Source: Spirogloea muscicola
Taxonomy: Eukaryota; Streptophyta; Zygnematophyceae; Spirogloeales; Spirogloeaceae
Length of the DNA: 64,000 nucleotides
Assembly: GCA_009602725.1 (NCBI GenBank)
Contig: WELB01000007.1
Location: 1,316,310 to 1,380,309 of the forward strand
Direction: 5' to 3'
The position numbers were made by a program, and so were the translations under genes. Shown here in pieces: positions 1 to 64,000 of this stretch (the stretch's first letter is position 1; each line of letters starts with the position of its first letter). Below the pieces are notes generated by a model. It had not been told where the DNA came from and searched no databases. It saw only the letters and a list, made by a program, of their open reading frames with translations.

Positions 1-1440
1 ACGGTGCTGCAAGCCATTGGTTTGTGAGGGCATTCTGATGGGAGTCACGAACAGCCTGACCACACATCGCCAGAGTATGGCTTCTGGCGTAGTAGGGATT
101 TCCAGGCTAGAGCAGTTGTTGTTCTCAACTTGGAAAACAAATCAATTGCATCATATCGAGTTGCTAGACACAGCAAAGTCCTGTTGGGACAGGCTAGTAG
201 AGCTCTACCAGCCGCAATCTCATGCTAATGAGATGTTCTTGCTCAGAAGACTACTTGGTCTGGTGATGACAGAGGGAGCCTCACTACTGACCCATGTAGA
301 TGCAATGAAGAGTCTAGGAAACCAGCTTGCTATCATAGGGGCTCCTGTTTCTGACAAGCACATGGCTTCTTACTTGCTGTCTAGCTTGCCTGTCTCCTAC
401 GAGCTGGTAGTGACCTCCCTTGAAGGGAGAGAACCAGCTCCTTCGCTGTCCCAAGTCATTTCCAGGCTTTTATTGAAAGAGACCAAGCGGAAGGGGGTGT
501 CTAGTAGTAGCTCCTATGATGCTTTGGCACTTCTCAGCACTACTGATATTCAAGGTCCTCCCATCTGTTCTTTTCGTCAGAGACCCAGACACACCTAGAA
601 AACGTGCCGAACCCAGAACCCTCATCATCCAAAAGCATCCTTGACAATGTCTGTAGTCGCAGAGGAAGCCTTCATGGCTGTCTCTGGAACTAACACCACT
701 AAGCTTGTGGACGATGATGTCTGGTTGATAGATTCTGGAGCAACTCAGCATGTCTGCTCCCAGAATAAATCGTTCGACAGCTTCAAACGTATTTCACCTC
801 TTCCTGTTCCTGTTTTGCAAACGGAAGTGTGGGTCATGCTGTCGGTGAAGGTACAGTGAGACTTCATGCTCAAGTGAAAAACAGAATCACTCCCTGCATC
901 CTGAAAAATGTCATGTATGTTCCCTCTTCAAAGACGAATCTCTTCTCTGTCTCAAAGGCAACGTCTCAAGGGAAGCAGGTGAAACTCTCTGCAGATGCAT
1001 TTGTTTTTGTCAATGTTTCCACCGGAGTCATAGTGGCTGCAGGAATCCGATATGGAAACATGTGTCAGTTGCTCTGCTCAATTGTTGAGCAGTCAGCATC
1101 TCATCGTCCTCGTGCTTCGGCAGAGAGGGCATGCACTAACCCGCTAATCGAAAACGTCCAAGTATTCATGGCTCAGTTTTCACAAGCTCGGCTACTCCGA
1201 ACATCATTGGAGAAATACCAATTTCAACAGCGGCGAAGCAAGTTGGAGTTAGACTGCAAGTTCAAGGAACAGTACATGCTGTACATGCAGCTGCTGTTCC
1301 TGTTGAAGCACCTGCTGCTACTTCTTGCACCTGCTGCTACTTCAACATCTTCCTCACTTGCACAGAATGCTTTCATGGCACGACAGGGGATCCTTCCTCT
1401 CTTGCTCGACCTCAGACTTATGTTGATGCTGTTTTGAGGC
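1..1440 (+). mobile_element. Ty1/copia-type LTR retrotransposon fossil (gag and protease region)
   Basis: The translated plus strand resembles a copia-type gag (UBN2-like region, about 60-500) followed by an aspartic-protease stretch with the usual VWLIDSGATQH-type motif near 720-760. The element enters the window from the left edge, so its 5' end is not seen. It is broken, with several interruptions, and no reverse transcriptase is recognisable in the window. It abuts a gypsy-type fossil on the opposite strand at about 1450. No LTRs were identified, so no age can be given beyond old and degraded. Confidence 0.75.
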
Positions 1441-1469
1441 AGGAAGCCAACGCAAAAAACAGTTCTTGC

Positions 1470-2400
1470 ATGCAGAAAATGGCAGTTAGTGTCAATGTTT
1501 GGAAGGTGGCAAGGTTTGACATTATGGATATGATCCAAATTTCCCCTACCACAAGAGCCTTGCAAGCGGATGACTCCAGATGACATTTCGCCAACAGCTA
1601 CATAGATGAATGGACCTGTAGAGGCATCAAGCGCATCTTGAGGTTTCACCTTAAGGTAGACATAGTCATTGATAGTAATTGTCTGATGTTTCGGTTGGTA
1701 GCTAACACTACGAATAGTAGCGCAACACTGAGTATCACGATGTTGTGCTATGCGTAAATTATCCAAAGCAATAGGCATATGCCCTTTGAATAATTTGCCA
1801 CGCTCAGTGCAAACTTTGACCCACAGTTTTGGGCTATCAAGATCAACCACTCCCGCTGCGATAGCATGGAGACCCACAGAAATTACTGGATGACGACTAT
1901 ATAAAAGGAAGTATGGGCTACGCGCTGACAATGAAGTCTGTTTTGACATCCGGTATCCCATTGTTAGCCATGGCAAGAACTTATCCCACCTTTCCATGCC
2001 TTTGCGAAGAGCATACTTGGTCAGGCCTCGTTTGATAGTCTGTACCATGCACTCCGCTAAGCCATCTGCTTGTGGATGGTCGCATGAGACAACGCGGTGA
2101 TCAATAAACGGTTGGTTAAGGAGACGCTGAAAGTTACCCTGAAATTTCAATCCTTGATCGGTGAGCACCTCAGCAAGCGCCTAGTCGGGATAGTACCTGG
2201 TTCAGGAAAGCCTCAGCGATGTATACACTAGACTTTGTAGGAATAACGACAACTTCCACCCACTTAGAAAAGTGTTCTATCATGATCAATACGAAGATCG
2301 GTGGGGACCTCTGCGCAGAGGACCAGCCAGGTCCAAACTCCATCGACAAAGCAGTCCCCGAATAGGCAATGGGAAAATTGAGGTGACTTCCAATGAAAAG
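1470..2400 (-). mobile_element. Ty3/gypsy-type LTR retrotransposon fossil (integrase region)
   Basis: On the minus strand the translation reads like the core and C-terminal part of a gypsy integrase: a DQG-type core motif, a downstream stretch typical of the integrase catalytic core (SARSPYFLLYSRHP-like), then a C-terminal tail region. Only part of the pol region is present and it is broken. It lies between the copia fossil and a foldback element that appears to have inserted at its upstream side. No LTRs were recognised in the window. Confidence 0.75.
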
Positions 2401-2410
2401 GTTGGTTAAT

Positions 2411-3300
2411 GCGCTGCTGCGCTGGGTTACGGCTAACTGGTTCTTGCGCTGTTGCGCTGGGTTCTTGCCAACTGGAACTTGCGGTGTTGCGCTGTGTTAC
2501 TGCCAACTGGAATGTGCGCTGTTGCGCTGGGCTACTGTCAACTGGTTCTTGCGCTGTTGCGCTGAAATAGTGCATTAGAAACCATCCGGAAAAAGTGAAC
2601 TAGGACCTCATCAAGGACATACTATTGCTTGCTTTGAGCTTCATTGTATTGAGTGCCGTGTTTCTTATTCATTGTATTGAGTGCCGTGTTTCTTATTCCC
2701 AACATTCTCTCGTTTACTGGACCGAGTGGACTGGAGGCCCTGAGGGAGGGTGAGCTTCGTGTTGTAGCCGAGTTGCGAGTTGGAGGGTTGTCACGGGAGT
2801 ATGACAACGACCTGGTACGTGTTGCTCTTGAACCGTTCATATTCCACTGCGGCGGCTACCGCTGCTACTCGCTCGCCACCCCCGCAGTGGCATATGAACG
2901 TTTCAAGTGCAACGCGTACCAGGTAGTTGCCAGTGATACTCCCATGACAACCCTCCAGGAATCGCAACTTGGCTACCACAGGAAGCTGACAATCCCTCAG
3001 GGCCTCGAGTCCAAAGAGAGGATGTTGGGATTAAGAAACACGGCACTCAATGCAATAAAGCTCAAAGCAAGCAATGTTATGTCCTTGATGAGGTCCTAGT
3101 TCACTATTGCCGGATGGTTCCTAATGCACTATTTCAGCGCAACAGCGCAAGAACCAGTAGACAGTAGCCCAGCGCAACAGCGCAGATTCCAGTTGGCAGT
3201 AACCCAGCGCAACAGGGCAAGAACCAGTTGGCCGTGACCCAGCGCAGCAGCGCAAGAAACAATTGGCAGTAATCCAGCGCAGCAGCGCAAGAACCAGTTA
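2411..3300. mobile_element. Foldback-type element: long inverted repeat with 35-bp subterminal tandem repeats
   Basis: The left arm (about 2411-2852) reappears in reverse complement as the right arm (about 2882-3300), separated by a loop of roughly 30 bases. The outer part of each arm is a tandem array of about 4-5 units of 35 bp starting GCGCTGTTGCGCTGGGTTAC; the left units start at 2411, 2446, 2481, 2516 and 2551. The inner parts of the arms are unique sequence matched across the loop with a few substitutions and indels. This is the plan of foldback (FB) transposons. No transposase is encoded; short frames inside are shadows of the palindrome. Target-site duplications were not identified. 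Confidence 0.8.
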
Positions 3301-3420
3301 CCGGTCACAAGATCTAGTGATAAGACCTCCTCAACAAGCAAATGATGCAAGGCTGTACATGACAGCCTCAGAGCAGATTGAGGCAATGCTCGATATCTGC
3401 ACCTCACACACAGGGTCACT

Positions 3421-3850
3421 ATGATTCGTGGTTTACCTGTGTCACCGATTCTGACGCGACCGGCGGCGGAGTCACCCGGGGTAAGGCTTTTTAGCAGCGC
3501 GGCTGCCCTCCCTGCGAGCCCACGCCTTCCTGGCGTGTCCTGACAGGAGCGAAGACGCCCGACGGCAATGCGGCGGCGGCGGCGGCGCTGAGGGCAGTAC
3601 TGGCAAGAGCAAAAGACTGGGCCGAGTTGACTGCTAGGCCCCGACCCTCCGCACCCCTTATCATTGGTCAGATAGAATGGTTTTGGGGGCTGGCCATTTG
3701 GCCTTTTGGCAACCCAGGTCTCAAGGCCAGTGTAGCCTGAGACCGTCTCAAAAGGCCAGTGTAGCCCGAGACTGTAATTTCTACCCCTACCTACCTTACC
3801 CGCCGCTAGCCTGGCCGGTACCCGCCATCACTCGTCAAGGTGGTGGCACA
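3421..3850. other. Unassigned GC-rich stretch with a short GCG repeat
   Basis: No gene is recognised. It contains a short (GCG)n run near 3570-3590 and a locally repeated phrase, CAAGGCCAGTGTAGCC and AAAGGCCAGTGTAGCC, near 3720-3770. It lies between the foldback element and a LINE-like 3' end. Confidence 0.5.
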
Positions 3851-4001
3851 CCCATCGAAGCGGGCGTTGGGCTTTTCGAGCTTCTCTTGGGCTTCAATTG
3901 AGCGGTTCGGGCGGCAGGATAGGGCTGCTTGAGGCTCGGCAGAGTGCCTCCTTCCCTGCATCGAGCTACTCTGACCTGATGTTGCTCACTCGCGGGTACT
4001 G
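3850..4001 (+). mobile_element. LINE-like retrotransposon 3' end (copy 1)
   Basis: The last codons read YSDLMLLTRGY followed by TGA at 3999-4001, matching the end of the longer LINE-like copy that finishes near 5643 and the copies near 12290 and 20496. Only the extreme C-terminus is recognisable, as expected for a 5'-truncated LINE copy. The 5' limit is a guess. The next ~80 bases run into the dispersed GGGCTGGC hairpin repeat at about 4085. Confidence 0.55.
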
Positions 4002-4169
4002 AGCTTCCTTAGTGTGTTGTCGTGTTTGGTAAAGTAGTCCTTTCTTCGGCACCTCTTTCGTTGGCTTTGGACATTGTCCATTGTTTTTGGGCTGGCTTTG
4101 CCAGCCCCTCTTCTCTATGGGCGAGCACTTTCTATGCTTGCCGTTGATGGGGAAGGCACGGCGGCGGAT

Positions 4170-5734
4170 CGGATGGTGCTCCGACACCGAGCCAGATCGG
4201 TGCGCATCTTTCCTGACTGACGTAGAGCCGGAGGTGACCTGGTTGCGACTCGTTCACACTGGAGCAAATGGGAGTCCACCTGTCATGTCCACGTATGCTT
4301 CCACGTCACCATCGTTGTCAGATCGACACAACTGGACCACCGACGGGATATTTCATGACAACTCTGCCAGCCCTCCCCACACTGGCAGCCCTCCCCACTC
4401 TCAGCTGTCTGTTGCTATCCTAACCGGGAGCGTGGCCCAACGCCCAACCTACATGCAGCAGTTCCTCCCACCACCGCTCTGGATAACATTTATGCCGCTG
4501 CGGATGTCAGCGTCCGACAGGCTCTGCTCGGCCTGCTGGACCACCCGGCACTCCCTACAATGCCTGCTGCCCTCGTCCACATTATGCTCCCAGTAGGCAA
4601 GGGCGGCCTTGGCTGCCACCCTCTGGCTCACCTGGCTCGCGCGGCACGCCTGGGGTGTTGGGCCCAAAGTGGTCTCCACAGTATCAACGCGCTTCATCAG
4701 GAGGGGTCAAGCAGTACTGGCATCAGCAATAGCTGGAGTTGCAAATGGGACCCTGCCCTTCCAAACCTCCCTCTCTGAGTCGGCAGAGACCTCCTCCCAA
4801 TCACTCACGGCAGATCAGGTCGATTTTTTTGCGTGGGCAAGTTGCTCTGACCCGAAAACTCAAGCTCGTTTTGCACGCGCAGCCAATGAGCAAGCCATGT
4901 GCCAACTCAAAGCTCTGCTCAAGGAGGAGGGGCGTGGGCTCTCTCGTCTACACTCAATAAGCTCTCCGGGAGCGTCGGAGTGGCTCAACGCTCTGCCGAT
5001 CTATGAATCCCTCCGGCTATCTGACGACCACTTCCGGACGGCCACTACGATCTCGGCCTCCCTCCACTTTGTTTGGCGGACATTCGGCAGTGTTGTCATG
5101 CAGCCATGGAGGTGCCGGGCATCATGCCGGTTCTCCAGAAGCGTGGCAGGCCTTACGTCAGGCGTCTGGATGTGGTGGCCACCCCCCGGAGTGGTGGGTC
5201 TCGTCTTCTCCTCAACGTCGTTCTCATCTACGCATTCCAACCAGGGGCACCCACGCCGACTGTGCCAGGTTGGGCTACACATCATGCGGAGAAGAAGAAG
5301 GAGCGCCATCATATGAACCACCACCGGGGCGACCACTTCTTCCCATGCGCCATGGACATATACGGCGGCTACGGAACAAAGTGGTCTTCTCTCCTCCATC
5401 GCCTGGCACAGCATGTCGATGCCCGCCGACGTAGTCGGGCGGGTAGCTTAGGGCATTCTAGACTCCCGCACGCCATCGTTGCCTGCTATAGAATGCGGCT
5501 ATCATTGAGTCTGCAGCACTCCCAGGCACTCGCGATACACCAGCGTGCTGGGCGTGCATCAGGCCAGGCAAATGGCTTCCGTGGTGGTGGTCTGGCTCCT
5601 CAGCTTAGCTTGTCCGATATGTATGTGCTCACTGGAGGATACTAGTGCCCCTCTTAGCTAACTCTTCACCCCGGTACCAGGACAGGATAGAATTGGCCTC
5701 TCTTTCCAATTTCATGCGCACCGCGCGCCTTCTC
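4170..5734 (+). mobile_element. LINE-like retrotransposon, C-terminal part of the reverse-transcriptase polyprotein (copy 2)
   Basis: This is the longest copy of the family. Several frames together resemble the part of a non-LTR polyprotein downstream of the RT domain: a PVGKGGLG motif near 4590, a WLNALPIYESLRLSDDHFRT stretch near 4981-5040, a region like the nuclease-related tail (near 5120-5300), and a conserved C-terminus ending SLSDMYVLTGGY with stop at 5643-5645. The frame changes several times, so the copy is dead. It is followed by a short 3' tail containing ATGCGCACCGCGCGCCTTCTC, which then meets an inverted copy of the same tail. The LINE assignment rests on motif memory and on the shared 3' ends of the copies; the clade is not determined. 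Confidence 0.55.
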
Positions 5735-5830
5735 GTTGAAAGAGAGAGAGAGAGAAGGCGCGCGGTGCGCATGAAATTAAAGCGAGGCCAATTCAAGCCA
5801 TTTCATTGTTCAGGCAGAAAATGCAGAAAG
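5691..5830. repeat. Tail-to-tail inverted LINE-like 3' tails (palindrome)
   Basis: Arms at about 5691-5734 and 5752-5793 are near-perfect inverted repeats built on AATTGGCCTCTCTTT and ATGCGCACCGCGCGCCTTCTC, separated by an AG-rich spacer. The right arm continues in reverse complement into the longer tail (CTGCCTGAACAATG on the minus strand). It is best read as two copies of the same retroelement tail lying tail to tail. Confidence 0.7.
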
Positions 5831-5921
5831 TGCAAAGAATGCAGCGCAAAGAATGTGGCTACATGAAAAGACGCCCTATACTAGGAGGGCCGGAGGTGCC
5901 ACAGAGCGGGGGGAGCCGTGC

Positions 5922-6421
5922 NNNNNNNNNNNNNNNNNNNNNNNNNNNNNNNNNNNNNNNNNNNNNNNNNNNNNNNNNNNNNNNNNNNNNNNNNNNNNNN
6001 NNNNNNNNNNNNNNNNNNNNNNNNNNNNNNNNNNNNNNNNNNNNNNNNNNNNNNNNNNNNNNNNNNNNNNNNNNNNNNNNNNNNNNNNNNNNNNNNNNNN
6101 NNNNNNNNNNNNNNNNNNNNNNNNNNNNNNNNNNNNNNNNNNNNNNNNNNNNNNNNNNNNNNNNNNNNNNNNNNNNNNNNNNNNNNNNNNNNNNNNNNNN
6201 NNNNNNNNNNNNNNNNNNNNNNNNNNNNNNNNNNNNNNNNNNNNNNNNNNNNNNNNNNNNNNNNNNNNNNNNNNNNNNNNNNNNNNNNNNNNNNNNNNNN
6301 NNNNNNNNNNNNNNNNNNNNNNNNNNNNNNNNNNNNNNNNNNNNNNNNNNNNNNNNNNNNNNNNNNNNNNNNNNNNNNNNNNNNNNNNNNNNNNNNNNNN
6401 NNNNNNNNNNNNNNNNNNNNN
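5922..6421. other. Assembly gap (500 N)
   Basis: Run of N. Long frames reported across it are artefacts of unknown bases. Flanks are very GC-rich; 6740-6775 holds a CCG/CGG trinucleotide run. Confidence 1.
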
Positions 6422-7219
6422 GCTGCCCGTGAAGACAGGAGGCGCTTGGTAGGGGAGGACGAGCTCGGCTCCCGCCGGGGTAGAGGAGGCCGGGGCGCCC
6501 GAGGCCGCCGCCGCGGGGCTTGAAGCGTCGGGAGGAGCAGCTGTCGCTGGCGCAGGCACGGGGAACTGCTGCCCAGCCGAGGGTGACCGGGGGAACTCGG
6601 CAGCGGCGAGGCAACCAGAGGGGCGGGGGCAGGGTCTGGCGCGGCCTTGAGCGTGGCGCCCGAAGAAGCCCCGGGGCCTGGCGCGGCCATGAGCTCGTCG
6701 GCGCCAGCTCGCCAGCCGGCGGCAGCGGGGGGCGAAAGGACCGCCGCCGCCGCCGCGGCGGCGGCGGCGGCGGCGCGGGGGGCAAGCGCGGGCGCGCCAA
6801 CGGTCGGGTTGGGGGTGGGCGGGGGGGGGGGGTTGAAAGAGAGAGAAGGCGCGCGGGGCGCATGAATTGAAAGAGAGGCCAATTCAAGCCAATACATTGT
6901 TCAGGCAGAGTCGAGTGCAGACTAAACAAAAGGATCAGGATGTTGAAAGGATCAGAAGCCGCGTTCTTCGTCCAGTCGCCGGGTCGGCTTCGTCGGCCGC
7001 GGTCCCCAGACGCGCGCGCCTCCCTCCTGCGGCCCCGGCGCCGCACCAGCGTGGCGCAGAGCGACGGCGCGGGCCGACCCGAGCAAGTCTCGGGCCCTGC
7101 CACTGTGCCAGAAGCCCGAGAGCCGCCGCTCGCTGGTCGCCTCGCCGGCCGGCTGTCAGCCGCGGCAGAGGCTGGCGACCGCATGCGGGCGCGCTGCCTG
7201 CCGGTGATGGAGGGCCAGC
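6422..7219. other. GC-rich CpG-like region upstream of RAD51D, with a LINE-like tail
   Basis: 6422-6835 is extremely GC-rich with a GCC/GCG run (about 6750-6775) and no recognisable protein. 6836-6930 is a minus-strand copy of the LINE-like tail (GGCGCGCGGGGCGCATGAAT, then TACATTGTTCAGGCAGAGTC). 6940-7219 is GC-rich and probably the promoter and leader of the RAD51D gene that starts at 7220. Confidence 0.5.
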
Positions 7220-9602
7220 ATGCCCCTTCTCTCGCAACTCCGGCTACCCCTCCTCAACCCGGACGTCCTCGAGTTCTTTCGCGTCAACGGCATCCACACC
7301 GGTGAGCTTCAGCAAACGTTGCCGTTCCCCGGATGTCGACCTGCACTGCTTGCTGCCACTCTTTTCTGCAGCAGCACCAAAAGAATGAGCTTCTGTGCAC
7401 GCTCCTCCATCTACTATGTGCACTATGAATATCAGCTGATAGGCATTTTCCTCCATGCAGCGGAGGACTTGGTCGTGGCAGATATTCATGCTCTGCCTGG
7501 ACTGGCTGGGGATGGGAAAGAATGCTTAAGCAGGCACGAGGTACAGCATTTTGCTGTCATTACTGCGGCAGCTGCGATGTTGATTTGCCACACCTGCAGC
7601 GGGCTCGCAACAGCAGGCTGCTTTTCATTGTTGACAACTTGATGAGATGCTAGAGTTTGTATTGCTCGTTATCCAACAGCACTTCCCTTGGTTTGACTAT
7701 TTATCTTGAACAACAGCTGGACAATTAACTCTGGCTTGGGCTGGTTGCAGGCCATCGTCGCAGTATTGGAGCACCTGAAAGACGTACACTTCAGTCGAGG
7801 CCTGATTGATGGAAATGCTCTCCTGCAAGCCTCAATGCAATCCATATGCTTCTCCAGTGGCTGTGAGAGGTACAATTGTCAAACCTCAGTTCAATGCATA
7901 TTGATAAGAAAAGCTTGGTTATCAGAGAATTTGAAGACTCCTTGTATCTCATCAGGATTGATGACTTGCTGGGGGGCGGAGTGAAAACTGGAACTCTGAT
8001 TGAGTTTGTCGGGACTTCAGCTTCAGGCAAGACTCAGGTGTACAGTCCAACAACCTTAGGCTTACATCATAGGAGCTTGTGCTTGTCATTTGACAATAGA
8101 GACATGTGCATGGAAGAATTTTATTGAAGCATTTTACGTTGTGCAACGATCTCTGTGCTATACCATGACGACAATGTAAAGACAAATATTCAAACCAGCT
8201 GATGAGGGCCAGGGCACATAGGCTGCTGTGACATAATCACTTGCAGGAACTGACCATGAGCATTTTGTCGCTTATTAAGTCCTTTCCTTACTGTGATCAA
8301 AGCACTGTGCTTTGCCTATTCCGCAGCTTTGTCTCCAGATTGCAGCAGCTGCTGCGTTCAAGAATAAGGTTGCTGTTGCATTTGTAGACACTGCCAACTC
8401 TTTCAGCGCACAACGTGTTGCTCAGATGATTTGTGGACTGGTGGGCACCGAAGAGAAGCTCCAGGTTAGGTGATGATGACTTTGTTGCTGAATTGCCAAA
8501 TGTAAGCTTCTGTATTGTTCTTTATGCCTCGTGACTTATCTAGCTGGGCGAGCCTATTGCACCTTCACAGCGCCTGAAATGCAAACTTTGACCACCTACA
8601 GGAGGTTGAAGCAGACATACCCAGGGCTATGAAGTCCATTGTACGAATGAGGGCATTTGACATGCACTCCGTGCTAGTTTTGCTAGATGAAATCTGCAGG
8701 AGGAAAGCACCTGCAATGCAGGTATGTATTGACCAACTTGACCCCCTCCTGTCATCTTGTGAATGTTGACAACAGCAGACCTCCTGCAGTCCAGTGCAGA
8801 AGCCCGAGGCAGTGCAGCTCATAATTGTCGGAAGGCTGTTATTTAGGTGCATGTCTTGAAGCACATCTTTTAATAATTACATGTGTTCTGTTGTGCCGTG
8901 CATGCTATGCAGCCTACAGATTACTTCAAGCAGCTGAGATTGTTGATGGTAGACTCGGCATCGGCAATTGTGGCACCTGTACTTGGTAGTGGACAATCCC
9001 AAGGTAACCATGCTTCGCCTTGTTTTACTGGCAGTTGCAGGTGTTGCAGCAGACACCTACCAATGAACCACTCAGACTTATGGCTGTCTTGAGATGCTTT
9101 TTCAAATAAAATAAGCTTTTCTATTAATTTTGTTGAAGTGTTGTGCAGGTCACTGTTTGATGCAGACCTTAAGTCGTCGATTGAAGTCTCTGGCGATTGA
9201 GCATGATGTTGCTGTCCTTGTAGGTCCCAATTAGCCACTTGATGCTCTACTTGTTTGAATTCACGCTTGGTATTGTGCTGTCCATTCAGCTCTGAGCAGG
9301 GCAGGTCATGCTTCTGAACTTGTGTAGATCAAATCTCCTCAAGCCTTTCTCACCTTCAACTATTGTGTGGTGAGTGTATGACCTTGGACAATTACCTGAA
9401 TCCGATATCAGATTTCTGTATACAGGTCACCAATCACACAGTAGCAGGTGATGCAGATCAGCCTAAGCCGGCGCTTGGAGAGACCTGGAAGAGCGTCCCT
9501 CATCTTCGGCTTTCTCTGACCAAGATTCCCTCATCCAATGTCTCCTCTGCAGCTCTTCTTACCCCTTCACTACTGGTAAGTGCACAAGCAAAAGAAGTAT
9601 GA
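7220..9602 (+). CDS. RAD51D: RAD51 paralogue RAD51D
   Basis: RecA-fold ATPase of the RAD51 paralogue group, which acts in homologous recombination repair in the nucleus. Exons by eye: 7220-7301, 7461-7540, 7751-about 7869, about 7914-8037, 8327-8464, 8602-8721, 8913-9003, 9149-9219, 9426-about 9602. The N-terminus ([20 protein letters not shown]) matches the helical N-domain. Walker A is GTSASGKTQ (end of exon 4); [20 protein letters not shown] holds the Walker B aspartate; [20 protein letters not shown] in the last exon is the RAD51D signature after the VTNH motif. Flanking exons join in phase. Exons 3 and 4 are in different frames and need an intron of only about 44-54 nt or hide an error. 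A GTAAGT follows SLL in the last exon, so a further 3' exon is possible. Confidence 0.88.
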
Positions 9603-10380
9603 CTGTTCAGAAAATGGTACCCTTGCTCGTGTATATGGGTCGGTAGGTCAAGTGTGTGGGGTGCAGGTCGCATAATTTCCAACACCGCAAAGCTGTAGCT
9701 TGATGCTTTCAGTTCCACATTGCAGAACATGAAGCAGTCCGTGATGGTACGAATAGGCCGAATGGGCATTGTGAATGCCCTGGATGATGAGCTCAGGCAT
9801 GCATGAAAGGCATGAGATAGTGTGTGGGCCAGAGCAGAGAGCCCAGATTGACCAGAGAAGCAACAAATTGTTGCAAATCTAGTGATGCGCCCCCACATGG
9901 CATGAGTGTTCTGTGCTCTTCACGAGCATGTCTGGCAGCTTCAGCTCCGTTTAGCTTCGACTTTGTACAGCACAACCTGCTAAGTCATGACGTAGTCACA
10001 CAATCCATTCTTTGATTACTGGATTAGTAAGTAAGAATTCCAGAATCCCTGTCAAGTTGCACTTCATGGTGAATCAGCTAGACCTACCAGATATTAGACG
10101 TCACCATGGTCAACTACATTTTGTAGCAAGAGAAGTAATCAATCAGGACCAGCAGCTGCTTTGTTGGCATGGGAGGTTTACAATAGAAGAAACACCAGCA
10201 GCTGCCTTCATTGGCGTGATAGATGTATTGTAAGCTTAGGCACCAGTATTTTTACTGGATGGGGCACCTGTGTGGAGGCTGAGAGGAGCCCTTCTGGTTG
10301 AGAGACTCAAATGAAGTGAGCCGCAATAGGAGCAAATCTGTTGATGTCCTTGTTGTTTTATAGCTGTATGAAGCTTTAAG
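9603..10380. other. Downstream of RAD51D: no gene recognised
   Basis: AT-richer DNA than the flanks, probably the RAD51D 3' region. Short frames here show no recognisable domain or composition bias. Confidence 0.5.
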
Positions 10381-10384
10381 CATC

Positions 10385-10740
10385 ACCACCACCTTATCAA
10401 AGGGAGAATGCGCGCGATGCATGACTCGACAGGGAGCCAAACCGAGCGAGTACATTGTTCAGGCAATAATCAGGTGCAAGGCTACATGGGGCTAAGGCAA
10501 CAGGGCGAGAGCACAGCTAAAGGTGGTTTGAAGCGTTGCATGTGATTAAATGGTCAACCAGCGGATTGGGCTGGGGATCCTTTTTGACTCAGCCAGTGGG
10601 CAGTAAGAGCGCTCCTGTGAAAGAAAGACAGCCCTTCCAAATTGACTGGTGGCTGTGAGAGGCCAGCCCAAAAGAAAGTAAATAACTCTGTCAAAGTAAG
10701 GCAATGGCTGTGAGAGGCCCGCCGAACGGGTGCCCGGCAC
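10385..10740 (-). repeat. Dispersed retroelement tail and GGCCAGCCC hairpin repeat
   Basis: 10395-10490 is a minus-strand copy of the LINE-like tail (GCGCGCGATGCATGACTCG, then TACATTGTTCAGGCAATAAT and a CATG link). 10560-10720 holds two related copies of the dispersed repeat with core GGCCAGCCCAAAAG (about 10670) and a partner near 10710. Confidence 0.55.
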
Positions 10741-12150
10741 ATTGTGCCATTCTGATTTTAAGGCGACCGCTGCTCGGGTGCGCCCTGGCTATGGCAGCCT
10801 GTGCTAGTCTGGCCTCTGTCTGCCGCCATGAGTGGATTTGCCTCTGTACTGCCGAGACAAAGGGCAATCTGCCGGTCCTGTAGAGAGGGGCCAATCCCCA
10901 GTTGAAGGCATGCAGTGGCAAAGACGACGTTGAGGCAATTGGGATTATTAAAGCAGTAGGAGCTTCATCAGGGTTTACCAGCTCCATAATGTTGCAGATT
11001 ATGGGCTCACTCCTACACCTACACATCTACACAACCGGACTTACTCAAGTGATGTCTGAGATCTTGCTCGAACCCGACGCTCAGAGCTGCTTGGCCGGCG
11101 TACAGACTGCGTTGTTAATTCTCCAAGTCTCGTTCCTTGTAAAGAAGGCGAGCCAGCACATAGTCCAAAGTCAGATCGTCCCTGCTAATTTGGAAAGATC
11201 CTCAAAGAGCACGGTCCCAGGTTGAAGTCTTATCAGATTGGGCAGAATCTGGTTCCTAGCTGGAACCTCTTCTCCATCGTTGTGTGATTGAAGAGCCAAG
11301 AACTCCAATTCGCGTCCTATATGGGCTCATTGCCCTCCTTCATACACTCCCGCAGTCTCATACCAATTTAGATAGGCCCTATCATTCCCTCTCTGTTCAC
11401 ATTGTGTCTTCAGATGCCCCATATCTGGCCAGAGGCTTGTTGACGACGCCAATCATTTCCTAATTCATTATATTTGCCACAAGTATTGATGTGGCTACAG
11501 CAGCTTCGCTCGAGTATGGCCGGCTTCGGGCTCAATGCAGTGGGCTCGTTAGCATGGAATGTGTTGCGTCTGAAGCAGCAGCTCGTCACCTTGTACTTCC
11601 AAATCAACCAATCTGTATGCCACAAAGAGTTGGGGTCGAGGACAAATAGCTAGCTGCCTTCACAAGGAGCCCAGTCGAGAACACAGAGTGGAGTAGATGA
11701 AAAGCTGAGGCTATGGACTGCAGGCAACAGGAGCAACATCAGGAGCTACCAGATCCCAAAGGTTGTCCATCAGACCAAAGGCACCGGGCAGACGCCGGCA
11801 CTCGAGCTGCAGATGACCATTTGAGGTCACACCCGCCTATTCCGTAGAGTTACCCTGTCATGGGCATTGGACTCCTGAAGCCGGCTGCTGCGCGTGCTAA
11901 TCCACACAGCCCTGCCAGGCCTGGAGGAGCCATTGTGGAGCTTGTTGGCTGCATTTACCTGCCAATCCAGCAAGCAACCATGCCTGTCATGAGCAATCCA
12001 GCGCCCCACCGGTTAAATGCTCTACTATTCGTCCTTCGGTGTGCACCCGCTCTTCAGCGCAACTTTTCGACTATCTCTTTCTTAGTTTCTTCTTGGGGAT
12101 AGTTTTCCGGCAGCTAGTCTGTCGGGATCTGTGGCTTCTCACTCGTAACT
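10741..12150. other. Unassigned intergenic DNA
   Basis: No gene is supported. Short frames (for example 10902-11225 on the plus strand, 11410-11625 on the minus strand) resemble no family I recognise and are not linked by convincing splice sites. It could be degraded repeat DNA. Confidence 0.4.
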
Positions 12151-12151
12151 A

Positions 12152-12665
12152 CTGAGAGAGAAGGCGCGCGGGGCGCATGAATTGAAAGGGAGGCCAATTC
12201 AACCCAATACATTGTTCAGGCAGAGTCGAGTGCAGACTAAACAAGGCTACATAATACGGAGACCTAATCTAAGGTACCTAAGATGACATTAGTACCCACG
12301 GGTGAGCACAAACAAATCTGACAAGCTAACTTGGGGAGCTGGAGCGCCGCCGCGAAAGCCGGAGGCCTGACTTAGAGCGCGCCCTGCACGTTGATGAAGA
12401 GCCAATGCTTGCGAGCGCTGCAAACTAAGCGAGAGCCGCATTCTATAATATGCAACTAAGGCCTGCGGAATGCTGGAGTGGCCCAAGCTGCCCCCCCGAC
12501 TTCGACGACGCGCATCGAACTACTGAGCGATCCATCCTCCCCCTGTTCTGACTTAGCATCTTCCGACCCCTTTGTAGCTGCTACACGCTTGTAGGCCCCT
12601 CCGAACCTTTGTCAATTCTGTTATTTCTTCTTTCATGCGCCCCGCGCGCCTTCTCTCTCTCTTAG
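12152..12665 (-). mobile_element. LINE-like retrotransposon 3' end (copy 3), flanked by inverted tails
   Basis: On the minus strand about 12290-12500 encodes a C-terminus very close to copy 2: YRMRLSLSLQRSQALALHQR and then SLSDLFVLTRGY with the stop at 12289-12291. The 3' tail runs down to about 12152 and contains GTATTGGGTTGAATTGGCCT and GCGCCCCGCGCGCCTTCTC. A second tail in the opposite orientation lies at 12633-12662, so the segment looks bounded by inverted GCGCCCCGCGCGCC sequences about 480 bp apart. It is 5'-truncated. Confidence 0.6.
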
Positions 12666-12890
12666 CGAGCGCGAGGGGGCCCAACAGACGGACGATAGCA
12701 GCCGACGCCGCACGATCTCAGCTGTCGGCTCGAACCCGGCCCCCGATCGGACGGCTTAACGCGGGCCTCCGCGAGCCCAGTTTCAGCGACTCAGCAAGGA
12801 GCGTAAAGCGCACCGACGACAATCCACAAGCCCCCGCCCCCCCCCGATCGCGAACCTATCAGCCAACGACATCTGGATACGTTCAAGAAC

Positions 12891-13082
12891 GACACGTGGA
12901 TGTAAGACGCGTGTCGCCTTGAAAGTGGCCTTCGGCAGCGGCCGCGTCAGCTATGGACACGCGGCGGTCAGTAATGAGCTCGCCAGGTCGAGGGCCCCGC
13001 CCGGACGTGGACACGTGGCGCGCCGCACTTGCTGGGCACGGACGGGCACAAGGAGGCGAAGGAGCGAGCGCCGCCTATATAG
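12891..13082 (+). promoter_or_regulatory. LEA promoter with ABRE, CE3-like element and TATA box
   Basis: In the 340 bp before the LEA start codon lie GACACGTGGA (12891-12900), ACGCGTGTCGCC (12907-12918), ACGTGG (13005-13010) and CACGTGGC (13012-13019), then TATATAG (13075-13081). ACGTGGC is the core of the plant ABA-response element, and ACGCGTGTC is the core of coupling element CE3 known from barley HVA1. Order and spacing fit an ABA or dehydration response complex, but function is inferred. A CCAAT lies at about 13101. Confidence 0.6.
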
Positions 13083-13128
13083 CGCTCAGCAACGAGTTAA
13101 CCAATGAAAGACTCTTTGTAGCTACACA

Positions 13129-13129
<1 letters not shown>

Positions 13130-13166
<37 letters not shown>
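13130..13166 (+). repeat. CCG trinucleotide microsatellite in the LEA 5' leader
   Basis: About twelve CCG units between the TATA box and the start codon at 13232, so it probably lies in the 5' UTR. Similar repeats sit before the membrane protein gene at 23327. Confidence 0.9.
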
Positions 13167-13231
13167 GTCCGCCTTTCTCAGCCTCTGCGTCTACCAGCAA
13201 CCGGGCCGCCAATCTCCGAGCAGCAGCTGCA

Positions 13232-14160
13232 ATGGCCTCCGAGGGCTACACCGCTGACACCAACCAGGCGATGAAGGACAAGGCCGAGCGTGCGCAGGAC
13301 AAGATTGACAACACCGTGGCTGACACCAAGGTACGGCAAGGCTCTTCCCACTGGCCCTGTTACTACCCGTCCCAGTGAATGACCATCTCACCTGGAAGAA
13401 GCTTAGCCAGGAGGAGAGTTTGAGAAATCGCAACTCTGTGGTCAGGCGACGTTGTATATAAAAGCTTTTGAAGCTGGCATCCTTTACTTGAGAGTGCCAT
13501 GGATAAGCGTCTCTCTGGGTACTACAGGCTGAGATGTCAAGCTGTTGAAGGTGGGACAATTTACCTTTTGAGTGCAATTGACAGTTGTCTTTCTGGACAC
13601 AACAGGCTGAGATGGCAGGGCATGAGCAGGCTGCTCAGGGCAACCTTCACGGGGGTGGTGCTGACCAGAACATCAAGGCCGACCATGCGAAGCAGAGCGC
13701 CGCTGTGAGCTTCGAGAACCAGCACTTTTATGCTCTACAGTGTAGCTTTAGTTGGCTTTGATGTGTAGCTTCACTTTGTCGCCATGGCTCAAAGAGACAA
13801 CAAGTGATGTGTGCCTCTGCTTCACAGCGTCAGACTCACCAGGCGCGAGCTATGTGCCATCAGTGCTGTGAATGTCACATAAATGGACAATGGATGCTAT
13901 CTAAGTAGCTTCACACCATCGTTCGTCAGGGCTTGGGAGAGCACGCAAAGGAGACTGCAGGACATACAGCTGGAGCTGTGAAGGAGGGCACAGCAAATGC
14001 TGCTGGCAAGACCGGGGCTGCTATTCAGGGCATTGGCGAGAAGATCACTCATGCAGCTCAGAACATGAAAGCCAAGGTCACTGGTCACCACGACCAAATG
14101 CATGATGATAAGAAGACTGGCACTGTAGATTCGTCTGTTGATGAAAGGATCTCATCGTAG
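13232..14160 (+). CDS. LEA-like (late embryogenesis abundant) stress protein
   Basis: Three exons, 13232-13330, 13606-13704 and 13930-14160, all phase 0, give 142 residues. The protein is hydrophilic and rich in Ala, Lys, Glu, Gly and Thr, with LEA-type phrases such as AMKDKAERAQDKIDNTVADT and HAKETAGHTAGAVKEGTANA. No signal peptide, membrane segment or catalytic motif is visible. It is expected to be disordered in solution and to protect proteins or membranes during drying, cold or salt, as group 3-type LEA proteins do. The first and second exons are the same length (99 nt). The promoter with ABRE- and CE3-like motifs supports stress regulation. The exact LEA subgroup is not settled. Confidence 0.8.
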
Positions 14161-14761
14161 GCTAAATTTACTGCCGGCTCTTTTGCTACCCACTTCATGG
14201 TGTAGCTGTAGTCAGTGACCAACAGTGACCCATTTGTTATTTTACCCTACCTCTTTGAGGTTTTGCCTTGTAAAGAACAAGCCTTTAAATATGTGAATTT
14301 GTTTGTATATCTGCTCAACTCGTGCTGGTCAGCTTCTACAAATCCATGTGTTTGATATTTACAATGAAAGGTAAAACTGACTTTGTACTACATTGAGCAA
14401 TGGACATGCTGAGATGACAGACAACTCATGTCTATTAAGACCTATGAATTTGATTACTAGCGACCTTTTGAATAGCTGAATTGGCTCTTCAAAAAGTACA
14501 ATAACTCAAAACGACCACACTCTTCGCGAAACAAGAATCCACATCAGAAATAAACATATGTAAGTGTCATTTATCCAATCTTGAAAGCTCGCCACCAGGG
14601 AAAAGAAACTCCCGAGTTAACCTCTCGGCCCACTGCGCAAGCCAACACACAGTTCAATACAGTAAACAAATGTAGATGGAGAAACCTTCATACAAGAGTA
14701 GCTGAAATTCCATGCTAGCGCGACCGACATGTACCTCAAAGTTTGTCAAAGTCTGTTACGC
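14161..14761. other. Convergent 3' region between the LEA gene and the bilin reductase
   Basis: Contains the 3' untranslated ends of two convergent genes. A TGTAA (green-algal-type poly(A) signal) follows the LEA stop at about 14270. No other gene is seen. Confidence 0.5.
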
Positions 14762-16479
14762 TTAAAGCACAGTGGCAATCTGAAATAACAAATAAGAGAT
14801 AAATGAGACAACCACAATGAGACAAATATATGTACCTCCTTGCCAAATAAGCTGCTAAAAACCTGCACAGCAGGATCTCGTCTTGCCATGTACTGGTTGT
14901 ATGCCATCTGCTGCTTGGCCATATTGTGTCGCTCCGACTCAACAGGGCAGGCCTCGTTCAGCTGCCTCAAGTAAGTGTCAATATACATCTTGAAAGCTTC
15001 AAACAAGCTGCCTCCCTGCACCTGCATCAATTCGCAAATCTCTGTGAAGAGGTATTACTTGCATCTTACACTTGCAATAAGCAAACAGGCTCATTGTGAT
15101 TTCAGCTGCTCCGGGTCACAAGCTGACTAGCTGCTCCGCAGCTCTTGTGTGCGAAGGACCTTTCAATTGCAAGGTGTCTCTTGCTCGAAGGAGGGTCAAG
15201 CTGAACCGAAAGGTCTCTTGACACAAAGTACAACAAGCATGTACTACGTGATTAGACGAACAGACCCTGTGCTTGCTGTAGGTTTGGTGCTCACACTTCA
15301 AGCATAGACACGCTTGGCATGTGACCTGCCAAGATGTGCTGCTGCCAGCACGCAGGTGCACGACAGACATACCTGTAGAACAGGATCAGCAGTCCCCTTG
15401 ATTGACCTGTAAAATATCATATGCGGCGAGAAGAATTTGTCGCCGTCGAAGAACTTTGCCGACTTCTGGCCATACAGCTCACTGAAACGGGAGTGGACGG
15501 AGGCCAGCGCCGATGTATGCTTGTCCTGAATCACGTGCAAAGAATGGAACAATTCAGGCTTGGCAAGAGTGCACTGCTTGTGCAGAGGTGGTAGTTTGGT
15601 TACGCAGGCCACCTGTCACTCACAGCAGAACTGGCAGCTACATTCCAGGTCTCATGAAAGCTCTGGTCCAAGTGAGTTTCGAAGGCCTCGGCAGATTGAG
15701 GCGTGCACCATGTAGACGGGGTCGTCGTAGAGGGGGTGGAAGTCCATGGCGCAGAGGACCCTCTTGCCTCCGAGGATGATGAGGTCAACGCCAAGCAGGG
15801 GCATGTCATATCTGCAGCGAGAACAACCTTCATGCAGCTCAAGCTGCCCATCAGGGCCACGATATGCGCTCACGCAGCTGCAACGGCAGCTAGCACTGAT
15901 ACCAACCATGGGTCCTTCTGTCAGGGCGAGCTTCCTCACTTCTGGAGCAAGACAGTGAGCAAGCTCGCGCAGTATGGAGGGCCTGCAAGCAAGCGAGCAT
16001 GACCTGGTGTCGGGGTAGGCGAGGCTGTTGAAGGCCTGCATCTCGCCACCCTGGAAGTAGGTCATGCGCAGGCGCGCCAGGCGGTCGGTGCGGAAGAGCC
16101 AGTTGCGCATGACCGCGCCGGCGCCGCGCGTGGAGGTGTTGTGGGCCAGCGCCGCCGGCAGCGGCTCGTCGGCGGCGCCGGGCTGGGCCGCCAGCGCCGC
16201 CCACTGGTGCCGCATGTACGGCAGGAAGAGGAGCTGCGGCTCTTGCGCCGTCGCCGCGCCGTCAGCCCCTGGTCCATCAGACCCACGCCGCCACGAGAGG
16301 GTCAGCGCCGCCGAGAGGATGCACAGCTTGCTCCACTGCCGCTTCGGCGCGTCAGGGCTCCACCAGAAGGGTCTTGCCATTGTTGCTGCCCCAAGCGGCC
16401 ATACCCTCGCTGCTCGTTTCTCCACAAGCGGGTCGCAGCCGCGGGACGACGGGCAGCCGTGGGCTCGGCCGTCACGCAA
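14762..16479 (-). CDS. Ferredoxin-dependent bilin reductase (HY2/PebA/PebB family)
   Basis: Plastid enzyme family that reduces biliverdin or dihydrobiliverdin with ferredoxin to make phytochrome or phycobilin chromophores. Minus-strand exons: 16004-upstream (open to 16479), 15709-15811, 15373-15525, 14836-15021 and a short last exon 14762-14779 (IATVL, stop). All junctions keep frame. Family motifs: LLFLPYMRHQW, then LRMTYFQGGEMQAFNSLAYP, MPLLGVDLIILGGKRVLCAM, DFHPLYDDPVYM and KFFDGDKFFSPHMIFYRS. From memory it looks nearer PebB-like enzymes than PcyA, but HY2 cannot be excluded. The start codon and transit peptide are not resolved; the region upstream is GC-rich and runs into the gap at 16673. 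MED18 lies head to head beyond the gap. Confidence 0.82.
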
Positions 16480-16672
16480 CCCAGCGGCAAGAGCTCTCTG
16501 GCGACGGAGACAGCGGGGTCTCGACTGGGGGGCTCACAAGGCGGCCTGCTGAAGGACGGCACCAGGTCCTCGGCGCCGGTGCCGGGCGGCGGCTCCGCCA
16601 GCACCGGGCGCGCAAGGCTCGCCGGGCTCGTCTCCGCAGCGGCGGCGGCGGCCGAGCTCGGCGGCCGCGGCG

Positions 16673-17156
16673 NNNNNNNNNNNNNNNNNNNNNNNNNNNN
16701 NNNNNNNNNNNNNNNNNNNNNNNNNNNNNNNNNNNNNNNNNNNNNNNNNNNNNNNNNNNNNNNNNNNNNNNNNNNNNNNNNNNNNNNNNNNNNNNNNNNN
16801 NNNNNNNNNNNNNNNNNNNNNNNNNNNNNNNNNNNNNNNNNNNNNNNNNNNNNNNNNNNNNNNNNNNNNNNNNNNNNNNNNNNNNNNNNNNNNNNNNNNN
16901 NNNNNNNNNNNNNNNNNNNNNNNNNNNNNNNNNNNNNNNNNNNNNNNNNNNNNNNNNNNNNNNNNNNNNNNNNNNNNNNNNNNNNNNNNNNNNNNNNNNN
17001 NNNNNNNNNNNNNNNNNNNNNNNNNNNNNNNNNNNNNNNNNNNNNNNNNNNNNNNNNNNNNNNNNNNNNNNNNNNNNNNNNNNNNNNNNNNNNNNNNNNN
17101 NNNNNNNNNNNNNNNNNNNNNNNNNNNNNNNNNNNNNNNNNNNNNNNNNNNNNNNN
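16673..17156. other. Assembly gap (484 N) between two divergent genes
   Basis: Run of N covering the presumed shared promoter, and perhaps first exons, of the bilin reductase (minus) and MED18 (plus). Frames across it are not real. Confidence 1.
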
Positions 17157-17188
17157 GGCGGCGCGCCGCTCACTCGACTGCGGCGGCC

Positions 17189-18534
17189 ATGACGGCTCGC
17201 ACCGCGCGCGCGCCGCCGCCAGCACGCGGAGGCGCTGCGGGAGCTGCTGCAGGGGCTGTGCGGCGGCGAGCCGGAGGCCATCCGCGTGCACGAGCTGGTC
17301 CTCAAGACGCTTCCCACGGTTGGTGCGTCCCGCGCGCGCCAGTAGCCCCGCCGCAGCTCGGGCTGAATCTGCGGCTCCTTCTCTAGTGGGCAGATGAGCT
17401 CCACGCCTCGCCCTCCCTGAGGCCAAGGTGGCGTTGAGACACGCCAGATGGGCTCTTTCGTTGCGCCGCACCTTCGGAGCCACCGCCATTTGATGGGCCC
17501 TTAACGGACTCGCTCCACGGCAGTCCAGCTCCTTTCTCCGTGCTGCTCAAGGAGCTTGCTTTTGTGGCGCCGCCATCGCAGGGTTGGCGCTTTCGGAGGT
17601 GCGCCTCCTGTGCTCTCTCGACGGCCCGTCTCCTGCATGGTGAGGCAGCAGACTTGGCGCTCACTTGGTCACTGCCCGCATTGAAGCGCTTGTCCTGCTT
17701 AGCTGCACGCTTGACTCCCATGTCGTGCACAATCTGTGGCCTTAGCCTGACATAAGCTGCTATAGTACTACCGGACTTGCTCTGTACAGGCGGCAGCAGC
17801 GCAGAAGACATAGGTTCATAGCTTTGACCACATGTGAGGCAGGACATTGCGCCACGTGGGAGGGGCCATGCGGGGCGCTGGGGCTGACCAGCTCCTGGCG
17901 GTTGTGCGGTCCGTCGTGGAGACTGCCATAAGCAGCAATGCGCTGCACTTCCTCCTTGCCACTGGCTTCAAGCTGGACTACGAGTTCCTGCGCACGGGCC
18001 TGGCCTTCTTGTACCGCAGTGGTCGCTTGCCGCTCCGCATTGCAGTGACCACCGTCCACCGGCTGCCGAAGCTGCACGCTGTCGACGACGCCGTGCCAGT
18101 AGCCCCCGACTACCAAGTGGTTGACATCACAGCAACAGCAACCTCAGACAACTACTCAGAGGGCGTCGCCGCTCTGACGAGCTTTGCCGAGCACCTTGCA
18201 CCGTGAGTCGCTCGCATGAGCTGCCGTCCCTCCCCTCCACTCGGACGATATAGAGTTCTCTTTGGGCCATTGGCTGTTCATATCATCTGAGTAGCGCCCC
18301 TATCCTTGACCTAGCGTGAGCAGGGTAGAGGTTCCAGTGTGGTACATTCTCAAGCATGGGCGCTTCCCAAGCCCCTGCCACTGGGCTCAAGTCGAGAAGT
18401 CGGGCTTTGGGCTTGTGCAGGCTCCTGCGGCTCTCCAAGCCTGGCGTGTCCACGGGCCTGGTCCCTACTGCTGCCATGGCTGCTGCTGCCATCGCTCCTG
18501 GAGTCGGCAGCAACTGAGGGGACGCCAGCCTTAG
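17189..18534 (+). CDS. MED18: Mediator complex subunit 18 (MED18)
   Basis: Head-module subunit of Mediator, acting with RNA polymerase II in the nucleus. Exon 1 (to 17322) carries HAEALRELLQGLCGGEPEAI and VHELVLKTLPT; exon 2 is 17394-17427 (34 nt); exon 3, 17843-18202, carries LRHVGGAMRGAGADQLL and ends NYSEGVAALTSFAEHLAP; exon 4 begins 18324 and is open to 18534. Phases agree at all three junctions. The plant MED18 sequence matches closely over exons 1-3. The start is unresolved: an ATG at 17189 is out of frame with the conserved exon, so the true start may lie in the gap or there is a base error in the CG-rich run near 17200. The part after residue VEVP in exon 4 does not match plant MED18 and is less certain. 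Confidence 0.85.
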
Positions 18535-19540
18535 GCTGGCCATCCGTGGGCCTTAAGCTGGCCATCCTTAGCCTTTGCTTGGGTTGGGTGATCAAGCCGT
18601 GGAAGATTAGATACATCTCTAAAGAGCGTGTCCAGTATGGTACCGGTTCCCTTTCTCCCATTGTTATGTACGTGAAGGCCTCAACAACTTCCCTGGGTCA
18701 GTCGCACCTGTCAAAGTGACGGGGACAACCTAGGGGCCACTGCTCTACTCCTCGTCAGATCTGCCAACATTAGGCAGCCAAATTACATAGCTGCAAGGCT
18801 AAGACCTCATACCCTACTCCACAGGAATTGCAAACTTTCAGAAGGTCCCTCACATTGATAGGCCCGCTATATGCAACAACGATGGGAAGGTCATGGCAGC
18901 AGGAGCGCCGGCAGCTGTCAATGTGCTGCCTACGAGGGGCTTGTGCCCTGCTAAAGCTTCATGCTACATTGACTTCTCTTGCCACTTGGCAACAGCCACA
19001 AGGTGCACAACAAAAGGCAAGTGTGCAATAGTCACGCCTGCAAAATTGCGCCAGCTTGTTCTGGTTCGTACTTTTTCCCCTGGTTCACATATCAGCCCAT
19101 TGACTTGCTGGAGAATGGCAGCACCATGCAGCGCTGCATTTCGCCACCGTGGTATGGCCCTGATCAGTAGGGAAGGGCGCCAAGACGAGGCAGGCCATGG
19201 CTGCCCGCGTGCGGCCCCTGCCGTGTGCCAAATGCTCAGGATGCTCAGGCCACTCTCCTCCCTTCCGCTTGCTTGTGTCAGCTAAGAGCGGTGGCCTGAC
19301 AAGAGGGGCAAAAGGTTGAGCAGTCTGGTAGCAGTGCCACGGGCTCGCTGAGGCGACCTCAGGCGTTCAACTTTGCGTGCTAGCTGTGCCTTAATTACCA
19401 CCTCATTGTATTGGAGAAGGAAATTGCTCGCCAGCTGCAGCATTCCAGCTCACTATCGAAAGCCAAGGGTTTACTGAGTGGCCATCCACAGTAGCCACTT
19501 AGTTGCTGAGTGGTCCGACTTCCGTATTTGGGCTTTCCTG
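18535..19540. other. Unassigned DNA downstream of MED18
   Basis: No supported gene. Frames at 18339-18719 and 18893-19285 lack recognisable domains. The MED18 3' UTR is presumably at the left end. Confidence 0.4.
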
Positions 19541-20496
19541 GACCTGGTTCATCCTCTTTTAGGCTGGTCTTTAACAGCCACGGCCTCCCTCTGGAAGGGC
19601 TTTGGACCTTGTCCATACCCTTATTGGGCTGGCCTTTCACACCCCATCGCCCCCTGGGAAGACGATCTCCTCCCTCTTCTGAAAGAGCAGCTCTCCCGCC
19701 CTCCAGTTATGCGTAGAGTATACTGGGGCACCACAAGCCGTAGTGCTCTAGGATGCGGCTGTCGCTAAGCCCGCGGTCCTTGCGGACACTTGTCCTTCAT
19801 CGGCGTGCTTGGCGCGCCCCCTGAGCAAAGCCGACGGGCTTCCGGGGCAGTCCTCCCGCTTCTGAAGTAGCCTGTTTGACTCGTGTGTGCTCACCCAGTG
19901 GGTGAACTTCCAGTCGCGCTTTCGCCCAGGACTTACTGAGTGATTCGTAGCTGCTTTGTTCCTTTTTGTGCTTGGTTTTCTTAGCGCTTCCCCTGGGCCC
20001 CTTCTCGTGCTTTGTCCATTCTTTTTTGGGCTGGCTTTTCGTGCAACCTGGTGGAGGACCACGGGCCCTGGTCGACGTCGTTGTTACGGAGGCGTATAAA
20101 GGTCCAGCATCAACACACAACGCTGGTCACGCAGTGGGCGGTGCAGAACAACGAAAGTTGCAGCACTACTCTGATTACCCACAATGCGATCAGCTCCTGC
20201 CAGCGGCAATCGACATCTTTGGCTGTCTTGGTCCTCGTTTCCACACCCTCCTTCAAAACATTACCAATCTAGGCTACACACGTCGTGCAGATGTGTTTCC
20301 GGCTGAGGTGGGCTTGCCAGCTGCATATCTGTCTTTCTTGCGACGACGAGTTTCGACCTGTCTGCAGCGTGCTCAGGCTAATGCCTTGCACCAGAATGCT
20401 GGACGAGCTGTAGTTGGTGGTAGAAGGGCTTCGTATCTGACATCTAGTATTCAGGCATCGATTAGCGACCTTTATGTTTTGACCCGTGATTACTGA
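19541..20496 (+). mobile_element. LINE-like retrotransposon 3' end (copy 4) with hairpin repeats
   Basis: About 20050-20496 encodes a C-terminus related to copy 2: PGGGPRALVDVVVTEAYKGP (nuclease-like DVVVT motif), AAIDIFGCLGPRFHTLLQNI, then FLRRRVSTCLQRAQANALHQ and SISDLYVLTRDY with the stop at 20494-20496. Upstream, 19590-19690 and 19980-20045 hold copies of the TTTTGGGCTGGC repeat, and 19930 has another GGACTTACTGAGTG end. Part of the coding segment is open for about 170 codons, so this is the best preserved 3' end in the window, but the RT domain is absent. Confidence 0.6.
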
Positions 20497-20830
20497 GCGG
20501 GTCAATCTGCTGTAGATTATGTAGATCTTCAGATGTGCTTGCCTTGTACTTGACCATTGGCCGGCCTTCGTTTGTTTCAAATACACGAATTTCGCTTTTC
20601 CAGCCCCTATCCTCAATGGGCCAGCACTTCCTTTCGCTCTGCTCCCGTAAAGAAGAAAGTGCTCGCCCATAGAGAAGGGGGGCTAGCAAAGCCAGCCCAA
20701 AAGCAATGGACAATGTCTAAAACCACAGAAGAAGGTGCCGAAAAAGGACTACACTACACTTCACTGCTCCCTTAAGAAGAAAGGGCTCGCCCATTCAGGA
20801 TATGGGCTGGAACAGCCAATCCCTTAGGCC
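20497..20830. repeat. Inverted pair of the GGGCTGGC/GCCAGCCC dispersed repeat
   Basis: 20590-20640 (CCAGCCCCTATCCTCAATGG) and 20655-20705 (TCGCCCATAGAGAAGGGG with GCCAGCCCAAAAGC) are inverted copies; a further copy is at 20785-20818 (CTCGCCCATTCAGG, ATGGGCTGGAACAGCC). The repeat recurs at many sites in this window, in both orientations. Confidence 0.7.
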
Positions 20831-21108
20831 CCTGCCAGACCAGAGCTTCGCTTTGTGTAGCCCCACTGTCGGTACTCCCTTTGCCCTTCGCAAGCACAAA
20901 GCACAAAGCATGGGCTCGGCTTCGCCTCTCCTTGCCGATCCTGCATCACCGCGCGCCTCTTTCCCTCCGCTTTTCACAGCCGATTCTTTCACATCAGCAG
21001 CCGCTTTCTTCTGCTTTTGGCACTGGGCATCTTCCTTACCTCTCCACTCCGACCTCGAGCCCCTGCCCCACATCCACCACCTCCCCCCCAACACCTTCTG
21101 CCGCGCCC

Positions 21109-22360
21109 ATGTCGGCCTGCATCACTGGCGGCTTCTTGGGGTGCACGGCCCTAAGCCCCGCCAAGGCGCCTCCTTGCCGTCGTGCACGCGCTGCCCGTCT
21201 GCGCCAGGCGGCGCCCGCCTCCCGCCTGCGGCAGTTGCCTCGCGCCTCCGCCGCCGACGTCATGTCGAAGCGCGGCCGCACGGAGAACGACAAGCCGGCG
21301 GCGCCGCCAGGCGGCCTGAAGACGGAGATGAAGGAGCTGGCGGCGGGCGGCATGGCCGTGTTGTATGGCACGCGTATCCCCAAGGACTACTTTGTCGTCA
21401 AGGGGTGCGGGGAGACCAACGAGGGCGGCGGCATCGACCCCTGGGAGACCGGCTCCTACGATCTGGCCCTCGAGGACGCTGGTGAGCTCGCGGCTTGCAG
21501 CAACTCGTGTAGTCGAGCAGCTGCTGCTTCTGTCAAGTGCGTGTGGCTTCAGCTCGCCACCTTTTGCTTCAGCAAGCTGAGGAGGCGCACTCACAATGGA
21601 CTCTACTACTCTGATGATTTTCACAAGCTCTCACAAGCGTTCACAAGCGTTCTGCAGGAGCCCTATCAAGAAGCAAATTTAGAACTCCGAACACACTTTG
21701 ACTTGTGCACGTCGCACAAGAAGGGTGCACGCAGATATGGAATGACGACTGTGACGCATTGTGTTGCATGGGTTCTTGCAGGTATTCATGAGTTCAACCT
21801 TGTCGCGTATACATCTGTCATACCACCAGAGGCGACCGAAATTTCGTTCGAGAAGGCCCAGAAATTCTTCCACCACGGCGCATGCCTGGAGACCATCATG
21901 GCCCAGATGAATGGCGCATTTGGCGACCGCATCACGGCAGGCGTTGCGCGGATGCACGTGAGTTGTCCTTATTGTGAAAGCGCACACCGAGCATAAGACA
22001 ATGTCATGGTGGAGTCCAAGTTCAAGCTGTGCTGTTGACGAGCCTCTTGAAAGTTTGCAGCAATTGCAGCACTGCATCTTGGCGCTTGTGCAGGTGACCA
22101 GGAAGAAGGACAACTACCACGTGGGAGGTTATGCGGCCGAGTACAAGGGCCACGCGAATGAAGAGCTAGCGTGCCAGATTCTGACGGAGGACCTTGACGG
22201 GATATTTGCCCGGCGGTACAGCGAGGATGAGTATGAGAAGTCTGATAAGGAGTTTACCATAGCCGTCAAGGAGGTGAACAAGAACTACGGCACTGTGCTA
22301 GCTGGGATCTGCTTCGTGACCTACCTTCTGCCCATCTATGCCGAGCAGGCCGACAACTGA
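21109..22360 (+). CDS. Pyruvoyl-dependent arginine decarboxylase (PvlArgDC family), probably organelle-targeted
   Basis: Catalyses arginine to agmatine plus CO2, using a pyruvoyl group made by self-cleavage of the chain. Exons 21109-21481, 21782-21957 and 22094-22360 join in frame to 271 residues. The first ~50 residues are rich in Ala, Arg, Pro and Ser (RRARAARLRQAAPASRLRQL) and look like a transit peptide. The fold begins near RIPKDYFVVKGCGETNEGG; FNLVAYTSVIPPEATEI carries the Thr-Ser pair where AaxB-type enzymes cleave, the Ser becoming the pyruvoyl; NYHVGGYAAEYKG is a conserved late motif. Family enzymes are usually archaeal or bacterial (for example chlamydial AaxB). The activity is inferred from these motifs; a shared leader with plastid polyamine synthesis is only a guess. 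Confidence 0.85.
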
Positions 22361-23326
22361 GGGCGCTTCTCTCAAGCAGGCGGTTGAGCTGAGTTCGTGC
22401 AGCTGCACAAGACATTCTCACAGCATGCAAGCCGGCAAGGCGAGGGCCGGCCACTGCACAATTTTGCTGCTCGGCCGAGTCTGGCACGTGAGCACGTCTC
22501 GCGGGCTGACATTCTTTTGGCAGTCCGCAACATGTAGCCAAGCAGGTGGCATTGCACCTCGCGACATCGCCCGTCAGTCCAGGGGAGTGGCCGACGTACA
22601 CTCTTCTGCAGTCTAGCAGCAGACAGCCTGCTCTGCCGGGGTGCCGGAGGCTGCGGTGGGATGCATTGGGGCTGAAAGAGCCATGAGGGTTGGGGAGCGG
22701 CCATTCCCTGGGAGGGGGGTAGCCGAGCGCGCGGGAAGGAAGGAGGGCGGGGGGTCCCTCACACCTTGCTCTGTTTTTTGGGCTGGCCTCTCACAAGCCA
22801 ATGCCTTTCAATGGATTGGAAGACCTGTTATCTTACTTGGGGGCTGCTGCCCCGCCGGCGTGCCAAGTCAGCAGAGGCCTCGCTGCGCGCCACGCGGCAC
22901 GGCCGCGCCGCGCTGGCCGCGCCGCGTGCCCGCCAGGCTCACGCCACGTGTCCCGGCCCTCCTCCCCCCCCCCCCGCGGAGGGGCAAGGGGGCGGAGGGC
23001 CGAGCATGAAGGCCCCAACTGTCAGTACGATCCGGCACGGGCTCAGATTCTTCCCATTTGGCCCCCGACAGCCTGCGGTTTTGACAAGTGAGCATCTTCC
23101 GAAAAGGGGGCGGGGGCTATGAAATGCCAGCACCCCGAAGGAATTGAACAAGTGTCCACAGGACCGAAAGAAAGGGTTGGGGAGACGAGCGATTAGCAGA
23201 CGAGCAAACCCCCTTTGCCGCTCATCCGTCTCGCCACTGCCGCCGCCGCCGCCGTCGCCGCTGCCTCCGCGACCGCCGCCGCGAGCGCNCGCCGCCGCCG
23301 CCGCCGCCGCCGCCAGGGCCGCCGCC
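22361..23326. other. Spacer and GC-rich promoter of the following gene
   Basis: 22361-22760 shows no gene. 22775-22800 holds a copy of the TTTTTTGGGCTGGC repeat. 23238-23326 is a long GCC/CCG run (one N at 23289) immediately before the start codon at 23327. No other gene is supported. Confidence 0.5.
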
Positions 23327-25169
23327 ATGTCGGGCGCCACGCTGGCGGCGGGGGCCAAGCCCATCCCGCCGAGGATCGGGGACCCGATGGTGGGCACCCG
23401 GCGGCCGCCGGACCAGATGGGCGGCCTCATGGGGTCGCTCACCTTCATGCAGCTCCAGATGATCTCCTTCATCGTCGTGCTCGCCGCCTCCGGCCTGGTG
23501 CCCATCGAGGACCTCCTCTTCTTCGCCGGCATCTCCGTCTACATCATCATCCTCTCGCGCCTCTTCTTCCCACCGGCCACTGACAACCCCGCGCCGCCCG
23601 TCTTCGAGGTGTCCTTCCCTTCCTCTGGTCACCGGAATGGGCGCCCCCTCCCCTGGCTCGGTGGTGCTCATCAGAGCACACTCAAACATGGCCTGTTGCC
23701 GGCGCTACTCTTAGTGGGCTGGCTGACTTGCTGGCTGGCTGGCTGTCAAGCGGCGTCACACCCGCTCGTGGCGGCACCCAGCCTCGTGGAGCGTTCTTGG
23801 TCCTGCTTGCTCAAGCCCGTCTCACCCGTCACCGTGTCTGCTCTGTGGCAGGGGAACCTGTTCTTCCGCGGTTATGTCTCTGTGGGAGCCATCGTTGGCC
23901 TCTTCCTCCCCATGGTGAGCGCTTGGAAGACTTCTCTGGGCCATGTCGTCTCTTGCGCAGCACTCGTTGATCATCCACCTCCGTTGCACAACACAGCACA
24001 GAAAGCCTGAGCTGATTGCACAGCTGGGTGCAAATGAGCGACGTGTTGCGCCAAAGCTGCCCTGGTTGAAACAGCTCTCCCAGATTGTGAATATGCTTGG
24101 GCAAGGAGGCTAGGAGGCTGCATAGAGCCAAGCCAACGATGCAAGAGCCCCTCCTGTCAATGCAGATGACGCCTGCTTGAGGACATACAATCAGGCATTC
24201 TGGTTGGTGTTCAAGTGACGTGTCAGAGCAGCAGCGTTGCCCGTGAAAGCCCCGTCAAGCAGCTCCTGTCTGGTGTCGCCTGCAGGCATATGTGCTGGGA
24301 GGCTTTACCAGGGGCGAGCAGAGGGCGGTAAAAGCGGCAACCCCGCCGCTTTTCTTACTTGCCTGCCAGGTCTGCACAGTGAGCTGCAGTTGACCAGCTT
24401 AGAGCAGAGCCACAATCCAGGCTGCTGCCATGTGGTAGTGGCCACCAATGGCTGGATGCACGGTCACACATGCCATTCTCTGTTATTGCTGTATCCATGG
24501 ATGATTTCATGAGTTTTCCTCACCTTCGCTTGCAGATTTTCACGGAGAATCTCATAAGCGGCCTCAGCATTTTCTCCTTACCCGTTCGCGCACTCGTACC
24601 AATGCTTTACAACACACGCCGCCTCTTCGCAATCTCTGAATGGGCCAAGCAGGCACGCTTCTCACTTCTTAGCAGTTGATCAAGCCACAAGCTTTGTCTC
24701 TTGGCGCGAGTTATGCGATATTCGAGTGCATGACACTTGGGTCTATGCTCCATAAATTTGGCACGTCAGCTCATGGTTACCAGCAACAAACGTCATAGGT
24801 CGTGGATACATGCACGAACAATAACACGTACTCCGCTGGCTCTTGCAGACCTTTGCACGGGATGTGCCAACCGGGCACCCAGTGAGCCCCGATGTGGGGT
24901 TCCCACTCTTTGGGCGTGCGCTGGCGCTTGCCAACCTGGTATTCTGGGCCTTCAACCTCTTCTGCTTCCTCATCCCCATGTTCCTGCCACGTGCTTTCCA
25001 GCGGCACTTTGAGCTGCAGCAGGAGGCTAGGGAGCAGAGCGCCAAGAGTGATGCCGAGCCCCGTCGTAACGACAATGGTCAATTGCCGGAGAAGAAGGGC
25101 TTTCTGGGTGGCTTCATGGGCAGCAGTGCCAGCACAGCCACTGACACTGATAAGATCAAATCAACTTAG
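23327..25169 (+). CDS. Multi-pass membrane protein, plant DUF7733-like
   Basis: Function unknown. Exons 23327-23608, 23852-23914, 24286-24369, 24536-24652 and 24849-25169 are all phase 0 and give 288 residues. Exon 1 ends with two hydrophobic segments (MISFIVVLAASGLVPIEDLL and ISVYIIILSRLFFP); further ones are SVGAIVGLFLPMAYVLGG (exons 2-3), PPLFLLACQ, and LANLVFWAFNLFCFLIPMFL (exon 5). The tail after residue 240 is hydrophilic. The fourth intron starts with GC rather than GT (CAG|GCACGC), the only donor that keeps the frame. It resembles plant proteins of about 280-300 residues with the same FRQVNAV/LASASG-like start, but that match is from memory. No partner is suggested by neighbours. Confidence 0.7.
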
Positions 25170-25690
25170 ATAGTGCTTTGAATTCATGTGCTGTGCGGTA
25201 GTGACAAAGGCATGCAAGCTTTGAAGTTCGCTTGCAGACAATCTTGTAAAATGTAAGATGCAGTAAGCTTGACTGCGCCTCCTACCCATGTGTTCTGGTC
25301 AGTGTATCAATCTAGGAGGGCCATTCTAGTTTGCCGAAATTGTAGACCTTCCAGCTACCCAGCAGGATGCACTCTATTACCAGGTGTTGCAGTTTTTGCT
25401 ACGTTGTGATCCTCAGACAACAGGTCTTCATGGCTAGGCCTCTTCTGTAATAAACCGGTGTTTCAACACCAGTGCTGCTTGTTTGATGCGGTTTAGCACA
25501 CAGGTACTAAAAGTACCACAGAAAAAGGTATCACAACTGGAAAGTACCACAATGTCCTTGGTGCAAAGTCAGAGCCATAGCTTCGACATTGACATCACAA
25601 TCACGAATTAAGTTGCAATGCAAAAGCATAACCATTCAGCTCCTCGTCTTTGTGTTGTCGTGCTGATATTGGCTGTGATGTGAGATCATG
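25170..25690. other. 3' region between convergent genes
   Basis: AT-richer DNA between the membrane protein gene (plus) and DEG15 (minus). TGTAA occurs near 25246 after the first of these. A short repeated AGTACCAC-type phrase lies near 25500-25560. No gene is seen. Confidence 0.5.
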
Positions 25691-28600
25691 CTATAAACGG
25701 CTTTGCCGTGTCAATGTGCCTGTTTGACGATCCGACTTGTGAGCTAGTATGTCTCCAAGTTCGCGATCTGACAAAAACTTAGCCAAGGCAGTTCCTTTTC
25801 CATTGTCATCTGAGGGATGGGAAAACCACCGTGGTGTTTTAGCTAAAGGTGGAAGAAGAGCAGGAGGTCGAGCAGCCATGGCCCAAAGGAAAGAAAGTTC
25901 CTGATCAGGATTGTCTAGGAGTTGTAGTAAGCTTGTGTCCTGAGCATCTGCATTCAAGACAGATTATTACGAGTGCAAGTAACTTAATGCATAAGTATAG
26001 ACTTTGTGCAAATCAACTGAGTCATGCATCTGTAATTCCAAAGCAGTGCAGCATTCATTATGAAAACTTTGAACCATATAGTACAAAGAACACTGTGGCA
26101 ACATGGTGCCAAAAAGTACCTGTGTCTGCAAAACGGAAAATTAAGGCGATGACAGCACTTGGGTAGCTGAAGTTGAGGTGCGGTAATACAACTCCTCCGG
26201 CATGGCGAGCATTGCTGTTGCATAAACGGGCAGATACCGATGATGCTTTCCTCAGTAAAGGCACATGGGTTGGCGTTGGATGATTGTGAACTCCATGATC
26301 AGGTAGACACAAATAACGGGCAAAGCAACTGCACACTGCAACAGGCATTGAAAGGACTCAACAAGCTCGAATCCGGAGCCAACCTGGTCACCAAGCCAAT
26401 CATATGACCGCGAGCATCAACAACTGCCCCACCGCTGCACCCTGGTTGCACCATGGCTGTTGTCCTCAACATGGCTGGGCACTCATTCTCCCGCATCTGA
26501 TATTTGGGCGGAAGAATACTCCGGCCGGGCACCTGTGTCTTAGCCCAGACGACTTGGGCAATCACACCAGCTGTAATTGATGGGTGCAAACCTACTCAAA
26601 AGCACGGGTACGAGGACGTGTTAGCTCAAAATCAGAGAGCTATCCTGATGATGGTGAATGGAAGGTGAACAGAAGTAGCCACTTGTGTATAGATAATTCT
26701 GTTCCTGAGATCAAGGAAGCAATATCGACTACAGCTCTTGCAAAAGCTACAGTATTGTGATCATAAGAGCACATAAAGTTACCTGCAAGTGGCGCAAAGA
26801 GTCCGTGGCCAATGACAAAGGCCAGAGACCCCGGCCTCGGAGGCGCAAGCTCCGCTGCAATTGGAGCCAAGCCAGCGGGTGGATGCACTATCTGGAGGAT
26901 ACCCACGTCAACTGGGCCTTGTGATACGTGCACTATTCGAGCGTTGTACCAACCAGAGGCCTTGCTTGGAAAGTCAATGTGAACTTGTACATCCTGTGCT
27001 TCAAGCGGCCCTTCTCTTAGAACGGCGTGAGGCTGCACAGTCTTGTGATAGGAAGCGTGTCCACTGCAAAGGGAGGTGTTCGGAGGGTGCGATGAGCACT
27101 GCAGTGACTGGTATGCCTCTTGAGCATAAGCTTCGACAGGTGCTAACTTTCCAGCCAGCTGCGAAGCTGACAGGCGGCTCTTGCTTCTGAACCTCCATGG
27201 CTCAAGCAGGTGGGCGTTGGTCACTACGATGCCGCTCTGGCTCAATATCACTCCAGAAGCCCACGCTCCGTCTTTCGTGGCAATCATGACGACGGCTCTA
27301 CTAGCATTCTGTGCAGCCTCAGAGTCTAAGGTTCTACTGTGCTGCGCCGGACTCGCTGATAGCTCTTTGCAGTGGACATGGCCTCGTTGCCTTGAGGACT
27401 TCCGAGGGTCTAAGTCCGCCATGCTCTGTTTATTGCCACAAGTGCCCAATTCGCAAGCATCGCAACTGTGTGCAGCTTGGCCTTGTACGCCACCTCTGCT
27501 GCCCTGTGTGCTGACCAACTGCTTCATGGGGAAGGCAGGATACGAGAGAGTCTTCTCTCCTTGTAATGCAATGGACAAGGTTGACAGCCCTTCCATGATG
27601 ACATCTGAAGGTATGATGAGCTGCAACAGCCCAGCAAGATGCTGATGATTACCTTTCCTTCAAAGAGGCAGCAGAAGATTGGGTTCCTTAATCTCATCCT
27701 TAATGATCAATCTCCACTGTGCATAGGATGCCGAAAGCTGTAAGGACTGCAACTTGTGACATAGCAAATTCTTCGTCAGACCTTTACTTAACTTGGAGGA
27801 GTGTTACCTGCACTTCTGCTGAAGAGTCAACATGGTGTATTGGCTCCGTCATTAAGCCGATCACACTACCTTGGAGGTCGACAACAGGGCCCCCTTCCAT
27901 GCCTAGAGGCAACAGAAACATGCGCTGCCTGAAGTCAGCTCCACCAGTGACATCGACCAATTCTGCAGAGCTGCTGGATTAACGTAAGACGCAGCTGATG
28001 CCTAGTCAATCTTCAGAATGTCCAGCTGGTCTACAGAAAAGCAAGAGCCCTCTCAAGGTAAGGCATTCACTGTGGAAAGGCCAGCCCAAAAGGAACGAAT
28101 AAGGACCGAAAGGCCAGAATGTGGAACTAGCACAAAATACACTCTGTCACTTCTGCTGGTGGCATATAAGAGCTGGTAGCAAAGAATGCGAACCCGGTAG
28201 CGCACGGATGTCAGCGATGAGGAGAGCAAGTGATGACTCATGCTGCATCTTGTTCGACACGATTCCAGCTGCCACACTGTTAAAAGCACGTAAGTGATGG
28301 CACCTTAGTGAAGGCACATAACATCACGATTGCTGTACAGATCAATCAATAGCCCTTCAGACACTTGAGGCATTACAATTGTGGAAGCGCACCAGAGGCA
28401 TTTACAGGTGACATCATATATGGTGTTGGCAAGCAGGCAGCTGAATAGCAGCATATCGTCGCCCGTCTTGCAGCCAAATGGGCTGACTATGTATATTTAG
28501 AACGACTAGCTACAATAGCTCTTCTCAACAGGGTCATTTCCAATACCTTCACTACCTGTTCAAGAAGTGGCTCGATGACAAGACCCCGAAGGGAGAGCCT

Positions 28601-30341
28601 GCGATTGCCACAAATGAACCTCGCTCAAGGCCAGAGGCAGATGCCCAGCCCTGCAGAGCACAAAAATTGGCCTTCTAATTTACAGGATCTGTCTGTCGGA
28701 GCCAGGCCGTCTGCAATGTGAATTCATGCTGCAAGGTGCAATCCCTACACTGCGCTGGCACCAACAATCTAGCTCAAAGTACACCTTTGACAACGTCTTG
28801 CTCGACTAATGCGTCATTGCATGTTTGGGGGCTGGACTGTGCATTCATTGTGTGAACATACAGACCATAGCACTGCAAAGACTGGTAGTAGAAGTGGGAC
28901 TCCTGTCCTGGCCAATGTGTGCTGGAAAGCTCCCCTCCACTTGTAGAACGGCTAGTCGTACAGCAGACTCAGGAGAATGAGCACGTGCCTGGACATTCAC
29001 AGTGAATTTGTGAGGACCTGTTGCCCATGATGTGCATGCATATCCTGTCATCTTAGTTCGACTGCAACCGCTTGGAGCTCATCTTGAGATGATGGAGCAG
29101 CTACAACATTTCTTGCTGCAGACAAATATGAGGCACAACCTCTTCTGGAGGAGAACTTTGTGAAGAGTACGGTCTTGGCGTGAGCGACCATCCCAAAGCC
29201 CACACGTTGTTCTGTGATGAAATAAGAGTCCGCAGCGCCTTTGCTGCTCTTGGCAAGTCAACCTGCACCAGTAGTCCTACTTCGCTGAGAGGTGGCTTCA
29301 AGAGGTAGCTTCCAAAGGCAAAGACCTTTCAATGGCAAAGACTCACAACAGCGCTGTGCTGCTACACTGCAGGAACAAGCCTTATATGTCAACGTCATAC
29401 CTCAGCCCAGTTTGCAAGGTCCTCAAACAACTGGCTCATGACATTGTGTATGCCAGTTCAATTGCTCTTGAAGCAGAGTAATTGCTAGTTATTAGCATAG
29501 TCATAGTATATCTTGCTTGTAATCTACGTTCAGCTTGAGAATTACATAAGGAAGTGATTGCGGGTACAGTAACCAGAGTGATTAGACGCGCTGGCAGCTC
29601 GATAGCCCCATGCTTCTCAGCCTGATGAGCATCAAGCGGCAAAAGTCACAGGTGATCAGCAGCGTAAATCTGCGACTGGTCCTAGGGCCCTACTCTGACA
29701 AGAGCTAGCGTGTACCCAAAGCTTTCCACAGGATCAGCTAGGGTAAGACCATGTTGTCATTCGACTATGATGCAGCAGAAACCCTGTTACCAACATGCTT
29801 CGCGTTTATCACCTTCAGTAAAATGTGGATCTCCACCCCCGGTATGAGCTGGCCAGCGGCAGCCTCGGACTGCAGAACGGACGGTGCAATTCAGATAACA
29901 TTTGGGTGTGCAGCGTGTGTGCGGATGTTGCAAGTACTGAAGCACATGATGCAGGAAGGCCGGATTCACTATGTCATGGTCGAGCAGTGAAGGCGAGGAA
30001 GGCAATGAAGGAAAGGTCATCCCAGAGCGGAATTTACAAGCGAAACAGTGACAGCAAGTATGCGCATAACGTACATTATTCAAGGCAGGTAGGTTGCCAG
30101 GTTGCCTCAGGAAAGGATTCAGAGCGGAGGCACATGTCAGGACAAGCCTCGGTGAGTCCATCTTCTCACTGCCCTGGGAAGGGTTCTGACTGAAGTGAAG
30201 CAGGATCCCTGACGCTGAAAGAGATGTAGTCCCCGAGCTGCACAAGCAGCATAAGCATGTGAGACTCAAGTCGATGAGATCACGCTCAGCTGCACCTTCT
30301 CTACTGTCTCCGTTGCAGAAGCCACGACTTACGGGTCCCAA
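25691..30341 (-). CDS. DEG15: Peroxisomal processing protease DEG15 (Tysnd1-like)
   Basis: Trypsin-like serine protease that in plants trims targeting presequences in the peroxisome. Minus-strand exons read by eye: 25691-25947, 26120-26214, 26394-26591, 26783-27620, 27808-about 27962, about 28430-28490, 28556-28650, then pieces near 28860-29040, 29110-29290 and 30070-30300. Triad motifs: [13 protein letters not shown] (His), [13 protein letters not shown] (Asp), [20 protein letters not shown] (Ser). The N-half carries [31 protein letters not shown] and [18 protein letters not shown], as in plant DEG15. The C-terminus is SRL followed by TAG at 25691-25693, a type-1 peroxisomal signal. The start codon is unresolved; a further N-terminal exon may lie near 30455-30600, where an open minus frame ends LKILVRVNVSENLIL. 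Confidence 0.85.
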
Positions 30342-30900
30342 GCTTGCAATGTACTGCTCTACTGTAATGGGAAACTTGAGCCAATGGTAAAGTTGCTGGA
30401 ACCCTGTGCCTGGGAAGATAAGTTGAAGGAGAGAAAAGCCTTGGAAATGAAGGGCTACTCTAGCTGATCAAGAATGAGATTCTCTGACACATTGACACGT
30501 ACTAGAATTTTCAAGGTTGGTGCATACTCAGCCAGAAAGAAGGGCTGCCTCCTCCACTTCCTATCCTTGGGATCCTGCGCAGGAGTCCCCGACCGATCAG
30601 GAAGCAAATTAAGTGCGGCGTTGGACAGCAAAGGCAGGACATGACTTTCCACAGGCTCAGCCCAGCTCGGCGGGCGCTTGACGGCGAGACAGCACGCTGG
30701 TCCCACATGGTTCAGCACACTGGAGACAGCACACAACAGACACCGAGGCGATCGGCGAGGGCGGGCAGCGGCCCGGCGCGGCGCGGCTGGCCGGGCGGCG
30801 CAGGCTAGGTGCGGCGCTGGCTCACCGGCCCNCTCCAGAGCCTCCCCCGTTCCTCCCCCTCCGACCACTTGTCTGCGCTGCCTGCCGCAGCGGGGCTGGC
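30342..30900. promoter_or_regulatory. Probable shared promoter and first exons of DEG15 and the SCCPDH-like gene
   Basis: GC-rich between two divergent genes with no start codon fixed for either. A minus-strand frame (30455-30640) may be the first DEG15 exon. One undetermined base lies at 30832. Exact promoter motifs were not recognised. Confidence 0.35.
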
Positions 30901-33900
30901 AGCTGAAAGCCCTCGGGAGACGCAAAGAGCATCTGCAGGGGCTGCTCAGTAAGGAGGTGGCGGGGGGCGGCCGCAGCGCGCGGCCGCTGAGCGTGGCCGT
31001 GCTGGGCGCCAGCGGCTTCACGGGCCGCTTCGTCCTCCGCGAGCTCCTGCGCGCCGCCCCCGACGAGCGCGCCCCCGGCGGTCCGCTCCCCGCCTGCTGT
31101 GCCTCTCCTGGACCGCTGGTGCCGGCTAGCGTCAGCCATGGTTACGATATCCCTCCTGGCGTGGCGGAGTATCGTTAGCCAGCGGTAGCTCTGCGGGGAT
31201 CTCTAAGCTCTCCCCGTGTCAAGCGCCGCTGACACTGACAGGAGCCTGCAGCTCCTCTCTCTGCTGCTCACCAGCTTGTCTCACGACCTCGCCCGCCGAA
31301 AGTGAGCTGATTGTGGCTTTCCTGCAGGGCGCCAGCTGGTTGTGGCGGCCGCCGGCAGGAGCCGGTCCAAGCTGGAGGCAGCCATTCGGTGGGCCGGTGC
31401 TGACATTGCCAATGTGCCGATGGTCATTGCGGACGTCGCCGACGCACGGTCGCTGGCTGCGATTTGCGAGCAGACCGACCTCGTCCTCAGCTGCGTCGGA
31501 CCCTTCCGGTGAGCATGCGGATAATTTGCTGTCTAACCCCCACCGCCTCTGTTAGCACAATGGATGCATGCAATGGCTGTGGCCACCTAGTTCTGTCGTA
31601 CAGAGTTTCTCTTCCAGCCTGTACAAGCCTCTCCCTCTGACTCGAAGGTGACTGTGCAACGATTGTTGCTGGCACGTAAGGGCTAAGGTCTCAAGAAGAG
31701 GAAGTCACACCAATATGAGTCCGGAGGTAGGATGTGACATGAATCCTCCAGAGGTCAGGACGTCGTGATGGCCACCTTAGAAGCTGATGAAGAGGCAGGG
31801 CAACGGACTGAGTGCAGCTACTACGGGGAGCCCGTGGTGAAGGCGTGCGTGGAGGCCGGTTGCGATTACGTTGATGTATGTGGGGAGCCGGAATTTATGG
31901 AGAGGATGGAGATCCAGTACCACGAGGCTGCGCAGCAGTCCAAATCGCTGATCGTCACTGCATGCGGCTTTGACTCCATTCCTGCAGACTTGGGTGTCAT
32001 CTTCGCTGTACGCTCATGGTTTGCTCGCTTGGGCACACTAGTGGTCTTGTATATTTTATGGGTCCTGGGACTTTGGTGAATCTCCTTGGTGAACTTGTGT
32101 GAGAATCTGATAAGCTCTGGAAGAAACCACCAATCCCATGAACGTCAACAAGCTGGCCTATGAAGCTCACCTGTCAAGGGCGAATTGATGAAGGTGTAGG
32201 TGCCATGCTCTGCCAAGATGGTATAGCATGATAGGCTTACTTCAGGTCCTAGATCAGCTCCTGACGACTTAGAATCGCCTGATGGGCCTTCTGTGCCTTT
32301 TGGCAGGCTCGACAATTTCCGCCATCTTCCATACCCCACAGCGTTGACTCCTTCCTGACAATCAAGGCCACCAAGTCATTTGAAGGGCACTTTGGCACAT
32401 GGGAGTCTCTAGTCCAAGGCTTTGCAAATGCAACCACTCTGAGGCAACTCCAAAGCGCGAATTCTTCCTAACATTACCTGCACGTTTTTCTCAAAACCCC
32501 TCTCTGTGTAGACATGATCAACCTGCTTCAGCTTGTGGCTCAGAAGAGGTCCTCTTATTGTCAGTGAGCTTGCACAAGTGGCCAAAATTTATTGCTTATA
32601 ATGTAGTGCTTGATCGTCCGGTCGGTCTCATAGTCCTCTGCTAGTGCTTGTGTAGCCCTAAGTCCATGCTCTAATCTATCTGCTATCCATGCTCTAATCT
32701 ATCTGCTAAGGATTTGCTGTACATGGTGGTTGGAGTACGCTACAGTCGCCCTTTACGAGCTATACCACTCCTACTTGCAGCAAGCACTTGTTAGCTTTCA
32801 AACTGCATACTCTGAATAGGAGTAAGCTGATTGTGCAGGAGGATGAGGGCGGCAAGGCCTTTACCTAAGGTAGTCTATCCAGGGCAGCCTGTCACGTGCA
32901 AAAGCAGACCGTACTTTGAGAGGCGGCTGCAATCCTGGGCCATCCCCTTCCCTGGTGCTGACGCCTTCGTAGTTCGGAGGAGCATACAGAGCATTGCCAA
33001 GATTTCAAGGGCTGTGCAGCAACCAAGAGACAGCAGGAGCATGGGGAGTACAATACTGCCTAGTGGAGTTGAGGAGGAGCTCCGCTTTAAGCCAGTCCAA
33101 TATGGAGCTTACTTCACGGTGCCCAGTCTCTGGTATCTGGCATTATTTATGGTCTTTGGATATCTGTTTCGCTTCCTGGTAACCTATGCTTGGGGCAGGA
33201 AGCTCCTGCTACAGTACCCCCGCTTCTTCAGCTTTGGACTCTTCAGCAGGCAAGGTTGCCATTTTGATCCAGTTGCCAACAGATTGCTTTCTCTGTGAAT
33301 AACCTGGGGAGACTTAAGTCTGATGAGGTACAGTGGCATCTAAGTGGCTCTGATGAGGTATGACCTGAGAACGACCTTAAATATGTCAAATGGCTTGGTG
33401 GCAGGCCCGTCACAGGAGAAAATTGATGGCACAAGGTTCTTCTTTGATTTCTTGGCGAAGGGTTACTCAAGTGCGGATCTGGCACAGAGACCAAATTCAA
33501 CTCCTAATCTCGAATTGGCCACTCGCTTAAGTGGCCCGGTAAGTTGTTGAGCTGGTGTTATAGCCTGCCCTCCACCAATCTTGTTGAGCTGGTGTTATAG
33601 CCTGCCCTCCACCGATCTCTGAGCTTGTATAGGAGCCGATTCATGCACAAAGCAGTGCACTGTGACAAGGGCACACTATTTGCAGGATGCCATCAGGCTT
33701 GCTGAGTTGCACATTTGTTGACCTTGAGTCTTTGCTGATCTTGAGTCTTCAATGCAGGAGCCTGGCTACGATGCAACGTCAAAAATTGTCGCCCAAGCGG
33801 CCCTCTGCATGCTAGTCAACAGGCAGAAGCTGGTCGCAGGTGGCGTCTACACTCCTGGGGCAATCTTTGCCTTCACGGACCTGCAGCAGAGGCTGCAAGC

Positions 33901-33967
33901 CAGAGGCATTGCATTCGAGGAGATAAGCAGGGTACAAATGGTGCAGCAAGCCTGCGACTCAACTTGA
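30900..33967 (+). CDS. SCCPDH: Saccharopine dehydrogenase-like oxidoreductase (SCCPDH family)
   Basis: NAD(P)-fold protein of the SCCPDH group; substrate unknown. The GASGFTGRFVLRELL Rossmann motif lies in exon 1, which ends at 31080. Further exons: 31328-31508 (QTDLVLSCVGPF), 31818-32018 (YGEPVVKACVEAGCDYVDVC, CGEPEFMERME, TACGFDSIPADLGV), about 32342-32445 (GHFGTWESLVQGFANA), about 32840-33254 (PFPGADAFVVRRS, FMVFGYLFRFLVTYAWG hydrophobic segment), 33405-33538 (FLAKGYSSADLAQR) and 33758-33967 (GGVYTPGAIFAFTDLQQRL, stop TGA). Phases fit at most junctions; the donor ending the fourth exon is not a clear GT. No ATG is in frame upstream of the Rossmann motif, so the start may be in an unrecognised exon or lost to an error near the N at 30832. 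A membrane segment near residue 300 is usual for the family. Confidence 0.83.
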
Positions 33968-34880
33968 GCCGATTGCACCAGCAGGCCTAGCGGCATGGAT
34001 GCTTGAGAAGCCCCCTGGTCCAAGCTTGCAGATGAGGCAAGAGTGTGCTGAACCTAGACGAGGATTGGATTGACAACGCGTGAGGACCTCCTTTCTGGCG
34101 CATTTTTGGACGCCAGCCGCCCCATTTGTGGGGGCATATATTGTCATTCATGTTGGAATATTTGTGTTCCATAGGGTCGAAAAATTTGGCAAGAGACCTT
34201 TAACGCTTTGTAGGTGGTTATGTGGGCCAGGGCGGGCTGGGGCTGGAGAATTTTGGAGGTAAGCGTTGGGATTGCTTGCTGGGAGCTGCCCAGAGGGTGC
34301 TGGATGGGCCAACAGCTTCCCTAGTGAGGGTGCCTTGTGGGTTGAATGAACTCCACCTGAAGCTGGAGATTGTGAAGCATGCCTGTTACATACGTTCTCA
34401 GCTTCAATATGTGCCATTGCTGCATGTGATGCATTTGCAGCGCAAGAGCTTCGCACTGCAAGTTTGCATGAGCACCTCCCGCTTGGTAAATCCTCTGCCT
34501 CTGCCTTGCAAACCTCGGAGGAGCTAAGAGCAGGAATGCAGCATGTGCTGCGGTATAGACTATAGCGTCATTCTCACAGCAAGCAATACTTAAGTCTTCG
34601 AGTCTTTAGCAGTGATGAATGATGCGGTAAGCACAGTAGTTGCGAGTTGCTGCTCCTGAGTTGTTCGAAGCTATTGTCAAGCTCGCGCTCTGCAGACCTT
34701 CACTGGATAGAGGAGCGCAAGGCCGGAAGTAGCCGCTCACAGCCATCGCATTCATCTGGAAGAGCTCTTTCCTCGCCGGTGTCTGCAGCCCGCAGCGGCC
34801 AAGCCACGCGGAAGGCCAGCAGGCAGCAAGGCGCACGTCGCTCAAAAGTCCTGGTAACGGGGCAATGAGCTGTCCAAGGG
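33968..34880. other. Spacer with an unclassified 100-codon frame
   Basis: A plus-strand frame at about 34222-34527 reads GQGGLGLENFGGKRWDCLLG and continues for 100 codons. The GGLGL phrase recalls retroelement polyproteins, but nothing else supports this, so it is left unclassified. The rest shows no gene. Confidence 0.35.
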
Positions 34881-35110
34881 GACACTAACATCCTCGAGTG
34901 AGCACATACATATCTGACAGCTAAGCTGAGGAGCCAGACCACCGCCACGGAAGAATGTCCTCGCCCATTGAGGATAGGGGCTGGAAAAGCCAGCCCAAAA
35001 AAGCATGAACGGAGCGGTCCATAAGCTTGGCCTGATTCACGCCCAGCACGCCGGTGTATCGCGACTGCCTGGAGCGCTGCAGACCCGACGATAACCGCAT
35101 TCTATCGGCG
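34881..35110 (-). mobile_element. LINE-like retrotransposon 3' end (copy 5) carrying a hairpin-repeat copy
   Basis: On the minus strand the DNA ends in the same way as copies 2 and 3: TATGTATGTGCTCACTCGAG, preceded by CCGTGGCGGTGGTCTGGCTC and by GCAGTCGCGATACACCGGCG. At 34960-35000 the family sequence is interrupted by a copy of the dispersed repeat (CGCCCATTGAGGATAGGGG, GCCAGCCC), which is about 40-60 bp long here. This suggests the repeat inserted into, or is carried by, LINE-like copies. Confidence 0.55.
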
Positions 35111-35652
35111 TCCGGCCAGTGCTGCGATCGGCGGTGCCACGACGGAATCGATTACCGGCTTGGGGTCACGTGCCCAGCCCGGGGCCCCGCCGCAGGTCCC
35201 CATTGGGCCTGCGGCCATTGAGGGCTCGTGCGGAGCCCGCCAGTGCTTTCCTTCCCCGCCGCCATGCATTGGGCCAGCCCTCGCCCGCCGGGATCTTCCC
35301 CCCCCGCGGCCGCCATGGCCGCCGCTGCTGCCGCCAGGGGCCGGCCGCAGGGCGGCCCGGCAGCCCCCGCGCGGCGCCGCGGTAACGGCACACGGAGCTT
35401 GCCGCCACCCCAGCCTCGGCGCCGTGCGGGAGCCCCATGCCCCATCACAGCCGCCGCCATTGCCAAAGCCCATCGTGGCGGCAGCGGCAGCCCGTCGGCC
35501 CGTCTCCTCAGCGCGGCTTCCGCCGCCACACGCGTCGTGCCTCGTCGGGCTCTCAGCTGCAGAAGGCCGAGGCAGCCTGGCAGCTGCTGCCAGCAGCCGA
35601 CGCGCTGCGGAGTGGAGAAGCCCAGGCATCGGGAAAGCTTCGCGCTGAGGCA

Positions 35653-38296
35653 ATGGCTCGCCAGCGGTGGCCGACGGCCGCCGCACTCCTTCTGGCGGTG
35701 GCGGCCTGCTGCGCCCACACAGTCGCGGGGTCTAGGCCCCTGCCTGACGGCGGCACCGGCAGCGAGGACTCCGAAGCCTTGGCGCTGGAGCAGCGGGATG
35801 GTGATCTTGACGAGGGCGCAACGGCACTCCTGGATGCCTGGCGGCGCGCCTACGGCCTCGACGACCCGCTCGGCCGCACCGTGCGCCCCTGTGAGTACCA
35901 GCCCGCGCCGTGCAGTAGCGTTCGAGGCCATTGCTGCCCCTCCACTACTCCCCTCCTTTGCTGCCTTATAACACACGTATATGTCTTTGCGAGACATGAA
36001 TATCAATACGGAATTGCTTCTTGAAGTGTTGAAAGTACAGGAATGCAATGTGAGCAAACATCCTAGTACCACTTGAAGGTCTCCCTCTTGCTGATTATTG
36101 ATTGCCATGCTCTGATCCCCGCTGCTTTGCTCGTCATGTCCGGCGTGCAGTCGTGAGCCTGCCTGAGAGCACGCCGCGCGCCCCGCACCTACACGATTGC
36201 CACACGGTCTCGCTGCAGAACAAGGCCGCTGACCGCCGGCATGCTAACGGCGCCATGCCTCCGTGGGCTGTGGTCACGGAGAACCCTGCGTTCGGCAACG
36301 CCTCCGCCCTCGCCCAATCTGCGGTCAGCGCCCCCACCATCGCCATTGCGATGCTTGCTTCTCACCGCCCCCCACCTTCCTCCCTCCTTTGAAGAAGCTA
36401 TTATCTGAGAGGTCTTGATGCACTTGCCCACTGCTGATTGGACGCGCGCTCTGCCGGCAGCCGCCATGGGTGGAGGGCGCGGACGCTGGCAACCTGCTGG
36501 GCACTCGCGCTGCACAGGCGTACCTTTGGTGGCACCAGCACCCTGCCGACTGCACCGACCCCGCCCTGCGCTTCCTGTACATCCCTTGGCGTGGAACACA
36601 CCGCAAGGGCGTCGGTTCACAGCTGCACTGGATGTCTGTGGCTATGGGTTATGCCCTGCTCACGGGCCGCATCCTCGTCGTCGGCGACAACTACGTACGT
36701 GCGGATCACCCAGGTTGTGCTGCCGCCGGGGAGGCGGGGCGCTTCCAGTGCTACTTCCACTCGCCAACCGCTAAAGAGTGCGAGGCCGTTGCCAAGCGCC
36801 TCTGGGCAGAGCAGGGTGGCGTTGGTGGGCCCGACGACGCCGTCATGGGCGAGCCGCCAGCGTCCATAATGTGGGCGCCGGCAGCCAAGGCGGCACACCA
36901 GCCGGACATTTGCCCAGGCCTGTGGTGCACCAATCAGGCTGTCTCATCAGCAACGAAGAGCCAGCGCTCAGCGGGGAGCGTCGAGTCTGGCGGCCGTTTG
37001 CGTGAGCATGTGCTTGATTGGTGGCGCGCTCAGTCCATCCGCTACCTCCTCCGCTTCCCCACTGGTGAGCACGACGACGTCCCTGCCCACTTATTGAGCC
37101 GCTATCATCATCGCAATCGTTGTCTATATACCTGAGGGGCAAGACTTTAAACTGAGCAGCCCGACCTGCTTGCAGAGTACCTGTGTCGCATGGAAAATAT
37201 AGCGCGGCACGAGGCATATGGTGGGTGGGTGGCTGAGTTGGTGGCTGCCAGCGAGAGGAGGCGCTTGTCGCTTGCAACAGATGACGGCGCCAGCAGCCGC
37301 CGCCAGGCGCTGGGCGAGCTGGAGACCACGCTGTGGCAATCCACACGTGACGTGCTCGGTAAGGGCCGCTGCCCGCAGCCGCCACATCTGCTGCCGGCAG
37401 CTCCTACATGCCCCATGCCTCCAATTCTCTGTAGCTCTTTCAGCCCTCCTTCCACTTTCAGCTGCTCGAGGTTGCGCCATCAAAGCTTTACTGCTGAGCC
37501 AGGAGATGGAGCCCCACCTTGACCTGACTAGTGATTTCAACTGCGCATCATTTGCAGTTCCGAGGCCGATGATCACCATGCACGTGCGTGGAGGCGCCAA
37601 GAAGCGCGAGATGGCGCTCTTTTCCCTCCGCGCTTTTATGGAGCAGGTCAGTGGTGCTGCTGTTTGGAAGCCCATGCAGCCCTGTTCTCGCTCCCCCGTA
37701 AGGCACAATTGTCATTGTCGTTCAAGGGCCGCTCCAAGTGCCTCATCTTGCACTTTCATGGCACTGGCCAGGCGGAGCGTGTGCGGAGCCACGACCCAAA
37801 TGTACATACAATCTGGCTGGCTTCGATGCTCGGCAGTGTACTAGAGGAGGCAGAAGCAGATTACACGCCACGGTGGACGTTTCTCTCCACTCGCCAACGC
37901 CGCCTGACAGTAAGTGGAGGCCTTGATGTCTTTGCGCACCTTGCAGCTCTTTGTTGACTTCATGGCTGCAGAATCTTGCTTGCAGAATGGGAGCTCACTG
38001 CTGTAATGATCGACTGTACTGTAATGGAGCAGAGGAAAGAGGAGGAGGGGGATTTTGATGATATCCCATCGACACCAGTGGCGTCGGACGCATCTCCGGA
38101 GGCGGCGGCAGAGGCTGCAGCCTGGGCGCTTAAGTCCTCAGTTGACCTGTCATTTGTGAATCTCCTGGTGCAATCCCAGGCGGACTACTTTGTTGGAACG
38201 CTCGGCTCCAACTGGGACCGTCTCGTTGACGAGCTTCGAAAGACTAATGGGCGCCTACGTGCGGGCTTCATTGCCCTGAATTACGGCCAGAATTGA
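35653..38296 (+). CDS. Secretory GT23/fucosyltransferase-like glycosyltransferase
   Basis: Exons 35653-35890, 36151-36323, 36461-37064, 37176-37358, 37558-37646, 37772-37909 and about 37983-38296. All junctions keep phase except the last, where I could not join frames cleanly. The N-terminus MARQRWPTAAALLLAVAACC is a signal peptide or anchor, so it enters the secretory pathway. Family-like motifs: IPWRGTHRKGVGSQLHWMSV with GYALLTGRILVVGDNY (nucleotide-sugar region), PRPMITMHVRGGAKKREMAL (HVRGG, like the HVRRTDK of alpha-1,6-fucosyltransferases) and SQADYFVGTLGSNWDRLVDE near the end (like FVGT.SSQ). Length about 590 residues. The donor and acceptor are not known. NodZ/FUT8-type is the best fit, but another GT-B family is possible. 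Confidence 0.65.
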
Positions 38297-39438
38297 TGGT
38301 GCACTGCTGTATTATATCGTTGTCACTGTCGCGCTTCCTTAGGAGGCCACATGGATCTGCTAGCAATATAGCGCACAAAGCATAAGGAAATACAGTCTCA
38401 AAGTAGGGTGCCCATTTGCGCCGCCGCCCTAGCAAGTTCACGTGTTGTGGAGTTGTCTCTGTACGTTAGAACACTCTTGGAGATCTGTAGGCTGCTCTGA
38501 CAAACGGGACATGCAGCGCCCAGCACCCATTCGGGCTGGCTCGCTGATGATGGACGCCCTCACTCTGTGTAGCTCGGTCTCCGTTGCCATTGCGACAGAC
38601 CTGCAGTTCAGGAGCGCTGGCGTGAATTGTCCTCTTAAAACAACAAGTTGCGCAGTTGGTGCTCTTGTGCGCCTCTGCAGATTCTTTCATTCAATCGTTC
38701 GTCACGCACAGCAATGTTCTCTCATATGGACACACAGTTCGTATACCACTTTTGCAGCTGAGCTGATTGTGCACTGCGCATTTGCCGAGCTGGCCCGCTA
38801 ATCTGTCTGTCACATTTGGTCCACGGGGCCAGGATGGGGGCTCGGGCACAATATTTTCGTCACCGGCAGGGCAAGCACAGGAGACATAGCGCGCAGTACG
38901 CATGACATGAAATGGCGACAAGCCGCCACCCGAGCCAATACACTGATCATGCAAAACGAGGGGCCTGAGTGGCCAAAGTACGAAGGCAAGCACACGTACA
39001 AATGTACCGTCAGATGTGCACATTCTCATACCCCAAACCCCGGTGGCACGAGAATCACTCAGTCCACGGTTTACCCCCGGGGGTGGGGGTAAAACGTGCT
39101 GACTCGTTGTTATTGAGCGGGTCAGCTTAGCAGCAGGTGATGTACATCTGTCAACGTGCTGGCCATCGTACTTGGCCACTCAGGCCCTCCATCACTCAGC
39201 ACACACTCCGTTCCAACCGGGGTTTGGGGTTTGAGCAGCGCTCCAAAACACTTGGCTTCATTCATTCCTCTCAAGCTCGAGCTCGAGCTCGAGTCCGAGC
39301 CGAGCGCGAGGCCGCGCCATGGCGGCGCCGCCCGCCTCGCCGCCTGCCGTGACTGCCGGCGCACCCTGATGTCGAACCTCGCCTGCCGCAGCCGGCCTTC
39401 TCTTCTCTTGCCTCTCGCCCGCCTGCTCCTCGCCCCCG
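38297..39438. other. Intergenic repeats before THADA
   Basis: 38877-38960 is a minus-strand copy of the LINE-like tail (ATAGCGCGCAGTACGCATGA, CCAATACACTGATCATGC). 39094-39117 reads VLTRCY then a stop, and its downstream sequence resembles that after copy 4 (GAGCGGGTCA), so another LINE-like 3' end lies here on the plus strand. Inverted segments GGGCCTGAGTGGCCAAAGTA (38961) and GTACTTGGCCACTCAGGCCC (39168) flank it. A short CTCGAG-type repeat lies at 39279-39300. Confidence 0.55.
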
Positions 39439-42400
39439 ATGGCGTCCAAGTTCCGGCGGCAGCAGCGGCGGCGGCGGTGGTCCGGCGCCGGCACCGCCTT
39501 CCCCGCGAGCTACGCCGACGAGGCGCTCGCGCCGCTGCTGTGCGGCTCGCCGCCCGCCGTGGCGCTGGCCGCCGAGCTCGCCCGGCTGGCTGGCGCGTCC
39601 ACGACCTACGCCGAGATCCCGCAGGTCAAGCTCGTCGCCGACGCCTTCCTGCGCCTCTGGGCGACGGCGGCGGCGGCGGCGGGATCCTCCGAAGGCCACA
39701 CGGCGGCGACTCGGAGCGAGCTTCAGGCGGCCACGCACATCCTGGTGGAGCTGCTGTTCCTGCCGAACTCGCGCCCGCTGCACCGCGGCCTGCTCGCCGC
39801 GCTCCTCAAGCTCCCGCCTCCCGGCCTTGCTACGATGGTAGACGCCTTCCGCCAGTGCTCTCTGGACTACGGCACTGGCGGCCACAAGTGGCGCCCCTTT
39901 GGCTGCACGGCTGCCGCTGCCACGCTCGTGTGCCCTGCTTACAAGGTACTGTGCGAGAGAGCTGGCATATGGCTTGCTGGATCTGCGGTCTCACAGTCAC
40001 ATCAACTTGCTATCTACCACAGCTGCATCGCGTCCTGGCAGCATTTGGGACAGGAGCTGCCAATAGATCAGGCTACTTGGCAGGGTTAAGGGTTTAGGCT
40101 GAGCGAATGGTGCTCTGTGCTCGCTCGGGCGAATCTTGATCCCTCTTGTCACACTTGTCACCAGCTCTCGACTGAGGACGCTTGCAAGCTGTGAAAACGA
40201 TGGAGAAGTAGCCACTGATGCCAGCGACTCGATTTGGCACCCTGCAGTCACACCTCGAAGAGGCCTGCCGGGCATGCGCTCTCCAGCTCGGCCGGTCGCT
40301 GACCTTGGACGTTGCTGCTGTACTTGGAGATGCCATGGCTGGCAGTCGACTCAATCCTGCCGCAATGGATGAGTGCCAAGAGTCGCTGTCTGTCCTCTAC
40401 TACCTACTCCAGAACTACCTCAACGAGTTTGGGGTCAGGGTTGCGCCCAGAGCAAGCACAGACAGCGCGCCTGATGCAGAAGAAAGCGGCCCAGGGGACG
40501 CCTGCGACCAAGGTCGAGAGAATCCAAGCAATGCTGGCAAGTCAGGACAGAGCGCCCCTGCCGAGGACGCATGGTCAATGAAGCCGGTGGATGTCGCGAT
40601 GGTGGACATGCTCCTCAATGTGCTGCAGCACCCACTCCTGTCCAGGGACTGCATTGTGACCGCCAGCGGAGGGCTCTGTGCCGCCATCCAGGTCAGGCCA
40701 TGTCATACTCATCTTTCTTACTGCTCAAAGATGTACCTCAGCCTCTGTGGCTGTGGTAGTTTTTGTCTTATTGATGACACCTCGTTCATCGCTATTACGA
40801 CTTGATCTTTCAGGAAATGCAGCTGTCTGTTGCTGTCTGCGTGAAGCTTCCTTGCGCTTTCTGCAAGGCGTTGCTTATACTTCAGCAACATCTGCCTGGT
40901 CAGTTGTGCTGATACTTGCTACACAGTTGGACATATCCACAGAGCACGCCGCCTGGCTCTTTGCATCTTCTGTCGCTCCAAGTCACTGCATCATCGCGGA
41001 CAGCGTCGGCGGGGCGGGGCTGACTGGGCAAGAGGTACAAGCCGAACGTAGCCCACAATGCGAGGACGACAACGTGCACGGCAACAACAAGAGCCCTCGA
41101 GATGCAGACACTGCACCAATATGGCAGGAGTCCCGCTTTGAGGAGGCACTGAGGAGCCTGGGGCGTTGCAACTTGGTGGAGGAGATCAAGAAGCTGGATG
41201 GCTTCAGCCGCCTGTGCTGGCTGCGAGGCTTGCTGGCGGCTGTCCCGAGGCAGGCTCTCAACAAGTACCTGCTCTGCACAGAGAAGGAGCCTGACTTAGA
41301 TGGACTCTGCAAGGTCTTCCATGCCTCTGTGCCGTTTGTGCCAGACTGGGCTGGTAATGTTTCGGGCACCCATGGAGTTGCAAGTATGGGTAGTCGTTGG
41401 CACGTGTGGACGCTCCTGTACGATGGCATCCTCCCAGCATTGTGCGCATGCTGCCAGCAGGCGAGGGATGGGCACTTCAGGCTCCATGCCGTCACGGCCC
41501 TCCAGGTCAGGTTCCATGCTAGCCAAGGAGTGTGCCTCTATCACCTGTGGATATGTCAATGTGATCGCTAGCTCATGCCAAAACTTCTGCACTCAACAGG
41601 GCCCTTCAGATGGTACTTCGTAGGCCCAGCCGTGTTTTCTCTTTCTACAAGCGCTTCACTCAAAGTGACGCTGCCTCCGTATACAATGTGACCAGATTTG
41701 CTTGCAGCAAGTCAAGACGTCTCTGCTGGACGGAGTCACTGATACAGCTGAGGAAGCTTGGCAGCTTCCAGACGGGCAAGTGCAGGAGGTGAGCATCTAT
41801 TTATGCAGGTCGATGCCTTGGGTGACGTAATGTGATTATGTCGCTTGCTTGTTCACCTTGCCTTGGTTCCACCTGCCAAAGTAGAAATGCAGATACTGTC
41901 TATCATATGTTCTACTTTACTGAGATTTCGTATTCGTAGTGGTACGTACTCTGAGAAATCTCTTTTGCACCTCACATAAGTGGTTGAGGCATATGTGAGG
42001 TGTTTTTGTCACCGCAGGCATATGATCCCCTGCCTCAACAAACAGTCGACCTCCTCCTCAAAATTGTATGGAATAACTGGGAGGATCCCCTCTCGCAGAC
42101 TGTCAAGCAAGTGCATATGATATTTGACCTTCTCATGGACATTCACACAATCAAGGGTACATCCATGGGCACACTCCCAGTTCGAAGCGGTTTCGAATCT
42201 GAAGCCCGCCTGTCGAACGCAGTCGTCGCTTGCGGATCTGTGGATGCCGCTTCAGCCGTGACTTTTGAGGAGAATGCAGACCTGGAGTCTTCTCGTAACT
42301 CACGAGCAGGATTGTCAGAGCAGCGCTCCGATGGCGACCCAGCACAAGAACTTGGTTCTAGAGGCTGCAGGGACGAGAACGTCAGTTCGGTGCCATTCCT

Positions 42401-45400
42401 GGAGCAGCTGGCAAAGCGTCTCCTTGCGGTTGGTGGGCACAGGAAGGGGCGCTATGTGCCGCTGGCCTCTGTGGCTGCGCGACTTGGTGCTTTGAAGCTC
42501 CTGGACAACTATCCAGGCCTCTTATTCCAGGTCTGACTTCCCAGAGGCTGTGCCTGGCACAGTTGCTTTGCTTAGCTGCTCATTTGCATGGCAAGTGCTC
42601 ACGCAAAGTAGGAGACTCGCAGTCAGTCATTGCTCAGGTGTCAAGAGCAGAGATAAGAATCTTTCGTCAGATGTTACTGGCTGACTTGGTTAAGCAGGAT
42701 TGGTCAAGCAGACGGTGTATGCTATGGAAGACGAGGGGGTCATGTGCGCAGCCAGTGCGTTCCTGAAGGTCTTCCTAGAGAAGATGCGGCAGGAGTGCTG
42801 GGCCCCAAAAGTGGGGCAAGCTAGCCCCTTCGTGCATGGAGACGTCCGTTGGAGGCGGCTCTGGATGCCCCCTATGCTCGGCGCAATGCTCTTGGGCGAT
42901 TCCAAGCTGAGGAGCGCAGTCACAACCTACGGCTTGGCCATTGCGCTGCAGATGGATGGTGACAGCCTCTGGCCCATGTTGGCATTCATTCTTCATCGAG
43001 CAAAGCAGAGGGACGGAGCTCCATGTGAGAGCTGTGGTAGCGATCAGGCGCAGGAGGAAGATGGAGGGGCGTGGCAAGAGTTGGCAGGCGCACCAGGGCT
43101 GCCTGCCGCTGCAAGTGAGGGCCAAAGCATTGCCGCCATGGTGTGCCTGCTAAAGGTGGCCCGCCAGCTCGGGCTGGTCGATGGCGTGCTTGACCATTTG
43201 TTTGAGCAGCCCGGCGAGAGCAATGGAGGCAGTGGCGAGCAGCTTCTGAGCGGCCGCCCTTGCGCTGGACGACCAAGGGTGCCCCTTGCCATGCTAGAGG
43301 CGGCGATGTCGCACGCAGATGACGCCCTCCGCCTGGATGCAGCAGAGCTGGTGTGCCTGAGCCCCAAGACGGCGAGCCTGCCCTCACGCCTGGAGCTGGC
43401 GCTGCTGCGCACTGCCGTCCCCCTCAACCTCCGCTGCTCCTCAACCTTCTTCCGCATGCGCTGGGCGTCGCTCATGCGGCGGCTCCTGCTGCGGATAAGG
43501 ACGGCTGTGCACCACAGCGGAAGAGTTGACGAGTTGAGGATTGCCAGGCACCCACTTAAGAGTGCTGATAAGCAGCCCGCAGGAGCAGCTTATGTGGTGT
43601 CATTAAGAGGCCGTGATCTATCACCAGACAGTCGCAAGCTATGCAATGGTTCTCCAAAAGAGGCAATGGCGTTCGTCAGGTGGCTTGGGCGCACGCTGCT
43701 CCTGTCGCTCTACCCGTCTGCCCCTTACGAGCGCAAGATCATGGCCATGGAGCTATTCAAGGCCCTGATACAAGTCTGGGCTCCACCATGCGGCGGCTGC
43801 ACCTTCCATCTGCTCCCACGACCGGATGTCAGCAAGACGATGTTGGCAAGTGGCGTGCCAGCTGCTGACGACTTGGCGTTCCAAAGCTATGGGGAGAAGC
43901 GGCTGTCAACCTTCACAAACAGCGCCGACAGGTCTGAGGTTGACTGGCGAGTCCGCGAATTGGAGGAAGACCTCCGTCCCTACGACGAGGGCCTCTTCAA
44001 CCGCGAGGCTACTGCGATGGTCCTGGCGGCTCTCGTGGACAGCTGGGACCGGCTGCGTGAGAGCACGTTCGACATCCTCACAAGCTATTCCCAGCCGCTG
44101 CCTGGGCTGGCGTGCCCCGAGGACGTGGGGGGTGTCGCCCGGTGGGCCATGTCGTTGGTGGCCAGCCCGAGGGTGCGCGAGAGTGATGCGGGGTCCCTGG
44201 TACTCCGCCTGATCTTCAGGAAGTATGTGCTTGGGCTTGGCTGGACGGTGCGATTGCATCCACATGCACAAATCTTGGCAAGTGAGCACAACAGTCCAGA
44301 ACGTTGCCAGCAGTGCATCAATCTTCACTCTTGCTCATCTGAGGTTGCGGACTCTGCAAGTAGTGGGAAATATGGTAAGGCAATGGTCGCCTACTTGAGC
44401 TCGCTGTGCGACTGGCTGGAGACGGGTCTAGTGGAGGCGGAGGTAAACCTGGTGGAGGCCTGCAAGCACAGCTTGGTGCATGGCGTGCTGCTAGTCACGC
44501 GCTACAGCATTGAGGAGATTGATTGGACATCTGCGTCTGTGCAGGTACTAGAAGATTCACACTGTCCCTATTGTCCAACTCTTGATGTCAGTTAGCCTGT
44601 TGCTCAACAAGCAATATTGCATCTGGTACCTTATTACTCCGGTTGCAAAGAAATAATACACGTCTTTGTGATCTGATCCAGATGATGTCGGTTGACTTGC
44701 AAGCGTACTTCCAACGACTTTTAGGCCTCCTTTTGCGCGTCACTTCGCTCGCCCTCTGGGTCGTCTCCGCTGATGCCCTGCAGCTGGGACCCAGCCATGA
44801 AAGTGACAACCCCGAGGGCGATGCTGAGATGAATTTAGAAGATGGCGATGCTTCTTGCTGTCTTATGGACGGGCAAGCTAGCATGCCTGAAGCAGATGTA
44901 GGAGATGCCGAGCAGGAAGAAGATGTCTCTGAGCTGGATAGCGAGGGTTTGGCACCAGTTGAGCAGATGATTATGGTTGGTTGCTGGCTGTCCATGAAAG
45001 AGGTACGACATGATCCTTCTTTCACACATTAATACGTAGTCACGAGGTGCATGGTGCATCACATTGTAGACTGCACTCACGCTTGAAGCATGTCCTGCTA
45101 CTTGTGAGTCAAGCTGAGGTCAACCTCCTATGATGGTGACACATCGCATTAAGATTGCAGGTTAGCCTTCTTCTGGGCACTATTGTGCGGCGAGTGCCCT
45201 TGCCAGGTTCTGAGCAGGAGGCGCTCCTGCACTCGTTGAGGAGCAAGGGCTTGTCAAAGCAAGTCAGGATGGAAGCAAAGGGCAAGAGTAGTGTTCAAGG
45301 GTTGCCACTTTTGAACGATGCCCAGCTTGAGGTCCAGCCTTTGGACTCCACACTGAGATGCTGAGATGTTGGACTCCTCTGCGTGCAATGGCTGGGCTCA

Positions 45401-48400
45401 AAGTGTATCAGATATATTATTGATGTTGTCCTGCCTGTGCTAGACGATTTTGTAAGCATGAGCATTGCTTGGTGTCCTTATCTGGCTTGACAGGAGGTAG
45501 GCAACCATTTCCTAGAGGTTTTGCTGGCACTGAAGCACAATGGCGCCATTGACAAGACTCGCTATGGCTTCATCGCTGTGATTGAGCGCCTTTTGCGCTC
45601 CACTTCGCCACTGTGAGCTATTGATTGCCACTTGAATTAGGTCCCATTTCCAGCTTTCCAACTTGTAAGCAGTGTCTTCTTCTGTACCCAATACATGGCA
45701 AAGTGGGTGGCAAGATCTACACAAGAGCCTGAGTCGGCGATAGCATCAAGGCAGTAATGGTCATACAGGCATGCAGACACCTGCTGTGTGCTACCAAAGT
45801 GCATCTGCTTCTACAAGCATGCATTTCCTGAGATACTCCTTCATGCATGCAGTGTGAATCGACTGCCAGAGACCTGGCTGGAGAAGCTCGTCAGGCGCAC
45901 GGCAGCTGCCGGGCAGACTGCTGATGATCTGCTCAGAAGGTCTGCTGGCATACCTGCAGCCTTTCTTGCACACTTCCTCGGAGAGCCAGACGACGGGCCC
46001 AAGAGGCTGCTTCCAGCGGCCATGGCATGGCTCTTGAAAGTGGCCAATGGCAAAACCCCAGAAGACGTTCTTGATGGGTTCTGGGACGTCAAACAGGGCG
46101 ACGACTTTGAGGCCTCCGATCTTGAGCAGCAAGCTGGTGACAGTACCGGTGCAATCGATGTCAAAGACTTCATTCCAGCCGTGCACGCCTTCAACACGCT
46201 GAGAGCCGCATTCAGTGACACGAATTTGGCCACAGACACCTCGGGCTTCTGCGCGCAGGGCATCATGAATGCCATCGATGGATTTTCGTCAAGCCATTGG
46301 CAGGTCAGGAATGCCGCTTGCCTCACATTCACGGCCCTTGTGCACCGGACACTCGGCTTTCTCAATAATGTTCACAAGGAGACTGCAAGACGAGCAATTA
46401 CCTGCTTCGAGTTCTTTCATAGGTACATTATCCCCCTTGTATCTATACTTGCGTGCATGCACAAGGGTGTTGATTATACAAAGTGCAAAGTCATACAGAG
46501 CCTCCTCAGTTTGCTGCTTCTGTGTGCTCATTCATCTATTCTCTGGTGAGTGCTGGAAGTGAACTGTCCAGCCAAAGTATGTCATTGTTGGTGCATTGTA
46601 TTGGAAATCAGATGCAGTGCCTGACGTCTTTCAGGTACCCTACGCTTCTACCCTTCTTCTTAAGACACCTGAAACTGGCCACCTTGCAGCTAAAGAGTGG
46701 TATGCCAAAGTTGGCGCCGAGCTGGTGCCCCATCCTTGTCCTACTCTCGCGCCTGCAGCCCTCAACAACCAGAATCAACAGCTCTGACTGGCTCAGCCCC
46801 TCGGCGCTGATCCCTGATGTCAGCAGCCTAGCTACGCAGAAAGACTTCCATGTCAGATTGTTGGCTTCGCGGTCCCTTGTGCCGCTTGTCCCTGCCAAGG
46901 AGCTCCCGAGCTTCCTCCACGGGCTCGCTGAGAGCCTCCCCAGCAGTGGGTCACTCAAGGACACAGAGAACGACCTCGCCAGTGGCCTGTACCTGGGCGA
47001 CACTCTCCTGCAGGAGAAGGGCAGGTCACAACCATCACAGACCACAGGTCAGCAGAATAACAGGGTGCATGGCCTGCTCCTTCAGATGCAGACCCTGCTG
47101 TCGAGCAGCTGCACAGTGTTGCCGCAAGCTGCCGACCGGCTTGCTACAGTGGAGCTCCTTCTGCCAGCGGTGTCGGTGCGGTCATGGCTCGGAAGCCTTT
47201 GGAGCTGCAAGTGTCCATTGGTTGTCAAGGAGTACCTTAAGATGGTAGAAGGGCTCTGGGCGCTAGCCAGGAGCTGCAGCGTCGCCCATACAATGACGAG
47301 CGAACCAGGAATCCAGCAGGATGCAGTTATCGCGGCAAGACAGGAGAGCTTGTGCCAGCGTGTGGAGGACTTCCTTTCAAGCCTATGCCGAGATGTGTTG
47401 AGGACTCGCTCCTTAGGCAGAGATGCGATGCTTGTGCCGCCTCGAGCAGCAGCTGCCTCTATTCTTTGTGCGTTGGCTGTGAAGTGCAACAAGGACAGCC
47501 ATGCTGTGGAAAGCCATGTGCGCTCTTTCACTGGACTTGAAGGCCAAGCTTTCATTGGCGAGAGCTCAGACCGACCAAAGGCTGCTGCAAGTACGACTGG
47601 CAGATCCAGTCTGGCCCCCAGATTGGGGATGACTACTCAACATCATCCTGAGGGCCCTGCCATATTCGAAAATTTCCAGAGCCAACTGTCTGATCCTATG
47701 TATGAAGTACGGCTGGCTACCTTGAAGGTCCTGAAGAGCAGCAAATGTAATGGAGCAAGGATCTCACTGTTCATTCCAATGATAGTCGATTGCGTGTCAT
47801 CTGAGGACCACCCAAGTTGCCAGCGGAAGATTCTGCAGCTGCTGTTTATGTGGAGCCGAAGTCACAGTGTTGTGCCAGGGCAGGATGACAACACTGACGA
47901 GAATGGGATCTGGGGCAGCTGCCAGTCAGCTGTCCAGCTTTGGAAGATGGTGGAAGCCGTGTATGTGAGCTCAGGGCAGGTGAAGAGCCGTGAGGCAGCT
48001 CTGAAGTGCCTGGGAGCATGCCTCAGCCGCATCCTGGCTAATAATCCCATGGCTGAGTACACTCCAGCAATACTGGCTCAGTGGATGGGCATGGTCTCAC
48101 GGCACAGTCACGCACGGGAACCAGTGACGTTTCGGCGTGCCACAGCGGAGTCAATCATAGCTTCCGGCCTCTTGCACCCTGATCATGCCAGATTGCCTCA
48201 AAGTGTCAGTATCTCAGCCCCTTCAGATTGCACACTAAATGTGGAGCACGTGACTCCAGCTGCAGACGTTGTGCGGTCAGGGCAACATGCAGTGTCCAGG
48301 GATGCAGAGGACAGGTACAGAGACCTGCATGAAAAGACTTCAATGCAAGTATGGCTGATGTGCATCCGGCTGCTGGAGGACGAGGATGCCAATGTGCGGC

Positions 48401-49569
48401 ACAGCCTGGCTCTGGCTATGCAAGAAGCCATGGTCAACAGTACCACATCTTCTTGTGGAGAGAGCTTGATCCCTTGTCAGGTAAGGTGGCCTTCTTGGCA
48501 CGTGGTCTTGCCTCCAGTGGTGCATGCCTTTTGGCTTTGGTCAGTGGGTCTCAGCTCCTAAGTCAGCACTTTAGCCGAGCACCCTCTGTTGCTCCGTGAC
48601 ATCTGGCGAGGAAGGCAAAGCTTGCCTGCGTCAAGCAGTCAAATAGTCCGTTTCCTATCTTGCCAACCTTTGTAGTAGTGCTGCATGTCCTCGCATGCTC
48701 GCATCGTCAACCGCTTACTTGGACATGTCTGTGTACTCATATAGGTGGAGAAAGTGATGCAGCAAAGTTTTGAGCATTTGGCAGCAACCTTTGGAAGCAG
48801 CCCTGCCTTTGTGTCTCTCCTGGAGGAGTGGATACTGGGCTCTGACTTGAGTATCCATAATCCAACGTACCTGGGCAGAAGGAATCTGAACCTTGTCAGA
48901 AAGCTATTTGACAAGGAGATTGACAATCACCACGAGGAAATTCTCTTATGTGTGCAGCTGGCCTGCTCGCAGCTCGCAAAGATTGTTGAAGCACTTCGTC
49001 AGGGGACAAGCAAGCGCCAAGTACAGGGCCTTGCCATCGAAAAGCACCAGGAAGTAACCAGCCACGCAGCTGACAGCAGGAGCACTGCTGGCCCTGACTG
49101 GCTATGGTGCTCGCGCGCCAGGTTTAGCAAGGCCCTGCTGGCTATGTCTGAGTCAGCTCTGGAGCTGCACACGCGGTTGACATGGGTTGGAGGAGCGACC
49201 AACCATCCTGAGATATTTCAGCCACTCTTGCGGCTCTTACTCGGGCTATGCGCCTTGGGTGCAGCACCAGATGAAGCTTCGACCACCACTTCCCTGGATA
49301 GAGTTCTTGACTCAAGCACTTCAAGAAATCCTGAGGTGCAGTACCTCACAGCAGACAAGCATGCCGCGCTGGCAGTAGACTTGCAGCAAGCGGCTGAGTT
49401 GCTGCTGTCGATCCCCCTAAACTTCATCCTCTCTAATGTGTTACTGCGCATGCTGAGATGCTATGAGCATCTCCTTGCTGTGCCCTTAGGCAGCGAGAGA
49501 TGTGAACTGGCCATGGGCCCCACCAGATTAGCAATGTTCGAGCCATTCTTTTTGCTTCCACCACCTTGA
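39439..49569 (+). CDS. THADA: THADA/Trm732 homologue (tRNA 2'-O-ribose methylation scaffold, DUF2428)
   Basis: Very large helical-repeat protein (about 2,600 residues) that in yeast and humans partners the FTSJ1/Trm7 methyltransferase for Nm32 of tRNA. Exons: 39439-39945, 40248-40691, 40814-41505 (frames change inside; see findings), 41708-41788, 42018-42530, 42712-44544, 44682-45002, 45161-45331, 45494-45612, 45853-46422, 46635-48480, 48745-49569. Joins are in phase except inside the third. Recognisable parts: WTLLYDGILPALCACCQQAR near 41400, VDWRVRELEEDLRPYDEGLF, DUF2428 core MIMVGCWLSMKE then VSLLLGTIVRRVPL (split by an intron), and LLRRSAGIPAAFLAHFLGEP. The two giant exons (1,833 and 1,846 nt) hold much of the repeat scaffold. 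The start is the first ATG of an Ala/Arg-rich first exon. Confidence 0.85.
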
Positions 49570-49899
49570 GAGCTCAAATGAAGCCTCATGCTGGTGGCAG
49601 AACAGACATGCTGAAAGTCATGGTGTCAAAGCAGCTGGCTTGAAGAAGCACCTGAACCTTCAATTCATGAAGGTCCAGGTCAGGTACAAAACCACTACTG
49701 ATAACGCCTTTGACCACGTTGTCAGCTGTGCCGCATTCTGCGGGAGGTATATGTACATGTCCAGGAGGTTTTGTGATGACCATAGCTTAAAAGGAGTGCG
49801 ACGGAGGTAGAAGATGTGGCTGGCGGCTCTTGCCATGCTCAAAGAAGCTATGACTGCTACACAGGATCATTGAGCACAGTTGAGCTGCTGTCATCATGC
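49570..49899. other. 3' region between THADA and DBH-like gene 1
   Basis: Convergent 3' untranslated region; no gene or repeat recognised. Confidence 0.5.
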
Positions 49900-52800
49900 C
49901 TATATCACTAGAAGAGTCCCAACAGCTAACAAGAAGGCTACCAGCAACTGGTTGACACTACAATACGATGCTGGAGCTGGTGCGGGGGGGGGAGGGGAAG
50001 AACTTCCCCCTGCTAGCACCCCTAAAGTGCTAGCGTTTTGAACCTGGTCAAGTGAGGCAGTTGACTTTGACAAGCACCCAGCCAGCGGGTCATGAGCAAC
50101 ATTTGCACCATGGTATGCCAGGTCGCATGTCCGATTGGAGGTAGGTGCAACGATCAACTTTAGGAAATGTCCAAACGAGGAGTACCTGACAATCACAGAC
50201 ATAGCATGCAGACAAGTGAGATTGTAACCTATGAGCACCAAACCGTCTTCATTCTCATGTAAGCAGCGCAACAGAGATAGTGATATCAGCATGACCAGGC
50301 ACAACAAATTATAATCAGAGCGCTGACAGTGCTGACAGTGCTGACTGTGCTCATCTTCACAGTGCTGACAATCACCATCTTCCTTCTCATGTAAGCAGCC
50401 CAACGAAGATGGTGAAGCATAAACAGGCACATAAAAGATACTTCTTTTGCTGATTCGAGTTTACTCACTTGTTTAATTTTAAATTTATATTCTGAGCAGC
50501 TCCAGATGCAGAGGTGGCACCACCACCACAGACATCGACATCCAGAGGCTGGTGATCATTTATAGCCCCATCCAAGCTTGTGTTGAATGCTTGGATAACA
50601 TACTCGGTCACACTGTACAACTCGGGACTTGTCTCCTTTAACTTGTCAATTTTTGCAAGAAGCGCAGGAGCATCCAGGCATGCATCGTCGCACCCAGTGA
50701 GGCTGTCATTGAGACTGCATAGGCATAAGACATCAGCTATGATTTAGTTCGTGAGAGAACGGCACAATTTAATATCCTGTGCTGAGTACTCCTCAAATCA
50801 GCACAACCCACTACACCTGGAAGATTCAGCATTTGTAGACCTGGCAGCACAATCTTCCATGCTCAGCCTCACTAGCAGAGGCCGTATACAAAGCAAAGCA
50901 ATAGAGCACAGCCTCTATCAGGAAACAACAAAGCGATAAAGCACAGCCTCTATGAAGATACAGCATTGGGGCTGCTCAATGCAGGATTGACAAAGCAAAC
51001 ACTTGCTACCTGGCAGGATAGTAAGCCAGGTAATGCAAACACATCTCGTTTAGCGTGGAAGGACCTCCAAGTGTATCATTCACCCTCCCTGTGCTATCCC
51101 ACACACAGGTGGTTTCCAGGACGTCGCCAGCCTGAATGGACAGATGCCTGCAAATGAGAACTCTCTTGCTACAAGAGTTTTAGCTATCCTTACTTGCAAG
51201 CATTGCAGTGGCTCAGCCAAGCCTTGAGAGAATTAATGCAGCTCACAGCAGCTTGCCAATATTACTACCCCTTCCTCAGCCTTATGAAGCGAATTACTAA
51301 TACTGAAGCACATGCATGGTGCTTCAGTAGGCACAACAAGGCATCTTGTTATCTGCACTTTCAAGGCAAAATGAAGGAACTGTGCTGAACAAGGCAACTG
51401 GAGTACCTGAACTTGCACGGGCACAGCGAAGTCGGTTAGTTGTTGAAATGAAAAGTCATAGTAATCAGCTCGATTGATATATTTAACAAAACTTCCATTG
51501 CGGTAGAGAGAAGTCCAAATAGACTTGCCAATGAGATGTTGGTGGAGAAGTGACGCAAATACTGCCACCGCATTAACAGCTTATCAGATCAGCTGCCATT
51601 GATTAGCAGGCACAGGAACATCCAAAAGAAGCAACATGAATGTTATGCAGCTTTGCTCAGGTCCCTGCCTGTGATTGGACCGTTCTTGAAGAGCCTGTTG
51701 GTACAGCCAGAGCTGCATTTACTTGTCACGGTCCAGGAAGGCATTCCTGTGCAAGAAATGAATACAGCTTCTCAGCACTTCACCACTCAGAATTTCTAAC
51801 TGGGGTGCAATGAAATTGTACAAGGTGCTATGAAGTCATCCTGAAGCATTCCCAGAAACACAGTGCTGTCCTTGTCAAGTGACAAGGCATACCTGGCGGA
51901 ATGCGAAGGCCCTTTGCAATTGTTGGTCCAATCGGCCAAGTCCCCGCATCATATTTTCGCAGCTAAAAATCAAGTCACACGGCATATCAATGACGTCTCA
52001 CATGTCAAGGATGCTCCCTCTTTTGAGAGCATATTCCTTATTGATCTAGTGTCTAGGTTGCACCTGACAAGCTTTTGGAAACAGAGGAGGTCTGAAGTAT
52101 GACACTTGAAGGTATATCTAAATGATTCCTTACTGAAGCACATGTTGGGGACATTGTGTGATTGATTGTTACTAGTGTAGCTGTAAACGCTTGTCAAATC
52201 AATCTCAATGCATTCTTGCAATTCACCAATCCTTACAAATCTCTACTACTCATAAATCTCGAAGAAGACACTCAGCATGTACTGGCAGACATTGACGATA
52301 AGCAACAGGGCTGCCTTGAAACAAAGGTCAGAAAAAGATGACGTGCAACTTTGTGATCTATCGTCTTCAAGTGAAGCACTTGTGGGAATGGTGGCTTCCT
52401 GGTGGAAGAATCAAGGGCCTTCAGGGTATGCATGCATACCTTGTCACTCAAGGTCAAGGCTAGGCCAGAGTTGTCCACAACCCCTGTAAGCCCCGTTGGG
52501 TTGGTGTAGTGCGTCTCTAGTACGAGCTTGGTGTTCCCCCCTGGGCCAAAGGGGAGGCCTGCCAACGGGGGTGCTTCAAAAGGGAGACCGCCAATGGCCC
52601 ATCCAACCACGGATCTGATACAAGGGGCCAGGATCTTTATGCAATCAAAGGGATCTTCAGGTGGAAGACCAGCCCACTCCTCGTCAGTGCATGAGTAGAG
52701 GATCATGTGGTGCACAGTCTGCGGAGCAGAGGACCTGCAGACAACCAATGAGCTGTCTGAGGCTGCACAACACAGCCCAATGCCAAGCATCTCCTTCCTG

Positions 52801-54596
52801 ACGTTTTCAGAATAATTTACATGCTACTGTTCCATGCGAGGCTAAGGGCCTGTACACACCTGATCAGAGGCGCAACACCAACAACATGGCGCTTGACTTC
52901 AAAGGGAACCACAAAACGCTTGCAGGTGTAAGTGGTGTAGACTGGAGAAAGGGTAAGGTTCTTAACGGTGACATTATATCTGGAGAGGCAAGATATGGAA
53001 TGCGTCATCAACTACATGATACACTGAAGGACAGCTAAGTAGTATCCAAATAAGAATCAGATTACCACTCAGCTGCTTGTCCCCACTAGGGCAATCTACT
53101 GCAGTACTTCCCTATCTACCTTTACGAACAAGCCCAGCGCAACTGCTTCATGTGTGTGTGCGGCATGAGTTGGTCCAAGTATCCTGCTGTATAGAAGAAT
53201 GTACGTTGCTTCTCTATCACACAGACTGGTAAACGTCTCACTTTACTTAAACCCTAAGAAAAGCTTACTCACACTTCCGGAGAAGCAGGCCCCTGCAGCA
53301 TGACACCTACTCCTGGACCATACAGACGGAGAGTCTGACTTCCTCGATTTTGCAGGCCATGATAAGCCAGTTCGTCCGAGGAGCCAAAGGACCATATCAG
53401 ATGCACCTGCATCCATGAGCAGCAACAATCAGCTGACAGATTATGTTATGCTGGTGCAACATGGCAGTGAAGAATTCAGAAACAGGTAAGTGTGTCACGT
53501 ACCTGACCTTGATCGATGTCCCTGTCATTACAGTCACCAGTCACGAGGGGTCTCTTAAATTCTAGATATGTCCATATTGTGCCGTTGGCATCAGTGCTCT
53601 CCTCCCCTGAGATCGTGGTAACATCTTGCTGCATGTCCAGGAGGACACCCGACTTATCCAGAGACTGGTTGTATGCGAAGTAGTCCAGCACAACAGCTTC
53701 GCCATCCTTGACGTGTCCTACCATGATGTCTGCACAGAAGCTTGACGCTCATCAATGAAGAATATCGCTGATAGATAAGGAAGACTTCTAGCAAGGTCGG
53801 ATGCTGACGCAGTTGCAACAACAAGCACTGCTTAGGCATGCCAGCAGCCCCACCACCGTGGATATTGCAGGGGTCATTGGTCAATGTCCTGAATCTGTGG
53901 AATTCTGAGTGCTTTTAAACACAGCATCATGCAGAGGTGGGGATGGAGCTAGCGGCTAGTGATTCGCAATGAAGACCTGAGCCCTTCATGGAGCCGACTT
54001 CCGAGATGCCGAGGCCGACAAAGCCGGACGTGCGCACCCTAACACCAAACTGGTAGAAACAAGGCAAAGCGACCGAGTAAGATTTGGCCTGCAGGAGCTA
54101 AGCCCATCTTACTCGACTAGCTACTCATCGGATTTGCTAAGTCACTAGGAATGTGGGTGCTTCCATGGCCGGACTGGCCTTCTTCATGCATACTGGCAGG
54201 ACTGCCGGACATGCCCCAGTCCTACAGCTGGAGCCAACGGTACTTGTGAATGTACATGCAAAAAAAGGAGTCCCTTTTCTTGCGAGCTCTTCACTACTGC
54301 CTTGACGGAGCGCCAGTCAAGCCATTCGGCTAAGAGACAGGCAGGCAAAGACATGGCTGCCTCGGCCAGCACAGCGCAGTCTGCTGGGGAGGAGGGTGTG
54401 CGCGGGCGACCTGCATGGCGCTGCCATTGTCGGTTAGCTTCCAGAAGAGAGAGTAGCTGTCCGCGAGTCTGACGCCGTACGCGTAGTCGCTGCCATCAAA
54501 CGGCGGGGGCGTCTGTGCAGGCGCCGGGGCGGCCGCGGCGGCGGCGGCCCATGCCGCCGAGCAGGCGACGGCCAGCGCCAGGAGCAGGCCGGCGGC
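49900..54596 (-). CDS. DBH-like copper monooxygenase 1 (DOMON plus Cu2 monooxygenase), partial at the 5' end
   Basis: Copper type II ascorbate-dependent monooxygenase, the dopamine-beta-hydroxylase/MOXD1 family; substrate unknown. Minus strand. The signal peptide (AAGLLLALAVACSAAWAAAA) enters from the gap, so the initiator is missing; first seen exon ends at 54411. DOMON: GFVGLGISEVGSMKGS and AVVLDYFAYNQSLDKSGVLL (53504-53735). Then GSQTLRLYGPGVGVMLQG, and the first copper domain with TVHHMILYSC and VLETHYTNPTGL (about 52440-52740). Second copper domain: CTNRLFKNGPITG, ASLLHQHLIGKS (HxH, about 51430-51570) and NEMCLHYLAYYPAR (Met ligand, about 51015-51120). Last exons are 50476-50720 and 49900-about 50170; the last holds a CDLAYHGANVAHDPLAGC motif and ends in a hydrophobic tail (LLVAFLLAVGTLLVI), a probable GPI or membrane anchor. 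Paralogue of the next gene. Confidence 0.85.
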
Positions 54597-55101
54597 NNNN
54601 NNNNNNNNNNNNNNNNNNNNNNNNNNNNNNNNNNNNNNNNNNNNNNNNNNNNNNNNNNNNNNNNNNNNNNNNNNNNNNNNNNNNNNNNNNNNNNNNNNNN
54701 NNNNNNNNNNNNNNNNNNNNNNNNNNNNNNNNNNNNNNNNNNNNNNNNNNNNNNNNNNNNNNNNNNNNNNNNNNNNNNNNNNNNNNNNNNNNNNNNNNNN
54801 NNNNNNNNNNNNNNNNNNNNNNNNNNNNNNNNNNNNNNNNNNNNNNNNNNNNNNNNNNNNNNNNNNNNNNNNNNNNNNNNNNNNNNNNNNNNNNNNNNNN
54901 NNNNNNNNNNNNNNNNNNNNNNNNNNNNNNNNNNNNNNNNNNNNNNNNNNNNNNNNNNNNNNNNNNNNNNNNNNNNNNNNNNNNNNNNNNNNNNNNNNNN
55001 NNNNNNNNNNNNNNNNNNNNNNNNNNNNNNNNNNNNNNNNNNNNNNNNNNNNNNNNNNNNNNNNNNNNNNNNNNNNNNNNNNNNNNNNNNNNNNNNNNNN
55101 N
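54597..55101. other. Assembly gap (505 N)
   Basis: Run of N at the 5' end of DBH-like gene 1. It is followed by 15 C residues (55102-55116), which may be an assembly artefact or a hard-to-sequence tract. Confidence 1.
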
Positions 55102-55731
55102 CCCCCCCCCCCCCCCGAGGCCCCATGCTCCCGAAATTCCCCATGCTCCCACCTTGGAGAGAGACGCTTCCAGTAGAGAGAAAAGCGCGGCCGAATTGAC
55201 TGGTGGCTGGGAGAAGCCAGCCCAAAAGGAATGGACAAGGTCAAGAGGAGCCGAATGGCGCAGAAAGCAGGGGACTAAGTGCTAAGAGGACAAGGAGGCT
55301 CTCAGTAACCTCTAGTCAGCAAGTGCAGGTCAGAATAGCTACTAGAGGGCGGGAAGACGTCGCCCAGTAGAGGCGATGGATGTGGTGGCCGGCCCAAAAG
55401 AAAGAATTAACACAATCCGAAGGGGCCAGAGAAAGAGCTGAAGCACACAGTGACTCAAGTGGCCCACCGTTGATAGCCTCTCCAGCCAGCCGCTACTGTC
55501 TGCTCAGCTGGCGCTCACTCGGCCCCCTCTGCAGCGTGTCGAATGTGCTCACGCGGCCCAACGACCTTGCAATCTCGCGGTCAGCCCACTCCCAGCCATT
55601 CTATCATGCGATCTCCTATGTAGGATGGACTTTGACCACTACAGCCGGCTCCCAATGTGCAAGTTAGCTTAGAATATGCTGTATGTTTGATTGGTCTGAT
55701 AATATGTATGAATGACTGGAAGGTCACAAAT
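55102..55731. other. Repeat-bearing spacer between the two DBH-like genes
   Basis: Copies of the GGCCAGCCCAAAAGG repeat at 55215-55240 and 55388-55400 (GGCCGGCCCAAAAG variant). No gene is supported. Confidence 0.5.
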
Positions 55732-58700
55732 TCACAGATGTGCTACGATGAGGACTGCCCCTGCGATTATCGCACAACGGTTCAGAATAAAAGTAGGAGC
55801 GAGCATCAAGCCTTTTGATGGTGGGGATGACATAGGAGCTGGTGTCCCAGTCGGTGTCACTCCTTGCGGCGCTCCATTTGGCAAAGTCGTTACATCAAAG
55901 GCAGACTTTGAAATACAGCCGGCCAACGGTGATTGAAGTATATTTGCACCTTGGTATGTGGGATCGCATGTGCTGTTGCTGTCAACAACGACCAGAGATG
56001 TATTCCTGCAGTAATTGAAGCCAATTCGTCAGAAACCATGTAACCCGTGTGCGCAGGATGTGCTTGCTACCTGACACTCTTGACTTGATGTAGGAGAGTG
56101 TGACAAGCAGTACATGGCAACCTGAACCGCACAGTCAAGGTCAAGTAAGGTATCTCGTTGTGGCAGAGAGCACGGGCATTGGATTGGCATCTCACTGGTA
56201 TGTGGATGAAGAGGTGCCTGAAGGAGCACTCCCACAATAATCAATGTGAAGAGGCACTTTCGACCGTAGCACACCTCCCACGCTTGCATTCAATGCAAGA
56301 ACTTCAGCTTCAGCTTGTAAATAATCAGAAGGGCTCAAGGACTGCAGTTGTTTGAGTTGGTCATCATCAACGTAGATGCATGTATCATCGCATCCACTCA
56401 AACCATCGTCCAAGCTGCTCACGAGAGTGAAGAACCTTGTCAGTTCTTGCATCAGACAATGAAGTATTGCTCTTGATGATGTTCTATGCTTATTCGACTG
56501 GAGAAGATGTGGTCTCTCCGCAATCAAGCATTTGTCGAGCAAGTGAGCCACTGTCTGGGGCAGAGGGGACTTAAAAAATTGGCTGATTAAGATTTTTCGA
56601 AGTAACAGCGAAGCTGACCTGGCTGGATAGTATGTGAGGTAGTGCAAGCACATCTCATCTGTTGTAGCAAGTCCTCCAACTGTATTGTTGACTCTACCTG
56701 TGCTGTCCCAAACGCATGTCGTTTCCAACACATCTCCTGCCTGTAAGCTACAAGTGACTCAAGTCAGGTGAAAGGAGCATCTTGCTAGACTAGAGACACA
56801 AGAACCAGCTTTGCTTATTTGCAGCTCATGCATGATGACTTGGTAAGATTGACTTAGGCAAATGCAAAGCAGCACAGGTCAGCTATGTTTCACGGAAGTA
56901 ACAACCCATGATTCTTCAGCTGCACTGCTTGATACATATGTGTCATCAGCTTTGACAGTTGTATGCAGAACACTATTAGCAAATGGGCTGGAACGACCTG
57001 GAGTCTCAGAGGGGTAGGGAAAATTGATGTTTGCTGAAAGGCAAAGTCGTAGTAATCAGCTCTGTTTAGGTACTTGACGAATGTGCCATTACGAGTTAGC
57101 GATGTCCACTGTGACTTGCCAATGAGATGTTGGTGGAGCAAAGAAGAGATTACTGAACAGACGAATTGCAATTCAGGGTGGACACAGTCAGGTCCAACTT
57201 AGCAACTCAAATCAGCACATCTTCACTGAGGATGTACAGAAATGCACACCTGTATTGCTCCTTGTACAGAAAAATCACAGTCATGTCAGAAGCTATGAGG
57301 CCACATCATAAAATATATGTAGTCATTTTAGCAGAAGCAAGTTGGTGCTAATCAAATCACCTGTAATAGGCCCATTCTTGAAGAGCTTCTTGGTGCAACT
57401 CAATGAGCACTTGCTCTTCACTGTCCACGAAGGCATTCCTGTTCAGCAATGAGTCGATTGAATTAGTGATTGTCAGTTATATTTCTCCTATACATTCTTG
57501 CTGTGAAGCAAATCAGCACCTGGAGGGATGACGATTGACTGGGCCACGGTGGGTCCAAGCGGCCAGGTTCCTGCATCGTAATCCCTGAGCTGCATCCAGA
57601 ATGTTATCAAGAGATGTCATTTCCATCACATAACTAGGATTGTATTGTCAACGTTCCATGATCATGTAGCAGAAGCAGCTTCGCTTCTGCCTGCTCAGAC
57701 CATATGAAGCATGCAATGAGATACACACAGGTGCTAGTATTACAGGCGTGCAGTAGTGCTCTTGGTGTCCAATGCATGCACAATGTGTCACCTTGTCACT
57801 GAAGGTAAACTTCAGCCCAGAGCTGTCAACAACTCCAGAAATGGAAGATGGATTGGTGTAATGCATTTCCAGCACCATTTTAACATATCCTCCAGGTCCG
57901 AATGGAAGGCCAGCAGCTGGTGGAAAGTCGTATGGGAGGCCTCCAATGGCCCAAGCCAGTATTGTCTTGGCACAGGGGATTGCTTGTGTGAGGCAATCAA
58001 ATTGATCAGCCAGTGCAGCGAACTCTTGATCTGTGCAAGAGTATAGTACCATGTGATGCACTGTAGACGGTTCTGGGGTTCTGCACAACATAGGAGACTT
58101 CTTGATGAGCATTGAGAATCCTGACTTCGTATAGCATGCTGCTGTGGAGCAAGTAGGTAGCACTCCAAGCTTTCTCCAATTTTGGAATGACTGCAAGGTA
58201 ATAGGACTGAAAGAGCATCCACTGGGCTGCACCTGATCTGAGGTTCATAGTGGATCGCATGTCGTTTATTCTTGAATGGAGAAACAAATTTCTTGCAGAC
58301 GTATGTAGTGAAATCCACCGGAACAGTATAGTTCTCAAAGCTCGTAACGAAACTGCAAGAGGGAGACTCAAATGGGCACAACTTCAATGTGTTGTGCATT
58401 TTCACATCACAGTTCACAGTATTTAAGGGAAGGTCATCTTCATGGTGGGCATGGAGGAACATCATTGGATGTATGTCTTGATATATGCTTCAGATGCTAT
58501 TGCAGAGGAGTTGAAGCATGGACAATATGAACGTGGCACACGTGACAGGAGATGCGGCCTCCTGCAGCACGACCCCTGCTCCAGGGCCATAGAGGTGGAT
58601 GGTTTTGCTTCCACGATTAACAGGACCGTGATAAGCGAGATCATCGGTAGGCCCAAAAGACCAGACTAGATTAACCTGCACTTTAAACCGCGAAGAGTGT

Positions 58701-59755
58701 CAGACTTGCTCACCACACCCTGCATGTAACATGTTGCGCTTCCCCTGTGAGCAAGGGTGGCAGACCCCTGCGCCACTTGCCCTCACTAACGACATGACAT
58801 GATCATGTATGATTGCAGCATGATGTCCCATGCACTTCCTCTAGACGAGCGTAGCATCTGATGCCGACAACAAGTGCAATGAGGATCATGGAGGTCGCTG
58901 CTGTACCTGACCCATGGAGATGTTGCGGTCATTGCAATCAGTGCTGTACAATGATCTCTTGAACTCGAGGGAGGTCCAGATTGTCCCATTTACATCTGCA
59001 CTTTCTTCCCCTGAAAGGGTGATCACATCTTGCTGGAAGTCTAGGAGCACTCCTTCGCGAGACTGGTTGTATGCAAAATAATCAAGCACCAGCGCTTGAT
59101 TGTTATTCACTGTTCCCACAATGAGATCTGCAATATCCAAGTGTGCCAATCATGGCACACGCTTGCATGAGAGTATACCCTTCAGACAAGACCACGTTCT
59201 GCTCAAGCAAAGTATACCTGTGCTCAGCTCGTTCCCAGATCTAAATGCCAAGACTTCGTAATCGCTTGCAGCTACTTTTACAGTGCCGAATACTATGATG
59301 GACTAACAGACTGCTAGTAGCTGCACATTGCAGGGGCTCGCTGTTTGGCGTAGTGATTATCGACAAGGTGGTATATGCACCTGAGCCCTTCATGGAGCCG
59401 ACCTCAGATATGCCGAGGCCTACAAAGCCCTGCGTACGAGCCTTGACACCAAACTGCACGATCACAGAGGCCCCTCGACCTTGTTTTATCATCAAACTGC
59501 AGTCTTTTCCTTGCCAACATAGATCTCTGTCAAGTGCAAGTGACTGCAAGCTCCAGCATTGCTGACAGGCGGACGAATGTGGGTACAGACCTGTATGGAG
59601 GTGGAGTCCTCGATCAGCTTCCAGAAGAGCTTGTAGTCGGTACTGAGGTCCACGCTGTACGAGTAGACGCTCTCATTGAAAGCGTACGCAGAGTAACAGC
59701 AGGAGGCGATGGTGACCAGGCCTGCAACTGATCGTAGCAGGGCAGACATGGCCAT
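55732..59755 (-). CDS. DBH-like copper monooxygenase 2 (DOMON plus Cu2 monooxygenase)
   Basis: Full-length paralogue of the neighbouring gene, in the same orientation. Twelve exons by eye: 59591-59755, 59381-59453, 58907-59127, 58542-58675, 58233-58352, 57792-58080, 57520-57584, 57361-57438, 56998-about 57149, 56619-about 56742, about 56201-56430, 55732-56005; about 640 residues. Signal peptide MAMSALLRSVAGLVTIASCC. DOMON: GFVGLGISEVGSMKGS, ALVLDYFAYNQSREGVLLDF. Copper site H: PSTVHHMVLYSC and VLEMHYTNPSS; site M: SSLLHQHLIGKS (HxH) and DEMCLHYLTYYP (Met). All predicted copper ligands are present, so it should be active. The C-terminus has NSTCDPTYQGANILQSPLAG and a hydrophobic tail, again suggesting a membrane or GPI anchor. 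Substrate is unknown; a catecholamine role should not be assumed. Confidence 0.88.
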
Positions 59756-60135
59756 GTTGGCAAGCGAGGTGCGAGGTGCTCGAGCAAGGGACGGGCAGCG
59801 GGACGGCGATGCCCGGTGTCGCAGGAGGGCCAGCAGCTGAAGAGCAGGTGCTTGCGAGTACGCGAGGACTGGGGTGCACTACTAAAGGAGAATGACAATT
59901 GCTTGCAAATGACGACCGCTGCAGCCGCCACGGCGGGGCTGGGCGAGCTGCAGGAATCGGGGGAGCCTCGGCAGCTAGCTGGACCCGCGGCGCTGCGGGG
60001 AGGGGCAAACGCGTCTGCCGTGCGGGAAGGTGCGGATGTTACTGGCCACGAGCCTCGCGACGGGGCGGCCCTTTGTATCGCATGGCGGGGGCGTTCCCAC
60101 AGATATATGGCGTCCTTTCTCCCTTGTGTTTGCGA
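59756..60135. other. Upstream region of DBH-like gene 2
   Basis: Presumed promoter of the minus-strand gene; GC-rich towards 60000-60070. No definite motif was recognised. Confidence 0.4.
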
Positions 60136-60315
60136 TTTTGTGAGCCTGTCCGATAATGTATGTGCTCATCCGTGGGTACCAACGTCACACTGTCGTCCCC
60201 TTAGCCACCTTGGCACAGTGCTTCGAATCATGTAGCCCCAAGCTTTGCACTAGTTTTTGCCTGAACACAGTGCTGGCTTGCATTATTAGTCCATTTCATG
60301 CGCACAGCGCGCATC
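60100..60315 (+). mobile_element. LINE-like retrotransposon 3' end (copy 6) with tail
   Basis: TGTCCGATAATGTATGTGCT then CATCCGTGGGTACC (60136-60180) matches the SDMYVLTRGY end of the other copies with one extra base. It is followed by GCCTGAACACAGTGCTGGCT and TTTCATGCGCACAGCGCGCA (about 60250-60315), the same tail as elsewhere. Strongly 5'-truncated. Confidence 0.5.
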
Positions 60316-61740
60316 CGCTGTGCACACGGCGGTGGCGCTGATTCGCGGTGGGAGCCGGGGGGGGGTTGGTTGGCCTTCGCGCCCGCTTCCCGCCGCCTTC
60401 CCCCCGGCTCCCGATCCCCCGGCCCCGCTCCCCGGCCGCCTGTGTGGGCCCCCCGACGCTGCTTCCTGCCCAGTTGCGCTCCCCCCCCGCCATCATTACG
60501 GTCGGCCACGCCGCCCGCGGTTACAGGCGGGAGCAACTCCCTTCTCTCCGGTCCCTGGGCTAGGCCGATCATCGCCTCTCTGATTCGCGGCTGCTTAGCA
60601 GGGGTTACTGAGTGATTTGCCCTGGCTCCCTTCTCGTACTTTGTCCATTCTTTTTTGGGCTGGCTGTTCCAGCCCCTATCCTCAATCGGCGAGCTCTTTC
60701 TTCGATTTGCAGCTGCTTTCTTTCTTTGTGTGCTTTGTTTTCTTAGCGCTTCCTCTGGCCCCCTTCTCGTACTTTGTTCATTCTTTTTTGGGCTGGCATT
60801 TCCAGCCCCTATCCTCAATGGGCGAGCCCTTCTTCTACTGGGAGAACTTGGGTAGGACTAAAGTACCCACGCGTGAGGAGCCGCAAATCCGAAAGACTAG
60901 AAGCCGGAAAGCCATCCCCTAAGTTTGATTGCTTCAATACACGAAATTCTTCCTAAAGAAAGGCAGAGGCTGCAGCGAGAGCACGGCCAGCATGCAGGTG
61001 CAAGGCGTGGGCCATGGACCGCTCAATGTTTCCATGGGCGAGCCCTTTCTTTTATGCTCAAATTTCTTCTGCTCCCAGTAGTTCCGTCATTCCTGGCGCA
61101 CACCGTCGGGTCGGCAGGCCCGCCGCCGCCATCTACGATGTCGCGCTGGCGTCGCGGAGGGTCCGTGCCACCCTGCTCCAGCGTGGAGATCTCCCCTCGC
61201 TGAGCCCGACAAGCGTAAGGCTTTGATTGGCCACCCTTTCCAATTTCAAAGCGCCTTTCTCACTGGCCCCGACAAGCGTACGACGGCGGTTGCACATCTG
61301 CGGGGCTCGGGCCTCGCTTGCGTGTCTCACCAACACGCCACCGGGCTGGCAAACGACAAACACCGTGCCGCTTGAAGCTGTCTTCTCCTTGGTTTGGCTG
61401 CTTGGCGTGAGGGTCACGCCACTTGACAGAAGCAATCAGACGCACTTAGAAGTTGGCCTAGTCGTATCCCACTCTCATCTGATGTGAAGTCGACGCCAGG
61501 CTTAGACGCGTCCGACTGCGCGTCGAATGTGCGCATGAGTTATACGCTTTCCACGTTTGTTTACGCTGTTCACTTCATTATGTGAAGAACGGTCTTAATG
61601 TGGTATTCAGGGCCACTGCCTCAATGAACCAAGAAGTGCGGAACTCCCTCCGCACCTGCTCGGTATCATTCGAGACCCTCATTCGCCTTTTCAGACTGGC
61701 TGCCATCATCCTCAGCCCGCTTTTCACGCCCTTTGAAACA
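60316..61740. other. Repeat-rich GC-rich region, otherwise unassigned
   Basis: 60320-60560 is very GC-rich with C and G runs and no recognised protein. 60870-61740 has no supported gene; frames at 61014-61226 and 61227-61487 resemble no family known to me. Confidence 0.4.
60590..60870 (+). repeat. Two near-tandem copies of the TTTTTTGGGCTGGC hairpin repeat
   Basis: 60628-60710 and 60755-60835 share CTTCTCGTACTTTGTCCATT, then TTTTTTGGGCTGGC, a four-to-six-base loop, and CCAGCCCCTATCCTCAAT. Each forms a short stem (GGGCTGG with CCAGCCC). The first follows GGGGTTACTGAGTGATTTGC, which resembles the stop region of the LINE-like copies. Confidence 0.75.
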
Positions 61741-62500
61741 ACGAACTAGCAACTACAAGAGAAGTTCCTCATAAGGGGCGAGGTCCGTGACAGGCCAGCC
61801 CAGAAGGAATGACAAGGTCCACAGAAGCCGGTAGCTCAGACCACGCCTTAGTAAGTGACTGAACTGTGGATACAGTAGCCATTCTGGCGCTTGGCTCAAT
61901 CTCTCGGGAAACGCGAATGCAATGAGGTCACAAAGTGCACTACATAGATTCTCATCTACCTGGCACCTCATGGCATACCTTCTTCGGTCCACAGGGCTAC
62001 TATTTGCCAACAAGGCACTAGCATCCATCGTCACACTGAGATACGCGATGCCACAGCCTCCGCAATCCACTCATATGCACCAAGGTCGATCTCCTCAAAG
62101 AGGTCAGAAGCCTACTGGCCTTACGCATGCCTGCTTCTTAGTAGGCCCTTCAACTCTAAGGGTAAGGCGCGTTCGAAGATATTTTGGGCCATATCCAGGT
62201 ATATCCTACTACCTGTTCTACATCGGCCGGCCTTCACAGCCACCGCCCCCTTGTTGAAGAGATTCTCTCGGCAAGCAACACGGTCTACCACCAACGAAAA
62301 CACCTCCATAATTGTTGCCTTTTGTTGCCGCCCTCCTGCGCCATCTCATGCGCTCGCACTGCAACTCCGTCCAGCACCTCTGACCAACTTTCATTTCCGC
62401 TGGTCTGCGAGTAGCCTACCATGGACCACTCCCAGCGCCGCCAGACACTTAAGCAGCGCTGTTTCGGCCTCTCTACGGCATCTGAGATGAAGAGGATACT
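61741..62500. other. Unclassified, possibly degraded mobile DNA
   Basis: A copy of the GGCCAGCCCAGAAGG repeat lies at about 61793. Frames on both strands (61753-62070 minus, 61922-62257 plus, 62121-62309 minus) show no family I can name. No intact gene is supported. Confidence 0.35.
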
Positions 62501-63370
62501 GATTAGATTAGGTGAGATGCAGGAGCTTCAAAATAGTAATCATATCCTTTTGTTCCTGCGTCCAGACCTGTGCCATTAAGAGCCCTTTGGCTGCGAGTTG
62601 TGGCCTGGCAAGGTTGCCTAGCCTCTCCAAGCATTCATCAGGCCGCCTTTTGCAAGGCATAAAACTCATGACAGCAATGAATTGATGTGAATGTATAACG
62701 CATTTGCTTCGAAAGCCCTGCATTGCAAAGCAATCTACATGAGAGAAGTGAGTACACATAAACATGTACATCTTGTACATTGTATATATATAACACTGGA
62801 ATGATGGGAATGATAATTCTTAGTATTTCACACAGTAGGCAACTACTAGCGTGTCTGGAGGAACCTATTGTAAATAGCACATAGACGTGTACACCTCCCT
62901 CTGCCGGGCTTCAAGGTAGGTACATGCACATGCACCTGGCAAAGTACTCCACTAGTACAGGTCATCTTCAGAAGAACGGCTATACTCATCTCTACACTGG
63001 ACAATGAACAAGTGGAAGCTTGACAATGGACAAGCACACATGACAAGAATTTGTAGCAGGCACAATCATTGTCAACGAAAACTGTACAGTCATTGACATG
63101 ATTCCCTTTGGCATCCTCTGGGTGGAGGACCGCAGCATCTAGAGATAGCATCAGTTCATGGAATAGTGTACTAGTTGCAGGAAGGTACACAAGGGAGGAG
63201 CCTAAGGGCATGCTGCAGATGGTGCACCCAAGGTGCCCAAGTTTGCCTGCCGACTACATGTATGAACTTGGGAGGTCAGGAGAGCTGCACCCTCCATCAA
63301 CAATGCAATAGTCAATCTAGTCAGTTCCCTTAACACCAGCTACGCCGTTCCATGGCAGCAATTTCGTCTG
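62501..63370. other. AT-richer stretch, probable 3' region of the E2 gene
   Basis: No gene recognised. TATATATA near 62785 and runs of short frames only. Probably the 3' UTR of the minus-strand E2 gene and intergenic DNA. Confidence 0.4.
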
Positions 63371-64000
63371 TCATGAGCCGCATTCCAGCGACTTCCGCAC
63401 GCACTGGCGGACACGTCTGAAGGAGGGAAACAACAGAGTTCATCAGCTCCCCAATGATTGTAGCCATGTGTGGCACAGATGCATTGCACAGAAGGCTTGG
63501 GCTATGTGGAAAAAGGAAAATAATACTTTGGCAATGACCTGTTATAGGAGGGCACATCATTCGTGTAGAGCTGCGCTGCTTCCGCATTTGCAGGGCTAGC
63601 TGGATTAGGATCTGCAAGCAATGACTGCAGAAGCAACAGGTAGCACATTCTCAGTGAGAGCTATGAGTGAGACTTGGTTTATCAGGGTTCAACCCTTGAC
63701 AACAGTACTTTCTGAGGACCACCTTGTCCCCCTACCCTTACTTCAGTACAGCTACTACAGGATCGGTTGTCATTCCCAAATTGTGGCACCGAGGCATTCA
63801 TGATCTCATCTTTCACCTGAATAGATGTCAAGATTGTGCAGATATTGTGGCAAGGCGACCATGCATCTTGAATGATATCCATGCACAGCGTCCCATCACT
63901 GTAAACTGCACTACAATGCGGAGCTGGTCAAAAAGCCAAGCACGTGCAGAGAAGCAACAGGATGTGGAAAGAGTAACGTATGGTGACAACCCATGAAGTG
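63371..64000 (-). CDS. RAD6: Ubiquitin-conjugating enzyme E2, RAD6/UBC2 type (partial, C-terminal half)
   Basis: Transfers ubiquitin to targets; RAD6-type enzymes act in DNA damage tolerance and histone H2B ubiquitination. Minus strand; the 5' end lies beyond the window. Exons: 63817-63898 ([20 protein letters not shown] then TILTSIQ), 63539-63624 ([20 protein letters not shown]) and 63371-63416 ([15 protein letters not shown], stop). Phases fit at both introns. The catalytic Cys is in GTLCMDI, at the usual distance from the DxWSP motif, and SPANAEAA is typical of the RAD6 group. Upstream of 63898 the coding sequence must continue in an exon outside the window. The C-terminal tail lacks an acidic extension, as in plant UBC1-3. 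Confidence 0.82.

Follow-up and report, generated by a model that had tools for sequence, protein, structure and literature searches.

A dense array of ACGTG- and GCGTG-type sites stands upstream of a LEA-like gene in the alga Spirogloea muscicola, at a density that is not random and with conservation across three homeologs. Two other LEA promoters carry similar arrays, ACGTGGC doublets are in excess across the genome, and ABF-type bZIP genes are present. We think it probable that stress-activated ABF/AREB-type bZIPs read the site array on the LEA-like gene, most likely without abscisic acid (ABA). The analysis covered the window (the whole 64-kb stretch of DNA) and the genome assembly to which it belongs (153.1 Mb in 471 contigs). 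GRAS-domain genes, which are present in zygnematophytes and are not known from chlorophytes, are abundant in this assembly (92 exon matches); we had first suspected a chlorophyte, and these genes speak against that reading. Many of the genes that we examined occur as three diverged copies on separate contigs, and such triplicates amount to a built-in footprint of their promoters. Identical translations were obtained for the bZIP stretches on C241 and C252, which are perhaps an assembly duplicate.

A site array upstream of a LEA-like gene

The gene has three exons, delimited by GT-AG borders, open frame, and the alignment of three homeologs, and encodes a product of 142 amino acids (P0001). The protein (GRAVY of -0.89, 12% Gly, 19% Ala, no Cys, and no Trp) has the properties that we take to define hydrophilins, being Gly-rich, hydrophilic, and without Cys or Trp. 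It matched none of the Pfam LEA families at an E value of ≤10 and was absent among the LEA_4 matches of the genome. The gene had been labeled LEA in an earlier, sequence-only reading; since there is no Pfam LEA match, that label is unsupported and "LEA-like" is the accurate term. Near copies are found on C212 (95% in the last exon) and C11 (92%). More distant relatives form three tandem pairs on C8, C24, and C229 (41 to 57% in matched stretches), and one of these tandem copies has an internal stop codon. The features of the promoter and gene are as follows (C7 is the window copy).

12891 to 12899, plus strand: S1, ABRE/G-box GACACGTGG, identified by sequence; same letters in all three homeologs
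12907 to 12915, plus strand: S2, ACGCGTGTC, the CE3 9-mer; C212 identical to C7, last base C to T in C11
12941 to 12948, minus strand: S3, GCCGCGTC, ACGCGGC on the minus strand; kept in three homeologs
12956 to 12965, plus strand: S4, GACACGCGGC, whose minus strand carries the CE3 core GCGTGTC; core kept in three homeologs, first G to A in C11
13005 to 13009, plus strand: third ACGTG; ACGTC in both homeologs
13010 to 13019, plus strand: S5, ABRE/G-box GACACGTGGC; same letters in all three homeologs
13075 to 13082, plus strand: TATA box CTATATAG; reads CTATAAAG in C11
13232 to 13330, plus strand: exon 1 of the LEA-like gene
13606 to 13704, plus strand: exon 2 of the LEA-like gene
13930 to 14160, plus strand: exon 3 of the LEA-like gene, with the stop codon

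The ATG at 13232 places position 12891 at -341. The ABREs, the CE3 element, and the TATA box that the sequence-only reading had put ahead of this start are all there. It had counted two to three ACGTG ABREs, and all three are present, but the third (13005) is unconserved in both homeologs and was dropped. S3, which falls inside the conserved block GCCGCGTCAGC, and S4 are two further sites that had been overlooked. The proximal promoter thus holds two elements of the form ACGTGKC (S1 and S5, -341 to -213), and the CE3 9-mer (12907 to 12915) lies near an ABRE (12891 to 12899). The exact 9-mer is found in two of the three homeologs; in C11 it reads ACGCGTGTT, with the last base lost.

Five sites of ACGYGKC/ACACGYG fall within 130 bp, which was matched by none of 2,000 dinucleotide shuffles of positions 12601 to 13100. 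The concern that shuffled sequence might hold the motifs as frequently is thereby answered for this density. In 169 kb taken from elsewhere in this genome, no 130-bp stretch had more than three sites. Counted singly in the 64-kb window, neither ACGYGKC (24 found versus 21.8 expected) nor ACACGYG (11 versus 11.5) was enriched. GACACGYGK occurred five times versus 1.2 expected (2 of 100 shuffles reached five), with four of the five matches belonging to the array region. The signal is the clustering and conservation of sites, not single-word frequency.

We aligned the window promoter (C7) with its homeologs on C212 and C11. The array region is 83 to 86% identical pairwise, whereas in the 329 bp that lie farther upstream the identity is 42% (C7 and C212), 66% (C7 and C11), and 35% (C212 and C11). 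The ABRE-type elements are selectively conserved among the three homeologs: all 43 columns of the motif 7-mers are identical compared to 109 of 152 other columns (P = 5e-6 by a one-sided Fisher test), with the motifs taken from a single one of these sequences, in which losses stay hidden. We judge this reference-sequence bias to be too small to produce the difference between motifs and neighbors. With wider site windows (S2 and S3 displaced by one base), the counts were 44 of 47 versus 108 of 148 columns. All five cores are kept in both homeologous copies. The introns are likewise alignable across the three homeologs and are still similar, so part of the promoter conservation reflects youth.

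Elsewhere in the window, three further sites lie at 22892 to 22952 (ACGCGGC, ACGCGGC on the minus strand, and GCCACGTGTC with the palindrome CACGTG), some 375 to 435 bp upstream of the ATG start codon at 23327 in a gene for a DUF7733 membrane protein (Pfam, 250 bits). This gene is a possible further target. A spliced pyruvoyl-dependent arginine decarboxylase gene (Pfam PvlArgDC, 116 bits) occupies positions 21262 to 22360; its true start may lie farther upstream, at an in-frame ATG (21109). To our knowledge, this enzyme type is unusual for a green alga.

Other LEA promoters and motif pairs across the genome

The distant relatives on C8, C24, and C229 provide a second array. Six or seven sites lie between the LEA-like first copy of the tandem pair and a divergent LEA_4-type gene, and this array is kept in three homeologs (segments L022, L023, and L024; about 2100 to 2900 in gene orientation on C8 and C24). 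The LEA_4-type gene is repeat-rich, and its Pfam LEA_4 match (23.8 bits; E value of 4e-5) falls below the curated cutoff of 51.1. Identical columns made up 48 of 50 in the motifs and 135 of 202 elsewhere (P = 4e-6 by a one-sided Fisher test). The second tandem LEA-like copies have no cluster.

The third array belongs to the Em-type LEA_5 family (19 exon matches, counted as 12 genes), for which we inspected the upstream stretches of 10 of the 12 genes. The trio on C1, C10, and C190 has a cluster with GCCGCGTGTC (CE3 core) in all three copies and GACACGTGGC in two of them; 45 of 47 motif columns are identical versus 129 of 159 others (P = 0.009 by a one-sided Fisher test). In both of these further promoters, each of the three copies retains a cluster, apart from the loss of single sites. 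The remaining 7 of the 10 inspected LEA_5 genes had no cluster within about 1.2 to 1.9 kb before the first matched exon (about 0.5 kb for C32, where the contig ends). We also rejected the LEA_4 genes on C83, C279, and C164 as further targets, as there was no ACGTG cluster upstream of them. In view of these genes and the seven LEA_5 genes, a promoter plan common to LEA genes is unsupported, and the many LEA genes without an array are a point against an ABF stress module.

Of 19 LEA segments, 9 (three promoters in three copies each) reached a cluster threshold of at least four sites in 250 bp, compared to none of 32 background segments (146 kb). The background consisted mostly of 3-kb segments around exons of bZIP and GRAS genes, together with the remainder of the window, rather than of random promoters. 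Without the discovery family, the counts were 6 of 16 versus 0 of 32 (one-sided P = 6.5e-4), the copies not being independent. A count per promoter (2 of 6 versus 0 of 32) depends on the chosen LEA_5 grouping and carries little weight. The background initially comprised 37 segments; five (L054, L055, and L060 to L062) were removed because they had been picked for ABRE or ABRE-CE3 pairs, and two of these five attain the threshold. The loci on C99 and C157 entered the background counts only.

At the genome level, ACGTGGC occurred 18,481 times, compared to 15,794 times for the reversed control. Same-strand doublets 3 to 33 bp apart numbered 333 versus 46, where a simple expectation gives 34.6 for ACGTGGC and 25.3 for the control (about 9.6-fold versus 1.8-fold; the counts include homeologs and some palindromes more than once). 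This excess resembles that of Arabidopsis and rice, where ABRE-ABRE pairs under another definition are given, in the part of the source consulted, as 2.6-fold and 3.5-fold in excess of randomized promoters (PMC2000901). The pairing of ABRE and CE3 gave a different picture. A close pair was found 5 times versus 9 for the reversed control, and 3 of the 5 were copies of the window gene; a looser same-strand pair was found 62 times versus 35. Since the ABRE-CE3 doublets are only weakly in excess, a barley-type complex is unsupported as a rule, and we rejected CE3 as a fixed genome-wide partner of the ABRE. The HVA1-type pairing suggested by the sequence-only reading is thus not supported as a general plan.

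Several ABRE-rich loci were also observed. One apparent homeolog pair (C23:757356 and C1:275952; segments L060, 1953 to 1981, and L061, 2057 to 2085) has ABRE triplets, 10 to 12 bp apart, next to an ORF whose basic product contains an AGRPKK stretch (one ORF tried, no Pfam match). Such triplets adjoining ORFs with no recognized stress role (this pair inspected) are a further point against an ABF stress module. In L062 (C25:404300-409700), about 3 kb separates two blocks that resemble repeats, each dense in GCCACGTGGC and ACGTGTC, amid low-complexity sequence; C25:405120 looks repeat-like.

Candidate factors and rival explanations

Scanning the genome with the bZIP_1 profile gave 20 exon matches. 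The bZIP on C47 reads QRQKRMIKNRESAARSRARKQ, an intron, and AYTVELEAEVTQLKEENMRLLQA, with TLGEMTLEDFLVRAG upstream, which in our view resembles the conserved N-terminal ABF block. Those on C153, C193, and C102 read ERRQKRMIKNRESAARSRARKQ, an intron, and AYTVELEAEVTLLKEENMRLL (AYTVELEAEV). The group A signature, KNRESAARSRARKQ followed by AYT.ELEAE with an intron after RKQ, is found in C47 and in C153, C193, and C102. We take this basic region, together with an intron that separates RKQ from AYT, to be a hallmark of ABF/AREB factors (AREB1/ABFs). Judged by these sequence features, at least four ABF/AREB-type bZIP genes appear to be present. Extracts of two papers bear on ABFs in algae: a Mesotaenium ABF2 homologue is described as highly connected in a stress coexpression network (PMC10505561), and a 34-species survey reports no ABFs in algae, the five algae that it names being chlorophytes (PMC7731569). 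The Spirogloea genome also encodes GBF-like (C34, C23, and C1) and HY5-like (C68 and C217) bZIPs.

No ABA receptor was recovered. A tblastn search with PYR1 (a query with a full-length match to a PDB PYR1 entry) gave no match in the genome at an E value of ≤10, although a PYL that is split by introns or lies in a gap could escape such a search. The Pfam profile Polyketide_cyc2 gave three weak matches of 25.5 bits or less, compared to 43.9 bits for PYR1 itself. The stretches read of these three matches contained no SGLPA-type loop in frame, and we rejected the loci on C54, C350, and C214 as PYL candidates, reading them as generic START-like proteins. The PYL receptor that an HVA1-type ABA-response complex (ABRC) calls for was thus missing from the results of the genome searches. 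In the available portion of a study of zygnematophyte PYLs, which names five species and does not include Spirogloea muscicola among them, three of seven assayed PYLs drove the reporter in the absence of ABA, and the other four failed to do so (PMC12717121).

In the mechanism that we favor, the region from 12891 to 13082 would be the proximal promoter of a LEA-like stress-protein gene, with a dense ACGTG/GCGTG array before the TATA box. Osmotic or desiccation stress would activate ABF/AREB (group A) bZIPs, probably via SnRK2 kinases. These would occupy several sites of the array together and so turn on the window gene, along with two or more further LEA promoters. Since the genome searches recovered no ABA receptor, activation probably proceeds independently of ABA.

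The same sites could also be explained as a G-box array for bZIPs of the GBF type (group G) or the HY5 type, or for bHLH/PIF factors, which would make this a light- or day-cycle-regulated gene instead of a member of an ABF stress module. GBF-like and HY5-like bZIPs can bind CACGTG, both are encoded in the genome, and the palindrome lies inside S1 and S5. However, three of the five sites are GCGTG types rather than CACGTG and are also conserved, and the two other promoters with similar arrays are also LEA promoters. GCGTG-type sites reportedly suit ABF/TRAB1-type binding. We therefore consider a G-box array unlikely.

A full ABRC like that of land plants, with ABA induction via PYL and an obligatory coupling role for CE3, as in barley HVA1, would fit the exact CE3 9-mer that adjoins an ABRE in the window promoter, as well as the GCCGCGTGTC element that lies between ABREs in the LEA_5 promoter and is kept in three copies. 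It is very improbable, given that PYR1 found no counterpart, that the best Polyketide_cyc2 match is not PYL-like, and that ABRE-CE3 pairing is not clearly enriched genome-wide. Only slightly less improbable is a reading in which a CpG-rich promoter yielded the motifs as a by-product and recent genome triplication alone accounts for their conservation. The array does have a GC content of 66% and a CpG observed/expected ratio of 1.28, compared to 0.67 for the window, and introns can be aligned as well. Dinucleotide shuffles, however, retain the CpG content and never reach five sites, the motif columns are conserved above the neighboring columns in three separate promoters, and the doublet excess far outstrips that of the reversed control.

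Relation to the ABA response of land plants

The array resembles the ABRE/ABRC promoters of land plants in its ACGTGGC-type elements, its CE3 9-mer, its proximal position (-341 to -213), its several sites, and its LEA-type target. It differs in that the host is an alga, no PYL was found, and ABRE-CE3 pairs are only weakly in excess across the genome. The order of elements also differs: in the window promoter the ABRE comes first and CE3 follows 7 bp after it, whereas in barley HVA1 CE3 precedes the ABRE. The cluster on C8, C24, and C229 (the window gene is not included here) lies between divergent genes, as do the CACGTG boxes and CE3 of Arabidopsis At3g03150-At3g03160 in the portion of the report available (PMC4222868). 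Unlike the Arabidopsis pair as given there, the algal pair consists of a LEA-like and a LEA_4-type gene, and the element is GCGTGGC, not GCGTGTC. The suggestion of an early occurrence of the land-plant promoter plan stands in part. It is supported by ABREs on LEA-type genes, the array in three copies, similar clusters at two other LEA promoters, and ABF/AREB-type genes, but a CE3-dependent complex driven by ABA is unsupported.

ABA-pathway proteins are known in zygnematophytes. LEA4, LEA5, and LEA2 proteins have been recorded from streptophyte algae, according to an excerpt of PMC7289719. Among the open-access PMC matches listed, we found no promoter-level evidence for ABREs from an alga, and by word count ABRE as a whole word is absent from the text obtained of two streptophyte stress papers (PMC12185132 and PMC12820192). 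It is possible, and we suggest it tentatively, that the output of ABF-type bZIPs and clustered ABRE/CE3-type sites on LEA genes predates control by ABA and works without PYL, with ABA having been added later. Arrays on three LEA promoters in a genome with no detectable PYL make this output-before-receptor idea testable. The question bears on the origin of the ABA drought response, that is, whether the receptor or the gene switches came first. If the idea is true, ABA became a later input to a desiccation regulon that already existed in the algal relatives of land plants.
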